Below are positions 1-64,000 of a stretch of DNA of 64,000 bases, in pieces. This DNA is from Alphaproteobacteria bacterium. Lineage in GTDB: Bacteria; Pseudomonadota; Alphaproteobacteria; UBA8366; Aestuariispiraceae. Every line of letters begins with the position of its first letter. Positions within the stretch are counted from its first letter, which is position 1. The notes beneath the pieces were generated by a model. It made no database searches. It worked only from the letters and a program-made list of their open reading frames with translations, and was not told the DNA's origin. The stretch covers positions 62,001 to 126,000 of the forward strand of contig JASJDC010000013.1 in assembly GCA_030065235.1 (NCBI GenBank), given 5' to 3'. Position numbers and translations under genes: made by a program.

Positions 1-8
1 AGGCTTGG

Positions 9-1745
<1,737 letters not shown>

Positions 1746-1826
1746 ATTATTCCTCCCATCAGGATAGGATTTGCTGTGGAGAGTGATTATGTCACTTCTG
1801 TTATCCTTATGATCATCACGGATACT

Positions 1827-1862
1827 CGAAAGCGCGTCAACAGCGCACTTTCGGAATTTTCG
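1827..1862. promoter_or_regulatory. Candidate GlpR operator between glpV and glpR
   Basis: The divergent spacer contains an inverted repeat, CGAAAG (1827-1832) and CTTTCG (1848-1853), directly followed by TTTCGGAATTTTCG (1849-1862). Similar TTCGAAT/TTCGGAAT elements recur before glpD. DeoR-family GlpR proteins act at operators rich in TTCG/CGAA half-sites. The assignment is inference from motif recurrence and position. Confidence 0.4.
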
Positions 1863-1930
1863 TTTTTGTGTTGTTTTCAGGACGCGCCGCGCGATCCGGC
1901 GGCGAACGATGGACTTTGAACCCCGATCTC

Positions 1931-2725
1931 ATGATCCTCACCCCGCGCCAGAACGATATTTTAGACGTCGCACGGCGGAAAGGCCGGGTGATGGTGGACG
2001 ATCTCGCCACACATTTCGACGTGACGCCACAGACGATTCGCAAGGATCTGAACGACCTCTGCACCCAAGGACGGTTGGGAAGGATCCACGGCGGGGCGTT
2101 GTTCCTGGCCGGCGCCGCAAACGCCGCCTATCAAGCCAGACGGAATACCGCCGTCGCCGAGAAAAACGCCATCGGCCGGGCTACGGCCCAGACGGTGCCG
2201 AACAACAGCACGCTCTTCATCAATATCGGCACCACAACCGAGCAGGTGGCCGAAGCCCTGAAGCAGCATAAAGAGTTGATGGTCATCACTAACAATATCA
2301 ATGTTATCAATATTCTACAGCCGAATGCCGATATTGAGCTCGTGGTCGCCAGCGGCGTGGTGCGCCACACGGACGGCGGCATTGTCGGCGAGGCGGCGGT
2401 CGATTTCATTCGCCAGTTCAAGGTCGACTACGCGGTGATCGGCGTATCGGCGATCGACGCAGACGGTGCGCTGCTCGATTACGATTACCGTGAGGTGCGC
2501 GTCGCGCAAGCCATCGTCGAGAATGCGCGCAGCGTCATCCTGGTGGCGGATCGAATGAAGTTCGACCGCTCGGCGCCGGTGCGGATCGGCCATATCTCCA
2601 TGGTTGATCTGTTCATCACCGACGCGGCGCCGCCGGCCGCCTTCCTCGAGGTGTGCGCCGCCGCCGACGTTACGGTGAGGCTCGCTGCGCCGGAACTGAC
2701 GCCGATTCTCCAAAGTTCGAAATAG
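1931..2725 (+). CDS. glpR: DeoR-family transcriptional repressor, GlpR-like
   Basis: The protein of about 264 residues has an N-terminal DeoR winged helix (TPRQNDILDVARRKGRV, then VTPQTIRKDLNDL as the recognition helix) and a C-terminal DeoRC sugar-phosphate sensor domain with INIGTTTEQVAEAL and DYDYREVRVAQAI. It should repress the glycerol genes and be released by glycerol-3-phosphate. The reading frame is open back to 1868, but homologues begin near MILTPRQ, so ATG 1931 is preferred although no strong Shine-Dalgarno precedes it. It lies 93 bp upstream of glpD in the same direction. Both the divergent promoter and the glpD leader carry TTCG-type repeats that could be its targets. Confidence 0.87.
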   Translation: MILTPRQNDILDVARRKGRVMVDDLATHFDVTPQTIRKDLNDLCTQGRLGRIHGGALFLAGAANAAYQARRNTAVAEKNAIGRATAQTVPNNSTLFINIGTTTEQVAEALKQHKELMVITNNINVINILQPNADIELVVASGVVRHTDGGIVGEAAVDFIRQFKVDYAVIGVSAIDADGALLDYDYREVRVAQAIVENARSVILVADRMKFDRSAPVRIGHISMVDLFITDAAPPAAFLEVCAAADVTVRLAAPELTPILQSSK

Positions 2726-2735
2726 GTTCGGTTTC

Positions 2736-2797
2736 TTTCGAATAGAAAAAATCCGAATATCCTGTTACAAGTGCGCTGACAGCGGGGCGTTCGGAAT
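2736..2797. promoter_or_regulatory. glpD leader with candidate GlpR half-sites
   Basis: The 93-bp glpR-glpD spacer contains TTCGAAT (2737-2743) facing ATCCGAA (2751-2757) across an A-rich centre, and a further TTCGGAATAAA starting near 2790. These echo the TTTCGGAATTTTCG in front of glpR. A good ribosome-binding sequence (GAGGAACGAC) then precedes glpD. The repressor binding is inferred. Confidence 0.35.
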
Positions 2798-2818
2798 AAA
2801 AAGGTCGAGGAACGACAT

Positions 2819-4321
2819 ATGTTCGATCTGTTCATCATCGGCGGCGGCGTTAACGGCTGCGGCGTCGCGCGCGACGCGGCGGGGCGTGGCTTAAAGGTCT
2901 ATCTGGCCGAGAAAGCCGACCTCGCCAGCGGCACCTCCTCAGCAAGCACCAAGCTGATCCATGGCGGCTTGCGCTATTTGGAGCATTACGCGTTCGGCCT
3001 GGTGCGCGAGTCGTTGAAAGAGCGTGAGGTTTTGCTCGCCATGGCCCCGCATATCGCCTGGCCGCTGCGTTTCGTCCTGCCGCATCACAGCGGGCTGCGT
3101 CCGGCCTGGCTGATTCGGCTCGGCCTGTTCCTGTACGACCATCTCGGCGGCCGGGAACTGCTTCCTGGTTGCCGCACGTTGGACCTACGAACCCACGTCA
3201 CGGGCGCCCCGCTGAAAAAGCAGTTCACCAAGGGTTTCGAATATTCCGACTGCTGGGTCGACGACGCCCGCCTGGTCGTGCTCAACGCCATGGATGCGGC
3301 GGCGCGCGGGGCCGAGATCCATACGCGCACCGAGGTTGTCTCGGCCGAGCGCGACAGCGCCGGCTGGCGCATCCAGACCCGCAATAGCCTGACCGGCGCG
3401 CTCGACACAGTGCGGGCGAAGGTGGTGGTTAACGCCGCCGGCCCGTGGGTCGGCGATGTGTTGAACAGCCGGATGCGCATGAACAGCGACTCGGCGGTCC
3501 GGATGGTGAAGGGCAGCCACATCGTGGTGAACCGCCTGTTCGACCATGACCGCGCCTACATCTTTCAGAACGCCGACAACCGGATCATCTTCGCCATCCC
3601 CTATGAGGACGACTTCACCCTGATCGGCACGACCGACGTCGATTTCCAAGGCGATCCAAACACGGTCGCCATCGATCAGGGCGAAATCAGCTATCTTTGC
3701 AAAGCGGCCAGCGAGTATTTCGAGACGCCCATCGGCGAAGATCAGGTGGTTTGGACCTATTCCGGTATCCGCCCGCTCTATGATGACGGCGCGTCCGCCG
3801 CGCAGAAGGCGACCCGCGACTTCGTGCTCGAGCGCAAAGGCGGCGACGACCAGCCGGTCCTGCTCAGCGTTTTCGGCGGCAAGATCACCACCTACCGCCA
3901 TCTGGCGGAAGAAGTGCTCGCCAAAATCGCGGGCGATCTCCCCGGCATGGGCGCGCCCTGGACCCGCGGCGCCGGCCTGCCTGGCGGCGATTTCGCGGTG
4001 CTGGATTTCGACAAGCTCGAGGCGCAATTCAAAGCCGATTTCCCGTTCCTGGACCCCGCTCACGCCCACCGCCTGTTGCGGCTCTACGGCACGAAAGCGC
4101 GGGCGGCGCTCGAGGGCGTCACCGACGCGCAAGGCCTCGGCCGGCGCTTCGGCCATGATCTTTATGAGGTCGAGGTCGCCTATCTCATGGCGCATGAATG
4201 GGCCGCGACGGCGGAAGACGTCCTGACCCGCCGCACTAAACTGAACCTGCGCTTCAGCCCGGACGAACGCGCCGACCTCGACGCCTGGATGACCGCCCAC
4301 GCCAAAGCCGACGCGGCGTAA
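2819..4321 (+). CDS. glpD: Aerobic FAD-dependent glycerol-3-phosphate dehydrogenase
   Basis: GlpD oxidises sn-glycerol-3-phosphate to dihydroxyacetone phosphate at the inner membrane and passes electrons to quinone. The 500-residue length is typical. The dinucleotide-binding loop GGGVNGCGVARDAAGRG begins at about residue 8, followed by the family stretch STKLIHGGLRYLEHY and the later TYSGIRPLYDDG and FGGKITTYRHLAEE motifs. ATG 2819 has a GAGGAACGAC ribosome-binding site. Together with glpR and the divergent glpV it forms a glycerol catabolic locus. No glycerol kinase gene is in the window. Confidence 0.95.
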   Translation: MFDLFIIGGGVNGCGVARDAAGRGLKVYLAEKADLASGTSSASTKLIHGGLRYLEHYAFGLVRESLKEREVLLAMAPHIAWPLRFVLPHHSGLRPAWLIRLGLFLYDHLGGRELLPGCRTLDLRTHVTGAPLKKQFTKGFEYSDCWVDDARLVVLNAMDAAARGAEIHTRTEVVSAERDSAGWRIQTRNSLTGALDTVRAKVVVNAAGPWVGDVLNSRMRMNSDSAVRMVKGSHIVVNRLFDHDRAYIFQNADNRIIFAIPYEDDFTLIGTTDVDFQGDPNTVAIDQGEISYLCKAASEYFETPIGEDQVVWTYSGIRPLYDDGASAAQKATRDFVLERKGGDDQPVLLSVFGGKITTYRHLAEEVLAKIAGDLPGMGAPWTRGAGLPGGDFAVLDFDKLEAQFKADFPFLDPAHAHRLLRLYGTKARAALEGVTDAQGLGRRFGHDLYEVEVAYLMAHEWAATAEDVLTRRTKLNLRFSPDERADLDAWMTAHAKADAA

Positions 4322-4634
4322 GGCGTTAAATCGCCTCGCAATATCCTGAACTGTGATTCGGCAGGGCCGGATAACATTCAAATATGCGGGCTGCTTCCGG
4401 CGCTGCGCAAACCCGCGCCGTCATGCGCGCCCAAGTTGGATCACGCCGATCTGCGCGTCGGGAGAGCTCAGTCGCGCCGGGTCCAAGACCAATCACACGC
4501 ACGGTCCTTCATATTCGGGGCGCAAGTCCCGGTGATCCTACCCGCCTATAAAAGGAAAAAATTTCGTTCACATGTCGAAAATCAGCGCCGGCAGGCGTCC
4601 TAGGAGCATCGAAACGTAACAAAGAAGAAATTTC
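4322..4634. other. Intergenic region without a supported gene
   Basis: About 313 bp separate glpD from the MAPEG gene. A 60-codon open frame occurs at 4353-4535, but its composition and arginine-rich, low-complexity translation do not look coding. AT-rich sequence near 4545-4575 (TATAAAAGGAAAAAATT) may hold the promoter of the downstream gene. I see no RNA gene or clear terminator. Confidence 0.5.
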
Positions 4635-5036
4635 ATGATGTTCGAAACCACTCCGATCTACGCGTTAGCCGTGTCAGGAATCTACCTTGCGCTCTGGGTT
4701 CGGGTCGCCGCCCTCAGAGGATCACGGAACGTTTCCATTGGCGACGGCGGCGACCCAAACCTATTGCTTCGGATACGCCAACACGGCAATTGCGCCGAAT
4801 GGTCGGCCTTTGTGTTGATCCTGATGATCCTGGCCGAAGGCAGTGGCGCGCCTGAACTCTACCTGCATGCGGCGGGCGGCCTGCTGGTGATCGGACGTTT
4901 GGCTCATCCATTTGGGTTGAAGATTGATTCCGCAGACCACGCGCTGCGTTACATGGGTAATGGCGCCAACATTTTTGCAGCTTTGCTCTCGATGGTATGC
5001 CTGATCATCGGACTTCTTGACCTCTGGGGCCCGTAA
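4635..5036 (+). CDS. MAPEG-family integral membrane protein
   Basis: The 133-residue protein has four hydrophobic segments. It carries the MAPEG signature region: an arginine-rich first loop, then GDGG-PNLLLRIRQHGNCAEW with the conserved Arg-x-His-x-Asn pattern, and a later GRLAHPFGL. Eukaryotic MAPEG proteins are glutathione-dependent membrane transferases or eicosanoid enzymes, and the bacterial YecN/MAPEG branch is mostly uncharacterised. The gene lies 31 bp upstream of a DGPF-domain gene and an ECF sigma factor in the same direction, so it may be co-transcribed with them. Family confidence is high; substrate is unknown. Confidence 0.8.
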   Translation: MMFETTPIYALAVSGIYLALWVRVAALRGSRNVSIGDGGDPNLLLRIRQHGNCAEWSAFVLILMILAEGSGAPELYLHAAGGLLVIGRLAHPFGLKIDSADHALRYMGNGANIFAALLSMVCLIIGLLDLWGP

Positions 5037-5067
5037 CACGCCCCGTTCAGCATAAGGACCAGACGCG

Positions 5068-5427
5068 ATGAAATACATGCTCCTGATTTACAACGACCCC
5101 GACCAGGAACCTGGTTATGGCACGCCTGAATTCCAGGAAATGATGTCCGGCTTCTTCGCCGCCAACGAAAAGATGAAGTCCGACGGGGTTATGTGCGAAG
5201 GGGAAGGACTACAAGGGGTCGAGACGGCGACTTCTCTGCGGATCAAATCCGGCAAAGTGGAAACAATGGACGGGCCTTTCGCCGAAACCCGCGAACATCT
5301 GGGCGGGTATTATGTCGTCGACGTGCCCGACCTGGACGCCGCTCTGAATTACGCGGCGATGATCCCTTCAGCGAAATTCGGAACCATCGAGGTACGCCCT
5401 CTCATGGACTACAATCCAGCCGGCTGA
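5068..5427 (+). CDS. YciI/DGPF-domain protein
   Basis: This small 119-residue cytosolic protein starts MKYMLLIYNDP and carries MDGPFAETREHLGGYYVVD, the DGPF signature of YCII-related proteins, which form ferredoxin-like dimers. DGPF proteins are the standard genomic partner of ECF42 sigma factors, and the next gene, 5 bp downstream, is such a sigma factor. The biochemical role is unknown. Involvement in the sigma regulon or in a stress response is inferred only from this partnership. Confidence 0.85.
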   Translation: MKYMLLIYNDPDQEPGYGTPEFQEMMSGFFAANEKMKSDGVMCEGEGLQGVETATSLRIKSGKVETMDGPFAETREHLGGYYVVDVPDLDAALNYAAMIPSAKFGTIEVRPLMDYNPAG

Positions 5428-5432
5428 GCCCT

Positions 5433-6698
5433 GTGAACGACGCCGCCTCCAAAGCGATCGCGGTTCAAAAGGCCATCGACGACGTTATCCGCCGCGATCG
5501 GGGCCGGCTGATGGCCGGTCTCATCGCACGGTTGGGAGATTTCCAAACGGCGGAAGACGCCTTGCAAGAGGCGTCGATCTCCGCCCTGAGCCATTGGGGG
5601 CGCGCAGGAATTCCAAGCTCGCCAGCCGCATGGCTGATGAAGGTCGGATTCAATAGCGGCGTCAGTCAAATTCGCTCTAAGGCGCGCGAAGCTAAAAAAG
5701 CCATGGAACTGGAGAAGGTCGTCGAAGACCATGTCCGGATCGGTATCCCGGACGATTTTCCGGACGAACGGCTCCGCCTGATCTTTACATGCTGTCACCC
5801 TATCCTTGAGGAGAAGTCTCGGATCGCCCTGACCCTCCGCACTGTTTGCGGTTTGACGACTAAGGAAATCGCCAGGGCGTTCCTGGATACCGAGGTGGCG
5901 ATGGGCCAGCGACTGTCGAGAGCAAAGGCGAAGATCAGATCGAAAGGGATCGAATTCTCTGTACCGGAGCCCGAACAATGGTCGGATCGGTTGGGAACGG
6001 CGCTCTCGACGCTCTACCTGATTTTCACAACCGGATACGTATCGGAGGACACCGGGCCGCGGGATCTGTGTAGAGAAGCTTTGTTTCTCGTGCGCCTTCT
6101 GGAGAAGCTTCGACCGGAACAGCCTGAAATCGAAGGCGCCTTGGCGCTGATGCTGTTCGCAGAGGCAAGACAGCCCGCGCGTATCGCCCCGGACGGCGCA
6201 AGCGCACCGATTGCAGAACAAAACCGTGAGCTGTGGCGCAAAGACCTCATCACGGAAGGGAGAGACATCCTCGTTCGAGCCATGATGCGACGGCGTCCAG
6301 GACCCTTTCAGATCAAGGCGGCGATCGCGGATTGCCACATGTCGGACCCCATGCCCGACTGGCCCCAAATGTCGCTTCTTTACGAAAAACTGTGGCGCCT
6401 TGAACCGACGCCCGTCGTCACATTGAATTGGGCGGTTGTGCTGGCCGAACTCCAGCACACAGAACTGGCTCTGCAGAAGTTAACCGAGCTGCAGAGCGCA
6501 CTGTCCGATTTTCAGCCATGGCACGCCGCGCGAGCCAGTATGTTGGAGAAACTCCACCAGTTCCCCGAAGCGGCGGCCGCGTATCGCATCGCGATATACA
6601 AAGCCCCCAACGCGGCCAGCCGCGTCTTTCTCCAGAACAAATTGCGCCGTATTGAGAACCTGGGACAACCGGACGACAGCGCCAACGATTTGGCTTGA
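5433..6698 (+). CDS. ECF sigma factor with long C-terminal extension (ECF42-like)
   Basis: The protein of about 421 residues has sigma region 2 near residues 10-80 (DFQTAEDALQEASISAL), sigma-4 around residues 110-165 (RIALTLRTVCGLTTKEIARAF), and an extension of roughly 230 residues, including LGTALSTLYLIFTTGYV and TPR-like repeats near the end (PTPVVTLNWAVVLAEL). This layout and the immediately upstream DGPF gene are the hallmarks of the ECF42 group, which has no classical anti-sigma factor. The reading frame is open upstream to 5193, but that part lies inside the DGPF gene in another frame. GTG 5433, 5 bp after the DGPF stop, is preferred. Confidence 0.87.
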   Translation: MNDAASKAIAVQKAIDDVIRRDRGRLMAGLIARLGDFQTAEDALQEASISALSHWGRAGIPSSPAAWLMKVGFNSGVSQIRSKAREAKKAMELEKVVEDHVRIGIPDDFPDERLRLIFTCCHPILEEKSRIALTLRTVCGLTTKEIARAFLDTEVAMGQRLSRAKAKIRSKGIEFSVPEPEQWSDRLGTALSTLYLIFTTGYVSEDTGPRDLCREALFLVRLLEKLRPEQPEIEGALALMLFAEARQPARIAPDGASAPIAEQNRELWRKDLITEGRDILVRAMMRRRPGPFQIKAAIADCHMSDPMPDWPQMSLLYEKLWRLEPTPVVTLNWAVVLAELQHTELALQKLTELQSALSDFQPWHAARASMLEKLHQFPEAAAAYRIAIYKAPNAASRVFLQNKLRRIENLGQPDDSANDLA

Positions 6699-6757
6699 AG
6701 CGGCGCCGCGTCGCGGATGCGCCAATCAGCGCCTCGCAAATCACCCGGCTATGATGC

Positions 6758-7537
6758 CTAGCTACCGATCTTGTTGCGGCCGATGAGCGGGTATTGTTCG
6801 ACTTCGTAGGCTTGGCCGTTGATCGGCCAGGAGTCGTCAGAGAGCCAGAAGACCGCGTGCGGGGCGATATGCTCAGCCTTGAGGATCGAGCCCGAGGGCG
6901 CGAAGACTGACGGAACCTTAGTGTGCCAGTCTTCCGGATGGCCTTCTTTCAATTGGATTTGATGTTCGGTTTCGGTGAAGGTCCAGCCGACATTCAATTG
7001 ATTGACCCGGATATTCTCCGGCCCCAGAGCGTCTCCCAGGTTGCGCGTCATGGTCAGCAATGCGCCCTTGGACATGGAATAGGCGAGAATGTCGGTCTGG
7101 CCGCAATGGGCGTTGATCGAGCCGATATTCACCACCGACCCGCCGGTTCCCTGCGACCGGAAATGCTTGATCGCCGCTTGGATCAACAGGACCGGCGCGC
7201 GTGCATTAACGGCGAAAATCCTGTCGAATTCTTCCGGCTCTAGCGTGTCGATATTGTTGCGCGGGAAGATGCCGGCGTTGTTCACCAAGCCGTGAATGCC
7301 GCCGAAGGTCTCAACCGCCTTGTCGATAATCCGGGCTGGGCTTTCCGGGTCGGACAGGTCGGCGGCGATCCAGGTCGCGCGCGCGCCCAATTCGGCCGCA
7401 TGCGCCTCCAGAATCGCCGCACGGGAGCCGTGGACCACGACATTGGCCCCGGCCGCATGAACCGCCCGAGCGATGGACCAGCCGATTCCGCTGGTTGAAC
7501 CGGTAACGACAACCGTTTTATTCGATAAATCCGCCAC
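6758..7537 (-). CDS. Short-chain dehydrogenase/reductase
   Basis: This is a classical SDR of about 259 residues. It has the TGSTSGIG cofactor loop near the N terminus, NNAG, and catalytic Ser plus Tyr-x-x-x-Lys in YSMSKGA. It should be an NAD(P)(H)-dependent oxidoreductase of a sugar or hydroxy acid, but the substrate cannot be read from sequence. The frame extends to 7633 with a proline-rich, non-family N terminus. GTG 7537 (VADLSNKT) matches the normal SDR start. It converges with the ECF sigma gene and has no obvious operon partner. Confidence 0.82.
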   Translation of the reverse strand: MADLSNKTVVVTGSTSGIGWSIARAVHAAGANVVVHGSRAAILEAHAAELGARATWIAADLSDPESPARIIDKAVETFGGIHGLVNNAGIFPRNNIDTLEPEEFDRIFAVNARAPVLLIQAAIKHFRSQGTGGSVVNIGSINAHCGQTDILAYSMSKGALLTMTRNLGDALGPENIRVNQLNVGWTFTETEHQIQLKEGHPEDWHTKVPSVFAPSGSILKAEHIAPHAVFWLSDDSWPINGQAYEVEQYPLIGRNKIGS

Positions 7538-7633
7538 GAAACGATCCCGATATGTGCTCGATATTCCCCAAGAGCCGCGGCTCTCCGCCGGGCCGGTTTT
7601 TGTGTATGGCGGTACGTGGGCGCGGTCAATCAA

Positions 7634-7960
7634 GCAGAGAGATCAAATCCCGACCGGCCTCGGCTTTCTGCGCCGACATCCCCATGTTTACCGGAAATTA
7701 GGATATTTCTCCGTATGTACCACTCGGACGATTGAGAAACGCGAAGACGAAAAACCTATCCTGTTTTTACATATTCGGCGCAAACTCGTATGGTTTCCTG
7801 CGTTTCTGGTTGTGCGAGATCGACGCTTGGAAGCCAGGGCACGCTGTGAGGATACGAAAATCCTCTGGAAACGCTCGTTTCCATCAAGTTTTGGTGACCA
7901 TCGTCACTGCGCAGTGCGATCAGTTCGGAGATACAGCGCGTTGAGATGGGAGAGCAGACT
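7634..7960. other. Intergenic region upstream of the FecR/RTX gene
   Basis: Roughly 310-420 bp separate the SDR start from the large RTX gene. An open frame at 7473-7973 runs antisense to the SDR start and reads as arginine-rich non-coding sequence. The region is locally less GC-rich than the flanks (TTTACCGGAAATTAGGATATTTC near 7688), so it probably holds the promoters of the two divergent genes. No specific site is clear. Confidence 0.45.
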
Positions 7961-10900
7961 ATGGCGCGTTTAGACCCGTCGCCGCCGTCGGCGCGCGGAG
8001 AGACGCACAATGACGGCGACAAGGCCGTCTTGGACCAGACGCCCGATCATGTGATCGATGCGGGCGCTGGGGCCGTTGTCGTACCCTATGCGGATTTGTT
8101 GCTGCAGTCGGATTTCGGCCGGTTCGGTCCGGATCTGCAACTGACCGCGCCCGACGGGACGACCGTGCTGATCACGAACTATTTCGCGCAGGCCGTTCCG
8201 CCCGATCTATTCACCATCGCCGGGTCCCGGATTCCCGCCGATCTGGCCGCGAAGCTGGCCGGGCCGCGGGCCCCGAACCAGGTGGCGCAAACCGATATGA
8301 TTTCGACCCTGGAAGAACCGATCGGCGCGATCGAAACCTTGCAAGGCGAGATCACGGTGCTGCGCGTCGACGGGACGCGTGTCCTGCTGGGCGAAGGCGA
8401 CCCGCTCTATCAGGGCGACACGATCGTCTCAGGCCCGGACGCGGCGGTCGGCATCATCTTCGCCGACAAGAGCACCATGTCGATGGATGGCGGCGCTCGG
8501 ATTGTGCTCGACGAATTGATCTATGCGCCGGGCGACGCATCAGCCAGCAGTCAGGTGTTCAATGTTATTCAGGGGGCCTTCGTCTTCACCTCCGGCGCGA
8601 TCGGCAAGGAAAACGCCGAGGCCGTGACCGTCAACACGCCGGTCGCGACCATCGGTATCCGCGGCACCAAATATGGCATCAATGTCGACGCGGTCGATGG
8701 CGGCACGAATGTCACTGTCTTCGAGGGCGCTGTGATCGTGAACAACGCCGGGGGGACAGCGCTTCTGACAGGTATCGGCGAGTCGACGCTGATCAGCTCC
8801 AGTTTTGTCGAACCCTCGCCGGTCTTCGTAATGCCGCCGGAAATCCAGGCGCGGACCTATGGCGACGCTATCGGCTTTCATCCTCCGCCGCAGCAAATAC
8901 CCGGCGACCAAGGTGACGGCGCAGAAGAAGAGGCTACGATCGAGGAAGAATTGATCGACGGCGAGGCGGAGCAAGAGGACATTCTTGAGGAGGCCGCCGC
9001 CGACGAGACCCCCGTTGACGAGGCCGCCCTCGAGCCGGAGATCGTCGATCCGGTTCCGATCGAAACGGCGGACGCCGATATATTCTTCGAGGTTTTGGAC
9101 GGGGATCTCGGCGGCGACACATCGGAAGAGGCGGAATTCACCGCCGCAGCAGATCTTGCGACGACGTCCGCAACGTCGGGTGACGCGCTGTTTGGCGCGC
9201 CGTTGCAAGACGACACGCAGGATGAGGCGCCGATCACGTTCGGCGACACTGGCTCGGAGCCCGAGGAAACAGGACCGACAGAGGACGAAGACGGCATAAC
9301 GATTGTGTCGCTGGATCCGGGAGATGCGCTGACCGCCTCAGTTAGCGGTCGGATTGTCGAGACCTACTCGGTGGATGCGGGCGATGCTATCGCAATCGAC
9401 GCCCCGGCGCCAGTATCCGCCGGCGCCGTTCAGAATCTCAGCATCGACGCAACGGCGACGCCGGGCGGCGACGACGCGTGGCGGGTCAGCCAAGCCGCCG
9501 ATGGCCGCACGCTCGTCCAGGGGCCGGACGGCACGGATATCGCCGCCCTCGGGTTCGAGGATCTGGAACTGGCGCTCGGCGCCGGCGACGACGCGGTGCT
9601 CCTGAGCGATTTGCCCGAGGCCGAAGGCGACGAAGGCCGAATCACCCTGCGCCTTGGGGACGGCGATGATTCGGCCGTCGCCGGCGCAACGGTGCATCGC
9701 GACCTCGATATACACACCGGCGGTGGCGACGATGTGATCATCGGCGGCGCCGGAGATGATGAAATTTCCGGAGGCGCGGGCGACGATGTCCTGGACGGCG
9801 GGGCCGGCGAAGACCGTATCGAAGGCGGCGCAGGTTCCGATGCCGCACGCTTTGTCGTCGGCCAGAACGGCGGCGGCATGGATGACTATGACGGCGGCGA
9901 AGACGACGACATCCTGATAATCGCCTACACGGCGGCGGATACAGCCGACCCAACGGTCTTGTCGGAACTGATCACTCTCCAGACCCAAGCGCAAACGGGC
10001 GTGATCACCGACGGCGTTCAGACCTTGTCGGCTTTGGGGCTCTCCTTCAAGAATTTCGAAACGATCGTGCTGGACGGCCCTGTTATCCCATCCGGGCAAA
10101 TCGTCCTATCGGTCCCGGCCGGTCTCGAAGACACCGCGCTGCCGGTCGACATATCGGTGACGCCAGACGACCCAGACGCGGGTTGGGACATCGCGGTCAC
10201 CATCTCGGGCCTGCCGGAGGGCGCAAGCCTTAGCGCAGGCGTCTTGAACGGGGACGGCACGGTCACGCTCAGCGAGGCCGAATTGGCGGGGCTGACCGTA
10301 ACGCCGCCGGCCAATTCAGGCGACGATTTCACCCTGACGGCGAACGCAGCCGTCAGCGACCCGGCGACAGGCGTCAGCAACAATTTAGCGCCGTCCGTCG
10401 CGACAGTCGTGGTGGCGGCTGTCGTCGATTCTGCATCGCTTGTAAGCGAGGCGGAGCCGTCGCTTTATGACGGCGAGGCGGTGATCGGTGACGAGGGCGA
10501 AGCTTTGGTCACCTTTAATCTCAACCTTAGGCTCGATCTTGAGGATGCAGACGGGTCGGAAATCATGTCCTTCACTGTGCTTGGCGTTCCGGACAATGCG
10601 CAATTCTGGAGCGATGACGGCCCGATTTCCCCCACCGCAGGCATCGCGACTTTCACATCGAATTCCGTCGATCTGGCCTCGCTGCGGATCTCGGTCCCGG
10701 CTGAAACCGGCGATTTCACTCTTGGCTTTTTGGGTCGGCTGACAGATGTCGACTCCGATGATTCAAGCAACGACCAAGCGCCCTTTAACTTTCTGGCGGA
10801 CATCGACGTCGCCATGCCCGATTCGCCTTTCGCGGTAATCGACGACACGGCCATCCCGGGCGTGGATGACGGCGCACCGATGGATGCTGACCTCAACGAT

Positions 10901-11539
10901 CCTCTGCTGGCGGGTGCGGCGAACGCGGTTGGCGGGTCAGGCGCGGACCGTTTGAAAGGCGACACGCAAGCGAACCTGCTGTTTGGGGGGGACGGCGAGG
11001 ACACGTTGATCGGAGACGGCGCTGACGACGCCCTGCTGGGCGGGGCCGGCGATGACGCGCTCCATATCGATGTCCACGATCTTGGCGACGGGACCGGCGC
11101 GCCGGTCTTCACGGACCCGGTGGCGGACGCGATTCGCGACGCCTATGAAGGCGCCGACAGCGACGATACGGATATAGAGGCGGCATTTCGCGGTCAGATC
11201 GACGGCGGTTCCGGCCGCGACACGTTGTATGTGAGGTCGGATGGCGATGAGCTCTTCACGCTGACCGGCGACAAGTTCAGCGATGTGTCGAACATCGAGG
11301 TCCTGGATCTGACCGGCCTGTCCGGCGGCGCCGATCTGGCGCTCAGCGTCGATGACCTTGTCAGCATGACCGACGAAGAGAACGCCCTTACGATCTTGCT
11401 CGGCGAAGGGGACAACACCGTCAAGATCGACGGCGCTGAACTCGACGTGGAGGAAAGCCCGGTCGAAATCCCTGTCGGCGACGATATCGTCACGGTGAAG
11501 ATCGAGCAGACGCCTCCTGCGCCGGAAGCGGTTATTTAG
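7961..11539 (+). CDS. FecR-domain/RTX calcium-binding mosaic surface protein
   Basis: This acidic protein of about 1192 residues has a mosaic structure. Residues 120-265 form a FecR-type domain (LQGEITVLRVDGTRVLLGEGD, then TPVATIGIRGTKYGI). An Asp/Glu-rich linker spans about 300-450. RTX nonapeptides (GGAGDDEISGGAGDDVLDGG) lie near 585-635. Ig/cadherin-like repeats (GLPEGASLSAGVLNGDGTV) lie near 710-950. A second RTX block lies near 990-1040. There is no Sec signal, so type I secretion with calcium-driven folding is expected, but no type I exporter is nearby. A better ribosome-binding site (GGGAGAG) precedes ATG 7961 than ATG 7946. Adhesion or biofilm function is inferred. Confidence 0.8.
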   Translation: MARLDPSPPSARGETHNDGDKAVLDQTPDHVIDAGAGAVVVPYADLLLQSDFGRFGPDLQLTAPDGTTVLITNYFAQAVPPDLFTIAGSRIPADLAAKLAGPRAPNQVAQTDMISTLEEPIGAIETLQGEITVLRVDGTRVLLGEGDPLYQGDTIVSGPDAAVGIIFADKSTMSMDGGARIVLDELIYAPGDASASSQVFNVIQGAFVFTSGAIGKENAEAVTVNTPVATIGIRGTKYGINVDAVDGGTNVTVFEGAVIVNNAGGTALLTGIGESTLISSSFVEPSPVFVMPPEIQARTYGDAIGFHPPPQQIPGDQGDGAEEEATIEEELIDGEAEQEDILEEAAADETPVDEAALEPEIVDPVPIETADADIFFEVLDGDLGGDTSEEAEFTAAADLATTSATSGDALFGAPLQDDTQDEAPITFGDTGSEPEETGPTEDEDGITIVSLDPGDALTASVSGRIVETYSVDAGDAIAIDAPAPVSAGAVQNLSIDATATPGGDDAWRVSQAADGRTLVQGPDGTDIAALGFEDLELALGAGDDAVLLSDLPEAEGDEGRITLRLGDGDDSAVAGATVHRDLDIHTGGGDDVIIGGAGDDEISGGAGDDVLDGGAGEDRIEGGAGSDAARFVVGQNGGGMDDYDGGEDDDILIIAYTAADTADPTVLSELITLQTQAQTGVITDGVQTLSALGLSFKNFETIVLDGPVIPSGQIVLSVPAGLEDTALPVDISVTPDDPDAGWDIAVTISGLPEGASLSAGVLNGDGTVTLSEAELAGLTVTPPANSGDDFTLTANAAVSDPATGVSNNLAPSVATVVVAAVVDSASLVSEAEPSLYDGEAVIGDEGEALVTFNLNLRLDLEDADGSEIMSFTVLGVPDNAQFWSDDGPISPTAGIATFTSNSVDLASLRISVPAETGDFTLGFLGRLTDVDSDDSSNDQAPFNFLADIDVAMPDSPFAVIDDTAIPGVDDGAPMDADLNDPLLAGAANAVGGSGADRLKGDTQANLLFGGDGEDTLIGDGADDALLGGAGDDALHIDVHDLGDGTGAPVFTDPVADAIRDAYEGADSDDTDIEAAFRGQIDGGSGRDTLYVRSDGDELFTLTGDKFSDVSNIEVLDLTGLSGGADLALSVDDLVSMTDEENALTILLGEGDNTVKIDGAELDVEESPVEIPVGDDIVTVKIEQTPPAPEAVI

Positions 11540-11548
11540 ACCGCTTTT
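11527..11548 (+). terminator. Probable intrinsic terminator spanning the RTX gene stop codon
   Basis: AGCGGT (11527-11532) and ACCGCT (11540-11545) form a 6-bp stem around a 7-nt loop, followed by a short T run. The TAG stop codon (11537-11539) lies in the loop. The stem is short, so termination strength is uncertain. Confidence 0.45.
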
Positions 11549-11601
11549 GTCCGGCTGACGGGCGCTCTTGCGACGCTTCGAAGCGGTATGCGCCGGTTGG
11601 T

Positions 11602-11784
11602 TTAGCCGTCGGTCTTGTCTTTCGGGAAGGTCCAGAGCATCGCGACCATGATGATCATCGCGATCGGCGTCAGCGCCAGGCCGAAATAGAAGGCCGAGAT
11701 CGAGCCGAAGACGAACCAGGCGACCACGAATAAGACCGCGATAACCAGCAGAATTGCAGAGAGAACATTGGCGTTGCTCAACAT
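11602..11784 (-). CDS. Small two-helix membrane protein downstream of ccoS
   Basis: This 60-residue protein is almost entirely two hydrophobic helices, about residues 7-31 and 33-53, with a charged tail (PKDKTDG). I do not recognise the family. It lies in the same direction 81 bp after ccoS at the end of the cbb3 oxidase cluster, which suggests a membrane accessory of respiration, but position is the only evidence. The start MLSNANVLS is the only one that gives a full first helix. Confidence 0.6.
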   Translation of the reverse strand: MLSNANVLSAILLVIAVLFVVAWFVFGSISAFYFGLALTPIAMIIMVAMLWTFPKDKTDG

Positions 11785-11865
11785 GGGCGTCCTTTCCGGC
11801 CCGTCCTCGGGCTCTTTCGCGTTGCGTGTTACATCGACCGGCGATCGGCCGCTTGCCTTCTTTGG

Positions 11866-12006
11866 TCAATCATCGTCGTAGAGAATTCTTTCCGCGGCCC
11901 CGTCGAGATCGTCGAATTGCCCCGACTTCAGGCTCCACAAGAACGCCGCCAATCCCAATAGCCCAAGAAGCAGGGCGATCGGAATGAGATACATCAAAGC
12001 GCTCAT
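11866..12006 (-). CDS. ccoS: cbb3-type cytochrome oxidase assembly protein CcoS
   Basis: This 46-residue open frame encodes one transmembrane helix after MSALMYLIP, followed by the typical CcoS tail WSLKSGQFDDLDGAAERIL with acidic residues and an Asp-rich end. CcoS (FixS) is needed for cofactor insertion into the cbb3 oxidase. Its ATG overlaps the TGA of ccoI in an ATGA arrangement, the usual ccoI-ccoS coupling. Confidence 0.92.
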   Translation of the reverse strand: MSALMYLIPIALLLGLLGLAAFLWSLKSGQFDDLDGAAERILYDDD

Positions 12007-14306
12007 ACCGCCGCCTCCGTTTTTGGCCGGTCAGCCCCTTTCACCCGCAAGGCGTTCAGGGTCACGACGATCGAACTGCCCGACATCGCGATCGCCGCAA
12101 TCAAGGGCGTAACGAAACCGGCCATGGCGAAGGGAATGGCGACCACGTTGTAGCCAAGCGCCAGCGCGAAATTCTCGATCAATAGGCGCCGCGCCGACCG
12201 GGCTGTGTTCAGCAGCATCGGCACGGAGCGTAGATCGCCGCCCTGGAAGACCGCATCCGCCGCCGTTTGGCTGATATCCGCCGCTTCGGACGGCGAGAAG
12301 GAGGCGTCGGCGGCCGCCAACGCCGGCGCGTCATTCAAGCCGTCTCCGACCATCAGGACCGATTTGCCTTGATCCCGAAGCTTTTCGATCATCTGGATTT
12401 TCTGAGCCGGCGTGCATTGGCTGAGATAGGCCTCGACGCCGACCGCTTCGGCGACCCGTTCCACCGGTTTGGTCCGGTCGCCGGACAACAGCATGACTTC
12501 GACCCCGTCCCGCTTCAAGGCGGCGATGGCGTCAGCCGCACCGGGACGCAATGTTTCGGTGAAGGAGAACCGCACCGACGGCTGGCCCGGCCGCGCCAGC
12601 CAGAGCTCCGGCCCTTCGGCCGCGCCCTTGCAGACCGCATTGTCATTCGCCTCATTCCGCAGCCCATAGCGCAAATCTTCGCGCATCACCCCGCACCAAT
12701 CGCGCGCGCCGAGCCTGATTTCGCGGCCGGCCCCATCCGGCGCTGATAGGCCCTGCCCGGGATGCTCCGTGACGCCCTCCAGAGCAGTCGCATCGGGCGC
12801 CGCGGCCGCCAAGGCGCGGCTTAGAGGATGGGTGCTCACGCAAGCGAGCCGGGCGGCGAGCGCCAGATCGTCATCCGAGACGCCGGTCTTGTCGAGCACC
12901 GGCCGCCCCGTGGTCAGCGTGCCGGTCTTGTCAAAGATCACCGTGTCAACTTTGGACAGCCGCTCCAGAGCGTCTCTCGCCTTCAACAAGATCCCGGACC
13001 GCATCAAGGCGCCGCTGGCTGAGACCTGAACGGCCGGCGCGGCCAGGCCTAAGGCGCAGGGACAGGTAATGATCAGGACTGCGACGGCGATGAACAACGC
13101 CGGCTGCCACGCCACACCGGCGAAGCCCCACCATCCGATAAAGGCGATGGCCGCCATCAGATGCACGACCGGCGTGTAGTAGCGCACAATCCGGTCCGAG
13201 AGCGCGACGAAGCGGCCTTTGGCCTGCTCCGCCGTCTCCATCAGCTGCGCCATTTCGGCGAGCAGGGTGCCGTCGCCGACCGCGGTGACCCGGACCGTCA
13301 GCGGCGCCGAGAGGTTGATCATGCCGGCATAGACCGGATCGGAGGCCGCAACCGCCTTTGGGGCTGTTTCGCCGTTGATTAGGCTGGCGTCGAGATCGCT
13401 TCTGCCCTCTTCGACCACGCCGTCGGCCGGCAGGCGCGCGCCCGCCGCGCATAGTATCCGGTCGCCTGGGGCCAACGCATCGATGCTGACGGTCGAGGGC
13501 GCGCCGGTTCCGGTGATCACCTGCGCGGTCTTTTCGCGCAGGCTGAGCAACCGCTCCGCTGCGCCGCGCGCCTTGGCCCGGCAACGGCGATCCAGAAACC
13601 GCCCCAAGAGCAGGAAGAAAAGCAGCATCAACGCGCTCTCGAAATAGGCGTGATCGCCGCCGGTGGCGGTCTCAAGCAGGCTGACCGCGACAGTCGCGAC
13701 GACCCCGACCGAGATCGGCACATCCATATTGGTGCGCCGACGCGCCACGGCCGCCCAAGCCGATTTGAAGAACGGCCGCCCGGCATAGAGCACGGCGGGG
13801 GTCGCAATGGCGGCCGAAACCCAATGCAGCAACCCGCGGGTCGCTTCGCCCATCTCGCCATGGCCGGCCCAGATCGCCACCGACATCAACATCACGTTCG
13901 AAGCGGCGAAACCGGCGACGCCCATGGCGCGCAACAAGGCGGTCTGCTCGGCCCGATCCGCGTCGCGCAGAGTCTCGGGATCATAGGCGGCCGCCGGGAA
14001 CCCCAGCGCATCCAGCCGGTCCAGGATCTGGTCGCCCATCTGGTCAGCGCCGCGCCAGACCACATGCAGCCGCCGAGTGGTCAGATTAACCCGCGCCTCG
14101 GCGATCTCAGGCCAAGATTTCAGGTCGCGCTCGATCTTGTTGACGCAGCCGCCGCAGCGGACGCCTTCGACCATCATATCCAACACGCGCCGGTCATCCG
14201 CATCACGCCGTACGAAGGGTGCAGACCGGCCTGCGCCCGGCAAGGGTCCAGGCGCCGCCCCCGCGGCGGTTGCAGCGTTCAGCGTTGGCGCGCTGGCGTC
14301 CGGCAT
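12003..14306 (-). CDS. ccoI: Copper-exporting P1B-type ATPase of cbb3 oxidase assembly (CcoI/FixI)
   Basis: The 767-residue heavy-metal P-type ATPase has an N-terminal metal-binding CGGC at residues 51-54, the membrane CPC motif at 415-417, the phosphorylation site DKTGT at 459-463, and a late GDGLNDAPAL hinge. CcoI moves copper across the inner membrane for the binuclear centre of CcoN. It lies between ccoH and ccoS in the conserved ccoGHIS order. An Ala/Gly/Pro-rich extension of about 35 residues precedes the metal-binding domain. Confidence 0.95.
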   Translation of the reverse strand: MPDASAPTLNAATAAGAAPGPLPGAGRSAPFVRRDADDRRVLDMMVEGVRCGGCVNKIERDLKSWPEIAEARVNLTTRRLHVVWRGADQMGDQILDRLDALGFPAAAYDPETLRDADRAEQTALLRAMGVAGFAASNVMLMSVAIWAGHGEMGEATRGLLHWVSAAIATPAVLYAGRPFFKSAWAAVARRRTNMDVPISVGVVATVAVSLLETATGGDHAYFESALMLLFFLLLGRFLDRRCRAKARGAAERLLSLREKTAQVITGTGAPSTVSIDALAPGDRILCAAGARLPADGVVEEGRSDLDASLINGETAPKAVAASDPVYAGMINLSAPLTVRVTAVGDGTLLAEMAQLMETAEQAKGRFVALSDRIVRYYTPVVHLMAAIAFIGWWGFAGVAWQPALFIAVAVLIITCPCALGLAAPAVQVSASGALMRSGILLKARDALERLSKVDTVIFDKTGTLTTGRPVLDKTGVSDDDLALAARLACVSTHPLSRALAAAAPDATALEGVTEHPGQGLSAPDGAGREIRLGARDWCGVMREDLRYGLRNEANDNAVCKGAAEGPELWLARPGQPSVRFSFTETLRPGAADAIAALKRDGVEVMLLSGDRTKPVERVAEAVGVEAYLSQCTPAQKIQMIEKLRDQGKSVLMVGDGLNDAPALAAADASFSPSEAADISQTAADAVFQGGDLRSVPMLLNTARSARRLLIENFALALGYNVVAIPFAMAGFVTPLIAAIAMSGSSIVVTLNALRVKGADRPKTEAAV

Positions 14307-14321
14307 GACGGGCTCTTCCCC

Positions 14322-14861
14322 CTACAAATCTGAGACGGTGAAGGTCTCGGCGATCCGGTAGTCGACGGCGGCGCCGTTGTGCTCGGCCGTCACCGCGCCT
14401 CTAAAAGACCAGCGCCCGCCCAAAGGTCCGTGCACCGGCGCTTCGAACCGGTCCATCCCGGCCGGCGCGAACTGAATCTCGAAGACTTGGGAGAAACGCC
14501 CGACCCGCTCTAACACGCCAACGACCGCCACGCCGGAAAGCGGCTGTCCATCGGCGTCCTGGATCGACACCGAGAGAACGCCGGTCCAGGCGCCGTCCTC
14601 GAAGCGTATATCGTTGAGCGCCGCCGTATGCGTGAAGCCCAAGGCTTCCTGACTGCGCTGCGCCTCAAGGACTTGGTTGTAGTTGAGGCCCCGGTCATAC
14701 GGGTTCTCGGTCACCAACCCGACCCAGGAGGTCGTCGCGAGATATACGAGATAGCCGTTCACCGCGAAGATCACGGCGAAGAACACAAAGAACAGATACG
14801 GGATCCGATTATCCCACACTTTCTTCTCTGTCTGTTCCGCATCCATTGTCGTTTGCGCCAT
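14322..14861 (-). CDS. ccoH: cbb3 oxidase assembly protein FixH/CcoH
   Basis: The 179-residue protein has an N-terminal membrane helix (about residues 20-45, YLFFVFFAVIFAVNGYLVY) and a periplasmic beta-sandwich domain, as in FixH. It includes the family segment ENPYDRGLNYNQVL. CcoH is a stable assembly subunit of the cbb3 oxidase. The ATG shares one base with the TAA of ccoG, so the two are translationally coupled, and ccoI follows after 15 bp. Confidence 0.92.
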   Translation of the reverse strand: MAQTTMDAEQTEKKVWDNRIPYLFFVFFAVIFAVNGYLVYLATTSWVGLVTENPYDRGLNYNQVLEAQRSQEALGFTHTAALNDIRFEDGAWTGVLSVSIQDADGQPLSGVAVVGVLERVGRFSQVFEIQFAPAGMDRFEAPVHGPLGGRWSFRGAVTAEHNGAAVDYRIAETFTVSDL

Positions 14862-16429
14862 TATTCAGGCCCCCAGATGTACGATTCCTTGCTTTCCAAA
14901 ACTGCGCCGCTTTCGGCGTCGCGGACTACGAAATCAACCTCGTTCCGGCCGCGCAGTCCCACCCCGCGCGGCGCGGTGACAAAGACCGTCCAGGTTTCGA
15001 CCTCAGCGGAGCCGGCCTGAAGCTGCAGGCCCGGGTCGGACGCCGCCTCGATCGCGTCCTCGCCGGACGCGCTGCGCAGCAGCAGCCCGTCGACGCCGGT
15101 CACCGCCAAACGGAAGTCGAGCACGTCCCGCTGTTTATTGCTGATGCGGACGGTGTAGGTGTTGCGCACGCCGCCGTCCGACAGCCGCACAAAGACCGGC
15201 TGACGGTCGGGAATGACGCTCAACACCAGCGCATCGCGTGAGATCAGGGCGAACAAGGTGATCGCCGCGATCAGCCCGGCGGCCAACACATAGATGATGG
15301 TGCGCGGCCGGATCAGCCGCCGTCCCAAAGGCGGCTGTCCGGCCGACCGCGCCGCATGGTTGGACTCGCTGTCGAAAGCGATCAGACCGTGCGGCCGTTT
15401 CACCTTGTCCATGATCGCGTTGCAGGCGTCGATGCAGAGACCGCAGCCGATGCACTCGAATTGCAGACCCTTGCGAATGTCGATCCCCATCGGACAGACC
15501 ACAACGCATTGGTTGCAATCGATACAGTCGCCGCGGCCGCTTTCGCCCGCCTGGACGCCGGCCGCGGCGGCTTCCGCCAATTCCTGAAGCGTCGAATGCG
15601 CCAGAGCCCCCTCGCCCTCGAGCGACTGCAGAGACGGCCGCAGCGGCGCCTTCACTTTGCCGCGCGGCTCCGCCCGCCAATCCTGATAAGTGACGACCAG
15701 GGAGTCGGCGTCCAGCAGGGCCGACTGGAAGCGCGGCCAGGGGCACATATGAGTGCAGACTTTCTCGCGCGCGCCGCCCGCCAGCGCATACGTCAAGGCG
15801 GTCAACACACCGATGAAGAGATAGGCCGGGACCGGCGCCTCGCCGGTGAAAATCAGCGGAAAAACCGTCGGCGCATCGATGAAATAGAGCACGAAGGCGC
15901 CGCCGGTCGACGCCGCGATCACGATCCAAAGCGCGTGTTTCGCGACTTTCTTGCCGGCCTTTGACAGGCTCATGGGCGCCATGGCCATGCGCATACGCGC
16001 TCCGCGATCGCCCTCGATCCAGCGTTCGACCTGCATGAACAGGTCGGTCCAGACGGTCTGCGGACAGGAGAAGCCGCACCAGATCCGGCCGAACAGGGCG
16101 GTGACCAGAAACAGACCCAAGGCGGACAGGATCAGGAGGCCGGTGACGACATAAAGGTCGCCGGGCCAGATCTCCATATCCAACAGGAAGATTCGGCCGA
16201 TATCGGCGTCGACCAGGATCATCTGGTTCGGCGCGCCCTCGCCCCGATCCCAGCGCAACCACGGCACGATATAGTAGACCGCCAGCAGCAGGATCTGCGC
16301 CGCCCATTTGATCGAACGCAGACGACCCCGGACGGCGGCGGGATAAATGCCGACCAGCGATTTCAGCGCGCGTCTCGGCGCGCCGCCGCCCATAGTCGCG
16401 CTATCCGCTTGCATCACGCCGCCATCCAT
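14861..16429 (-). CDS. ccoG: cbb3 oxidase accessory ferredoxin-like membrane protein CcoG
   Basis: The 522-residue polytopic protein has about five membrane helices and an embedded double 4Fe-4S ferredoxin (CIDCNQCVVVCP at 302-313 and CIGCGLCIDAC at 326-336), plus GFSCPQTVWTDLFM near 119. RdxA/FixG/CcoG acts in copper handling for oxidase assembly. About 35-40 residues (roughly 257-297, Ala/Glu-rich, with EGEGALAHSTLQELAEAAAA) sit between WRAEPRG and the first cluster motif, a place where the homologues I recall have only a short linker. It is followed immediately by ccoH. Confidence 0.93.
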   Translation of the reverse strand: MDGGVMQADSATMGGGAPRRALKSLVGIYPAAVRGRLRSIKWAAQILLLAVYYIVPWLRWDRGEGAPNQMILVDADIGRIFLLDMEIWPGDLYVVTGLLILSALGLFLVTALFGRIWCGFSCPQTVWTDLFMQVERWIEGDRGARMRMAMAPMSLSKAGKKVAKHALWIVIAASTGGAFVLYFIDAPTVFPLIFTGEAPVPAYLFIGVLTALTYALAGGAREKVCTHMCPWPRFQSALLDADSLVVTYQDWRAEPRGKVKAPLRPSLQSLEGEGALAHSTLQELAEAAAAGVQAGESGRGDCIDCNQCVVVCPMGIDIRKGLQFECIGCGLCIDACNAIMDKVKRPHGLIAFDSESNHAARSAGQPPLGRRLIRPRTIIYVLAAGLIAAITLFALISRDALVLSVIPDRQPVFVRLSDGGVRNTYTVRISNKQRDVLDFRLAVTGVDGLLLRSASGEDAIEAASDPGLQLQAGSAEVETWTVFVTAPRGVGLRGRNEVDFVVRDAESGAVLESKESYIWGPE

Positions 16430-16469
16430 CCTTTTGATCCGCCTTTAATGACCGCCTCTCGCGACAGCC

Positions 16470-17348
16470 TTATTGACCGCCGCCGAGACCGTGGACGTAA
16501 AGCGCCAACATCCGAATGGTCGGATCATCGATGCGCGCCACGAAGGCCGGCATCACGCCATGTTTAGGCTGAACGATCTGCCCGGCGACCTGCTCAAGCT
16601 CGCCGCCATACAACCAGACGAAGTCGCGCAGGTTCGGGGCGCCAAGATCGGTCGCGCCTTCGCCTTGTTCGCCATGACAGCTCGCGCAATTGTCGGCGTA
16701 GAGCACGCCGGCCTCGCTTGTCGGGTCCGCACCGCCTTCCGACAGGCTCAGCACATAGGCCGCGAGTTGGTTGATCTCGTCCGACGTCAACAAATCGTCG
16801 GCGCCGAAGGCCGGCATTTCGCTATACCGGGCCTCGTCATGATCGCTGCGCACGCCATATTGGATGGTCGCATAGATCGCCTCCAAGTCACCGCCCCAGA
16901 GCCAATCGTCATCGGCGAGCACCGGATAACCGCCCGGCAGGCCGCCGCCGCCGACCGCGTGACAGCCGGCGCAGTTGGTGTTGAAGGCGGCCTGACCGCC
17001 GCGCGCAGCGAAGGAAACCAGCTCAGCGTTGGCCGCGACATCCTGCAAAGAGGCGCTGGCGATTTGATCGACATAGACCGATTGCGCCGCTTTGGCCTCT
17101 TCGATCCTTGCAGCCACCGCCTGGCGCTCGGTATAGCCCAACGAGCCGTCCAAACTGTCCTTGCCGATCGGGAAGGACGGGTAGAGCCAGAGATAGACCG
17201 CCGCGATCGCAATGGTGATCAGGTAGGTGATGCTCCACCATTTCGGCAGCGGGTTCTCGAGCTCCTTGATGCCGTCCCAGGAATGTCCCGTGGTCTCGAC
17301 GCCGGTCAGCGGATCGATATCCGGTTTGTGGCTGTCATTCGTCGCCAT
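16470..17348 (-). CDS. ccoP: cbb3 oxidase dihaem cytochrome c subunit CcoP
   Basis: The 292-residue protein has the N-terminal CcoP segment (PKWWSITYLITIAIAAVYLW, a membrane anchor at about 37-57) and two c-type haem sites, CAGCH at 126-130 and CASCH at 221-225. Methionine ligands are probable at SEMPAF near 177 and in HGVMPAF near 263. It passes electrons to CcoO. The frame is open to 17396, but ATG 17348 has a good AAAGGA ribosome-binding site and gives the expected MATNDSHKPD start. Confidence 0.95.
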   Translation of the reverse strand: MATNDSHKPDIDPLTGVETTGHSWDGIKELENPLPKWWSITYLITIAIAAVYLWLYPSFPIGKDSLDGSLGYTERQAVAARIEEAKAAQSVYVDQIASASLQDVAANAELVSFAARGGQAAFNTNCAGCHAVGGGGLPGGYPVLADDDWLWGGDLEAIYATIQYGVRSDHDEARYSEMPAFGADDLLTSDEINQLAAYVLSLSEGGADPTSEAGVLYADNCASCHGEQGEGATDLGAPNLRDFVWLYGGELEQVAGQIVQPKHGVMPAFVARIDDPTIRMLALYVHGLGGGQ

Positions 17349-17428
17349 GTCTGTGTCCTTTCCCCTTTCCGACGCCGGGAAACCGCGCGACGCCATTGGA
17401 CCTTTGATTCTTTCTCGTCGAACCCGGC

Positions 17429-17578
17429 CTAGTCTTTCTCATCCAGCGGAATGCGCGCATTCGCGTCCATCTCCGTCCGGCGGCTCGGCCAATAGGCCCA
17501 GAAGACGATGGCGCCGAAGCCGATCACCCCAAGCACAATGCCGATGATCTTTAGGTTGCTCAGAAAATCAGGTCCCAT
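17429..17578 (-). CDS. ccoQ: cbb3 oxidase small subunit CcoQ/FixQ
   Basis: This 49-residue frame encodes one membrane helix (IIGIVLGVIGFGAIVFWAYW, about 11-30), then PSRRTEMDANARIPLDEKD, the typical charged CcoQ tail. CcoQ stabilises the oxidase complex. It sits between ccoO and ccoP as expected, with ATG at 17576-17578. Confidence 0.92.
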   Translation of the reverse strand: MGPDFLSNLKIIGIVLGVIGFGAIVFWAYWPSRRTEMDANARIPLDEKD

Positions 17579-17609
17579 AATCACTGCTCCTGTACGACGC
17601 GTGCGCCGT

Positions 17610-18329
17610 CTATTGAACCAGATCGCTGGTGTCGTAGTTGGTGAAGTCGACCAAGGTGCCCAGCATCTGCAGATAGGCGATCAACGCGTCCATCTCCGTC
17701 AACTTCGAGGGTTGCCCGTCGAAGTCTCCGGTCACCGCCTTTGGATAGCGGGCCAACAGATCGTCCGTATCGGCGTCGACTAGGGCCTGGATCGTCAGAT
17801 CGGCTTGCGCCGCGGCGATCATCTCGTCGCTATAGGGCACGCCGACGATGCGCAGGGTCGCCAAATGCTGATCGATGTCGGTCTGGCCAAGCTCCTTATC
17901 CAGGAGGAAGCCGTAGGCGGGCATGATCGAATGCGGCAGCACGCTGCGCGGATCGATCAAGTGCGCGACATGCCAGTCGTTGGAGTATTTGCCGCCGATC
18001 CGCGCCAAGTCCGGGCCCGTCCGCTTCGAGCCCCATTGGAACGGATGGTCGTACATGCTCTCCGCCGCCAGGCTGTAATGGCCATAGCGTTCGACCTCGT
18101 CCCGGAAGGGCCGCACCATCTGACTGTGACAGGTGTAGCAGCCTTCCCGGATGTAGATGTTCCGGCCGACCAGTTCGAGCGGCGAGTAGGGGCGCACCCC
18201 TTCCACCTTCTCGATCGTGCTTTCGATCTGGAACAGCGGCACGATCTGCACGAGACCGCCGATGCTGACCGCGACCAAGGTCAAGAGAACGAGGAGCGGC
18301 GTGCTTTTCTCGATGATTGAATGATCCAT
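17610..18329 (-). CDS. ccoO: cbb3 oxidase monohaem cytochrome c subunit CcoO
   Basis: The 239-residue protein has an N-terminal membrane anchor (about 10-32) and a single haem site CYTCH at 64-68 inside the family sequence [29 protein letters not shown] provides the probable methionine ligand. It receives electrons from CcoP and delivers them to CcoN. The gene follows ccoN by 15 bp. Confidence 0.97.
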
Positions 18330-18344
18330 GACGTCGCTCTCCTC

Positions 18345-19868
18345 TTATTCGGCGGGCGCGGCGACGCCGGCCCCCGATTGACCGCTGACCGGTTCGGTTC
18401 CTGTCGCTTTCGGCACGGCCTTCACCGTCATCCACAAGTTGTAGACCATCAGGAACGAGCCGAGCAGGAACAGCAGGCCGCCCAGGGCGCGCACCACATA
18501 GTAGGGATGCAGCATCTCAACGGTTTCGCTGAACGAGAACTGCAGGAAGCCGAGCTCGTCATAGGACCGCCACATCAGGCCTTGGGTGATGCCCGACATC
18601 CACATCGAGGTGATGTAGACGACGATGGCCACCGTCGAGACCCAGAAATGCGCCTCGACCAGCTTCTCGGAATAGAGACGCTCGCGCTTCCACAGGACCG
18701 GCACCAGGTGGTAGATCGCGCCGAAGCCGACAAAGGCGACCCAGCCCAATGCGCCGGAATGTACGTGGCCGATGGTCCAGTCGGTATAGTGGCTCAGCGC
18801 GTTGACCTGCTTCACCGACATCAGCGGACCTTCGAAGGTCGACATGCCGTAGAAGGCCACCGCGACGACCATGAAGCGCAGAACCGGGTCGGTCCGCAAT
18901 TTGCCCCAGGCGCCGCTGAGCGTCATGATTCCGTTGATCATCCCGCCCCAGGACGGCATCCACAGCATCACCGAGAACACCATGCCCAGGGTCTGCGCCC
19001 AGTCCGGCAGCGCTGTGTAGTGCAGATGGTGCGGGCCGGCCCAGATATAGAGGAAGATGATCGCCCAGAAATGCACGATCGACAGCCGGTAGCTGTAAAT
19101 CGGCCGTTCCGCGCGTTTCGGCACAAAGTAGTACATGATGCCCAGGAAGCCGGCGGTCAGGAAGAAACCGACCATATTGTGGCCGTACCACCATTGGGTC
19201 ATGGCGTCCTGGACGCCGGAGAACAGCGTGTAGCTCTTCGTCGACGTGATCGAGACCGGGACCGCGAGCGCGTTGGTGATGTGCAGCATCGCGACCGTGA
19301 TGATGAAGGCGATGAAGAACCAGTTGGCCACATAGATATGCGGCTCGCGCCGCGTCATCACGGTGCCGAGAAAGACGACGGCGTAGACCACCCAGACCAA
19401 GGCCAGAAGAATGTCCACATACCATTCCGGCTCGGCGTATTCCTTGCTCTGGGTGATCCCCAGAACATAGCCGGCCGCCGCCAGGACGATCACCAACTGG
19501 AAACCCCAGAAGATGATTTCCGCCATGGCCTTTCCGCCGAACAATCCGGTGCGGCACGTTCGCTGCACGATATAAAGCGACGTCGCGAAGAGCACATTGC
19601 CGCCGAAGGCGACGACCGCGGCTGACGTATGGACCGGCCGCAGCCGCCCGAATGTCAGATATTCGCCGAAATTTAACAGCGGAAACGCGAGTTGAAGCGC
19701 GATCACCACGCCGACCAGGAACGCGACGACGCCCCAGAAGACCGAAATGATCGCGAACCGCTTGACGATTTCCTCGTTATAGCCGGGCGTCTCAGAGAGC
19801 GGGATATCTCGTACCGCCGCCATCCCGCCGCCGGCGGCGCCGTCGGCCGTCGCTGCTGTTGTGGACAT
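18345..19868 (-). CDS. ccoN: cbb3-type cytochrome c oxidase catalytic subunit I
   Basis: The 507-residue haem-copper oxidase subunit has about twelve membrane helices. Copper and haem ligands are visible in [18 protein letters not shown], in [14 protein letters not shown] (the His-His copper pair), and in HVHSGALGW near the haem-binding helix. It reduces O2 to water at the inner membrane with high affinity. It is the first gene of ccoNOQPGHIS. An FNR/FixK-type box about 140 bp upstream predicts induction under low oxygen. Confidence 0.97.
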
Positions 19869-20007
19869 GTTCTCTTCCCCTAAATCTGCCGTTCATTGAG
19901 TCCGCTGGTTGTGGCCAGCCAGGACCCCGACACTCAAAAACCGCGCAAGACCCGCTCGAACATGGTCCTGCGTGAATCTGGTTTGAAGGCTTCGCTGGGG
20001 CGTCGCA

Positions 20008-20021
20008 TTGCGCTAGATCAA
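20008..20021. promoter_or_regulatory. FNR/FixK-type box between ccoN and the DUF2189 gene
   Basis: TTGCGCTAGATCAA closely matches the anaerobox form TTGAY-N4-RTCAA, with one half-site as the TTGCG variant used by FixK-like regulators. It lies 140 bp from the ccoN start and 142 bp from the divergent DUF2189 start, so it could serve either promoter. Regulator identity is inferred. Confidence 0.6.
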
Positions 20022-20162
20022 GGATGAAATCCGCCGCTGCGCCTAGGGTCCGAATATGGCGGAAACAGCCTGCGGCGAATGCGCGCATCCGCCTCGATTA
20101 AGAACCTAGAGACCCGAGCGCACGCTGCGCAAAGCGCCCGGTTCAGGGGGGAGACGGCCCAA

Positions 20163-20972
20163 ATGAGCGACACGGAAAAGACCACCCAAGCCGAGACGGA
20201 GGTCTGGCGCGTTCGATTGCCTGATGTGCGGCGGGTGCCGTCGGATGCGCCCTGGGTCTGGCTGAACCAGGGTTGGCATGATTATCAGAAGAGCTGGCGT
20301 TTCGGCGTCGTCTTCGGCGGTTTCTACGCGCTGGTCGGCCTCGCGATCGTCGGATTGATCTTCTTCGCCAACGTCCACTATCTCGGGTTCCCGCTGGCGG
20401 CGGGCTTTCTGTTGATCGGCCCGATCACGGCGGTCGGCATGTATGAGATCAGCCGACGGCTCGAAGCGGACGAACCTTTGGACCAACACGCCGTCTTTTT
20501 CGCCTTCATGCGCCATGGCGGGCTGCAGATCGCCATGCTGGGTTTGGTGCTGGTGCTGCTGATGATCTTCTGGATGAAGGCGGCGGCTCTGATCTTCGCG
20601 CTCTTCTTCGGCCTACAGGAATTCAGCTTCGTCGATCTGTTCGATACGGTGTTGGGATCGGAGATCGCCCTGCCCTTCCTCTTGGTCGGCAACATCACAG
20701 GCGCGATTCTGGCGGCCCTCGCCTTCTCGATCAGCGTCGTGTCGATCCCGATGCTGCTGGACAAGGACGCGGATTTCGCCACCGCGATCCTGACCAGCAT
20801 GAAGGTCGTGTCGGAGAACCCGCTGACCATGCTGATCTGGGGGATCATCATCGCCGGCACCATGGCCTTGAGCGTGGTCACCGCTTTCACCGCCCTGGTC
20901 GTACTGCTGCCGGTGATCGGTCACGCCTCTTGGCATGCCTATCGCGCCTGCGTCGATATCGACAACGGCTGA
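20163..20972 (+). CDS. DUF2189 family integral membrane protein
   Basis: The 269-residue protein has a soluble N-terminal stretch (VWRVRLPDVRRVPSDAPWVWL), then about six hydrophobic segments from residue 55 onward. The pattern NQGWHDYQKSW and GPITAVGMYEISRRLE is typical of DUF2189. The function is unknown. It is divergent from ccoN across the FNR/FixK-type box, so oxygen-dependent co-regulation is plausible. The frame is open to 20079, but ATG 20163 has a GGGGGAGA ribosome-binding site. Confidence 0.82.
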   Translation: MSDTEKTTQAETEVWRVRLPDVRRVPSDAPWVWLNQGWHDYQKSWRFGVVFGGFYALVGLAIVGLIFFANVHYLGFPLAAGFLLIGPITAVGMYEISRRLEADEPLDQHAVFFAFMRHGGLQIAMLGLVLVLLMIFWMKAAALIFALFFGLQEFSFVDLFDTVLGSEIALPFLLVGNITGAILAALAFSISVVSIPMLLDKDADFATAILTSMKVVSENPLTMLIWGIIIAGTMALSVVTAFTALVVLLPVIGHASWHAYRACVDIDNG

Positions 20973-20992
20973 GGGGGCCGATCGGCCGTCGT

Positions 20993-21883
20993 TCAGTTCT
21001 GAAATCCGGCGTCGAGGAAGATCAGCGCCCGGGCCAACTCACGCCGCCACAGGTCCCATTTGTGGTTTCCGTCGACGATCCTTAGTTCATGCGGCAGGTC
21101 GCGCGCCTTCAACGCGAGGAAAGTCGCGAAGGCGCCTTCATAGAGGTCGAAATAGTCGTCATCGCCGACGGTCAGCAGGATCCTGGGCGCTGGGCCGCGC
21201 CGTCTGACCGTCTCCATCAGTCCGAAGACATTCCGCTGGTTGAATTCCTCCGGCCGGAACGGATCCCCGAAGGCGCCGCGAAACAGCTTGATCTGACGCG
21301 CTGTCACCGGCTTCTCTTCCGTCGCATCCTCGATGATCGCGCCGCTCAGGCTTGCGGCCGCGCCATAGAGATTGGGGTGTTTCAGCGCGAAACGGATGGC
21401 GCCGTAGCCGCCCATCGACAGACCGGCCACGGCGCGCCCTGTGCGGTCGCGGCGGACGCGATAGGCGCTCTCCACATGGGCGAGCAGGTCGCGGGTCAGC
21501 GCCGTTTCATAATCGCCGGGCCCGCCAAAGGACCGGGAATCGACGTACCAGCCATCCTCGCCGTCGGGGAAGATCAGCACCATCGGCGCGGTCTCGCCGG
21601 CTTTGATCAAACGATCCGCCGTTGCGGCCGCGCCGCCAGCGCGCAGCCAATCCTTCTCGCCGCCGCCCAACCCATGCAACAGAAACACCACCGGATAGAG
21701 CGCGTCGCTCTCACCGTAGCCGTCGGGCAGATAGACCGAATAGGCCATGGTCCGCCCCATCGCCGGGCTGTCGTAGCTGAGGGAAAGGCGGGTTTCAGAG
21801 CCGGCCCATGCGGCGTTGGCGATCGCCGCGACGGCGAAACAGAACAGCGCCGCCGAAAGAAGCCCGAGACAGCGTTCGATCAT
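20993..21883 (-). CDS. Secreted esterase of the esterase D / PHB-depolymerase-like family
   Basis: The 296-residue alpha/beta hydrolase has an N-terminal signal peptide of about 27 residues ending in ANAAWAG. It also has the oxyanion region FLLHGLGGGEKDW, the nucleophile elbow GLSMGG, a probable Asp in TVGDDDYFDLYE and a final His in DGNHKWDLW. It should hydrolyse esters in the periplasm. It overlaps the opgC stop by 4 bp, so it is probably translated together with OpgC. A link to glucan substituents is possible but inferred. Confidence 0.8.
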   Translation of the reverse strand: MIERCLGLLSAALFCFAVAAIANAAWAGSETRLSLSYDSPAMGRTMAYSVYLPDGYGESDALYPVVFLLHGLGGGEKDWLRAGGAAATADRLIKAGETAPMVLIFPDGEDGWYVDSRSFGGPGDYETALTRDLLAHVESAYRVRRDRTGRAVAGLSMGGYGAIRFALKHPNLYGAAASLSGAIIEDATEEKPVTARQIKLFRGAFGDPFRPEEFNQRNVFGLMETVRRRGPAPRILLTVGDDDYFDLYEGAFATFLALKARDLPHELRIVDGNHKWDLWRRELARALIFLDAGFQN

Positions 21884-23124
21884 TCGGCCACGGCTGGAGA
21901 AACGCCTGGTCCTCGGCGCGCGGCGTCCGTGGCGGTCACGGTGTCCGCCGATCCGCTCGACTTCCGCCGCCAGGGCTCGGCCTTGAACCAGGCGACGAGA
22001 TAGGCGACCGCAATGACCGACGCCATGCCCGCTAGATTCACGATCAGGAGAGACAGCTTATCCTTTCCGAGATAGTCCAACAGCATGCCGGCGACCCGCG
22101 AAATGAACATCGAGAACAGGAAGGTCGCCAAGGCCTGCTGGCCCACCTTGCGCACGGGATCGAAAATCCGCGCATAGAGGATTTCCTCCCGGCCTTTCAG
22201 AACTGCGACCGCGAGATAAGCGACCGCCATGAAATGCAGATAGCGCAATAGCCCATGGTCCGTCTTGCCGATCACATAGGGCTTGATGGTCTGATAGACA
22301 TCAAAGGCGATCGGTATGTCGTTGCGGACCGTCCAATTCCCCATGAAGAAGCTGAAGATCAGAATGGCGATGGCGATGGATACGAAAAGCGGCGTGATCG
22401 GCGGCGGCTTGATCCAACCGCGGCTAAGAAAAAACCCGGTGAAGAACAGCAATTGCCAGCCGAAAGGATTGAAAAACCAAACAATATCGGGATTCCATGG
22501 GGCGGCCGGCAGATCCCATTGCAGGTTCCACTGCAACAGATAAAGGGTAATGCAGGCGCCGGCCGCGACGGCCGTATGGATGCGCTGCAGCAGCATCACC
22601 AACGGCATCATGGCCAGCACGCCCATATACATCGGCATGATGTCGAAATAATTGGGCACATAGGTCAGCGTGAACAGACCCAGAAGCTGGGGGCCCGGAT
22701 CGTCGAAGAACCGGTTCAAGGCCAGACCGACGACGTAGTTCTTCTCGGTCTCCAAGCCAGTTGTAACCGTGTAGGTCAGGATCGCGACGCTGAAGAACAG
22801 CATGATATGGGCGATGTAGAGCGTGAAGATCCGAGACGCGACGCGCGCCGTGCCGATCCAAAAGCCGGCGCGCCCAAAACTGCCGCCGAAAGCGATGGCG
22901 GCGGCGAAGCCCGAGCAAAAGACGAACATTTCGGCCGCGTCGCTGGTCCCGAACCGCGCTGGAATAAACCGTTTCCAGTCATTGCCGGGGACATGGGCGA
23001 TGAAAATGATCAGCATCGCCATGCCGCGAAAGAAATCCAGACGCGGATCCCGGATCGGTCGGCTGATGGCCTTCTTCAATCCCGACGGTGCGGACTGTGG
23101 AACTGCTGCGGAACTCACGCCCAC
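21880..23124 (-). CDS. opgC: OpgC-family membrane protein (osmoregulated periplasmic glucan modification)
   Basis: The 414-residue polytopic protein has about ten membrane helices and the OpgC pattern DPRLDFFRGMAMLIIFIAH near the N terminus and NYFDIMPMYMGVLA in the middle. In other proteobacteria OpgC proteins add succinyl groups to periplasmic glucans. It is divergent from opgG-opgH, which fits that role. The start may be GTG 23124 or GTG 23118, the second being better placed behind an AGGGAG sequence. The substituent is not deducible. Confidence 0.87.
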   Translation of the reverse strand: MGVSSAAVPQSAPSGLKKAISRPIRDPRLDFFRGMAMLIIFIAHVPGNDWKRFIPARFGTSDAAEMFVFCSGFAAAIAFGGSFGRAGFWIGTARVASRIFTLYIAHIMLFFSVAILTYTVTTGLETEKNYVVGLALNRFFDDPGPQLLGLFTLTYVPNYFDIMPMYMGVLAMMPLVMLLQRIHTAVAAGACITLYLLQWNLQWDLPAAPWNPDIVWFFNPFGWQLLFFTGFFLSRGWIKPPPITPLFVSIAIAILIFSFFMGNWTVRNDIPIAFDVYQTIKPYVIGKTDHGLLRYLHFMAVAYLAVAVLKGREEILYARIFDPVRKVGQQALATFLFSMFISRVAGMLLDYLGKDKLSLLIVNLAGMASVIAVAYLVAWFKAEPWRRKSSGSADTVTATDAARRGPGVSPAVAE

Positions 23125-23222
23125 TCCCTATTATCGACGCCGCAGGAGGCGAAGGAATTGACCCCGTCCTTTACTCCTTTTCGCGCTTGTTTGACGAGTG
23201 GCGCCGGTATGGTTGATCTGGT

Positions 23223-23242
23223 TTGTCACGCTATTGTGACAA
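23223..23242. promoter_or_regulatory. Perfect palindrome between opgC and opgG
   Basis: TTGTCAC (23223-23229) and GTGACAA (23236-23242) form a perfect 7-bp inverted repeat with a 6-bp spacer in the 202-bp divergent region. The geometry suits a dimeric helix-turn-helix operator serving both directions. No T run follows, so it is not an obvious terminator. The regulator is unknown. Confidence 0.5.
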
Positions 23243-23326
23243 TTGGCGCGCGTAAGCGCGTTCTAAATCAGCCCGGATTGTCTAAGCTGACGCCCATGAC
23301 AGTGACCCATTCAGACGGTCGGCCGC

Positions 23327-24922
23327 GTGATTGATCGCCGCCGCGCCCTTTTTTTTGTCGGTATGGCTCTGGCGGTTGGCGCTCATCCGGCCGGCCTGTA
23401 TCCGTTTGGCGTTGGCGGCGCCCACGCGGCCGGCCGAACGCCGCCGGACCCTCGCCTGCGCAAGGTCGCCGACTTTCCATCGCTCGCCAATCTCGCGGCG
23501 ACGATGTGCGACGAGCCGCATCGTCCCGCGCCACAAACGCCAAGCGCCTTGTTGTCCTCGATGACGCCAGCGGAGTTCGCCTCTATCCGCTTTCGGCCGG
23601 AAAAAGCGCTTTGGCGCGGCGAAGGCGCCCATGAAATGCACTTTTTCAAGCCCGGCGTTTATGCGCGCGACCTGATCGATGTCTTCGAAATCGACGGCGA
23701 GACTGTCGCCGCGATCGACTATTCCGCGGATTTGTTCGATTTGGGGGCCTTTGACGCCGACCAGGACTTGTTCGAGGCGGCGGGCTTCGGCGGCATAAAG
23801 ATTGTCTATCCGCTGGAGCCGCGTCATTCCTGGAAGGATGAGTTGGCGGTATTTCACGGCGCCAGCTATTTCCGGGTGTTGGGCCGCGGTCAGCAATACG
23901 GTCTTTCGGCCCGGGGCGTCGCGATAGATACGGGGCTGCCCCGCGCCGAGGAGTTTCCGGTCTTCCGCGCCTTCTGGCTGCGCCAACCGGACCCGGACGC
24001 CGACTCGATCACCGTGCTGGCCTTACTCGACGGGCCTAGCGTGACCGGCGCGTATCGCTTTGACATCGCGCCCGGCGACGAAACAACGGTGGATGTCCAG
24101 GCCCGGATCTTCCCACGGAGGCCGATCGAGAAGCTGGGACTGGCCCCGCTGACCAGCATGTTCTTGAACGGCGAGAGCGAGGCGCTGATCGATCCGGCGC
24201 GGTTCGCCAAGCACATTCATGACAGCGACGGCATGTTGCTGCATTTGGGAAAGACCGGAGAGTGGGTCTGGCGACCGCTCGAAAAACGCGCTGGTTACGT
24301 CATCACGCAGCATTTCGATGAAAATCCGCGCGGTTTCGGGCTCTTCCAACGGCTCCAGGATGCTGACGCCTTTCCTTCGCCTGAGAAACGGTATCATCTG
24401 CGCCCCGGATACTGGATCGAGCCGCAAGGCGATTGGGGATCCGGCCATCTGCAATTGGTCGAGATCGCCAGCGATGATGAGGATTTCGATAACCTGGCGC
24501 TGTTCTGGGTGCCCGACGCCCCGCCCGGCCCCGGCGATCGTCGGGACTTCTCTTATCGGTTGACCAGCACGATGAAGCCGCCTTCATCGCGGCCTGGATT
24601 CGGGGTTGTGAAGCGCAGTTCCGTGATACCGCTGGACTCGGATTCCGCGAGCCCCTATCTGGCTGTGACGATTGTATTTTCGGGCCTGCCGGAGGGTGGC
24701 GACGGCGCGGATTCGCAGCCGATCAGCCCACTTTATTTTCCCGATGTGATGAGCTTCCATGGAGAGCCCGAGGACGTCGACCTGAAATGGAGCGGACCGG
24801 GTGAAGCGACGCTGACCTTCTCATTATCGAGCACTGATCCGGCGCGCGCCGATATCCGCGCCGGCCTGGTGCGAAATGGCGAGGCGGCGACAGAGATTTG
24901 GAGTTATTTGTGGACGGTCTAA
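23327..24922 (+). CDS. opgG: Periplasmic glucan biosynthesis protein OpgG/MdoG
   Basis: The 531-residue protein has a twin-arginine-like leader (DRRRALFFVGMALAVGA) and the MdoG domain, including ARDLIDVFEIDG, SYFRVLGRGQQYGLSARG, and NGESEALIDPARFAKHIHDSDG, followed by an Ig-like C-terminal domain. It acts in the periplasm to build or modify the beta-glucan backbone. The start is GTG 23327, with no clear ribosome-binding site. It overlaps opgH, so the two are translationally coupled. Confidence 0.92.
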   Translation: MIDRRRALFFVGMALAVGAHPAGLYPFGVGGAHAAGRTPPDPRLRKVADFPSLANLAATMCDEPHRPAPQTPSALLSSMTPAEFASIRFRPEKALWRGEGAHEMHFFKPGVYARDLIDVFEIDGETVAAIDYSADLFDLGAFDADQDLFEAAGFGGIKIVYPLEPRHSWKDELAVFHGASYFRVLGRGQQYGLSARGVAIDTGLPRAEEFPVFRAFWLRQPDPDADSITVLALLDGPSVTGAYRFDIAPGDETTVDVQARIFPRRPIEKLGLAPLTSMFLNGESEALIDPARFAKHIHDSDGMLLHLGKTGEWVWRPLEKRAGYVITQHFDENPRGFGLFQRLQDADAFPSPEKRYHLRPGYWIEPQGDWGSGHLQLVEIASDDEDFDNLALFWVPDAPPGPGDRRDFSYRLTSTMKPPSSRPGFGVVKRSSVIPLDSDSASPYLAVTIVFSGLPEGGDGADSQPISPLYFPDVMSFHGEPEDVDLKWSGPGEATLTFSLSSTDPARADIRAGLVRNGEAATEIWSYLWTV

Positions 24923-26727
24923 GCAGTTACGCGAGGCGCCTGCTCTTTGCGCTGCCGGTCCTGGCTTTGACCGTCGCGGCGGTCGCCGTGATGTGGCGCA
25001 TCGTGGCGCCCATGGGCGTGACGCCGGCGGAGGCCGCGATGCTGGGCCTGTTCTCGCTGTCCTTCGTCTGGATCGCGATGTGGTTCTGGAATGCGGCGCT
25101 GGGCAGTCTCATTCGCTTGTTCTCGCGCGCGCCTTTGCACGCGGCCGCGCCGATCCTGCGCCGCCTGGACAGAACGCGTCCCATCGACGGTCGCACGGCG
25201 GTTGTCATGCCGATCCGCAATGAGGACCCGGAACGGACGGCCCGCCGGCTGGAAGCGACCTATCGCTCGATCGACGCCGAAGGCGCGATCGACAAGTTCG
25301 ACTTCTTCCTTTTGAGCGACACGACGGACACAGCTGTGGCCGAGCGCGAATTGGCCATGGCGGCGGCGCTGCGCGCGCGGCTCGACCCAACCAAGCTGCG
25401 GTACCGGCGCCGCCCGCAAAATCTCGGCCGTAAGGCCGGGAACATCGCGGAGTTTGGCCAGCGTTGGGGCGGCGATTACGATTATATGATCGTGCTTGAC
25501 GCCGACAGCGTGATGTCGGGATCGTTGGTCACTGATCTGGCTCGGCTGATGGACGCCTCGCCGGAAGTGGGGATCGTCCAGACCGTCCCGCGCCCGATCC
25601 TGGCTGAGACCCTGTTCAGCCGTCTGCAACAATTCGGGGCGCGCGCGACGTCCGAGATCATTAACGCCGGCGTGGGCTTCTGGCAGCAAGGCGACGCCAA
25701 CTATTTCGGCCATAACGCGATCATTCGCACGGAGCCGTTTTTCGCCCAGTGCGCCATGCCGGTCTTACCGGGCCGCGGCCCGCTGTCGGGCGAGATCATG
25801 AGCCACGATTTCGTCGAAGCGGCCTATATGCGACGCGCCGGCTATGAGATATGGAATCTGCCGATCGGCGACGGCAGCTATGAGGAAATCCCGCCGACGC
25901 TGCTGGATTTCGAGGTCCGCGACCGGCGGTGGTGCAAAGGCAATCTGCAGCATTCTCGAATCCTCGGCGAAGCCGGGCTGCGCCCGCTCAGCCGCCTGCA
26001 TCTGGCGACAGGGATCATGTCCTACCTCTCCTCGCCGCTTTGGCTGGCTTTCATCCTGGCCAGCATTTGGAGCCTGCTGGAGCGCGCCAATCCCAGCTTA
26101 GAGTATTACGGCCCCGGATCGGAGGCCTTTTCCGTCGCGCCCGGGATGATGAACGAGACCGCTGTTTGGCTGTTTGTGGCGATCATGGCGATGTTGCTGC
26201 TGCCGAAACTCATGGGCGGTATCCTATTGGCGCTGAACCCGGACGAACGACGGCGCTATGGCGGGCTCACGGGCCTGGGGCTGAGCACGGTGTTCGAAGC
26301 CTCGGCTTCGATTGTGGCGGCCCCAATCATGATGCTCGCCCATGTTCGTTTCATCATCGGGATCGTAGCCGGCGCACGCGTGCGTTGGAGCGCCCAGCAC
26401 CGCCTAGGCCGGCGTCTTCGGCTTGGCGAAGCGACGCGTCACTACGCCGGAACTGTTGCATTCGGAGTGGGTTTGCTTGCGCTGATCCTCTGCCTCGCGC
26501 CGCACGCTCTCTTTTGGTTCATCCCGCTGATCGTGGGCCCGATCCTGGCCCCTCTTCTGGCGGTGCTGACCAGCAGCGTCACGCTGGGCCGCGCTCTAGG
26601 GCGGGCCGGTCTTCTGCTGACGCCGGAAGAAACCGAGCCGTGTCGAGAGATCGCGCCGCTGCGCGGCCCGTCCGCCGCGCTGTTCTCCCAGTTCGCGCAA
26701 GCCGGGGACGCCACGCCAAAACTCTAG
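24910..26727 (+). CDS. opgH: Glucan glucosyltransferase OpgH/MdoH
   Basis: The inner-membrane family 2 glycosyltransferase of about 605 residues polymerises UDP-glucose into osmoregulated periplasmic glucan. Visible motifs are PIRNEDPERTARRLEATY, the aspartates in FFLLSDTTD and VLDADSVMSG, and the product-binding RDRRWCKGN in place of QxxRW. About six membrane helices follow and flank. GTG 24910 has a GGAG site seven bases upstream. TTG 24898 is the alternative. The start lies inside the end of opgG. Confidence 0.92.
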   Translation: MDGLSSYARRLLFALPVLALTVAAVAVMWRIVAPMGVTPAEAAMLGLFSLSFVWIAMWFWNAALGSLIRLFSRAPLHAAAPILRRLDRTRPIDGRTAVVMPIRNEDPERTARRLEATYRSIDAEGAIDKFDFFLLSDTTDTAVAERELAMAAALRARLDPTKLRYRRRPQNLGRKAGNIAEFGQRWGGDYDYMIVLDADSVMSGSLVTDLARLMDASPEVGIVQTVPRPILAETLFSRLQQFGARATSEIINAGVGFWQQGDANYFGHNAIIRTEPFFAQCAMPVLPGRGPLSGEIMSHDFVEAAYMRRAGYEIWNLPIGDGSYEEIPPTLLDFEVRDRRWCKGNLQHSRILGEAGLRPLSRLHLATGIMSYLSSPLWLAFILASIWSLLERANPSLEYYGPGSEAFSVAPGMMNETAVWLFVAIMAMLLLPKLMGGILLALNPDERRRYGGLTGLGLSTVFEASASIVAAPIMMLAHVRFIIGIVAGARVRWSAQHRLGRRLRLGEATRHYAGTVAFGVGLLALILCLAPHALFWFIPLIVGPILAPLLAVLTSSVTLGRALGRAGLLLTPEETEPCREIAPLRGPSAALFSQFAQAGDATPKL

Positions 26728-26752
26728 GAGGCGGCATGCGCCGACAATAGGG

Positions 26753-27298
26753 TCAGTCTCGCACGGTCGGATTCTCGAACAGGGCGTTCATCAGGTCCTG
26801 CATCGCCCGGCGATAGTCCTGATCCTCGGCGGCGACATCGGAGGGCAGCCAAACGGTCGCTTCGGCCCTTCGTTTCTCATCAACACACAGCGTGGCAAGG
26901 AGAATGGTCTCCTTTTCCCCCCGCACCGCATCGCCCGTCGGCGGCTCTGTGCAGAAGCGCCGGCCAGCCATCCCTTTCGGCGCGCCGAGAAATATCACGA
27001 CGCGCGCCGTTGAGCCCGCCTGAACCGGTTCGGTCGTGAAAATCGAGGTCGTCTTCTGGGCGGCGGCGCTGTTCATGACGTCGGCCGCTGTACGCGCGAA
27101 ACCGGCGTCGGCCACCCGGTCCGGCCGCATGTCGATCAGGATCGGTCCGTCCTCGACCGCGCGCGGCAGATAATCCCGCGTGCCGGACGGATGGAGATAT
27201 ACTTGCACCACGCGCGGCAAAGCCTCCTCGCATGCCGCCAAGCCCATGCAGAGCAAACCAAGAGCCGCCCAGCGCTGGCGAAAACGCCGATTTCTCAT
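26753..27298 (-). CDS. Uncharacterised lipoprotein
   Basis: The 181-residue protein has a lipoprotein signal peptide with lipobox LAAC ending at Cys23 after an arginine-rich start. The mature domain has no family I recognise. It has a few cysteines (RRFCTEPP, LATLCVDEK) that could form a disulfide. The ATG overlaps the stop of the upstream DUF115 gene by 4 bp, so the two are translated together. Confidence 0.65.
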   Translation of the reverse strand: MRNRRFRQRWAALGLLCMGLAACEEALPRVVQVYLHPSGTRDYLPRAVEDGPILIDMRPDRVADAGFARTAADVMNSAAAQKTTSIFTTEPVQAGSTARVVIFLGAPKGMAGRRFCTEPPTGDAVRGEKETILLATLCVDEKRRAEATVWLPSDVAAEDQDYRRAMQDLMNALFENPTVRD

Positions 27299-29334
27299 TC
27301 TGTCTCCATTCCTTCCCCCGTCTCGACGACGCGCAAGGCTTCGTCGATCTGATCCGCCGCCCGCCGCACCTGTCGCGCCATCTCAGCCCGCGCCAAAGAG
27401 AGAAAAGCGGCCCGACGTTCGGGCGCCAGACGCCGATACAGCACATACGTCACTTGCGCCATGCTTAGAAGCGACCCGGCGAAGGCGGCGGCCGCCGGAT
27501 TCCGTTCCTCGCGCCGAGGCGCGCCATGCTGAACGGTTTCGACGACCTGATCGATGAACTCATCCAACGAGCCTGTACCCGCCTCAATCGCATCCGCCAG
27601 CCTGTGCGCCCAAGCCATGCAGGCTTCTCGATGCTGGGTGATCGCGCCGGAGATTCCCGCTCCGCCCGCCGATCGATGCGGCAACCGCGTCAGGATTTCG
27701 ACAACGGTCGGCTCGGATGCGCCAAGGCCTGCGGTGCATGTCGCCTGAGCCGGCGGCAACGCTTGCGCACCCGAAATCGCCGCGCCGTCGCTGCAATTGT
27801 AAAACCGGCGATCAGGATAATGCGCAAAAAGAAGCTCAAAGAACCCCCGCGTCAGCAGAAATTGGCCGCTGGTGAAGACCTGCTCTCGAAAGTTGCCTTT
27901 AATTGGAAGGGTCAGGCGCTCCATACCCCTGCCGGCGCGCCAGAAATCGTCGTCGTAGGTCGCATAGACCGAGGCGTCCGAATGGTGGCGTTCCCGTTCG
28001 ACCGCGCCTAGATCGACGCCGAACAAATAGATTTCCTCGAACCCGAAGGCGACCGCCGCCCGGCAGGCCAGATTGGCGACCGTCGGGCCGGACAAGTGAA
28101 TGGGACGGTCCGTCCCAGCGAACAGCGCCGTGCTGGTGAGCGAGTCGCGGTGATAGAAGATACGCGTGTCAAAATAGCCGGCCATGTCCGGATCAACCGT
28201 GGTGGATGCGATCAGCGTCACCCCATCCAGGGAAAAGTCCTGCGCCGTGACACGCACCACGTCGGTCTGTCCCGGGCCGTTCTCCAACATGCAGACGAAG
28301 GCCGGTGCGAGGCCCTGGCTGAGAGCGACGCGCAAGGCCGTGCCGGCGCAAAACAGGACAGCCCCGGCCTCGACAAGGCGTTTCAACTCAGGCGCCGCCG
28401 CGTCGACCGATGGCCCGCTGCCCATCACTACAGCGGGACGGGCCCCGACGGAACCGTGCGGCTGATCGACCAGCATCGCGTGATCCCAGCGCGACAGGTT
28501 GGCGGCGGCGTTGCGCACCATCACCACCTCATCCTCAAAGAAACCCCGCGACATCTCCAAGGTCGCGTTCCGCTCCATCACACGCTCGATGACCGCCGGA
28601 ATAGGTCCGAAATCGTAGTGCTTCACCATGTAGGCGCCGTCGATCCGGCAATAGTTCACGCCTTGCATGCGGCCTTCGATGATGGCGGCGAGCACGGCCG
28701 GGTCCTTGCCCATCTCAATCCACAGCCCGCCTCCGCGTGCGCGCAGTTCCGCCGCGAGACCCGCCCAATCGACCGTCCGAAGGCTGAGCTTCAAAAATTC
28801 CGGGAAGGAATCGACAATCACGACTTCCCGGACCGGCAGCGCCGCGACCAGGGAAGGGAGATGCAAACCAAGCCCAAGCCCATAGGCGATCAGATGACCG
28901 GCGTCCGGGTCCGGCGACCAGGGCAGCACTGCGCCGTCGACACTGCGCACGAGCGTCTTCGCAAAGTCGCCGGCGATGTAGTCCCGGTCGTCCGGCAACT
29001 GCGCAAGCACCCGCTCGGCGTTCAACGGCTTCGGTGTAAAATTCCCCGCCTCGTCAGTCTGATCCTCCTCGAACAGGAAGTTCGAGGCGACGAAACTGAT
29101 GCGTCGGACCGGCGCCGCGAGAAACGTCGCAACCTGACCCAGCGCAAAATCATCGGCGCTTTCCGGATAGAGTTCCTTACCGCCGGCCAGGATGTTCCAG
29201 GCGCCGGGTCCGCCGGTCAGCCGCGCTTGGGTCTCTTTAGCGGATGTGAGATACGCGAATAGGTCCGGCTTCATACAGCCCTGAAGCGCCGCCAGGTTGG
29301 CGGCGATATCGATGGCGGCCTTAGGCGGCGTCAA
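27295..29334 (-). CDS. DUF115 / Maf-like motility-associated glycosyltransferase
   Basis: The 679-residue protein has the central DUF115 (MptE-like) fold with PAVVMGSGPSVDAAAPELKR near residue 300, then ALRVALSQGLAPAFVCMLENG, ending around LFGVDLGAVERERHH. Bacterial proteins of this type (Maf family) transfer nonulosonic acids such as pseudaminic acid to flagellin. No flagellin or sialic-type sugar biosynthesis gene is near, so the acceptor is unknown. It overlaps the lipoprotein gene, giving a two-gene unit. Confidence 0.72.
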   Translation of the reverse strand: MTPPKAAIDIAANLAALQGCMKPDLFAYLTSAKETQARLTGGPGAWNILAGGKELYPESADDFALGQVATFLAAPVRRISFVASNFLFEEDQTDEAGNFTPKPLNAERVLAQLPDDRDYIAGDFAKTLVRSVDGAVLPWSPDPDAGHLIAYGLGLGLHLPSLVAALPVREVVIVDSFPEFLKLSLRTVDWAGLAAELRARGGGLWIEMGKDPAVLAAIIEGRMQGVNYCRIDGAYMVKHYDFGPIPAVIERVMERNATLEMSRGFFEDEVVMVRNAAANLSRWDHAMLVDQPHGSVGARPAVVMGSGPSVDAAAPELKRLVEAGAVLFCAGTALRVALSQGLAPAFVCMLENGPGQTDVVRVTAQDFSLDGVTLIASTTVDPDMAGYFDTRIFYHRDSLTSTALFAGTDRPIHLSGPTVANLACRAAVAFGFEEIYLFGVDLGAVERERHHSDASVYATYDDDFWRAGRGMERLTLPIKGNFREQVFTSGQFLLTRGFFELLFAHYPDRRFYNCSDGAAISGAQALPPAQATCTAGLGASEPTVVEILTRLPHRSAGGAGISGAITQHREACMAWAHRLADAIEAGTGSLDEFIDQVVETVQHGAPRREERNPAAAAFAGSLLSMAQVTYVLYRRLAPERRAAFLSLARAEMARQVRRAADQIDEALRVVETGEGMETE

Positions 29335-29340
29335 GCGCCG

Positions 29341-30420
29341 TCACCCAGACGCCGCGGCCTGCGCCGCCAGAGCGTCGCGGTCCAGCCCCAAGCTGACGCC
29401 CGCATCGAGAATCTCCGTCCAGGTTGTCGCGTCGATATCGATTCCGTCCGCAAGGCGGGCCTTGGTCGCTTTCCGCTCCGGATCGCCAGCCACCATAACT
29501 GGCGCCTCTGGATCCTGTGGCTTGGCCGATTTCACATAATCGATGGTCGCCTTGAACTCATAGGCGAAATGGTCGGGATCAACCAATTTAGCGGGATCGA
29601 AGACGACGCCAAACATGCTGTTGATGATGCCGTTCAAGCGTTCGGTGCCAGGCTGGATTGTCTTGCCGCCGCTCATCACGCCGCCGAGAATCTCCGACAT
29701 CAGCGCCAGGCCATAGCCCTTGTATTTGCCAAAGGGCGTGATCGCCCCGGTGAGCTCCGGGAACATCACACCCGGATCGGTGGTCGGAACGCCGTCCGGG
29801 TCCAACAGCAACCCCTTCTCCACCGTCAGGCCCTTATTATACGCCACCCGGACCTTGCCGAGCGCCACCGAACTGGTCGCCATATCCAACAGCAGGCTGT
29901 CCGCGCCGCCGGCGCCGGGGACCGCGATACAGACCGGATTGGTGACCAGGCGCGCCTCTCCACCGCTATAGGGCGCGACGCTCGGCCCATGATCGGCGAC
30001 ATTGACGAAATGGATCGAACTGAAGCCCGTATCGATCGCCTGCTGGCCATAGGCGCCGATCCGACCGACATGATGCGCGTTGCTGAGCGTGTAGAGGCAG
30101 ACGCCCAACTCTCGCGCCCGGTCGATCGCCGCCTGCATCGCCTCTTTTGCAACGCGCTGGCCGTAGCCTTTGTCCCCGTCGAACTGCAGGATCGCGCCCA
30201 GATCGTTGATCTTTCGGGCCGGCCTATTGGGTTTGACCAGCCCGTTCCGGAAATTGTCGATATAGCGCGGGATCATGCCGACCCCATGACTGTCATGGCC
30301 GGTCAGGTTCGCCATCACCAAATGGTCGGCGACGATTTCCGACTCTTCAGGCGCGCTGCCGGTGGCCTCAATGACCGCGAGGGTCAGCCGTTTCAGGTTG
30401 GCGGCGGCGATGACCGGCAT
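29341..30420 (-). CDS. Ldh-family (malate/L-sulfolactate-type) NAD(P)-dependent oxidoreductase
   Basis: This protein of about 359 residues has the YlbC/Ldh2 fold. The hallmark segments are GHDSHGVGMIPRY, SNAHHVGRIGAYGQQA with the conserved His-x-Gly-Arg, and LLLDMATSSVALGK. Members oxidise malate, lactate, sulfolactate or ureidoglycolate with NAD or NADP, and the substrate is not clear here. The frame is open to 30483, but ATG 30420 has an AGAGGAT site and the normal start. It is 6 bp from the DUF115 gene and could be its upstream operon partner. Confidence 0.85.
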   Translation of the reverse strand: MPVIAAANLKRLTLAVIEATGSAPEESEIVADHLVMANLTGHDSHGVGMIPRYIDNFRNGLVKPNRPARKINDLGAILQFDGDKGYGQRVAKEAMQAAIDRARELGVCLYTLSNAHHVGRIGAYGQQAIDTGFSSIHFVNVADHGPSVAPYSGGEARLVTNPVCIAVPGAGGADSLLLDMATSSVALGKVRVAYNKGLTVEKGLLLDPDGVPTTDPGVMFPELTGAITPFGKYKGYGLALMSEILGGVMSGGKTIQPGTERLNGIINSMFGVVFDPAKLVDPDHFAYEFKATIDYVKSAKPQDPEAPVMVAGDPERKATKARLADGIDIDATTWTEILDAGVSLGLDRDALAAQAAASG

Positions 30421-30539
30421 GAAGCATCCTCTGGCGAGCGGTCGAAGAACGCGATGCGGAGAAGTTTTGACGCGTGCATTCAACGCGCCGATAAAGGGGC
30501 TTGCAAGCCTTCGCCGCCCCTTTCAAAGCGTTCCCCGCC

Positions 30540-31775
30540 GTGCCTGATCGATCCAGTTCCGTGCAACGAGAAGCCCAATCGGCGACGCGGTGGGACATCG
30601 TCGCCGCCGCGCTGTTCATCGGCTTTATGGCGGGCGCTCAGATCGGCAAGGCGCCGCCGGCGCTCCCGTTGTTGCGTGAGGAATTGCAGGCCAGCCTGAT
30701 CGCGGCCGGCTGGATCGCCTCGCTGTTCAATCTGAGCGGCGCTTTCGCCGGCTTTCTGATCGGCGCTTTCGCGGACCGGATCGGCCCGAAACGCGCCCTG
30801 GGGGCCAGCCTAAGCCTGATCGCGGCCGCCAGTTTTCTAGGCGCGGAGGCGACGGAGGTCTGGTTCCTGCTGCTCACCCGCGCGGTCGAGAGCGCCGGCT
30901 ATATCGGTGTCGCGGTCGGCGGGCCGCGCATGATCGTCGCGGCGGTCGCGGCCAAGGATCGCAACCTTGCGATGGGCATATGGGGGACCTTCGTGCCCGG
31001 TGGCATGGCGACCGCCCTGTTCCTGGCCCCTGTGATCGTCGAGTGGGACGGCTGGCGCGGCCTGTGGCGCGCGGCGGGGATCGGGGCCTTGCTGGGACTG
31101 GCGCTGCTGTTCTGGGCGGGCGGCGCCAAACGCTGGTCGGATTCGCTGCGCACAACGGCGCCGTCGAACCCCTGGGCCGACGCAAAGCTGACCATCACCA
31201 GCCCCGGCCCCTGGCTGCTCGGCCTCTGTTTCGGCAGTTACTCACTGCAATATCTGACCATGATGGCCTGGCTGCCGACCTATCTCATCGAGGCGGCGGG
31301 CTCGACCAGCGCGGCGGCGGCCTTGAGCGTCGCGACAGTCACCGCAGGCAACGTGATCGGCAATATCGCGGCGGGCATGTTGCTGGCGCGGGGCGTCAAG
31401 CGGGCCGTGCTCCTGGCGTTCGCCTATCTTTCCATGGCGGGTGCCGTGTTTCAGGTGTTCATCTTCGCGGACAACGCCTTCGCCTCCGCCGCCTGGGCGT
31501 TTCTGTTCAGCGCCATCGGCGGGCTGATCCCCGGCGCGCTGATGGCGGGCGCGGCGATGCACGCGCCCCGGCCGCAATTAGTCGGCTCTGTGACCGGTCT
31601 GATGATGCAATTATCGAATTGCGGCCAGTTGGCCGGCCCGCCGATCCTGGGCGCGATTCTGGCCTTCTCCGCTTCCTGGCAGGCGGCGCCATACCTGAAT
31701 GTCGGCGCGGCGGTCTTGGGATTGGTTTCGGCCGCTCTGTTGGGGCGACTCGAGCGACGACAGGCCTATTTGTGA
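30540..31775 (+). CDS. Major facilitator superfamily transporter
   Basis: This protein of about 411 residues has roughly twelve hydrophobic helices and the MFS loop motif [13 protein letters not shown] between helices 2 and 3, of the CynX/NimT-like type. The substrate is unknown. It is divergent from the Ldh-family dehydrogenase, so transport of a hydroxy acid is possible but unproven. The start is uncertain: GTG 30540 is given, with TTG 30501 or GTG 30561 as alternatives and none with a strong ribosome-binding site. Its end overlaps the convergent infA stop by 10 bp. Confidence 0.8.
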
Positions 31776-31984
31776 CGAAACGTGATGCGACCCTTGGTCA
31801 AGTCGTAGGGCGTCATCTCGACATCGACCTTGTCGCCGACCATGACCCTGATCCGGAACTTGCGCATTTTGCCCGCCGTATGGGCGATGATTTCGTGGTC
31901 GTTCTCCAAGCGCACGCGAAACATCGCGTTGGGCAGCTTCTCGACCACCGTTCCGGCAAGTTCGATCAGGTCTTCTTTCGACAT
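31766..31984 (-). CDS. infA: Translation initiation factor IF-1
   Basis: The 72-residue S1-type OB-fold protein starts [19 protein letters not shown], with [21 protein letters not shown] and [13 protein letters not shown]. It binds the 30S A site during initiation. An upstream open frame to 32155 is not part of the gene. It lies 134 bp downstream of the DUF6285 gene on the same strand and its 3' end overlaps the MFS gene. Confidence 0.97.
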
Positions 31985-32118
31985 ACGTCGTCCGTCAGTT
32001 CGTTGATCCCAAGAAAGCGCCGGTGCAGCCCTCAAGCCGTCCGTCGCGACCGGCGCGGGCGGGTGTATGCGGCATATCGGCGGATTATGCAAGAACGGCC
32101 GAAAAGCGCGGCTGACGG

Positions 32119-32511
32119 TCAATCCCGGCGGTTCGGCGCGGTTCGGCGGGTCCAATCCGCCTCGGCGGCGGCCAAGTAGCGCGGGTTCGAAATGGCGCAG
32201 CGCTTCTTCGCATCCTCTAGCAACCGCGCATGCAGGTCGACCGCGTCCGTCCCGGCATCGAACACGCCCGCCCGGATCGCTTTACAAAGCGACTCCGCCA
32301 ATCCGTCGCCGTTATGCGCCGCGAGGCAAGCGGCCTGATGCGCCGCCAAATCCGGCCCAAGCGCGACCTCCCGACAGGCGGTCTCGATCGCGGCGATCGC
32401 CATCAACACCGTCAAGCGCTCTTCTCCCTTCAGCAGGGGCGCGATCTCCTCTTTCAGCGCCAAAGAAGCCGTCGCGAGCAGATTGGCAGCCGAGGGATCA
32501 TCCGGTTTCAT
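32119..32511 (-). CDS. DUF6285 domain protein
   Basis: The 130-residue, mostly helical cytosolic protein has an [21 protein letters not shown] start and an [10 protein letters not shown] end. This is a family of unknown function that I associate with APH-like kinases and acyl-CoA dehydrogenases. Here it follows such a kinase gene by 16 bp and ends the five-gene operon. It may be a partner subunit of the kinase or dehydrogenase, which is inference from synteny. Confidence 0.72.
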
Positions 32512-32527
32512 CCACCACCCTCTCCCA

Positions 32528-33553
32528 TCAAGCGGCCGCGTCCAGCAGGCCTTGGCCTGGCGGGGTCATGCGCAAAATCTCGTAATCGATCTCGGCCGGT
32601 CGGCGCCCCGTCAGGACGATGTCCAAGGTGCGCTCGCCGCCGTCGCTGAAGCGCCGCCCCTGCTGGATGGCGATGATCGACCAACGGATATGGGCGAAGA
32701 CTTCCCAGAAATAGACACGCTTCGGATCGATCGCGCGGCCCGAGGCCATCTCGTAGCCGCGATAAAACGCCTCGCGCGACCCGATGCCGCCGGCCGGCTT
32801 GTTCCGGTTTCCGAAGCGCCAGCACATCGCGGTGAACCAGCCGATATCCTCATGCGGCTCGGCCCAGCCGGCGAACTCCCAATCGAGCACGCCGGTCAGA
32901 CCATCCGCGTCGATCATATAGTTGCCGGTGCGGAAATCGTGATGCGCCAGAACCTTCGGCTCCGGCGGCGGCCGGTTGATGGTAAGCCAGCGCAGCCCCC
33001 ATTCCAGGGCGGCGCGCGGTTCCGCCAACGCGTCCAGATGGCGATAGAACTCCTCCAAGGAATCGCCTTCCCCAGGATCGCCGAGGAAGTCGAAACGGTG
33101 CGTCGCCGGCGTGATCGTATGGATCAGCGCCAATTCCCGGCCCAGCCGTTCCGCCAGCGCCTCTCGATCGCCGCCCAGAGACAGGTCGCGCGCCACTTTC
33201 TGGCCGAGCCCGACGCCGGCGATCCGGCGCATCACGGCGAATTCCTTGCCGATCACGCCGGTATCCTCGCAGACCGCCAGCGGCTCCGGCACCGTCACAC
33301 CGAGACTGTAGGCGGCCTTCAGCAGTTGGTATTCCTGCGCGCGGCTATGGCTGACGGCGACGCTGGAGGGGGAGTCGGTGCGCACCACCGTCTCGATGGT
33401 CTCGCCATCCAGATCAAGATCGATCGCCCAGTTCTCTTGGATCGCGCCGCCGCTCAACTTTCGGATTGCGCCCGCCTCGGCGCTCCGGACGCCCATGGCG
33501 CACGCCAGCCAGCTCTCGAAAGCCGCGACAGTTTCTTTGTTTGTGAAGGTCAT
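32528..33553 (-). CDS. APH-like phosphotransferase (ACAD10/11-type kinase)
   Basis: The 341-residue kinase-fold protein has the catalytic loop HHDFRTGNYM (His-x-Asp and downstream Asn) and the metal site GVLDWEFAGWAEPHEDIGW. It matches the bacterial stand-alone form of the kinase domain found fused to acyl-CoA dehydrogenase in ACAD10/11. Those proteins phosphorylate 4-hydroxyacyl-CoAs before dehydrogenase-like elimination. It is 6 bp downstream of an acyl-CoA dehydrogenase gene, which supports the pairing. It is unlikely to be an antibiotic kinase. Confidence 0.85.
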   Translation of the reverse strand: MTFTNKETVAAFESWLACAMGVRSAEAGAIRKLSGGAIQENWAIDLDLDGETIETVVRTDSPSSVAVSHSRAQEYQLLKAAYSLGVTVPEPLAVCEDTGVIGKEFAVMRRIAGVGLGQKVARDLSLGGDREALAERLGRELALIHTITPATHRFDFLGDPGEGDSLEEFYRHLDALAEPRAALEWGLRWLTINRPPPEPKVLAHHDFRTGNYMIDADGLTGVLDWEFAGWAEPHEDIGWFTAMCWRFGNRNKPAGGIGSREAFYRGYEMASGRAIDPKRVYFWEVFAHIRWSIIAIQQGRRFSDGGERTLDIVLTGRRPAEIDYEILRMTPPGQGLLDAAA

Positions 33554-33559
33554 CCAGTC

Positions 33560-34765
33560 CTAGACGCCCCAGCGCCAGAAGTCGGCGCCTTCGGCCGCGT
33601 AGAACCGGTTCAGCACCATCTTGTGAACCTCGGAGGCGCCGTCGACCAACCGCGCCTGACGGGCGTAGCGATAGATCCATTCAAGGACCGTATCTTTGCT
33701 ATAGCCGCGCGCGCCATTCAATTGGATCGCGGTGTCGACCGCCTTGTGCAAGGCGTCGGCGACATGGACCTTGGCCATCGAGACTTCCTTGCGCGCCTTG
33801 TCGCCCTGATCCAGCGTCCAGGCGGCGCGCATGGTCAGCAACCGGCCGATCTCGATCTCCATCGCCGCCGCCCCGACCTGCAGCTGCACGCTTTCCCGCT
33901 CGGCGAGTTTTACGCCGAAGCCTTCGCGTGTCGAAATGTAGGATTGGGCGATCTCCAGCGATCGTTTCGCCAGGCCAAGCCAGCGCATGCAATGGGTCAG
34001 CCGCGCAGTGCCAAGCCGGATCTGCGTCAGCTTCAGACCGTCGCCGACCGCCATCAGCCGGTCATTGTCGGAAATCTCCAAACCGTCGAATTCGATCTCG
34101 CAATGGCCGCCGTGCTCCTCTGGCCCCATGATCGGGATGCGGCGTGTAATCTTCCAGCCCGGCTGATCCTTGTGGAACAGGAAGGCGGTCAGGCCCTTGC
34201 GCGAATCATCCGACGTCCGGGCGATCAGGATGAAATGGCTCGCGACGCCAGCGCCTGTGATGAACCATTTCCGGCCGCTCACAATCCACTTGTTGTCGCG
34301 GCGCTCCGCCTTGGTCTGGATCATGCCCGGATCGGACCCGCCGCCGGGGGCCGGCTCGGTCATGACGAAGGAGGAGCGGACCGCGCCGTCGATGATGGGC
34401 TGCAGCCATTTCTGCTTCTGATCCTCGCGCGCGACCCGGTTCAGGATGAACATATTGCCGTCATCCGGCGCCGCGCAGTTGAAACAGACAGGCCCGAAGA
34501 TCGAGCGGTTCATCTCCTCATAGCAGGCCGCCATGCCTTGCCTGTTCAGCCCGAGTCCGCCGCGTTCGACCGGCATCTGCGGCGCCCAGAGACCCGCTTC
34601 CTTCGCCTTGGCCTGGACCGTCACCAGCGCTTCCGGAGCGATATTCTCGTGCGCGTCGTAGTTCGCCGGATCGGATTCGAGCGGAATTATCTGCTCATCC
34701 ACAAAGGTTCGATACCGTCGGCGTAGCGCGTCATGTTCCGGCGTCAGGCTGAAATCCATGGTCAT
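33560..34765 (-). CDS. Acyl-CoA dehydrogenase of the ACAD10/11 type
   Basis: The protein of about 401 residues has the acyl-CoA dehydrogenase fold: FVMTEPAPGGGSDPG for flavin contact, KWFITGAG, and the C-terminal NGARGYSKD. At the usual catalytic glutamate (YEGT in medium-chain enzymes) the sequence reads RLVDGASEVHK, an aspartate version similar to ACAD10/11. With the adjacent APH kinase it may convert 4-hydroxyacyl-CoA through a phosphoryl intermediate. The long open frame upstream to 35251 is antisense to nothing but reads through the SDR in another frame. ATG 34765 is the supported start. Confidence 0.87.
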   Translation of the reverse strand: MTMDFSLTPEHDALRRRYRTFVDEQIIPLESDPANYDAHENIAPEALVTVQAKAKEAGLWAPQMPVERGGLGLNRQGMAACYEEMNRSIFGPVCFNCAAPDDGNMFILNRVAREDQKQKWLQPIIDGAVRSSFVMTEPAPGGGSDPGMIQTKAERRDNKWIVSGRKWFITGAGVASHFILIARTSDDSRKGLTAFLFHKDQPGWKITRRIPIMGPEEHGGHCEIEFDGLEISDNDRLMAVGDGLKLTQIRLGTARLTHCMRWLGLAKRSLEIAQSYISTREGFGVKLAERESVQLQVGAAAMEIEIGRLLTMRAAWTLDQGDKARKEVSMAKVHVADALHKAVDTAIQLNGARGYSKDTVLEWIYRYARQARLVDGASEVHKMVLNRFYAAEGADFWRWGV

Positions 34766-34812
34766 TCCTAGTCTGTCGTAAAGGTAAAGCCGTTGTCTGG
34801 TCGAAACGAAAA

Positions 34813-35589
34813 CTACATGCGTAGTACGTGACCGCCATCCACCGTGACCACCGCGCCGGTCATGAAAGAACCGCCGGCGCCGGCGAGCAACAGCAAGGGT
34901 CCGTCCAGATCCGAGAGTTCGCCGAAGCGGCGCATCGGTACGCCCCGCCGCATGGCCTCGCCCGCCTCGCCGGCCAGAAAATCCCGGTTGATGTCGGTGG
35001 CGATATAGCCCGGCGCCAGAGCGTTTACGCGGATGCCATAGCGGGCCAGTTCCAGGGCCATCGCCTTGGTCGCCTGGGCGAGCCCCGCTTTCGCCGCCGC
35101 GTACGACGACAACTGCTTCAACACCCTGTCGCTGAGGATTGAGGCGATATTCACGATGGCGCCGCCCTTGCCGTCCTCGACCATGCGTTTCGCCACCGTC
35201 TGCGCCACGAAAAACGCGCCTTTCAGATTTGTGTCGAGAACGAAATCCCAATCCGCCTCGGTGTGATCGAGGACGGATTTCGTCTCGGCGACACCAGCGT
35301 TGTTCACCAGAATATCGATCCGATCGAGCGACTCTTCGATGGCGAGCACTGCGGGCTCGATAGAGCTCAGGTCGGTCACATCCATCGGCGCGGCCTCGGC
35401 CCGCACGCCCATGCCCTCTAGTTCTTCAGCGAGTTGCGCCAGCTTGTCGACCCGCCGCGCCGCAAGCCCGACATCGGCGCCCGCCGCCGCCAGGACCCGC
35501 GCAAAATGCGCGCCCAGCCCACTCGAGGCGCCGGTCACCAGCGCCGTCTTGCCGGAAAGATCGGTCAGTTTGGAAAGATCGATCGTCAC
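34813..35589 (-). CDS. Short-chain dehydrogenase/reductase in the acyl-CoA operon
   Basis: This classical SDR of about 258 residues has TGASSGLG, LVNNAGVAE, and the active-site Tyr-x-x-x-Lys in SSYAAAKAGL. It ends with the family VTVDGGH. A 3-hydroxyacyl-CoA or ketone/alcohol conversion in this operon is inferred. The GTG start at 35589 overlaps the TGA of the ligase gene (GTGA), showing translational coupling. The longer open frame to 36678 reads through the ligase in another frame and was rejected. Confidence 0.87.
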   Translation of the reverse strand: MTIDLSKLTDLSGKTALVTGASSGLGAHFARVLAAAGADVGLAARRVDKLAQLAEELEGMGVRAEAAPMDVTDLSSIEPAVLAIEESLDRIDILVNNAGVAETKSVLDHTEADWDFVLDTNLKGAFFVAQTVAKRMVEDGKGGAIVNIASILSDRVLKQLSSYAAAKAGLAQATKAMALELARYGIRVNALAPGYIATDINRDFLAGEAGEAMRRGVPMRRFGELSDLDGPLLLLAGAGGSFMTGAVVTVDGGHVLRM

Positions 35590-37223
35590 GCAGCCGGTCC
35601 TTTCTCCCGATCCCGCAATGCGAATTTCTGAATCTTGCCCGTCGCCGTCTTCGGCAAGGGGCCGAACGTTACCTTGGTCGGCGCTTTGAAATGCGCCATA
35701 TGATCCCGGCAATAGTCGATGATCGTTTGGGCCGCCACTTGGCCTTCCGAATCCGGTTTCAGCGTGACATAGGCCGACGGCGTCTCGCCCCATTTCTCGT
35801 GTGGCGCGGCGACCACCGCCGCCTCCATCACGTCGGGATGTTTGTAGAGCACCTCCTCGATCTCCAGGGACGAAACATTCTCGCCGCCGGTGATGATAAT
35901 GTCCTTCGACCGATCCTTGATCTCTATATAACCGTCCGGGTGCATCACGCCGAGATCGCCGGTATGCAGCCAGCCGCCCTGGAAAGCCGCGTCGGTAGCG
36001 TCCGGGTTCTTCAGGTAGCCGCGCATGACCGTGTTGCCGCGCAAGACCAGCTCGCCGATCGTCTCGCCATCGGCCGGTGTGTCGGCCATCGTCTCGGGAT
36101 CGACGATCCGCTGCCCCTCCAAGGTCACCATATTGACGCCCTGGCGCGCGGCTTTGCCGGCGCGGCCCTCCAGATCGAGCGCGTCCCATGCGTCCTGCCA
36201 GGCGCAGATCGTACTGGGCCCGTAACATTCGGTCATGCCGTAGAGATGGGTGACGTGGAATCCCATCCGCTCCATCCCGGCGATTACCGCAGACGGCGGC
36301 GCCGCGCCGCCGGTCGCGCATTCGACGGTCTGCGGGAAGTCGCAGATCACATCCTTCGGCGCGTTGATCAGCATCGTGAGGACAATCGGCGCGCCACACA
36401 TATGGGTCACGCCATGATCGCGGATCATCGGAAAGATCAGGGCCGGATCTACCTTGCGCAGACAGACATGCGTCCCGCCGACCGCGGTCACAGCCCAAGT
36501 GTAGCACCAGCCGTTGCAGTGAAACATCGGCAGGGTCCAGAGATAGACCGCCTGCGGCGACAAGCCGAAATCGATGACATTGCCCAGCGCGTTCAAATAG
36601 GCCCCGCGATGGTGATAAACGACGCCCTTCGGATTGCCGGTGGTGCCGGAGGTGTAATTCAAAGCGATGGCGCGCCACTCGTCATCCACCGCTTCCCAGG
36701 CGAAGTCGGCGTCGCCTTCGGCGAGGAATTGCTCGTATTCCACCGCGCCGATCAGTTCCCCGCCATCGGCGAGAGCGTCGTCGATATCCACCACCGGCGG
36801 CGGCGCATCCATCGCCGCCAGCGCCTCTTTCATCACCGGGTTCAGGTCGCGGTCGGAGATCACAAGCTTGGATTCGCCGTGCTCCAAAATGAACCGGACC
36901 GTGGGCGCGTCGAGCCTTGTGTTGATGCTGTTCAAGACCGCGCCGATCAGCGGGACCGCGTAGTGCGCTTCCAGCATCGCGGGCACATTCGGCGCGAACA
37001 GAGAGACGGTGTCTCCCTTGCCAATCCCACGCTTCACCAAAGCGGAGGCGAATTGCGAGACTCGGCGATGGAAATTCGCATAGGTGATCCGCCGCTCGCC
37101 ATGGACTACCGCGACCTTGTCGGGATAGACGGTCGCGGCGCGTTTCAGGAAACTGATCGGCGACAAGGCCGTGTGGTTGGCTGCGTTCTTGTCCAACCCC
37201 TGATCATAGATCGATCCGCTCAC
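35586..37223 (-). CDS. AMP-forming acyl-CoA synthetase
   Basis: The protein of about 545 residues has the ANL adenylation motifs: YTSGTTGNPKGVVYHH, HLYGMTECYGP, HTGDLGVMHPDGYIEIKDRSKD and the catalytic lysine in PKTATGKIQKF. It resembles medium- and long-chain or propionyl-type ligases of the AlkK kind. Likely substrates are fatty or hydroxy acids. GTG 37223 has a strong AGGAGGAGGG ribosome-binding site. The extra frame to 37355 has no such site. It is the first gene of the operon ligase, SDR, dehydrogenase, kinase, DUF6285. Confidence 0.9.
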   Translation of the reverse strand: MSGSIYDQGLDKNAANHTALSPISFLKRAATVYPDKVAVVHGERRITYANFHRRVSQFASALVKRGIGKGDTVSLFAPNVPAMLEAHYAVPLIGAVLNSINTRLDAPTVRFILEHGESKLVISDRDLNPVMKEALAAMDAPPPVVDIDDALADGGELIGAVEYEQFLAEGDADFAWEAVDDEWRAIALNYTSGTTGNPKGVVYHHRGAYLNALGNVIDFGLSPQAVYLWTLPMFHCNGWCYTWAVTAVGGTHVCLRKVDPALIFPMIRDHGVTHMCGAPIVLTMLINAPKDVICDFPQTVECATGGAAPPSAVIAGMERMGFHVTHLYGMTECYGPSTICAWQDAWDALDLEGRAGKAARQGVNMVTLEGQRIVDPETMADTPADGETIGELVLRGNTVMRGYLKNPDATDAAFQGGWLHTGDLGVMHPDGYIEIKDRSKDIIITGGENVSSLEIEEVLYKHPDVMEAAVVAAPHEKWGETPSAYVTLKPDSEGQVAAQTIIDYCRDHMAHFKAPTKVTFGPLPKTATGKIQKFALRDREKGPAA

Positions 37224-37367
37224 ACCGACCCTCCTCCTGGCGCGCCGGCGGCCGGTTATGTCGGCCCCGACCCGCTCTGGCGCTGCAAATTGCGCAAGAC
37301 ACACGTTTCTATATGCTAGGCGACAGCATGCAACGCCTTCCTGGCGATCCTTCACAATGGCGCGCTC

Positions 37368-38030
37368 ATGAATATCGATGTCTTTTCCGATCCGATCTGC
37401 CCTTGGTGCTTCATTGGCAAAAAGCGCCTGCAGGACGCGCTCGCCCTCAGGCCCGATCTAGCGGTCACGATCCGCTGGCGCGCCTTCCAGCTCAATCCCG
37501 ACATGCCTGAAGAAGGCATGGACCGGCAAACCTACCTGACCGTCAAATTCGGCGGCGAAGAGCGGGCGAAGCAGGTTTATGGCCGGATCGAGCAAGTCGG
37601 CGCCCAGGTCGGGATCGATTTCCGCTTTGACCGGATCGCCCGCACGCCGAACACCATCGCCGCCCATCGGCTGATCCGATTCGCGCAACGCTCGGACTAC
37701 GACAAGGGCGATGCGGTCACCAATGCTTTGTTCGACGCCTATTTCCTCGATGGCGAATCGATCGGCGAGCAGGAAACCTTGCTCAAGATCGGCGAGGCGG
37801 CCGGGCTCGACCGCGCCGCCATGCAGGCCTATTTCGACAGTGACGAAGATGTCGACGAAATCCTGGCGGAAGACAGCTACGCGCGCCGGCTCGGCATCGG
37901 CGGCGTGCCCTGCTTCATCGTGGATGGAAAGTACGCGCTGTCCGGCGCGCAAGAGCCAGAGACCTTCCTGCCGCTTTTCGACATGGCGCTTCAGGAAGCG
38001 TCAGCGGAACCGGCGACGCCCGCCGAATAG
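37368..38030 (+). CDS. DsbA-family oxidoreductase (FrnE-like, 2-hydroxychromene-2-carboxylate isomerase superfamily)
   Basis: The 220-residue cytoplasmic thioredoxin-fold protein has CPWC at 11-14, right after the first strand MNIDVFSDPI, and a cis-proline region LGIGGVPCFIVDGKYA. The inserted helical domain matches FrnE/YwbO-type proteins, which act as cytosolic disulfide isomerases. An extra cysteine follows the cis-proline, as in FrnE. It has no signal peptide. It lies alone between the divergent ligase operon and mfd. Confidence 0.85.
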   Translation: MNIDVFSDPICPWCFIGKKRLQDALALRPDLAVTIRWRAFQLNPDMPEEGMDRQTYLTVKFGGEERAKQVYGRIEQVGAQVGIDFRFDRIARTPNTIAAHRLIRFAQRSDYDKGDAVTNALFDAYFLDGESIGEQETLLKIGEAAGLDRAAMQAYFDSDEDVDEILAEDSYARRLGIGGVPCFIVDGKYALSGAQEPETFLPLFDMALQEASAEPATPAE

Positions 38031-38102
38031 GCACGCGCCAAGATATCGGAACGGAAGGCAAGCAGCCTTTGTCTGTAGACCACCAGCATGCCTTGAACCG
38101 TC

Positions 38103-38163
38103 ATGCCGGCCCCCGAGCCGGCATCCAGCAGGCTGAACCATGGGCCCCGGATCAAGTCCGGGG
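38103..38163. repeat. Interspersed alphaproteobacterial palindromic repeat
   Basis: Two adjacent hairpins are visible: ATGCCGGC/GCCGGCAT (38103-38110 and 38117-38124), and CCCCGGA/TCCGGGG (38145-38151 and 38157-38163) around TCAAG. This composite element, with CCCCGGATCAAGTCCGGGG, is familiar as a dispersed repeat in alphaproteobacterial genomes. It lies between the convergent DsbA-family and mfd genes, where it could also end transcription. The copy number cannot be seen here. Confidence 0.65.
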
Positions 38164-38242
38164 CGACGCAGTTTCCATAACCGAAGCGCCGCCTCCCAAA
38201 CCGCATGCCTCGGTTGATCCTTCAGGCGCGAAACAGACGACG

Positions 38243-41740
<3,498 letters not shown>

Positions 41741-41759
41741 CGGCGCGCCGCGGCCTCGT

Positions 41760-42071
41760 TCAGCCGGCGCGGTCGCGGATGAAGCCGCGCAAGCGCTCGA
41801 TCAATGTGGCGTCCAACTCCGGCCAGGGCGCCGCGTCCCGAGTCAGGATCGCATACATCTCCTGGTCGGGGACGCTCAGCAACAGCTCGAACGCATCGAG
41901 TTCTGTCTTCGACATGTCCGCCAAATGCGCATCGGCGAAGCCGCCTATCAGGATGTCCATCTCGCGGATGCCGCGATGCCAGGCGCGAAAGCGCAGCCGC
42001 TTCACCCGAATCTCATGCGCATTGCTGCTGGGATTGTCATTCACGGGCGCTCGGGTCTCATTTCCGGTCAA
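41760..42071 (-). CDS. sdhE: FAD assembly factor SdhE (succinate dehydrogenase flavinylation)
   Basis: The 103-residue protein carries the flavinylation signature RGIREMD (Arg-Gly-x-x-Glu, starting near residue 33), followed by the acidic helical bundle (LVGGFADAHLADM-like region, TELDAFELLLSVPDQEMYAIL). It helps attach FAD covalently to the succinate dehydrogenase flavoprotein. It is upstream of mfd and divergent from recG, a common alphaproteobacterial layout. Confidence 0.92.
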   Translation of the reverse strand: MTGNETRAPVNDNPSSNAHEIRVKRLRFRAWHRGIREMDILIGGFADAHLADMSKTELDAFELLLSVPDQEMYAILTRDAAPWPELDATLIERLRGFIRDRAG

Positions 42072-42291
42072 AACAGTCTCTCTTTCGCTGCACGGGGTCG
42101 GGCTGTAGAGAAGCCGCGCGGGATTGCGCCCGATCGTTGGCGCGTGTGCCTACAGCGCGCGGCCCCGAGGCTCAAGCCGCCGCAGCGCCGCGCCCGCCAT
42201 TCCCCGCATGACATAGCGACGCGGACCGGGAATACTCATGGGAGTACGATGCCCGTTTGTTCCGACCGCCCTTTGCCGTCCGAGTTCCGCC

Positions 42292-44376
42292 GTGCGCCCT
42301 GAGACGCTCTTCGGCCTCTTCGCCCCCATGCAGTCGCTGCCCGGCATCGGGCCGCGTTTGGCTAAGCTGTTGGAGAAAAGCTGCGGCGCGCATGTGGTCG
42401 ATCTAATCTGGCGTCTGCCGCGCGAGGTCGTGGATCGGCGGTTCCGTCCGAAGATCGTCGACGCGCCGGACGGCAAGATCGCGACCCTGGCGGTGACGGT
42501 GGACAAACACGATGCGCCTTCGGATCGCAAACGGCCTTATCGAATCACGGCGCATGACGAGACCGGCTTCTTGACCCTGGTCTTTTTCAACGCCGACAAG
42601 CGCTATTTGATGCGGGAACTCCCCATCGGCGAGGCCCGGCTGGTCAGCGGCCGGGTCGAATATTACCGCGACCAGCGGCAAATGGCGCACCCAGACTTCA
42701 TCACACCGGTCGACCGGCCGGAGGCGATACCCGCGATTGAGCCGGTCTATCCGCTGACCGCCGGGCTGACCCCGAAGGTGATGACCAAGGCGATCCGCGC
42801 GGCGCTGGACCGGGCGCCCGATCTGCCGGAATGGCAGGACCCGGCTTTCCTGAAAGCGCGCGGCTGGCCGGCTTGGCGCGAGGCCCTGCTCCAAGCGCAC
42901 GCGCCCGACGGTCCGGCGGCGCTGGAGCCCGCCGCCACCGCGCGCCAACGGCTCGCTTTCGACGAGTTGCTGGCCAGCCAATTGGCTCTGGCGATCGTCC
43001 GCGCTTCCGCCAAACGCGCGCCCGGCCAGAGCATTGAGGGCGACGGGCGCCTGTGTGAGTCGGTTCTGCGGGCGCTGCCCTTCGCGCTGACAGGGAGTCA
43101 GACAGCGGCGCTGAGCGAGATCCGGGCGGACATGGCCGAGCCGGCGCGTATGCTGCGCCTGCTGCAAGGCGATGTCGGCAGCGGCAAGACTGTCGTCGCA
43201 CTGCTCACCATGCTGACCGCGGTCGAAGCGGGCGGACAGGCGGCGCTTCTGGCCCCGACGGAGATTCTGTCGCGGCAGCATCTCGAGACCATCGCGCCCC
43301 TCGCTGAGGCGGCCGGGGTTTCCGTCGCGATGCTCACCGGCCGCGACAAGGGGAAAGCGCGCGCCGATCTGCTGGATCGACTGGGCTCGGGCGAGATCGA
43401 TATCCTGATCGGCACGCATGCGATTTTTCAGCAGAGCGTCGACTTTAAGAATCTGATGGTCGCGGTGGTCGACGAACAACATCGGTTCGGCGTGCATCAG
43501 CGCCTGGCCCTAGCGAACAAAGGCAGAGGCGTCGATCTGTTGGTGATGACGGCGACGCCGATCCCGCGCACCCTGATGCTCAGCGCCTATGGCGATCTCG
43601 ATGTCTCGCGCCTGACCGACAAGCCGCCAGGCCGAAAACCGATCGACACGCGCCTGATTGGGAACGACCGGCTGGAGGAGGTTATCGCCGGCGTCGGTCG
43701 CGCCGCGCAATCGGGCGCGCAGGTCTATTGGGTCTCCCCGCTGGTCGAAGAAAGCGAGGCTCTGGATCTGGCCGCCGCTGAGGAGCGCGCCGCGCATCTG
43801 ACCCATCGTTTCGGCGAAGACGCGGTCGCCCTGGTGCATGGCAGGATGAAAGCGGCGGAGAAAGACGCCGCAATGGCGCGCTTCGCCGAAGGCGGCGCGC
43901 AGATCCTGGTGGCGACGACGGTGATCGAAGTTGGCGTCGATGTGCCGAACGCGACGATCATGGTGATCGAGCATGCCGAAAGGTTCGGACTCGCCCAGCT
44001 TCACCAGCTGCGCGGACGGATCGGGCGCGGCGAAAAGCCCTCGACCTGCCTGTTGGTTTATGGCGGTCGTCTCGGTCAGGCGGCGGAACGGCGGCTGCGG
44101 ATGATGCGCGAGACCGAGGACGGCTTCCGTATCGCCGAGGAGGATCTGCGGCTACGCGGCGCCGGCGAGTTGCTGGGCGTCCGGCAAAGCGGATTGCCGG
44201 TCTTCAAGCTCGCCGATCTGGCGCAGCATGGCGACCTGTTGGCGGCGGCGCGGGATGATGCGCGCTTGATCCTTGAACGCGACCCGGCGCTTCAAAGCGC
44301 ACGCGGGGCGGCGCTTCGCGTTCTGTTGTATCTGTTCGAGCGCGACGCGGTGGTCTCAACCCTGCGCAGCGGTTGA
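42292..44376 (+). CDS. recG: ATP-dependent DNA helicase RecG
   Basis: The protein of about 694 residues has the wedge domain near the start (APMQSLPGIGPRLAKLLE), then helicase motifs GDVGSGKTVVALLTM, VVDEQHRFGVHQR, MTATPIPRTLMLSA, and QLRGRIGRGEKPS, and the C-terminal RIAEEDLRLRGAGELLG. It remodels stalled replication forks and branched DNA. GTG 42292 (VRPETLF) matches homologues. ATG 42238 is an in-frame alternative. It is divergent from sdhE-mfd. Confidence 0.94.
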   Translation: MRPETLFGLFAPMQSLPGIGPRLAKLLEKSCGAHVVDLIWRLPREVVDRRFRPKIVDAPDGKIATLAVTVDKHDAPSDRKRPYRITAHDETGFLTLVFFNADKRYLMRELPIGEARLVSGRVEYYRDQRQMAHPDFITPVDRPEAIPAIEPVYPLTAGLTPKVMTKAIRAALDRAPDLPEWQDPAFLKARGWPAWREALLQAHAPDGPAALEPAATARQRLAFDELLASQLALAIVRASAKRAPGQSIEGDGRLCESVLRALPFALTGSQTAALSEIRADMAEPARMLRLLQGDVGSGKTVVALLTMLTAVEAGGQAALLAPTEILSRQHLETIAPLAEAAGVSVAMLTGRDKGKARADLLDRLGSGEIDILIGTHAIFQQSVDFKNLMVAVVDEQHRFGVHQRLALANKGRGVDLLVMTATPIPRTLMLSAYGDLDVSRLTDKPPGRKPIDTRLIGNDRLEEVIAGVGRAAQSGAQVYWVSPLVEESEALDLAAAEERAAHLTHRFGEDAVALVHGRMKAAEKDAAMARFAEGGAQILVATTVIEVGVDVPNATIMVIEHAERFGLAQLHQLRGRIGRGEKPSTCLLVYGGRLGQAAERRLRMMRETEDGFRIAEEDLRLRGAGELLGVRQSGLPVFKLADLAQHGDLLAAARDDARLILERDPALQSARGAALRVLLYLFERDAVVSTLRSG

Positions 44377-44434
44377 TCCCGCTCCTATTCCGCCTCTGAC
44401 AAAACCGCCAGCTTGATGAACCCGTAAGCGCCGA

Positions 44435-45160
44435 TCAGGCGTCCTCGGCTTGTCCTGACAGAAGCTTTCGGCGGCCGGCCTCATCGACCGTGATTGGCTC
44501 CGGCGCAGCGCCCCGCGCGCCTTCGACCTGACCGTTGGCGGCGCCCGGCGTCACGATGCCGGCCGAAATCACCATCTTGATCGCCTCCTCCACCGGCATG
44601 CCCAACGGCACCGTGTCCTCCTTTGGAACGAACAGCAAAAAGCCTGAGGTCGGGTTCGGCGTGGTCGGCAGGAACACGTTGACATGCGTCCCCGGAAGTC
44701 TGCCGGCGACCTCACCCTTCGTGTCGCTGGTGACGAAGGCGACGGCCCAAAGACCGCGCCGGGGGTATTCAACCAAGACCGCCTGGCGAAAGGCGTCGTT
44801 GTTGCTGTGCAGCACAGTCTCGAGGATCTGTTTGGTACCGCCATAGATGCTACGCACGAAGGGCATCGTGTTCAAAAACGACTCCCAGACGCGGATGACC
44901 CAACGGCCGGCCAAGCCCGCCGTGAGCGCGCCGACGAGGGTGATGAAGACCAACAGGATAACAATGCCGAGGCCAGGCAGGCCGATATCAAGCCCGACAT
45001 GCTCCCGCATATAGGTGTCCGGGTTATACTCAGCCGGCACCAGGGGCACGATCTTGGCGTCCACGAACTCAATGATCCAGAAGGCGACCGTCACCGTGAT
45101 GAAAATCGGCGCTGTCACCAGCAATCCGGCGAAGAAATAAGCGCGAAGTCGGGCGATCAA
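44435..45160 (-). CDS. DUF502 family membrane protein
   Basis: The 241-residue protein has two membrane helices (about 8-30 and 62-85) flanking a periplasmic segment, then a soluble domain with NTMPFVRSIYGGTKQILETV and PTTPNPTSGFLLFVPKED, both characteristic of DUF502. The function is unknown. It faces recG convergently, with no clear terminator in the 58-bp gap, and is divergent from the Crp/Fnr gene. An Ala/Glu-rich tail follows the conserved domain. Confidence 0.87.
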   Translation of the reverse strand: MIARLRAYFFAGLLVTAPIFITVTVAFWIIEFVDAKIVPLVPAEYNPDTYMREHVGLDIGLPGLGIVILLVFITLVGALTAGLAGRWVIRVWESFLNTMPFVRSIYGGTKQILETVLHSNNDAFRQAVLVEYPRRGLWAVAFVTSDTKGEVAGRLPGTHVNVFLPTTPNPTSGFLLFVPKEDTVPLGMPVEEAIKMVISAGIVTPGAANGQVEGARGAAPEPITVDEAGRRKLLSGQAEDA

Positions 45161-45377
45161 GGAAACGCTCCTCTGGAAAACGACGGACCTAGGCGCGCGG
45201 CGTCCACAAGGTTCTCAGATGCGCGCGAAGATCAACATAATCCGACAGAGTACAGGTCGGACGCCGCACTGCACAATAGCGCCGCCACGGATCGGCGGAA
45301 CCCTATCGCCAAGCCCATGCCGCTGGTCTAGTGTTCCCGGAACCACATCGTTTTCAAGCCAATAGGAGACTATTCCC

Positions 45378-46076
45378 GTGCCCGATGCGGAAGGCCGAAC
45401 CCTTGCCGGAATCGCCTTGTTTCATGGTCTGGAACCGAGCCGGCTGCAAAAGGTGGAAGACCGCTGTCGCTGGCACATGTTTCACAAGGATGACCAAATC
45501 ATCGACCGCGAGGATGACACAAGCGATGTGTATTTCATCGTCTCCGGCACGGTTCGGGTGGTCAATTATTCACTTTCAGGGCGCGAAGTCACATTTGACG
45601 ATATCCGCGCCGGCAGCTTCTTCGGCGAACTGGCGGCGCTCGACGGGCGTCCTCGGTCGGCCAATGTCGTTTCGCTTGGCGTCACCGTGGCGGCGACGAT
45701 GAACCCGGCCGCATTTCTGGACATGCTGGCGGAAAACCCAGATGTCTGTCTGCGGCTGATGCGGCGCTTGGCGCAGGTCGTGCGGGTTTCGACCGAGCGG
45801 ATCATGGATCTCAGCACGCTGGGCGCCAACAACCGGGTCTACGCCGAAATCCTGAGACTCGCGCAGGATACCGCGAAAGAAGACAGCACCGCGGTCATCG
45901 AACCGATCCCGATACATGGCGATATCGCCAGCCGAGTGAGCACGACCCGGGAAACGGTCGCACGGGTGTTTGGCGACCTGACCAAGAAGGAACTGATCGA
46001 GCGCAAAGGACAACGCCTGCTGGTGCGCGATGTCGGACGGCTGGAGCATATGGTTCACCAATTCAAGGGCGATTGA
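45378..46076 (+). CDS. Crp/Fnr-family transcriptional regulator
   Basis: The 232-residue regulator has an N-terminal cyclic-nucleotide-binding fold (SGREVTFDDIRAGSFFGELAALDG, the phosphate-binding cassette type) and a C-terminal helix-turn-helix (HGDIASRVSTTRETVARVFGDL). It lacks the N-terminal cysteine cluster of FNR, so direct oxygen sensing is unlikely. It is closer to Crp-like proteins. The GTG start has an AGGAGA site. The downstream exported-protein gene is 4 bp away, so they are likely co-transcribed. Confidence 0.87.
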   Translation: MPDAEGRTLAGIALFHGLEPSRLQKVEDRCRWHMFHKDDQIIDREDDTSDVYFIVSGTVRVVNYSLSGREVTFDDIRAGSFFGELAALDGRPRSANVVSLGVTVAATMNPAAFLDMLAENPDVCLRLMRRLAQVVRVSTERIMDLSTLGANNRVYAEILRLAQDTAKEDSTAVIEPIPIHGDIASRVSTTRETVARVFGDLTKKELIERKGQRLLVRDVGRLEHMVHQFKGD

Positions 46077-46080
46077 TCGC

Positions 46081-46674
46081 ATGGTTCTGGACAGAAGATC
46101 CCAACGCCTGCTTGGGATTGCGGCCTCCCTCATTATGCTCTTCCAAACCGGGTTGGCGGCGGCGGAAGGCGACGCCCGTGTGCTGACAAAGTCTTTTGTC
46201 GCGCTCTCTGACAGCGCGACGCTCAGCCTTTCTCAGTTGAGCGACAGCGAGCTCAATCGTCGCATTTTGCCTATCCTGGTCGATGAGTTGGAATTCCTCG
46301 ATCGGGCGGCCCCCGACGATGGCCTCGCCGATCTGGAACTGCGCTACGACCTGATCGAAATCGGCGAGACAGGGCCGCGCGACAACCGGATCCTAACGCT
46401 GCAGGGAACCGTCAACGAGGACGCGGACGCGAATCTCAAACTGTGGTCCAGCGGCGGCGGCAGTTCTCTGTTCCAAGGCCGCACTCGAGATTTCGCCTTC
46501 TCCCGCGGTTACCGTTTGAGCGCCGAGATCCGCCAGGGTCCAACCCTGGTCTGGCAGGGCTATGTCGAGGCGGCGGCGCCCAGAGGCGACGCGATCGAGG
46601 TGTTGAGCCCAATGGTCCAGGTCTTGTTGGGCCGGATGGAAAGCACCGTCGACGAGATTGTCCGCCTCTTTTGA
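46081..46674 (+). CDS. Exported protein of unknown function
   Basis: The 197-residue protein has a signal peptide (RLLGIAASLIMLFQTGLAAAEG). The mature part has no motif I recognise and looks mostly beta-rich, with a C-terminal helix (LLGRMESTVDEIVRLF). The frame is open to 46030 inside the Crp gene. ATG 46081 gives a proper signal peptide and sits 4 bp after the Crp/Fnr stop. The tight coupling suggests it is regulated with, or by, that gene. Confidence 0.62.
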   Translation: MVLDRRSQRLLGIAASLIMLFQTGLAAAEGDARVLTKSFVALSDSATLSLSQLSDSELNRRILPILVDELEFLDRAAPDDGLADLELRYDLIEIGETGPRDNRILTLQGTVNEDADANLKLWSSGGGSSLFQGRTRDFAFSRGYRLSAEIRQGPTLVWQGYVEAAAPRGDAIEVLSPMVQVLLGRMESTVDEIVRLF

Positions 46675-46872
46675 TTGGGTTTGCGCCGAAGTCTCGGCCT
46701 CCAAGCGTCGGATTGATGCGCAAGCCCGTCGAAAGCGGGACTGGGACGCTTTAGGGCGTTGACCCGCGCTGCGGGCGTCCTTATGTTCCCGCGCGTTCCG
46801 AAGGCGGCCTGCCTGAGGAACCGATCTGGCGGCGGTCCGACCCTTTCATTTCGGAGAAAACGCGACGCCATC

Positions 46873-46948
46873 GGGTGCTTAGCTCAGTCGGTAGAGCAAC
46901 TGACTTTTAATCAGTAGGTCACAGGTTCGATCCCTGTAGCACCCACCA
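46873..46948 (+). tRNA. tRNA-Lys(UUU)
   Basis: This 76-nt cloverleaf has acceptor stem GGGTGCT/AGCACCC, D-arm AGCTCAGTCGGTAGAGC, anticodon stem CTGAC with anticodon TTT at 46906-46908, T-arm ACAGGTTCGATCCCTGT and an encoded 3' CCA. All arms pair. It is a free-standing gene between the exported-protein gene and the aldo/keto reductase-RidA gene. Confidence 0.98.
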
Positions 46949-46989
46949 TCTCCCGGCCCCGCGCCGTTCGCAAACAAGGGGCCCTCGCC

Positions 46990-48438
46990 ATGCTGCCGGA
47001 CACTGTTCGCCTTACTCCCGATCTGGCCTGCAGCCGGATCGTGCACGGGCTTTGGCAAGTGGCCGACATGGAAAAAGACGGGACCACGCTCGATCCCGCC
47101 AAGGCCGCCGCCGCGATGGCGGGGATCGCCGAACGAGGCTTCACCGCCTTTGACATGGCGGATCATTACGGCAGCGCGGAGATCATCGCCGGTCGCTTCC
47201 GGCGCGACCACGATCCGGATGGCGCTGTGAAGCTTTTCACCAAATGGTGCCCGGAACCGGGATATTTGAGCGCAAGCGACATCCGCGACGGCGCACAGCG
47301 CTCTTTCGATCGGATGGGATTGGAAAGCATCGATCTGCTGCAATTCCATTGGTGGCGCTACCAGCATCCGGCCTATCTCGACTGCCTCGCAGAACTGGCG
47401 CGGCTCAAGGAACAAGGTCGGATCAAGGCCTTGGGGCTGACCAACTTCGACACCGATCACCTGCATGTCGCTCTCGCCCAGGGGATCCCGATATCGACGA
47501 ACCAAGTCTGCTACTCGCTGCTCGACCGGCGCGCCGGCGGGCGCATGGCCGCGCTGTGTCAGGCGCAAGGCGTGCAACTGCTCTGTTACGGCGTCTTGGC
47601 CGGCGGGTTTCTGAGCGACCGCTGGCTCGGCGCGCCCGAACCGACGGAAATCGCCGACTACAGCAAGTCGAAATATAAGCGCTTTATCGACCAGACGGGC
47701 GGCTGGGCGGCGTTCCAGACCCTGTTGCGGGCAATTCGGCGGGTTGCCGACCGTCACGAAGCCACTCTGTCGCAGATCGCCGTGCGCTGGGTGCTGGATC
47801 AGCCCGCCGTCGGCGCGGCGATCGTCGGCGTACGGCTTGGCGAGACCGACCACAGCGCAGAGACGGCGCGAATCCTCGAGATCGCCCTGACAGACGACGA
47901 CCGCGCCGAATTGGACAAGGGCGCCGCGGCGATGACGCCATTGGCGGGCGATTGCGGCGACGAGTATCGCAAACCGCCCTTCCTGACGGCCTCGGGCGAC
48001 CTCAGCGATCACTTGGACGGGCTGGCGTCCCCATTCACGGCGGTAGCGGACTCGCGCGGCCGGCTCAGGGTCAGGTCCGGCAGCCCATGGGAAGACATCG
48101 CCGGCTATTGCCGCGCCCTACGCGTCGGCGACCGGATTACGGTCAGCGGGACGACCGCGACCCATACGGACGGATCGACGGTGGCGCCGGGTGACCAGAC
48201 AGCCCAAGCGATCTATGTCTTGGACAAGATCGACGCAGCGATCGAAGCGCTTGGCGGCGGGCTCGAACATGTCACGCGCACACGGGTCTTCGTCACGGAT
48301 ATTGACCAATGGGAGGGCGTCGCGCGGGCGCATGGCCGCGTGTTCGGCGACCACAGCCCGACCAATACCCTCGTTGAAGTCAGCGGTCTCGTCGGCGATT
48401 TCCAAGTCGAGATCGAGGCGGAAGCGACCATCGATTAA
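46990..48438 (+). CDS. Aldo/keto reductase fused to a RidA-family domain
   Basis: The 482-residue protein has an aldo/keto reductase barrel at 1-310, with tetrad residues visible in FDMADHYGSAE (Asp, Tyr), FTKWCPEPG (Lys) and LLQFHWWRY (His). A linker follows, then a RidA/YjgF domain at about 355-482 (RITVSGTTATHTDG, TRTRVFVTDIDQWEGVARAH). By eye, the RidA catalytic arginine position reads Asn (SPTNTLVEVSG), so classic imine deaminase activity is doubtful. The natural substrate is unknown. Confidence 0.85.
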   Translation: MLPDTVRLTPDLACSRIVHGLWQVADMEKDGTTLDPAKAAAAMAGIAERGFTAFDMADHYGSAEIIAGRFRRDHDPDGAVKLFTKWCPEPGYLSASDIRDGAQRSFDRMGLESIDLLQFHWWRYQHPAYLDCLAELARLKEQGRIKALGLTNFDTDHLHVALAQGIPISTNQVCYSLLDRRAGGRMAALCQAQGVQLLCYGVLAGGFLSDRWLGAPEPTEIADYSKSKYKRFIDQTGGWAAFQTLLRAIRRVADRHEATLSQIAVRWVLDQPAVGAAIVGVRLGETDHSAETARILEIALTDDDRAELDKGAAAMTPLAGDCGDEYRKPPFLTASGDLSDHLDGLASPFTAVADSRGRLRVRSGSPWEDIAGYCRALRVGDRITVSGTTATHTDGSTVAPGDQTAQAIYVLDKIDAAIEALGGGLEHVTRTRVFVTDIDQWEGVARAHGRVFGDHSPTNTLVEVSGLVGDFQVEIEAEATID

Positions 48439-48462
48439 GGCCAGGGCGCTTCAACACAGTCG

Positions 48463-48627
48463 TCAACGCTGCTTGCGCTGAAACCGACGGCCGCAATAGG
48501 GGCAATCCACCCGCCCGGTCGCGTCCAAGGCCAGATACACTTTCGGATGCCCCATGGCGCCGCCGCCGCCGTCGCAGGACACCCGCTGTGTCTTGTCATC
48601 AACCTCGATTATTTCCGCCGCTTCCAT
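48463..48627 (-). CDS. CHCC zinc-finger protein (NDUFS6-like)
   Basis: The 54-residue protein has zinc ligands Cys18, His27, Cys42 and Cys45, in SCDGGGGAMGHPKVYL and DCPYCGRRF. It belongs to the CHCC zinc-finger family, whose eukaryotic member NDUFS6 is an accessory subunit of complex I. The bacterial counterpart is probably linked to respiratory complex I, although no nuo gene is in view. ATG 48627 sits behind GAGAGGTGG. GTG 48648 is an alternative. Confidence 0.83.
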   Translation of the reverse strand: MEAAEIIEVDDKTQRVSCDGGGGAMGHPKVYLALDATGRVDCPYCGRRFQRKQR

Positions 48628-49040
48628 CTTCCACCTCTCGGACGACACCGGCCGTCAAACCTCAGCCGTCAACAGGTAATATCTAGCGGGCCAAAGGCCA
48701 TGTCCAGTGGGCGTCGTTGGCGCTACGAGCGGCCATCCCCAAGCGTCGGCGATTCGGCTCGCCGCTCTCCGCAAGCGCCGTCCGCGGCTGCGACCGCATC
48801 CTTGTCTTCAAGAAAAGCGCATTCCGGACCGATCCACACTCTGTTTCTTCAATAGTCTTAATAATATATTTATTTCAGTGTATTATCGGGCGCTCTTCAT
48901 ACATGCATCAGCGTGAACAAGGACCCAGCCATCGCCAAAAGTGACACTTTTATGACGATGTCATTCTTTCGTCATATTGACGGCGCACAGAGTGCGCTCT
49001 CATGATATGCACACCGTGCGCCTTATCGACGGAGTTGGCG
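48628..49040. other. Intergenic region with an AT-rich promoter-like stretch
   Basis: About 410 bp lie between the zinc-finger gene and the periplasmic ClpP-like gene. Open frames here (48547-48944) are arginine- and serine-rich and not convincing. From about 48848 the sequence becomes AT-rich (TAGTCTTAATAATATATTTATTTCAG), followed near 48952-48975 by repeats of GTCAT. No RNA gene is recognised. Confidence 0.45.
48952..48975 (+). promoter_or_regulatory. GTCAT repeat upstream of the ClpP-like gene
   Basis: TGTCAT (48959-48964) and CGTCAT (48970-48975) form direct repeats with an 11-bp period, like a PhoB box, and ATGACG (48952-48957) is an inverted copy of the last. It lies 65-90 bp upstream of the ATG 49041. 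The binding protein is not certain. Confidence 0.28.
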
Positions 49041-49778
49041 ATGCAAGATATCTCCGGTTCTCCAAGCCTCAGGCCCCGCGCGCCATGGTCGCGATGGGTC
49101 AAACGGGACGGCGCGCGCATCTTTTTCATAGTCGGCGCTCTTCTCGCCGCCGCCATGACCGCGCCAACCGCACAGGCCGAATTCGGCGTCAACGCAACCG
49201 GTCTCAGCTTGCATGGCGAGATCACGCGCGAAGATCACTACGCCTTCGGCGAGATGCTGCAGACACAGATGCTGCTGGTGCCGCGCGGGCATCCGATTGC
49301 GCTCACCCTCGACGCCGAAAGCGGCGATCTGCGCGCGGCTCTCAAGATCGCGCGACTGATCACTGTCGCCCAGACCCAGTACGGCGCGCGGATCGCGGCG
49401 CGCGTCCCGTCACAAGGCCGTTGTCACACCGCTTGCCTCGCCGTCTTCGCCGCCGCCGAGACGCGTCTGTCGGCGGCGGACGCGGTTTTCGCCGTGACGC
49501 AGTTGGAAACCTTGCCGACTCTGCGCGATGCAACAGAGCGAGAAACACGGCGACACTATGTCGAGCTCTTTCTCGAAACCATCGGCGCCGCCGATCCAGA
49601 TTTCGCCCAGCACATCGTGGACCGGCGCCTGCTATCCGCTGGCGATGTAGCGGGCGGCCAGTATCGCGCGACAGAAATGCGCAAGCGGTTTAGCGCCTTC
49701 CTCGCCATTGAAAAAGACTCCGAAGAAGCAACGCCCGCTCTCTCCCAATCAGACGCCGACGGTCCGGGCGTCCTCTGA
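49041..49778 (+). CDS. Predicted periplasmic ClpP/crotonase-fold protein (COG3904-like)
   Basis: The protein of about 245 residues has a hydrophobic segment (ARIFFIVGALLAAAMTAPTAQA) acting as a signal or anchor. The domain starting LSLHGEITREDHYAF ends in ARVPSQGRCHTACLAVFAAA, typical of periplasmic ClpP-like proteins of unknown function. The substrate and catalytic residues are not established. The frame is open to 49002. ATG 49041 has a GGAG site. It is followed after 79 bp by pdxA. Confidence 0.72.
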   Translation: MQDISGSPSLRPRAPWSRWVKRDGARIFFIVGALLAAAMTAPTAQAEFGVNATGLSLHGEITREDHYAFGEMLQTQMLLVPRGHPIALTLDAESGDLRAALKIARLITVAQTQYGARIAARVPSQGRCHTACLAVFAAAETRLSAADAVFAVTQLETLPTLRDATERETRRHYVELFLETIGAADPDFAQHIVDRRLLSAGDVAGGQYRATEMRKRFSAFLAIEKDSEEATPALSQSDADGPGVL

Positions 49779-49857
49779 TGGCGCAGTAAGTCCGGTCCCA
49801 CGGTCACTGGCGAAAATAGCGCTTTCGGGACCCGCCGCCGGGCCGCATAACAACGGC

Positions 49858-50838
49858 ATGAGCAAACCCATCGCCGTCACCATGGGCGATCCGTCGGGGA
49901 TCGGCCCGGAACTCTGCGTCAAGCTCGCGACCGAGCCCGTCTTGCCGGCCGCGCCGTTGATAGTGGGCGATCTTGGCCTGCTGCGAGAGACTGCCGGGCG
50001 GCTGGGACTGGATGTCGCCTTCACAGACGAGGCCCAGCCGCAGGCCGGCGCTGTCCCTGTCCTTCAGCCGGGCGCGCCCCTGGTTGATCCGCCAGTAGGC
50101 CGCGTCGACCCTGTCTGCGGGCGCGCCGCCTTCGACTATGTGACGACGGCGATCGATCTCGCTAAATCCGGGACCGTCGCGGCGATGGTGACCGCGCCGA
50201 TCAACAAGGAATCGCTGTCGGCGGCGGGGCTCTCCTATCCCGGCCACACGGAAATTCTCGCCGATCGCGGCGGGGCGGAACGCGTGGCCATGATGCTGGC
50301 CAATGACGAGCTGCGCACGGTTCTGGTGACGATCCATATGCGCCTGCGCGACGCCATCGACGCGATCACGCGGGAAGCGGTGCTGGCGGCGATCCGATTC
50401 GCCGACGAGGGCGCGCGCGGCTATGGCGTCGCGGCGCCGAGGATCGCCGTCGCCGGGCTGAATCCGCATGCGGGCGAAGGCGGCCTGTTCGGACCGGAGG
50501 AGATCGAGATCATCGCGCCGGCGATCGCGGCGGCCCGCGCCGAGGGCCTCTTGGTCGTGGGGCCGTTGGCCGGCGACACGGTCTTCATGCAGGCGCGCCA
50601 AGGCCGCTATGACGTCGTGGTCGCGCAGTATCACGATCAGGGATTGATACCGGTGAAATATCTCGGGCTGGAGAATGGTGTGAATGTGACCCTCGGCCTG
50701 CCCTTCGTGCGCACCAGCCCGGATCACGGCACCGCCTTCGACATCGCAGGCCAAGGAATCGCCGACCCGGCCAGCCTGATTGTCGCCTTCCGGCACGCGG
50801 CGCGTATGGCCTCCGCGCGCCGCGCGGACGGCTCCTAG
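49858..50838 (+). CDS. pdxA: 4-hydroxythreonine-4-phosphate dehydrogenase (PdxA family)
   Basis: This PdxA-family metal-dependent dehydrogenase of about 326 residues has MGDPSGIGPEL, TAPINKESL, the metal histidines in PGHTEILAD, VTIHMRLRDA and AQYHDQGLIPVKY, and TSPDHGTAFDIAG. Classical PdxA makes a precursor of pyridoxal phosphate, but the close PdxA2 branch oxidises other four-carbon phosphates. The gene partner, a TIM-barrel protein 17 bp downstream, is not the usual pdxA neighbour, so a catabolic PdxA2-like role is possible. Confidence 0.85.
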   Translation: MSKPIAVTMGDPSGIGPELCVKLATEPVLPAAPLIVGDLGLLRETAGRLGLDVAFTDEAQPQAGAVPVLQPGAPLVDPPVGRVDPVCGRAAFDYVTTAIDLAKSGTVAAMVTAPINKESLSAAGLSYPGHTEILADRGGAERVAMMLANDELRTVLVTIHMRLRDAIDAITREAVLAAIRFADEGARGYGVAAPRIAVAGLNPHAGEGGLFGPEEIEIIAPAIAAARAEGLLVVGPLAGDTVFMQARQGRYDVVVAQYHDQGLIPVKYLGLENGVNVTLGLPFVRTSPDHGTAFDIAGQGIADPASLIVAFRHAARMASARRADGS

Positions 50839-50855
50839 CGCCGAGGCCGCACCTT

Positions 50856-51533
50856 ATGGATTTCATCTTCATGCTGACGCGCGACGACAAAACGGTCCCG
50901 GACGCCATCGCGTTGGCGCAGACCGCGATCGAGGTCGGCGTCCGCCATATCGGCTTCAAAGATGTCGGGCTGCCATTCGACGCCTTGCGCACCCTTCACG
51001 ACGCACTGCGGGCGGCGGGCTGTACGACCTATCTGGAGGTCGTCAGCCTGGACGAGGCCAGCGAACGGAGCAGCGCGGAGATGTCCGTCGCGCTTGGCGT
51101 CGATACGCTGATGGGCGGCGTCCGGCCCGATGTCGTCGCGCCGCTGCTACGCGGGACCGACTGCCGCTATTACCCATTTGCGGGAACGGTTCGCGGCCAT
51201 CCGTCGGAACTGCATGGCGCGCCGGAGGCAATTGTCGAGTCGGCCCGAATGCTGACGCAGCGCGCGGATGTCGACGGGCTGGACCTGTTGGCCTACCGCG
51301 CGACAGGCGACATTCCGGCCCTGATGCTGCAGGTCTGCGCGGCTGCCGGAAAACCCGTGATCATGGCGGGCGGGATCGACAGTCCGGAACGGGTTGCGGC
51401 CTGCCGTACGGCCGGGGCCGCCGGCTTCACGGTCGGCACCGCGGCGCTGAAGGGCGCCTTCCCCGCCGCTTCCGCTTCATTGCCAGATCAGTTGGCCGCG
51501 ATCCAAGCGGCGGCCGGGCGACGCCGGGGCTGA
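50856..51533 (+). CDS. TIM-barrel protein with phosphate-binding motif, partner of PdxA
   Basis: The 225-residue protein looks like a TIM barrel. It starts MDFIFMLTRDDKTVPDA, has strands ending in HIGFKDVGLP and YLEVVSLDE, and closes with IMAGGIDSP and AGFTVGTAAL, the GG and GT phosphate-binding loops seen in HisA/TrpC/ThiE-like enzymes. I do not recognise a specific family name. The 17-bp spacing to pdxA suggests a shared pathway with a phosphorylated small substrate, either an isomerase or an aldolase. Confidence 0.6.
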   Translation: MDFIFMLTRDDKTVPDAIALAQTAIEVGVRHIGFKDVGLPFDALRTLHDALRAAGCTTYLEVVSLDEASERSSAEMSVALGVDTLMGGVRPDVVAPLLRGTDCRYYPFAGTVRGHPSELHGAPEAIVESARMLTQRADVDGLDLLAYRATGDIPALMLQVCAAAGKPVIMAGGIDSPERVAACRTAGAAGFTVGTAALKGAFPAASASLPDQLAAIQAAAGRRRG

Positions 51534-51536
51534 AAA

Positions 51537-51602
51537 ATACTTTATATCTAAAATTTATAGGTCTATAGTTCTCAGCGTTCATCTCGGCTGAGGATGGAAG
51601 GC
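51537..51602 (+). promoter_or_regulatory. AT-rich promoter/operator candidate of the aryl-CoA operon
   Basis: A roughly 35-bp AT-rich island in high-GC sequence holds the inverted repeat TATAG (51556-51560)/CTATA (51563-51567), overlapping an imperfect CTAAAATTTATAG palindrome (51548-51560). It lies 36-55 bp before the first gene of an operon that encodes a MarR regulator, which typically binds such AT-rich palindromes. Confidence 0.5.
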
Positions 51603-53891
51603 ATGAAAATCGCCTGTATCGGCGGCGGCCCGGCCGGCCTCTATTTCGCAATCTCCATGAAGCTGCGCGATCCGGCGCATGAGATTGTCGTCATCGAGCG
51701 CAACCGGCCCTACGACACGTTCGGCTGGGGCGTCGTCTTCTCTGACCAGACGATGGACAATCTGAGGCGCAACGATCCGAAAAGCGCCGATTTGATCCTG
51801 GGTGAGTTCGCGCATTGGGACGATATCGCGACCTATTTCAAGGGAACTTGCGAACGGTCCACCGGCCATGGCTTCGCCGGGATCGGCCGGAAACGGATGC
51901 TCAATATCCTGCAAGACCGGGCGGTAGAGCTGGGCGTGACGCTCGAATTCGAGACCGAGGTCGGCGACCTCGACGCCTACGCCGATTATGACCTCATCGT
52001 CGCCTGCGACGGGCTGAACAGCCGCATCCGCAACCAGTATGAAGAGGTCTTCCAACCGGACATCGACCTGCGGCCTAACCGTTATATCTGGCTCGGCACG
52101 CACAAGCTCTTCGACGCCTTCACCTTCATTTTCGAAGAGACCGAGCATGGCTGGATCTGGGTCCACGCCTATCGCTTCGATAACGACACCTCCACCTTCA
52201 TCGTCGAATGCACCGAAGAGACCTGGCGCGGCCTGGGGCTGGACACCGCCACCACCGACGAGTCGATTGAATTATGTGAGCGCATCTTCGGCGACCATCT
52301 CAACGGCTGCGCCCTGATGAGCAATGCGCGGCATCTACGTGGTTCGGCCTGGCTTAATTTCCCGCGGGTGAATTGCCGGCAATATCATCATAAGAACATC
52401 GTCCTGATGGGCGACGCCGCGCATACGGCGCACTTCTCTATTGGATCGGGCACCAAGCTGGCCCTAGAGGACGCGATCGTTCTGGCCGACCTGCTGCATG
52501 AGGAAGCGAGCCTGGAAGACGCCTTCGCGAAGTATCAAAAAGCGCGGCGGCTGGAGGTGCTGAAACTGCAAAGCGCGGCGCGCAACTCGATGCAATGGTT
52601 CGAGGATGTCGAGCGCTACACCCATTTCGATCCGCCGCAATTCTTTTACGCGCTGCTGACCCGGTCGCAGCGGGTCAGCCACGATAATCTCCGACTGCGC
52701 GATCCGAACTGGCTGGAGGGGGTCGAGCGCTGGTTCGCCGGCGCGTCGGAGGAAGATCGCGCCAACGAATCCGCGCCGCCGCCGATGCTGACCCAATTCA
52801 CCCTGCGCGACATGACCCTCGCCAACCGGATCGTCGTCTCGCCAATGGCGACCTATAGCGCCAGCGACGGGACGCCCAACGATTTCCACAAGGTGCATCT
52901 CGGATCGCGCGCTCAAGGCGGCGCCGGGCTGGTCTTCACCGAGATGACTTGCGTCACGCCGGACGGGCGGATCACGCCGGGCTGCCCGGGCCTGTACAAT
53001 GACGCGCAGCAGGAAGCCTGGGCCGGCATAGTGGAATTCGTTCATGCCTGGACGCCGGCCAAGATCGCGCTGCAATTGGGCCATGCGGGGCCCAAGGGCT
53101 CGACCAAGATCGGCTGGGAAGGCATGGATCAGCCTTTAGATGCGGGGAATTGGCCGCTGCTGGCCCCTTCCCCCATCCCGTGGTCGGACGCCAATCAGAC
53201 GCCCCGAGAAATGACCGAAGAGGATATGGCGGCGGTCATCGACGCCTTCGTCGCCGCGACGAAGCGGGCGATCGCATGCGCCTTCGATTTGCTCGAACTG
53301 CATGCCGCCCATGGCTATCTGCTCTCCGCTTTCTTGACGCCGCTGACCAACCGGCGCACCGACGATTTTGGCGGGTCTTTGGAAAATCGGCTGCGTTTTC
53401 CGCTCGCGGTGTTTCGGGCGATGCGGGCGGTCTGGCCCGCTGAAAAGCCGATGTCGGTGCGGATCTCCGCCCATGACTGGTCCGGCGAGACCGGCAACAC
53501 GGACACGGACGCGGTTGAAATCGCGCGCGCCTTCAGCGCAGCCGGGGCCGATCTGATCGATGTCTCGGCCGGTCAGACCAGCACGGACGCCAAGCCTGTC
53601 TATGGGCGGATGTTCCAGACCCCCTTCTCGGACCGTATCCGGAACGAGCTGCAGATCGCCACGATGGCGGTCGGCAATATCTTCGAACCCGATCATGTGA
53701 ACAGCATCCTCGCCGCGGGCCGCGCCGATCTCTGCGCGCTTGGCCGCCCGCATCTCGCCGATCCGTATTGGACCCTGCACGCCGCAGCCCAACAACAGGC
53801 GCCGATCGCCTGGCCGAACCCCTATCTGGCGGGCGAAGACCAGTATCGGCGCAATCTCTCCCGCGCCGCCGACATGGCGATCAAGGTCTGA
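51603..53891 (+). CDS. Bifunctional flavin monooxygenase/reductase, 2-aminobenzoyl-CoA monooxygenase/reductase type
   Basis: The fused protein of about 762 residues has an N-terminal FAD hydroxylase ([17 protein letters not shown], later [15 protein letters not shown] near 270) and a C-terminal old-yellow-enzyme domain from about 395 ([40 protein letters not shown]). It should hydroxylate the aryl-CoA at C5 and then reduce the ring, as known for 2-aminobenzoyl-CoA monooxygenase/reductase. The related salicylyl-CoA 5-hydroxylase is the main alternative. ATG 51603 has an AGGA site at suitable spacing. It is the first gene of the operon. Confidence 0.87.
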
Positions 53892-53895
53892 CGCC

Positions 53896-54684
53896 GTGAG
53901 TGATGCGCCCGATCCCAAACCCCATGCCGGTCGCACGGCGATCGTGACCGGCGGCGGATCGGGTATCGGTCTGGCCGTCGCCGCGCGTCTGGCGCGGGAA
54001 GGCGCGCGCATCGCCATCCTTGGCCGGGATGGGCGCCGTGTGGAGACAGCGGCAGACGCGTTTGACGGCGCTCAAGGTTTCGCCTGCGATGTCACCGATG
54101 CAGCGCAGGTCCAGGAGGCGGTTGGGCGCATTGATGCGACGCTCGGCCCGGCGCAAATCCTGGTGAACAGCGCCGGCGCGGCCGAATCGGCGCCCTTCGA
54201 GAAGACCGACCCGGCGCTCTTCAATCGGATGCTGGCGGTGAATCTGACCGGCGTCTTCCTGATGACCCAGGCCGCGCTGCCGGCGATGAAGTCGGCTGGC
54301 TGGGGCCGGGTCATCTCCGTCGCTTCCACCGCCGGATTGAAGGGCTACGCCTATGTCAGCGCCTATAGCGCAGCGAAGCATGGCGTTATCGGCCTGACCC
54401 GGTCACTGGCCCTGGAAACGGCGCGCAGCGGCGTCACGGTCAATGCGGTCTGCCCCGGCTTCACCGAGACGCCGCTGTTGGAGCGGTCTGTCGCCAATAT
54501 CACCGCCAAGACTGGGATGCCGGACGCGGAGGCCCGCGCGTCGCTGACCGAAGCCAATCCGCAAGGACGCTTGATCGCGCCAGAGGATGTGGCCGACGCG
54601 GTCTCCTGGCTGGCGTCCGACGGGGCGCATGCGATCACCGGGCAAGCGTTGGCGGTGGCCGGCGGCGAGGTGATGGTCGGATGA
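53896..54684 (+). CDS. Short-chain dehydrogenase/reductase of the aryl-CoA operon
   Basis: This classical SDR of about 262 residues has TGGGSGIGLA, LVNSAGAAES, the catalytic YSAAKHG and a final [13 protein letters not shown]. It is probably a 3-hydroxyacyl-CoA or ring-alcohol dehydrogenase in the later beta-oxidation-like steps. GTG 53896 follows the monooxygenase stop by 4 bp. The upstream frame to 53740 reads into the monooxygenase and was rejected. Its TGA overlaps the ATG of the MarR gene. Confidence 0.87.
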   Translation: MSDAPDPKPHAGRTAIVTGGGSGIGLAVAARLAREGARIAILGRDGRRVETAADAFDGAQGFACDVTDAAQVQEAVGRIDATLGPAQILVNSAGAAESAPFEKTDPALFNRMLAVNLTGVFLMTQAALPAMKSAGWGRVISVASTAGLKGYAYVSAYSAAKHGVIGLTRSLALETARSGVTVNAVCPGFTETPLLERSVANITAKTGMPDAEARASLTEANPQGRLIAPEDVADAVSWLASDGAHAITGQALAVAGGEVMVG

Positions 54685-55190
54685 CGCTCCCGCGCACGAG
54701 AGAGAATGATCGGTTGGCCGATCCAGGCGGCAAGGAGGCGCTGCGCCTTTGGCTGCGCCTGCTGGACGCGTCGCGCCTCATCGAAGACGCGGTCTCCAGC
54801 CGATTGCGCGACCGATACGGCGTCTCCCTCGCCCGTTTCGATTTGTTGGCGGTTCTGTACGCGGCGGAGAACGGTCTGACCATGGGCGATATCGGCCGCC
54901 GTCTGCGGGTCACCGGCGGCAATGTCACCGGCCTTGTCGACCGGTTGGAGAAGGAGGGCCTGGCCGCTCGGCGGCCGCATCCGACAGACCGCCGCGCCTT
55001 CTTCGTGGCTCTGACCGCCAAGGGCCGGCGAGACTTTGCATCGATGGCGCAAGAGCATGAAGGTTGGGTGCAAGAAATCCTCGCAGGCGTGAATGAGTCG
55101 CAAAGAAACGACCTGACCGCCCTGTTGGCGTCGGTGCGGGCCTCCGCCATGGACGCCGAAGCGCACTGGAATGAACAGGAGGCTCGTTGA
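54681..55190 (+). CDS. MarR-family transcriptional regulator
   Basis: The 169-residue winged-helix regulator has the MarR core [27 protein letters not shown] and the recognition helix and wing [34 protein letters not shown]. It is embedded inside the catabolic operon, as in other aryl-CoA gene clusters where an aryl-CoA thioester releases the repressor. The likely operator is the AT-rich palindrome in front of the first gene. Overlaps on both sides (ATGA and TGATG) indicate translational coupling. Confidence 0.92.
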
Positions 55191-55996
55191 TGATGGCTAT
55201 TCCCACGCCTGAGCATTTTGATCTCGCCCTGCGCGGCGATGTCGCGATCGTAACCTTGAACCGGCCGGAGAAAAAGAACCCGCTGACCTTCGAGTCCTAT
55301 GCCGAACTGCGCGATTTCTTCCGCGATCTGGACCGCCAGTCGGCGATCAAGGCCGTCGTGATCACCGGGGCCGGCGGGAATTTCTGCTCCGGCGGTGATG
55401 TTTTCGAGATCATTCAGCCGCTGCTCGAAAAGGACATGGCCGGACTGCTGGAATTCGCCCGCATGACCGGCGATCTGGCGAAATTCATCAACGCCTGCCC
55501 GGTTCCGGTGATCGCCGCGGTGGACGGGGTCTGCGCCGGGGCCGGGGCGATGATCGCGCTCTATGCGGATATCCGTTTCGGAACGCCGGCGGCCAAGACG
55601 GCCTTTCTGTTCACCCGTGTCGGGCTCGCCGGCTGCGATATGGGGGCCTGCGCGATGCTGCCCCGGGTGATCGGCCAGGGCCGCGCCGCCGACCTGCTTT
55701 TCACCGGCCGGACGATGACCGCCGAGGAAGGCGAGCGCTGGGGTTTCTTCAACCGCGTCGTCCCGCCCGAAAAGCTGCTGGAAGAGGCGATCGCCTACGC
55801 GGCGCGGCTGACCGCGGGCCCGAATTTCGCGCATGGCATGACCAAGACCATGCTGAACCAGGAATGGGACATGTCGCTGGCGCAGGCGATCGAGGCGGAA
55901 GCGCAGGCCCAGGCGATCTGCATGCAGACAAGGGACTTCCACCGCGCCTTTCACGCTTTCGCAGAGAAAGAAAAGCCAAGGTTCGAGGGGAACTAA
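55190..55996 (+). CDS. Crotonase-fold protein (enoyl-CoA hydratase/isomerase-like)
   Basis: This crotonase of about 268 residues has [16 protein letters not shown], the oxyanion region [13 protein letters not shown] and [18 protein letters not shown]. By eye, the two hydratase glutamates are absent: the first position reads Met or Ile (AGAGAMIAL), and the second reads Thr-Arg (LFTRVGL). The aspartate in [11 protein letters not shown] aligns with the dienoyl-CoA isomerase aspartate. It may act as an isomerase or ring hydrolase. ATG 55190 sits behind AGGAGG. Confidence 0.85.
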
Positions 55997-56002
55997 CCTT
56001 CC

Positions 56003-57220
56003 ATGCCCGACGCGACTTTCCTCGACTGGCCTTTTTTCGAGCCGTCCCATCGGGTGCTGGCCGAAGGGTTGGAGGATTGGGCGCGCGCGTCTTTGCCGGC
56101 CCTGCTCAAGACCGCTGAAGAGGACCTGGACGGGACCTGCCGGCGTCTAGTCGAGGCCCTGGCGGCGGCTGGCTGGCTCGACTACGCGGTTCCGGCCAGC
56201 CATGGCGGCAGGTTCGAACGCCTGGATGTGCGATCTCTCTGCCTGATCCGCGAAATCCTGGCGCGGCATAGCGGCCTGGCCGATTTCGCCTTCGTCATGC
56301 AGGGGTTAGGAAGCGGTCCGATCAGCCTGATGGGGAGCGCGGCGCAGAAGGACGCCTGGCTTCAGAAGGTGCGGCGCGGTCAGGCGATCGCCGCCTTCGC
56401 CTTGTCTGAGCCCGAGGCCGGCTCCGACGTCGCCGCCTTGGCCGCAACGGCGGAAGATCACGGCGATCATTGGCGGATCCATGGCGAAAAGACCTGGATC
56501 AGCAATGGCGGTCTCGCCGATTTCCACACGCTGGTCGTTCGCACCGGCTCACCCGAGGATGGCGCACGCGGATTGAGCGCCTTCCTCTGCCCCGCCGACA
56601 CGCCCGGCCTGGAGGTGGTCGAGCGGATCGAGGTCATCGCCCCACACCCGCTGGCCCGGCTCCGTTTCAATGATCTCCGCCTGCCGAAAGACGCGCTGAT
56701 TGGCGCGGTCGGGGCCGGGTTCAAACTCGCCATGGCGAACCTGGATATCTTCCGCTCGACCGTCGGCGCGGCGGCGCTTGGCTTCGCCCGTCGCGCGTTG
56801 GACGAGACGCTGGGACGGGCAGGAACCCGCCACTTGTTCGGCGCGCCGATGAGCGAGCTTCAGATGGTGCAAGGCAAGCTGGCCGACATGGCGCTGCGCG
56901 TCGACGCCGCCGCGCTCCTGGTTTATCGCGCCGCCTGGACCAAGGATTCCGGCGCGGAACGGGTCACGCGCGAGGCCAGCATGGCGAAACTCTACGCGAC
57001 AGACGAGGCGCAGAAAGTGATCGATGACGCGGTGCAGCTGTTCGGCGGTCATGGGGTGGTCAGCGGCCATCCGGTCGAGACGCTCTATCGCGAGATCCGC
57101 GCCTTGCGAATCTATGAAGGCGCATCGGAGGTTCAGAAACTAATCATCGCTCGGCAGGCCATGGCGGATTTTGCGGCGGGTAGCACCATCGACGCCGCGC
57201 CTTCGCGGGAGGGATCTTAA
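56003..57220 (+). CDS. Acyl-CoA dehydrogenase of the aryl-CoA operon
   Basis: The 405-residue FAD enzyme has [17 protein letters not shown] for flavin contact, [21 protein letters not shown] and the catalytic glutamate in [16 protein letters not shown]. It would oxidise an acyl-CoA formed after ring hydrolysis. It lies between the crotonase (6 bp) and the ligase (stop and GTG start adjacent), so it is inside a tightly packed operon. The N-terminal region ([20 protein letters not shown]) is typical of dehydrogenases in aromatic degradation clusters. Confidence 0.9.
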
Positions 57221-58855
57221 GTGGGCGCCTATACCGCGCATCGCGACACGTTCGCCCGAGACAACCTGCCGCCGGCGAACCAGTTGCCGGATTTTCTGCT
57301 TGGTGAACCGCCCTTTGACTATCCCGAAAAACTTAATTGTATTGAAGAGTTACTGGACAAAGCTGTGACGCGGGGTTGGGGCGACCGGCCTTGCCTGATA
57401 GCGCCTGCGATGCGCTGGACCTATGCCGAGCTGAAAGCGCAAACCGACCGTATCGCCCATGTCCTGATCGAGGATTTGGGGCTGCAACCGGGGAACCGCG
57501 TGCTCCTGCGCGCCGCCAATAACCCAATGATGGTCGCTTGCTGGTTCGCCGTGGCGAAGGCGGGCGGGATCGTTGTCGCCACCATGCCCTTGCTGCGCGC
57601 CCAGGAACTCTCGGTGATCATCGACAAGGCGGAGATCGATCTGGCGCTGTGCGACGAGCGGCTAATGGCGGAGATGACGGGCGCCCAGCGGCTTAGTCCG
57701 CGACTGAAACGGATTTGCCTGTTCAATGGCGAGACCGGCGGGGCGGAGTTGGAAGGCCTGACAGCGGCGAAGCCCGACCATTTCGACCCGGTCCCGACCG
57801 CCAGCGACGATGTGGTCCTGATCGCCTTCACCTCCGGCACCACCGGCAAGCCCAAGGGCACGATGCATTTCCATCGCGACATCATCGCGATCTGCGACGC
57901 TGTACCGGCGCACTGTCTGCAGGTGAAACAAAGCGACGTTTTCATCGGTTCTCCGCCCCTCGCCTTCACCTTCGGGCTCGGCGGGCTGGTCCTGTTCCCG
58001 ATGCGCTATGGGGCCTCAACCGTCCTGCTGGAGAAGGCGACGCCGCCCGCCTTGCTGGACGCGATCCCAACCTATGGCGCGACCACGCTGTTCACCGCGC
58101 CGACCGCCTACCGCGCGATCATGACGGCGATCGAAGAGGCGGCGCCGCATCGGGATGACGCCCTCGCCTCTCTGCATAGCTGCGTCTCGGCCGGCGAGAC
58201 TTTGCCCAGCGCCACTTTCGAGGCCTGGAAGCGGATGACCGGAATCGCCTGCGTCGACGGGCTCGGCTCGACCGAGTTGCTGCATATCTTCATCGCCGCC
58301 CCGGCGGACCAGATGCGCGCGGGCGCCACCGGCAAGCCGATCCCGGGTTACGAGGCGCGCGTCGTCGATGACGCCATGAAAGACCTACCGCCCGGCGAGG
58401 TTGGCAAGCTGGCGGTGCGCGGCCCGACCGGCTGCCGCTATCTCGCTGACGACCGTCAGACTGTCTATGTGCGCGACGGCTGGAACCTGACCGGCGACGC
58501 CTATTGGGTCGATGAGGACGGCTATTTCCATTTCGCCGCGCGCGCCGACGATATGATCATCAGCGCCGGCTATAACATCGCCGGGCCGGAAGTCGAGGAC
58601 TGCCTGTTGGGCCATGCCGCTGTCGCTGAATGCGCGGTGATCGGCGCGCCGGATGAAGAGCGCGGGACCATCGTCAAAGCCTATATCGTGCTGCGCGCTG
58701 GCCATAACCCCGGAACCGCGTTGACCGATGCGCTGCAAGACTGGGTCAAACAGCGGATCGCGCCCTACAAATACCCGCGCGCCATCGAATTCGTCGATGC
58801 GTTGCCCAAGACCGAGACCGGCAAGGTGCAGCGTTTCAAACTGCGCGGCGACTAG
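57221..58855 (+). CDS. Benzoate/2-aminobenzoate-CoA ligase-like enzyme
   Basis: The 544-residue ANL-family ligase has IAFTSGTTGKPKGTMHFH, CVDGLGSTELLHIF and the catalytic lysine in PKTETGKVQRFKL. The start (TAHRDTFARDNLPPANQLPDFL) is typical of 2-aminobenzoate-CoA ligases. It would activate anthranilate or another benzoate with ATP and CoA, the first step of the pathway. GTG 57221 follows the dehydrogenase stop without a gap. Substrate choice among benzoate, anthranilate and salicylate needs context; the fused monooxygenase favours anthranilate. Confidence 0.88.
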   Translation: MGAYTAHRDTFARDNLPPANQLPDFLLGEPPFDYPEKLNCIEELLDKAVTRGWGDRPCLIAPAMRWTYAELKAQTDRIAHVLIEDLGLQPGNRVLLRAANNPMMVACWFAVAKAGGIVVATMPLLRAQELSVIIDKAEIDLALCDERLMAEMTGAQRLSPRLKRICLFNGETGGAELEGLTAAKPDHFDPVPTASDDVVLIAFTSGTTGKPKGTMHFHRDIIAICDAVPAHCLQVKQSDVFIGSPPLAFTFGLGGLVLFPMRYGASTVLLEKATPPALLDAIPTYGATTLFTAPTAYRAIMTAIEEAAPHRDDALASLHSCVSAGETLPSATFEAWKRMTGIACVDGLGSTELLHIFIAAPADQMRAGATGKPIPGYEARVVDDAMKDLPPGEVGKLAVRGPTGCRYLADDRQTVYVRDGWNLTGDAYWVDEDGYFHFAARADDMIISAGYNIAGPEVEDCLLGHAAVAECAVIGAPDEERGTIVKAYIVLRAGHNPGTALTDALQDWVKQRIAPYKYPRAIEFVDALPKTETGKVQRFKLRGD

Positions 58856-58873
58856 CGCCTTCGGGAGGACGCC

Positions 58874-59293
58874 ATGACCATCGAGTTTCTGCATCCCGAA
58901 GGCTGGCGCCGCGGCAAAGGCTATTCCCATGGCGCGTCGGTCGTCCTGCAACCCGGCGACCGACTGGTCGAGGTGGCCGGTCAGATCGGCTGGACCGGGG
59001 ACCAGGTCTTCGAGACGGACGATCTGGTCAGCCAGGCACGGCAGGCGCTGCAAAACACGGTCGCCATTCTGGCCGAGGCCGGCGGCGGGCCGGAACATGT
59101 CCTGTCGATGACCTGGTACATCACGGATAAGGCGGAGTGCCTGGCGCGTCAGGCCGAGATGGGCGACGCCTATCGCGAAACCTTCGGCCGCGTCTTCCCA
59201 GCGATGGCGATGGTCGAAGTCCGCGCCTTGATGGAGGACCGGGCCAAGGTCGAGATCGAAAGCCGTGCGGTCATCCCGGCAGCGCGGCCATAG
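58874..59293 (+). CDS. RidA-family protein of the aryl-CoA operon
   Basis: The 139-residue RidA/YjgF-fold protein has QARQALQNTVAILAEAGG and VLSMTWYITDKAE. At the RidA arginine site the sequence is FPAMAMVEV, Met in place of Arg, so canonical imine hydrolysis may not occur. The 18-bp spacing to the ligase puts it in the operon. In an anthranilate pathway a role on the amino (enamine) group of a ring-reduced intermediate is attractive but inferred. Confidence 0.87.
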   Translation: MTIEFLHPEGWRRGKGYSHGASVVLQPGDRLVEVAGQIGWTGDQVFETDDLVSQARQALQNTVAILAEAGGGPEHVLSMTWYITDKAECLARQAEMGDAYRETFGRVFPAMAMVEVRALMEDRAKVEIESRAVIPAARP

Positions 59294-59397
59294 GGGCCGA
59301 ACGCGCAATGTGACGCGCTGAAATCGCTTGGGTTCGGCGCCGCACCGGGCGATAACGCGATCAGTTCCGCGCATCAGCACCGAAAGCCTGACGACCC

Positions 59398-61200
59398 ATG
59401 GCGCGCTATTCCGCTCCCAATCCCGGCCTCGACCGGCCTAAAGGCAAGGATATCCGAGCCCTGCGCCGGGCGTTGGGATTCCTGCGCCCCTATCGGCTGC
59501 GCGTCTTTTTCGCGTTGATCGCCCTCACATTCACCGCCGGAGCGGGGCTGAGCATTGGTCAGGGGCTGAGGCTGTTGGTGGATCGCGGCTTCAGCGGGGA
59601 AGACCCCAGCGCCTTGAACCAGGCCTTGCTGATCCTGATGGGGATCGGCGCCGCAGTCGCGATCGGATCCTTCATCCGATTCTATTTGGTCACCTGGCTG
59701 GGCGAGCGCGTTGTCGCCGATCTACGCAATGCGGTGTTCGACCGTATTCTGCGGCTCGATCCCGGCTTTTTCGAGGTCACCAAGACCGGTGAAATCCTCT
59801 CCCGCCTGACCACTGATACGACACTGCTGCAGTCGGTGGTCGGCTCCAGCGTCTCGATGGCGTTGCGCAACGTACTGCTGATGCTCGGCGGGCTGATCAT
59901 GATGGCGGTCACCAATCTGAAGCTGACCCTGGTGGCCCTGCTGCTGGTCCCGATCGTCGTCGTGCCGATCCTCTATATCGGCCGCAAGGTCCGGGTCCTG
60001 TCGCGTCAGAGCCAGGACCGGGTCGCCGATGTCGGCGCCTTCGCTGAGGAGAGCCTGAACGCCATCCGCACCGTCCAGGCCTTCACCCACGAGGACAGGG
60101 ACCGTACCCGTTTCGGTGACGAGGTGGCGGACGCATTCGAAACGGCGCTGGTGCGCACCCGGCTGCGCGGCGTCCTATCCGCCACGGTGACGCTGGTCGT
60201 TTTCAGCGGCGTCGGCGCCATTCTCTGGGTCGGCGGCGGCGATGTGATGGACGGCGTGATCACCGGCGGCGAACTGACCGCCTTTCTGTTCTACGCGATC
60301 ATCGTCGCCTTTTCTGTCGGCATCGTCTCGGAAGTCTATGGCGAGTTGCAGCGCGCCGCCGGCGCGACCGAGCGGCTGATCGAACTGTTACAGACCGACA
60401 GCGCTATTCAGCCGCCGGAAAACCCCGTCGCCCTCCCTGCGCCGGAAGGAAGGCTGGAATTCCGGCATGTCGATTTCCACTACCCCTCGCGGCCGGACAG
60501 CGCGGCCCTGAGCGACTTCACGCTCTCGGTGGCCCCGGGTGAGACGGTCGCGCTGGTCGGCCCGTCGGGCGCCGGCAAATCGACGGTGTTCCAGCTACTG
60601 TTGCGGTTCTACGACCCGGACTCCGGCGCGGTGATGCTGGACGGGGTCGATATCGCTGACGCCGACCCGATCGCGGTGCGCCAGCGCACGGCGTTGGTCC
60701 CGCAGGAGCCGGTGATCTTCGGCTCCAGCGCGTTTGAGAATATCCGCTACGGCGCGCCGGACGCGGAAGACTCGGCGATCCGCGCCGCCGCCGCTGACGC
60801 CATGGCGGAGGGCTTCATTCAGGATTTGCCCGAAGGCTACGACACCTATCTCGGCGAAAAAGGCGTGCGCCTGTCCGGCGGTCAGCGCCAACGCATCTCC
60901 ATCGCCCGCGCAATCCTGCGCGACCCGTCGATCCTGCTGTTGGATGAAGCGACCAGCGCGCTGGATGCGGAGAATGAGCGGCTGGTGCAAGAAGCGCTGG
61001 CGCGGCTGATGAAAGGGCGCACGACGCTGGTGATCGCGCACCGGCTGGCCACGGTCGTCAATGCAGACCGGATCGTGGTGATGGATGAAGGCCGCATCCA
61101 GGCGATCGGCGCCCATGCCGAGCTGATGGAGCGCTCGCCGCTCTACGCCAATCTCGCGGAGTTGCAATTCAACCAACCGGCGCTGAACGCAGCGGAATGA
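59398..61200 (+). CDS. ABC transporter, fused permease-ATPase exporter
   Basis: The 600-residue half-transporter has about six membrane helices (residues 35-330), then an ATPase with GPSGAGKST, LSGGQRQRISIARAI, and ILLLDEATSALD. This is the type-IV exporter architecture of MsbA, BmrA and the antigen-processing-type transporters. The substrate is unknown. It follows the RidA gene after 104 bp in the same direction, so operon membership is uncertain. Confidence 0.9.
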   Translation: MARYSAPNPGLDRPKGKDIRALRRALGFLRPYRLRVFFALIALTFTAGAGLSIGQGLRLLVDRGFSGEDPSALNQALLILMGIGAAVAIGSFIRFYLVTWLGERVVADLRNAVFDRILRLDPGFFEVTKTGEILSRLTTDTTLLQSVVGSSVSMALRNVLLMLGGLIMMAVTNLKLTLVALLLVPIVVVPILYIGRKVRVLSRQSQDRVADVGAFAEESLNAIRTVQAFTHEDRDRTRFGDEVADAFETALVRTRLRGVLSATVTLVVFSGVGAILWVGGGDVMDGVITGGELTAFLFYAIIVAFSVGIVSEVYGELQRAAGATERLIELLQTDSAIQPPENPVALPAPEGRLEFRHVDFHYPSRPDSAALSDFTLSVAPGETVALVGPSGAGKSTVFQLLLRFYDPDSGAVMLDGVDIADADPIAVRQRTALVPQEPVIFGSSAFENIRYGAPDAEDSAIRAAAADAMAEGFIQDLPEGYDTYLGEKGVRLSGGQRQRISIARAILRDPSILLLDEATSALDAENERLVQEALARLMKGRTTLVIAHRLATVVNADRIVVMDEGRIQAIGAHAELMERSPLYANLAELQFNQPALNAAE

Positions 61201-61299
61201 CTGCATGAACTTTGCGTGACCGCGCACGGCACCTCTGGACGGTCGGCGGCGACTTCCTATCTCCCGCCTCATCATTCACACGCACCATGAGGACGCTTC

Positions 61300-61821
61300 T
61301 TGTCGACGCCCACCATCGCCGCCCCCGCCCAAACAATGCCCACCATCACTGTCCAGACGCTGGATGGCGGAGAGGCCAATCTCGGCGGCCCCGGCTGGAA
61401 GGCCGTCTTCGTCTATCGCGGCGCCCACTGCCCGCTCTGCAAGGAATATCTCGCCCAGATCGAAGAGCGCGCGGAGAAATTCGCCGAGCTTGGTTTGGAC
61501 GTGATCGCGGTCTCCGTCGACAGCGCGGACCGGGCCAGACCCTTCATCGAAGAGTCCGGCTACACCGGGACCGTCGGCGTCGGCCTGACGCTCGACCAGG
61601 CGCGCCAGCTTGGTCTCTATATCTCGCAGCCGCGCAGCGAGCAGGAAGCCCCGGCGCCCTTCGCCGAGCCCGGCGTCTTCATCGTCAATGCGGAAGGGAC
61701 CATCCAGATCCTCGATAAATCCAATGCGCCCTTCGCACGCCCAGACCTCGACAGTTTGCTGGGCGGCGTGGACTTCATCCAGAAAAACAACTACCCGATC
61801 CGCGGCGCCCTGGCGGCGTAG
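61300..61821 (+). CDS. Peroxiredoxin-like thioredoxin-fold protein
   Basis: The 173-residue AhpC/TSA-like protein has FVYRGAHCPLCKEYL, a CxxC motif at the peroxidatic position, and EPGVFIVNAEGTIQILD with cis-proline-like context. The paired cysteines are thioredoxin-like and differ from the standard TxxC site of peroxiredoxins. It is a probable thiol peroxidase or reductase. The TTG start 61300 is preceded by GAGGA. ATG 61336 is an in-frame alternative. Confidence 0.8.
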   Translation: MSTPTIAAPAQTMPTITVQTLDGGEANLGGPGWKAVFVYRGAHCPLCKEYLAQIEERAEKFAELGLDVIAVSVDSADRARPFIEESGYTGTVGVGLTLDQARQLGLYISQPRSEQEAPAPFAEPGVFIVNAEGTIQILDKSNAPFARPDLDSLLGGVDFIQKNNYPIRGALAA

Positions 61822-61983
61822 ACAAAAGCGCAAATCTCTCCGCCGGCGTTTCCGGTTCGCGCAACAGACTTGGCCCATTAATGCGCGTCTCGCACAGGAT
61901 TGCTGCGTGCGGGGCGCTTTCCCTGTCGGCCGAGACGCGTAGGCTCTGACATAATCAGTCCCACGGATGTAAGGAGCCACGCC

Positions 61984-62772
61984 ATGAGCGACGAGATCAC
62001 AGCCATCAACAATATCGACCTGACCGGCAAGACGGCGCTGGTCACCGGCGCGAGCCAAGGGATCGGAGCGGCGGCGGCGAAACGTCTGGCGCTGGCGGGC
62101 GCGAATGTGGTGCTGGCGGCCCGGCAGCGCGACAGGCTGGCCAGCTTGGCGGCGGAGATTGGGGACAAGGCCCTGGCGGTTCCCTGCGACGTGACCTCCT
62201 GGGGCGCGGTAAAAGCGGCGGTTGATGCCGCGGTCGAGCGATTCGGGTCGCTCGACATTCTGGTCAACAACGCCGGCTCGATCGAGCCGATCGCGCGGCT
62301 GGCGGACTCCGATCCTCACGCCTGGGGCGAGGTGATCGATGTGAATCTGAAAGGCGTCTATTATGGCCTGCGGGCGGCGATCCCGCTGATGGAAGCGCAA
62401 GGCGGCGGCGTGATCATCAATATCTCGTCCGGCGCGGCGACCAACGCGTTGGAAGGCTGGAGCCATTATTGCGCCAGCAAGGCCGCTGTCCTGATGCTGA
62501 CCAAGTCCGTTCACAAGGAATATGCCGACAAGGGCGTGCGGGTCGTCGGCCTCAGCCCGGGCACGGTCGCGACCGACATGCAGCACGCGATCAAGGACAG
62601 CGGGATCAACCCGGTCAGCCAGTTGGATTTCTCGATCCATATCCCCGCCGCCTGGCCGGCGGAAGCAATCGCCTGGCTCTGCACCGATGCGGCGCGGCCC
62701 TATGACGGCGGCGACTTCTCGATCAAGACCGACGAAGGGCGCGCCGCCGTCGGTCTCGACCCGGCCGCTTAG
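61984..62772 (+). CDS. Short-chain dehydrogenase/reductase convergent with boxB
   Basis: The classical SDR of about 262 residues has VTGASQGIGAAAAKRL, LVNNAGSIEP, and the catalytic HYCASKAA, ending DFSIKTDEGRAAVG. ATG 61984 has an AAGGAG ribosome-binding site. The frame to 61900 has no site. Its TAG overlaps the boxB TAA on the other strand by 4 bp. A role in aryl-CoA breakdown is suggested by the neighbours only. Confidence 0.87.
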   Translation: MSDEITAINNIDLTGKTALVTGASQGIGAAAAKRLALAGANVVLAARQRDRLASLAAEIGDKALAVPCDVTSWGAVKAAVDAAVERFGSLDILVNNAGSIEPIARLADSDPHAWGEVIDVNLKGVYYGLRAAIPLMEAQGGGVIINISSGAATNALEGWSHYCASKAAVLMLTKSVHKEYADKGVRVVGLSPGTVATDMQHAIKDSGINPVSQLDFSIHIPAAWPAEAIAWLCTDAARPYDGGDFSIKTDEGRAAVGLDPAA

Positions 62773-64000
62773 TGAATGCGGACATAGTCGTAATTGACCG
62801 CCTGGCTGTTAATGCCGCGGTCGGGCGGCGCGATCCAGCCGGCCATCTTGCCGGGCTCGGTAACCGCCACCATCAGCGATTTTACATAGGCGCGGTCCGC
62901 CTCGGTCGGCAGCCAGGTCGAGGCCTTCGCGGCGAAGGTCTCGGCGCTGACACGGTTCCCAGCCGGGTCGGTATGGACGCCCGCCCACGGACCGACAGAG
63001 CGCCGGAAATGCGGGCTGGGCAGGGTGATTTCGACATCGAACCCAGCCTTTTTGATCGATCGGTTCCAGCGCGTCAGGCCGATCCGGCAGTCGTCGATAT
63101 AGGCGCGGCGGACAATGTCGTTCATCGCGTTCCGCATCGGGATTTCCTGGATTGTCGGGCCTTCGACCCCGTTCGGAACCTCGAGCTCATAGACCGCGTC
63201 AGCGACCACATGATCCTCGAATTTCAGCTTTTCGTCCGGCCGCCCTTTTAGCCCATTGGCGAAATAAGTCGCAGCGTTTGACGAGCTTTCGGAACCGAAC
63301 AGGTCCATGCAGCTTGAGAACCAGAAATTCACATAACGTTGCAGCAGCGGCAGATCGATGACGCCCGCCTTGCGCAAGGTCTCCGGATCGTCGGTCTTCA
63401 GATCGGCCATCATCTGATTCGTGCGTTTGATGATCCGACCGATACCGGTCTCGCCGACGAACATGTGATGCGCTTCTTCGGTCAGCATGAACTGACAGGT
63501 CCGGGCCAGCGGATCGAAGCCGCTTTCCGCGAGGCTCTTCAACTGGAACTTGCCGTCCCGGTCGGTAAAATAGGTGAACATGAAGAAGGACAGCCAATCG
63601 TCGATCGGCTCGTTGAAGGTGCCGAGGATGCGCGGATTGTCCGGGTCGCCCGAATGGCGGTGCAGCAACTCCTCCGCCTCTTCCCGACCGTCTCGGCCGA
63701 AATGGGCGTGCAGCAGATAGACCATGGCCCAGAGGTGGCGACCTTCCTCGACATTCACCTGAAACAGATTGCGCAGGTCATAGAGCGACGGACAGGTCTG
63801 GCCCAAGAGCCTTTGCTGTTCGACCGAGGCCGGTTCGGTATCGCCCTGGGTGACGATCAGATTGCGCAGCGGCGCGCGGAACTCGCCGGGCACTTCCTGC
63901 CAGGCCGGCTTTCCGTAATAGTCGCCGAAACCGATCGTCCGGTCCGGCTCGCGATCGGCGAGAAAAACGCCCCAGCGATAGTCCGGCATCTTCACATGGC
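62769..64000 (-). CDS. boxB: Benzoyl-CoA 2,3-epoxidase oxygenase subunit BoxB (5' end beyond the window)
   Basis: The visible 3' part of about 410 residues starts HVKMPDYRWGVFLA at the right edge, a sequence internal to BoxB, so the true start lies outside the window. The diiron site is visible in NVEEGRHLWAM and LTEEAHHMFVGETG, and the gene ends WIAPPDRGINSQAVNYDYVRIH-like. BoxB, with the reductase BoxA, makes 2,3-epoxybenzoyl-CoA. This fits the nearby aryl-CoA ligase. boxA and boxC, if present, lie to the right. Confidence 0.92.
   Translation of the reverse strand, partial: HVKMPDYRWGVFLADREPDRTIGFGDYYGKPAWQEVPGEFRAPLRNLIVTQGDTEPASVEQQRLLGQTCPSLYDLRNLFQVNVEEGRHLWAMVYLLHAHFGRDGREEAEELLHRHSGDPDNPRILGTFNEPIDDWLSFFMFTYFTDRDGKFQLKSLAESGFDPLARTCQFMLTEEAHHMFVGETGIGRIIKRTNQMMADLKTDDPETLRKAGVIDLPLLQRYVNFWFSSCMDLFGSESSSNAATYFANGLKGRPDEKLKFEDHVVADAVYELEVPNGVEGPTIQEIPMRNAMNDIVRRAYIDDCRIGLTRWNRSIKKAGFDVEITLPSPHFRRSVGPWAGVHTDPAGNRVSAETFAAKASTWLPTEADRAYVKSLMVAVTEPGKMAGWIAPPDRGINSQAVNYDYVRIH

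Follow-up and report, generated by a model that had tools for sequence, protein, structure and literature searches.

A conserved bacterial aldo/keto reductase-Rid fusion with asparagine at the RidA arginine position and a genomic link to tryptophan and anthranilate catabolism

A two-domain protein downstream of tRNA-Lys

The gene under study lies in a window of 64,000 nucleotides, which is the whole stretch of DNA analysed here, and encodes a single polypeptide in which an aldo/keto reductase (AKR) domain is followed by a domain of the Rid (RidA/YjgF/UK114) family [Table 1]. Both halves score well above the Pfam cut-offs: Aldo_ket_red (PF00248) matches residues 16-310 with an E-value of 1.4e-57 (195.4 bits; cut-off 24) and Ribonuc_L-PSP (PF01042) matches residues 370-480 with an E-value of 2.2e-21 (76.5 bits; cut-off 27.3). 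These scores and the existence of 80 homologous fusions bear out the AKR-RidA fusion proposed in an earlier note on this DNA and, together with an invariant Asn-Thr pair in the Rid half (N459-T460, see below), rule out a chance or misread fusion.

Table 1. Features of the fusion gene and of its surroundings in the window (coordinates are window positions)
Feature	Coordinates	Strand	Basis or remark
tRNA-Lys(TTT), next gene upstream of the fusion	46873..46948	+	ARAGORN
AKR-Rid fusion gene, 482 aa	46990..48438	+	ATG at 46990, stop at 48438; 80 homologous fusions
Aldo/keto reductase domain, residues 16-310	47035..47919	+	Pfam Aldo_ket_red
AKR catalytic tetrad codons D55; Y60; K85; H120	47152-47154; 47167-47169; 47242-47244; 47347-47349	+	codon mapping
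Inter-domain bridge, residues 320-341 (GDCGDEYRKPPFLTASGDLSDH)	47947..48012	+	highest conservation in the protein
Rid (Ribonuc_L-PSP) domain, residues 370-480	48097..48429	+	Pfam; structure model
N459 (AAT) at the RidA Arg105 position	48364..48366	+	alignment to E. coli RidA; invariant 81/81
E474, equivalent of RidA Glu120	48409..48411	+	alignment; invariant 81/81
FAD monooxygenase-OYE fusion (ABMR)	51594..53891	+	NCBIfam name salicylyl-CoA 5-hydroxylase/oxidoreductase
Rest of the probable anthraniloyl-CoA operon: SDR, MarR regulator, enoyl-CoA hydratase, acyl-CoA dehydrogenase, aryl-CoA ligase	53881..58855	+	order as in L193
Separate RidA-family gene (RidA2) of the same operon	58874..59293	+	Met at the Arg105 position

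The fold and the D-Y-K-H tetrad are those of the aldo/keto reductase superfamily, and the four tetrad residues are invariant in all family sequences covering those sites in the 81-protein alignment. By its domain and its intact tetrad, the N-terminal half is thus classed as an aldo/keto reductase, with NADPH-dependent carbonyl reduction as its predicted activity. What sets the fusion apart within the superfamily is the invariant bridge and, C-terminal to it, the Rid domain. None of the curated NCBIfam equivalogs fits either half, the nearest AKR model being methylglyoxal reductase, with a score far below its cut-off; the Rid half likewise reaches 54.7 bits against the Rid detoxifying hydrolase model TIGR00004, below the cut-off of 106.25. 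Both domains are confident in a single-chain AlphaFold model built from 54 input sequences (mean pLDDT 91.4, pTM 0.92), and confidence drops in a single segment around residues 334-336. The best fold matches to this model in the PDB are AKRs, the closest being E. coli Tas, AKRtyl and AKR11B, and the closest solved structure to the Rid half by sequence is M. tuberculosis 3i7t. By sequence, the AKR half finds its best PDB match in an AKR-like structural protein from cilia, radial spoke protein 5 (7jtk).

A fixed asparagine and an invariant bridge

Alignment of the Rid half to E. coli RidA, whose reference sequence is identical to that of PDB 1qu9, places N459 at the position of Arg105, Y373 at that of Tyr17 and E474 at that of Glu120. 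The asparagine that the earlier note had read by eye is therefore confirmed, and the N459-T460 pair is invariant in all 81 fusion proteins (the window protein and its 80 homologues), none of which carries an arginine there. A residual arginine hidden by misalignment is ruled out, as the PxNT motif of the family aligns gap-free beside the PARS motif of E. coli RidA. The Tyr17 column holds Tyr in 73 of the 81 proteins and Phe in the other 8, and the strictness of conservation at the AKR active site is matched by that of the Tyr17 and Glu120 equivalents, R375, R432, H448, N459 and T460.

The family thus shares with the RidA/YjgF/UK114 imine deaminases the fold and the equivalents of Tyr17 (or Phe) and Glu120 that mark an archetypal RidA, but differs from them by the absence of the Arg105 equivalent, replaced by Asn throughout, by the attached reductase and by its score below the TIGR00004 cut-off. 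The combination of N459 with E474, a residue other than arginine at the Arg105 position with the glutamate kept, is instead the pattern of the Rid4-Rid7 subfamilies, which have already been described as devoid of the arginine and whose functions were called completely unknown (PMC4433059). The fusions differ from these in that Asn is fixed, whereas Rid4 and Rid7 have Trp and Rid5 and Rid6 are variable at this position; the nearest other Rid proteins have mostly Ser. Given that whole Rid subfamilies lack the arginine and that the other Rid protein of the window has Met in its place, the replacement is by itself unsurprising; here it is a fixed trait of the family. It is explained equally well by a ligand devoid of an alpha-carboxylate and by loss of catalysis, Arg105 having been treated as the determinant of deaminase activity (PMC5619798).

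The Met of the RidA-family gene of the probable anthraniloyl-CoA operon is found in three genomes (58874-59293 of the window; L193, 1982-2488; L027, 9045-9431) and may suit an enamine substrate of the CoA-thioester type.

Conservation is highest in the bridge between the two domains, where 15 of 22 columns are invariant as opposed to 91 of 482 in the whole protein (P 3e-7); the 25 residues that follow hold no invariant column. The bridge is absent from most sister AKR2 proteins (AKR2, a second AKR, is described below). Since the substrate pocket of AKR superfamily members is commonly shaped by C-terminal segments, it is reasonable to infer that the bridge serves the AKR site while orienting the Rid domain.

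Distribution and genomic context of the family

The homologues compared here, the best 80 of 103 tblastn relatives in GTDB contigs, are 46-58% identical to the window protein and come mostly from Alphaproteobacteria and Bacteroidota. The fusion is kept in all 80; nearly all are full-length matches, the remainder being cut by contig ends. The earlier note had asked whether the genes are split in most relatives. In a survey of 385 genomes sampled evenly from the class Alphaproteobacteria, all nine genomes with hits above 500 bits encode full-length fusions, the next-ranked matches (below 261 bits) are standalone AKRs, and no split orthologue was found. In agreement with this survey, the fusion AKR domains form one clade in the tree (SH-aLRT 99) with no split orthologue inside it, six rows labelled 'other' being Bacteroidota fusions themselves, entered twice. 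Split genes are thus ruled out inside this clade; a Rid gene standing apart from the reductase occurs only alongside sister AKRs. The clade divides into a Bacteroidota side and a mainly proteobacterial side, on which the window protein is the deepest branch; a search of 13 relatives from the same family gave no fusion-like match in any of them, which makes the presence of the fusion patchy in the window's lineage. As judged from these sequences, the two domains were joined a single time and have stayed together since, in a fusion that is ancient and conserved among bacteria. Searches of the open-licence literature gave no account of such a fusion, and the proteins constitute a stable, uncharacterised family.

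Clustering of neighbours and annotated plasmids place the fusion, in Alphaproteobacteria, with genes for an ABC transporter of the branched-chain type, for a GntR regulator, for a second AKR (AKR2, approximately 36-42% identical) and for a TIGR04076 protein, and in 16 loci of Bacteroidota it is preceded by a co-oriented gene for an APC amino-acid permease. These partners (GntR, ABC, AKR2, TIGR04076, permease) recur across many genera of the two phyla. The ABC transporter and permease settings both point to an imported amino-acid-like compound. The fusion family belongs to a small uptake-and-catabolism module, which recurs next to genes of the route from tryptophan through kynurenine and anthranilate to anthraniloyl-CoA; on rhizobial plasmids the module is found bare, with no tryptophan genes adjoining.

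Elsewhere, tryptophan dioxygenase (TDO), kynureninase (KynU), formamidase-like, HyuA/HyuB and aryl-CoA genes occur both around the fusion and in clusters of sister AKRs. TDO/KynU have been placed independently in six fusion loci (L027, L017, L075, L029, L037, L013) and also in three AKR clusters devoid of the fusion (L168, L178, L179). The clearest single locus is L193 of Marivivens, in which the order RidA2-KynU-TDO-CoA ligase-ACAD-ECH-MarR-SDR-ABMR is followed by a formamidase-like gene, the fusion, GntR, AKR2 and ABC genes. TDO lies within 11 kb of the fusion in 5 of 36 TDO-bearing fusion genomes against 0.19 expected (P 1.6e-6), TDO having been made a query post hoc, after it was sighted beside some fusions; three of these five TDO genes are within 100 bp of the fusion. 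Of the nine fusion genomes in the sample of 385, 8 carry TDO, compared with 60 of 376 others (Fisher 5e-6). Both statistics share the post hoc choice of TDO and are uncorrected for genome size and kinship. TDO is absent from 14 of 50 fusion genomes, so that co-occurrence with the pathway is not obligatory, and since several of them (e.g., rhizobial G423-G426) have neither TDO nor kynureninase over the cut-off, the kynurenine pathway cannot be obligatory either. Gene context thus supports a link to tryptophan/anthranilate catabolism, albeit not an obligatory one.

In the window itself the fusion is a lone gene following tRNA-Lys, with no linked transporter adjoining; AKR2 and TIGR04076 were not found in this genome at the thresholds used, the TIGR04076 search having matched no control genome either, which makes this second absence a tentative one, and TDO and KynU are present elsewhere in the genome, unlinked to the fusion. 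An operon starting 3.2 kb downstream (51594-59293) has the gene order of the L193 block, without TDO and KynU. Its first product, a 63% homologue of which is found in the tryptophan cluster of L029/L193, is probably an anthraniloyl(2-aminobenzoyl)-CoA monooxygenase/reductase, a substrate favoured over the salicylyl-CoA of the NCBIfam name because KynU and TDO lie inside the L193 block. BoxB (benzoyl-CoA 2,3-epoxidase) is encoded at 62769-63995, the end of the window, which places a benzoyl-CoA pathway near the probable anthraniloyl-CoA one.

Possible functions of the fusion

The fusion and the asparagine of the earlier note stand; its interpretation, in which loss of imine hydrolysis and substrate channelling are possibilities, does so only in part, as loss of the arginine is not novel (PMC4433059) and the transporter and tryptophan contexts suggest that the AKR is not just any carbonyl reductase. 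What is new is the genomic context rather than the arginine loss. Our tentative proposal, for which the case is nearly balanced, is that the protein may act as an NADPH-dependent reductase in tryptophan/kynurenine-type catabolism, the Rid domain of which would handle an imine, enamine or carbonyl substrate devoid of the usual carboxylate. The protein would be one enzyme with two working halves, in which the AKR would use NADPH on a ketone (or imine) of a tryptophan/kynurenine-type amino compound or side product, and the Asn-type Rid domain, trimeric like other Rid proteins, would bind that compound as an imine, an enamine or a carbonyl, the two sites being coupled by the bridge. The exchange of Arg for Asn would suit a ligand lacking the free alpha-carboxylate that Arg105 of RidA grips, a possibility made plausible by the Met found at this position in the Rid protein of the anthraniloyl-CoA operon, the presumed substrate of which is a CoA thioester. 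The likeliest order of events would have Rid hydrolyse the imine or enamine and the AKR then reduce the resulting carbonyl before side reactions occur. The imine logic comes from sister AKR clusters L166 and L167, in which a separate Rid gene with the PTNT motif of the fusion adjoins genes for an FAD-dependent oxidase and AKRs; the simplest reading of such clusters would be that the oxidase makes an imine, Rid hydrolyses it and the AKR reduces the carbonyl. Rid-fold enamine deaminases acting in aromatic amine degradation are known (2-aminomuconate deaminase and others, cited in PMC6449761) but are not described there as reductase fusions, which distinguishes them from the present protein.

Against this proposal stand the solitary fusion of the window, its unlinked TDO and KynU, and the fusion genomes without TDO and kynureninase. 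In addition, published assays connect the deaminase reaction with the arginine, Arg105 being treated as its determinant (PMC5619798), and imine hydrolysis by the Rid half may accordingly be lacking altogether. A Rid domain that binds a ligand or serves as a scaffold is therefore a serious rival: the domain would be a catalytically dead sensor or trimerisation scaffold organising the AKR, which alone would perform chemistry on the imported compound. The loss of the determinant in every family member and the trimer formation reported for Rid proteins are in its favour, but conservation of the Tyr17 and Glu120 equivalents, R375, R432, H448, N459 and T460 exceeds the needs of a scaffold, and the standalone PTNT Rid of sister clusters and a second Rid copy in L013 suggest a unit valuable on its own; on balance we regard a dead Rid domain as unlikely. 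This alternative concerns the Rid half, while two others concern the pathway, and they are not mutually exclusive. The AKR pair and Rid might catabolise an amino compound unrelated to tryptophan, tryptophan genes having been added later in some lineages. The bare module of rhizobial plasmids, genomes such as G423-G426 that are devoid of TDO, and the HyuA/HyuB and FAD-oxidase partners of sister clusters, suggestive of lactam and amine chemistry, agree with such a history, which is made rather doubtful, yet far from negligible, by the independent placement of TDO/KynU in six fusion loci and three non-fusion AKR clusters. General detoxification, with the AKR clearing toxic aldehydes and ketones and Rid clearing reactive imines outside any fixed pathway, and with a tryptophan linkage that reflects the gathering of such genes in aromatic-catabolism islands, would account for methylglyoxal reductase as the nearest, albeit far below cut-off, NCBIfam AKR model, for the orphan gene of the window and for fusion genomes without TDO or KynU; the recurrence of the same adjoining partners across genera and two phyla and a TDO linkage far above chance make it distinctly improbable.

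A more ambitious form of the tryptophan/kynurenine proposal, which we likewise hold to be improbable, would make the Asn-type Rid a distinct catalyst for carboxylate-free imines and enamines, and the fusion an enzyme working in two steps, hydrolysis of the imine followed by reduction of the carbonyl, on an undescribed branch of tryptophan/kynurenine or oxidised-tryptophan breakdown in bacteria. Were it true, it would provide the first function for an Arg-less Rid group. The fusion, its bridge and the tryptophan/anthranilate clusters name candidate substrates for the question of the Arg-less Rid proteins, and point to rhizobial and roseobacter replicons as carriers of a module that would take up and process compounds resembling tryptophan or kynurenine.

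Several observations in related loci are of separate interest. Sister clusters L166 (2148-10236) and L178 (1-18023) combine HyuA/HyuB, kynureninase-like genes, Rid, several AKRs, TIGR04076 and an ABC transporter, with an FAD oxidase in addition in L166, and look like an undescribed lactam/amine catabolic system. L013 encodes a triple-domain AKR-Rid-Rid protein (5001-6815) with Asn in both Rid units, followed by kynureninase, HyuB and HyuA; the genome it comes from, G434, has three fusion copies, each followed by kynureninase. Finally, a peptide-deformylase-like gene directly follows the fusion in Acuticoccus (L089, 9447-9947) and a 64% identical gene accompanies TDO, a formamidase-like gene and KynU in a cluster of the kynurenine type (L168, 1375-1869); its product is possibly an N-formylkynurenine deformylase.
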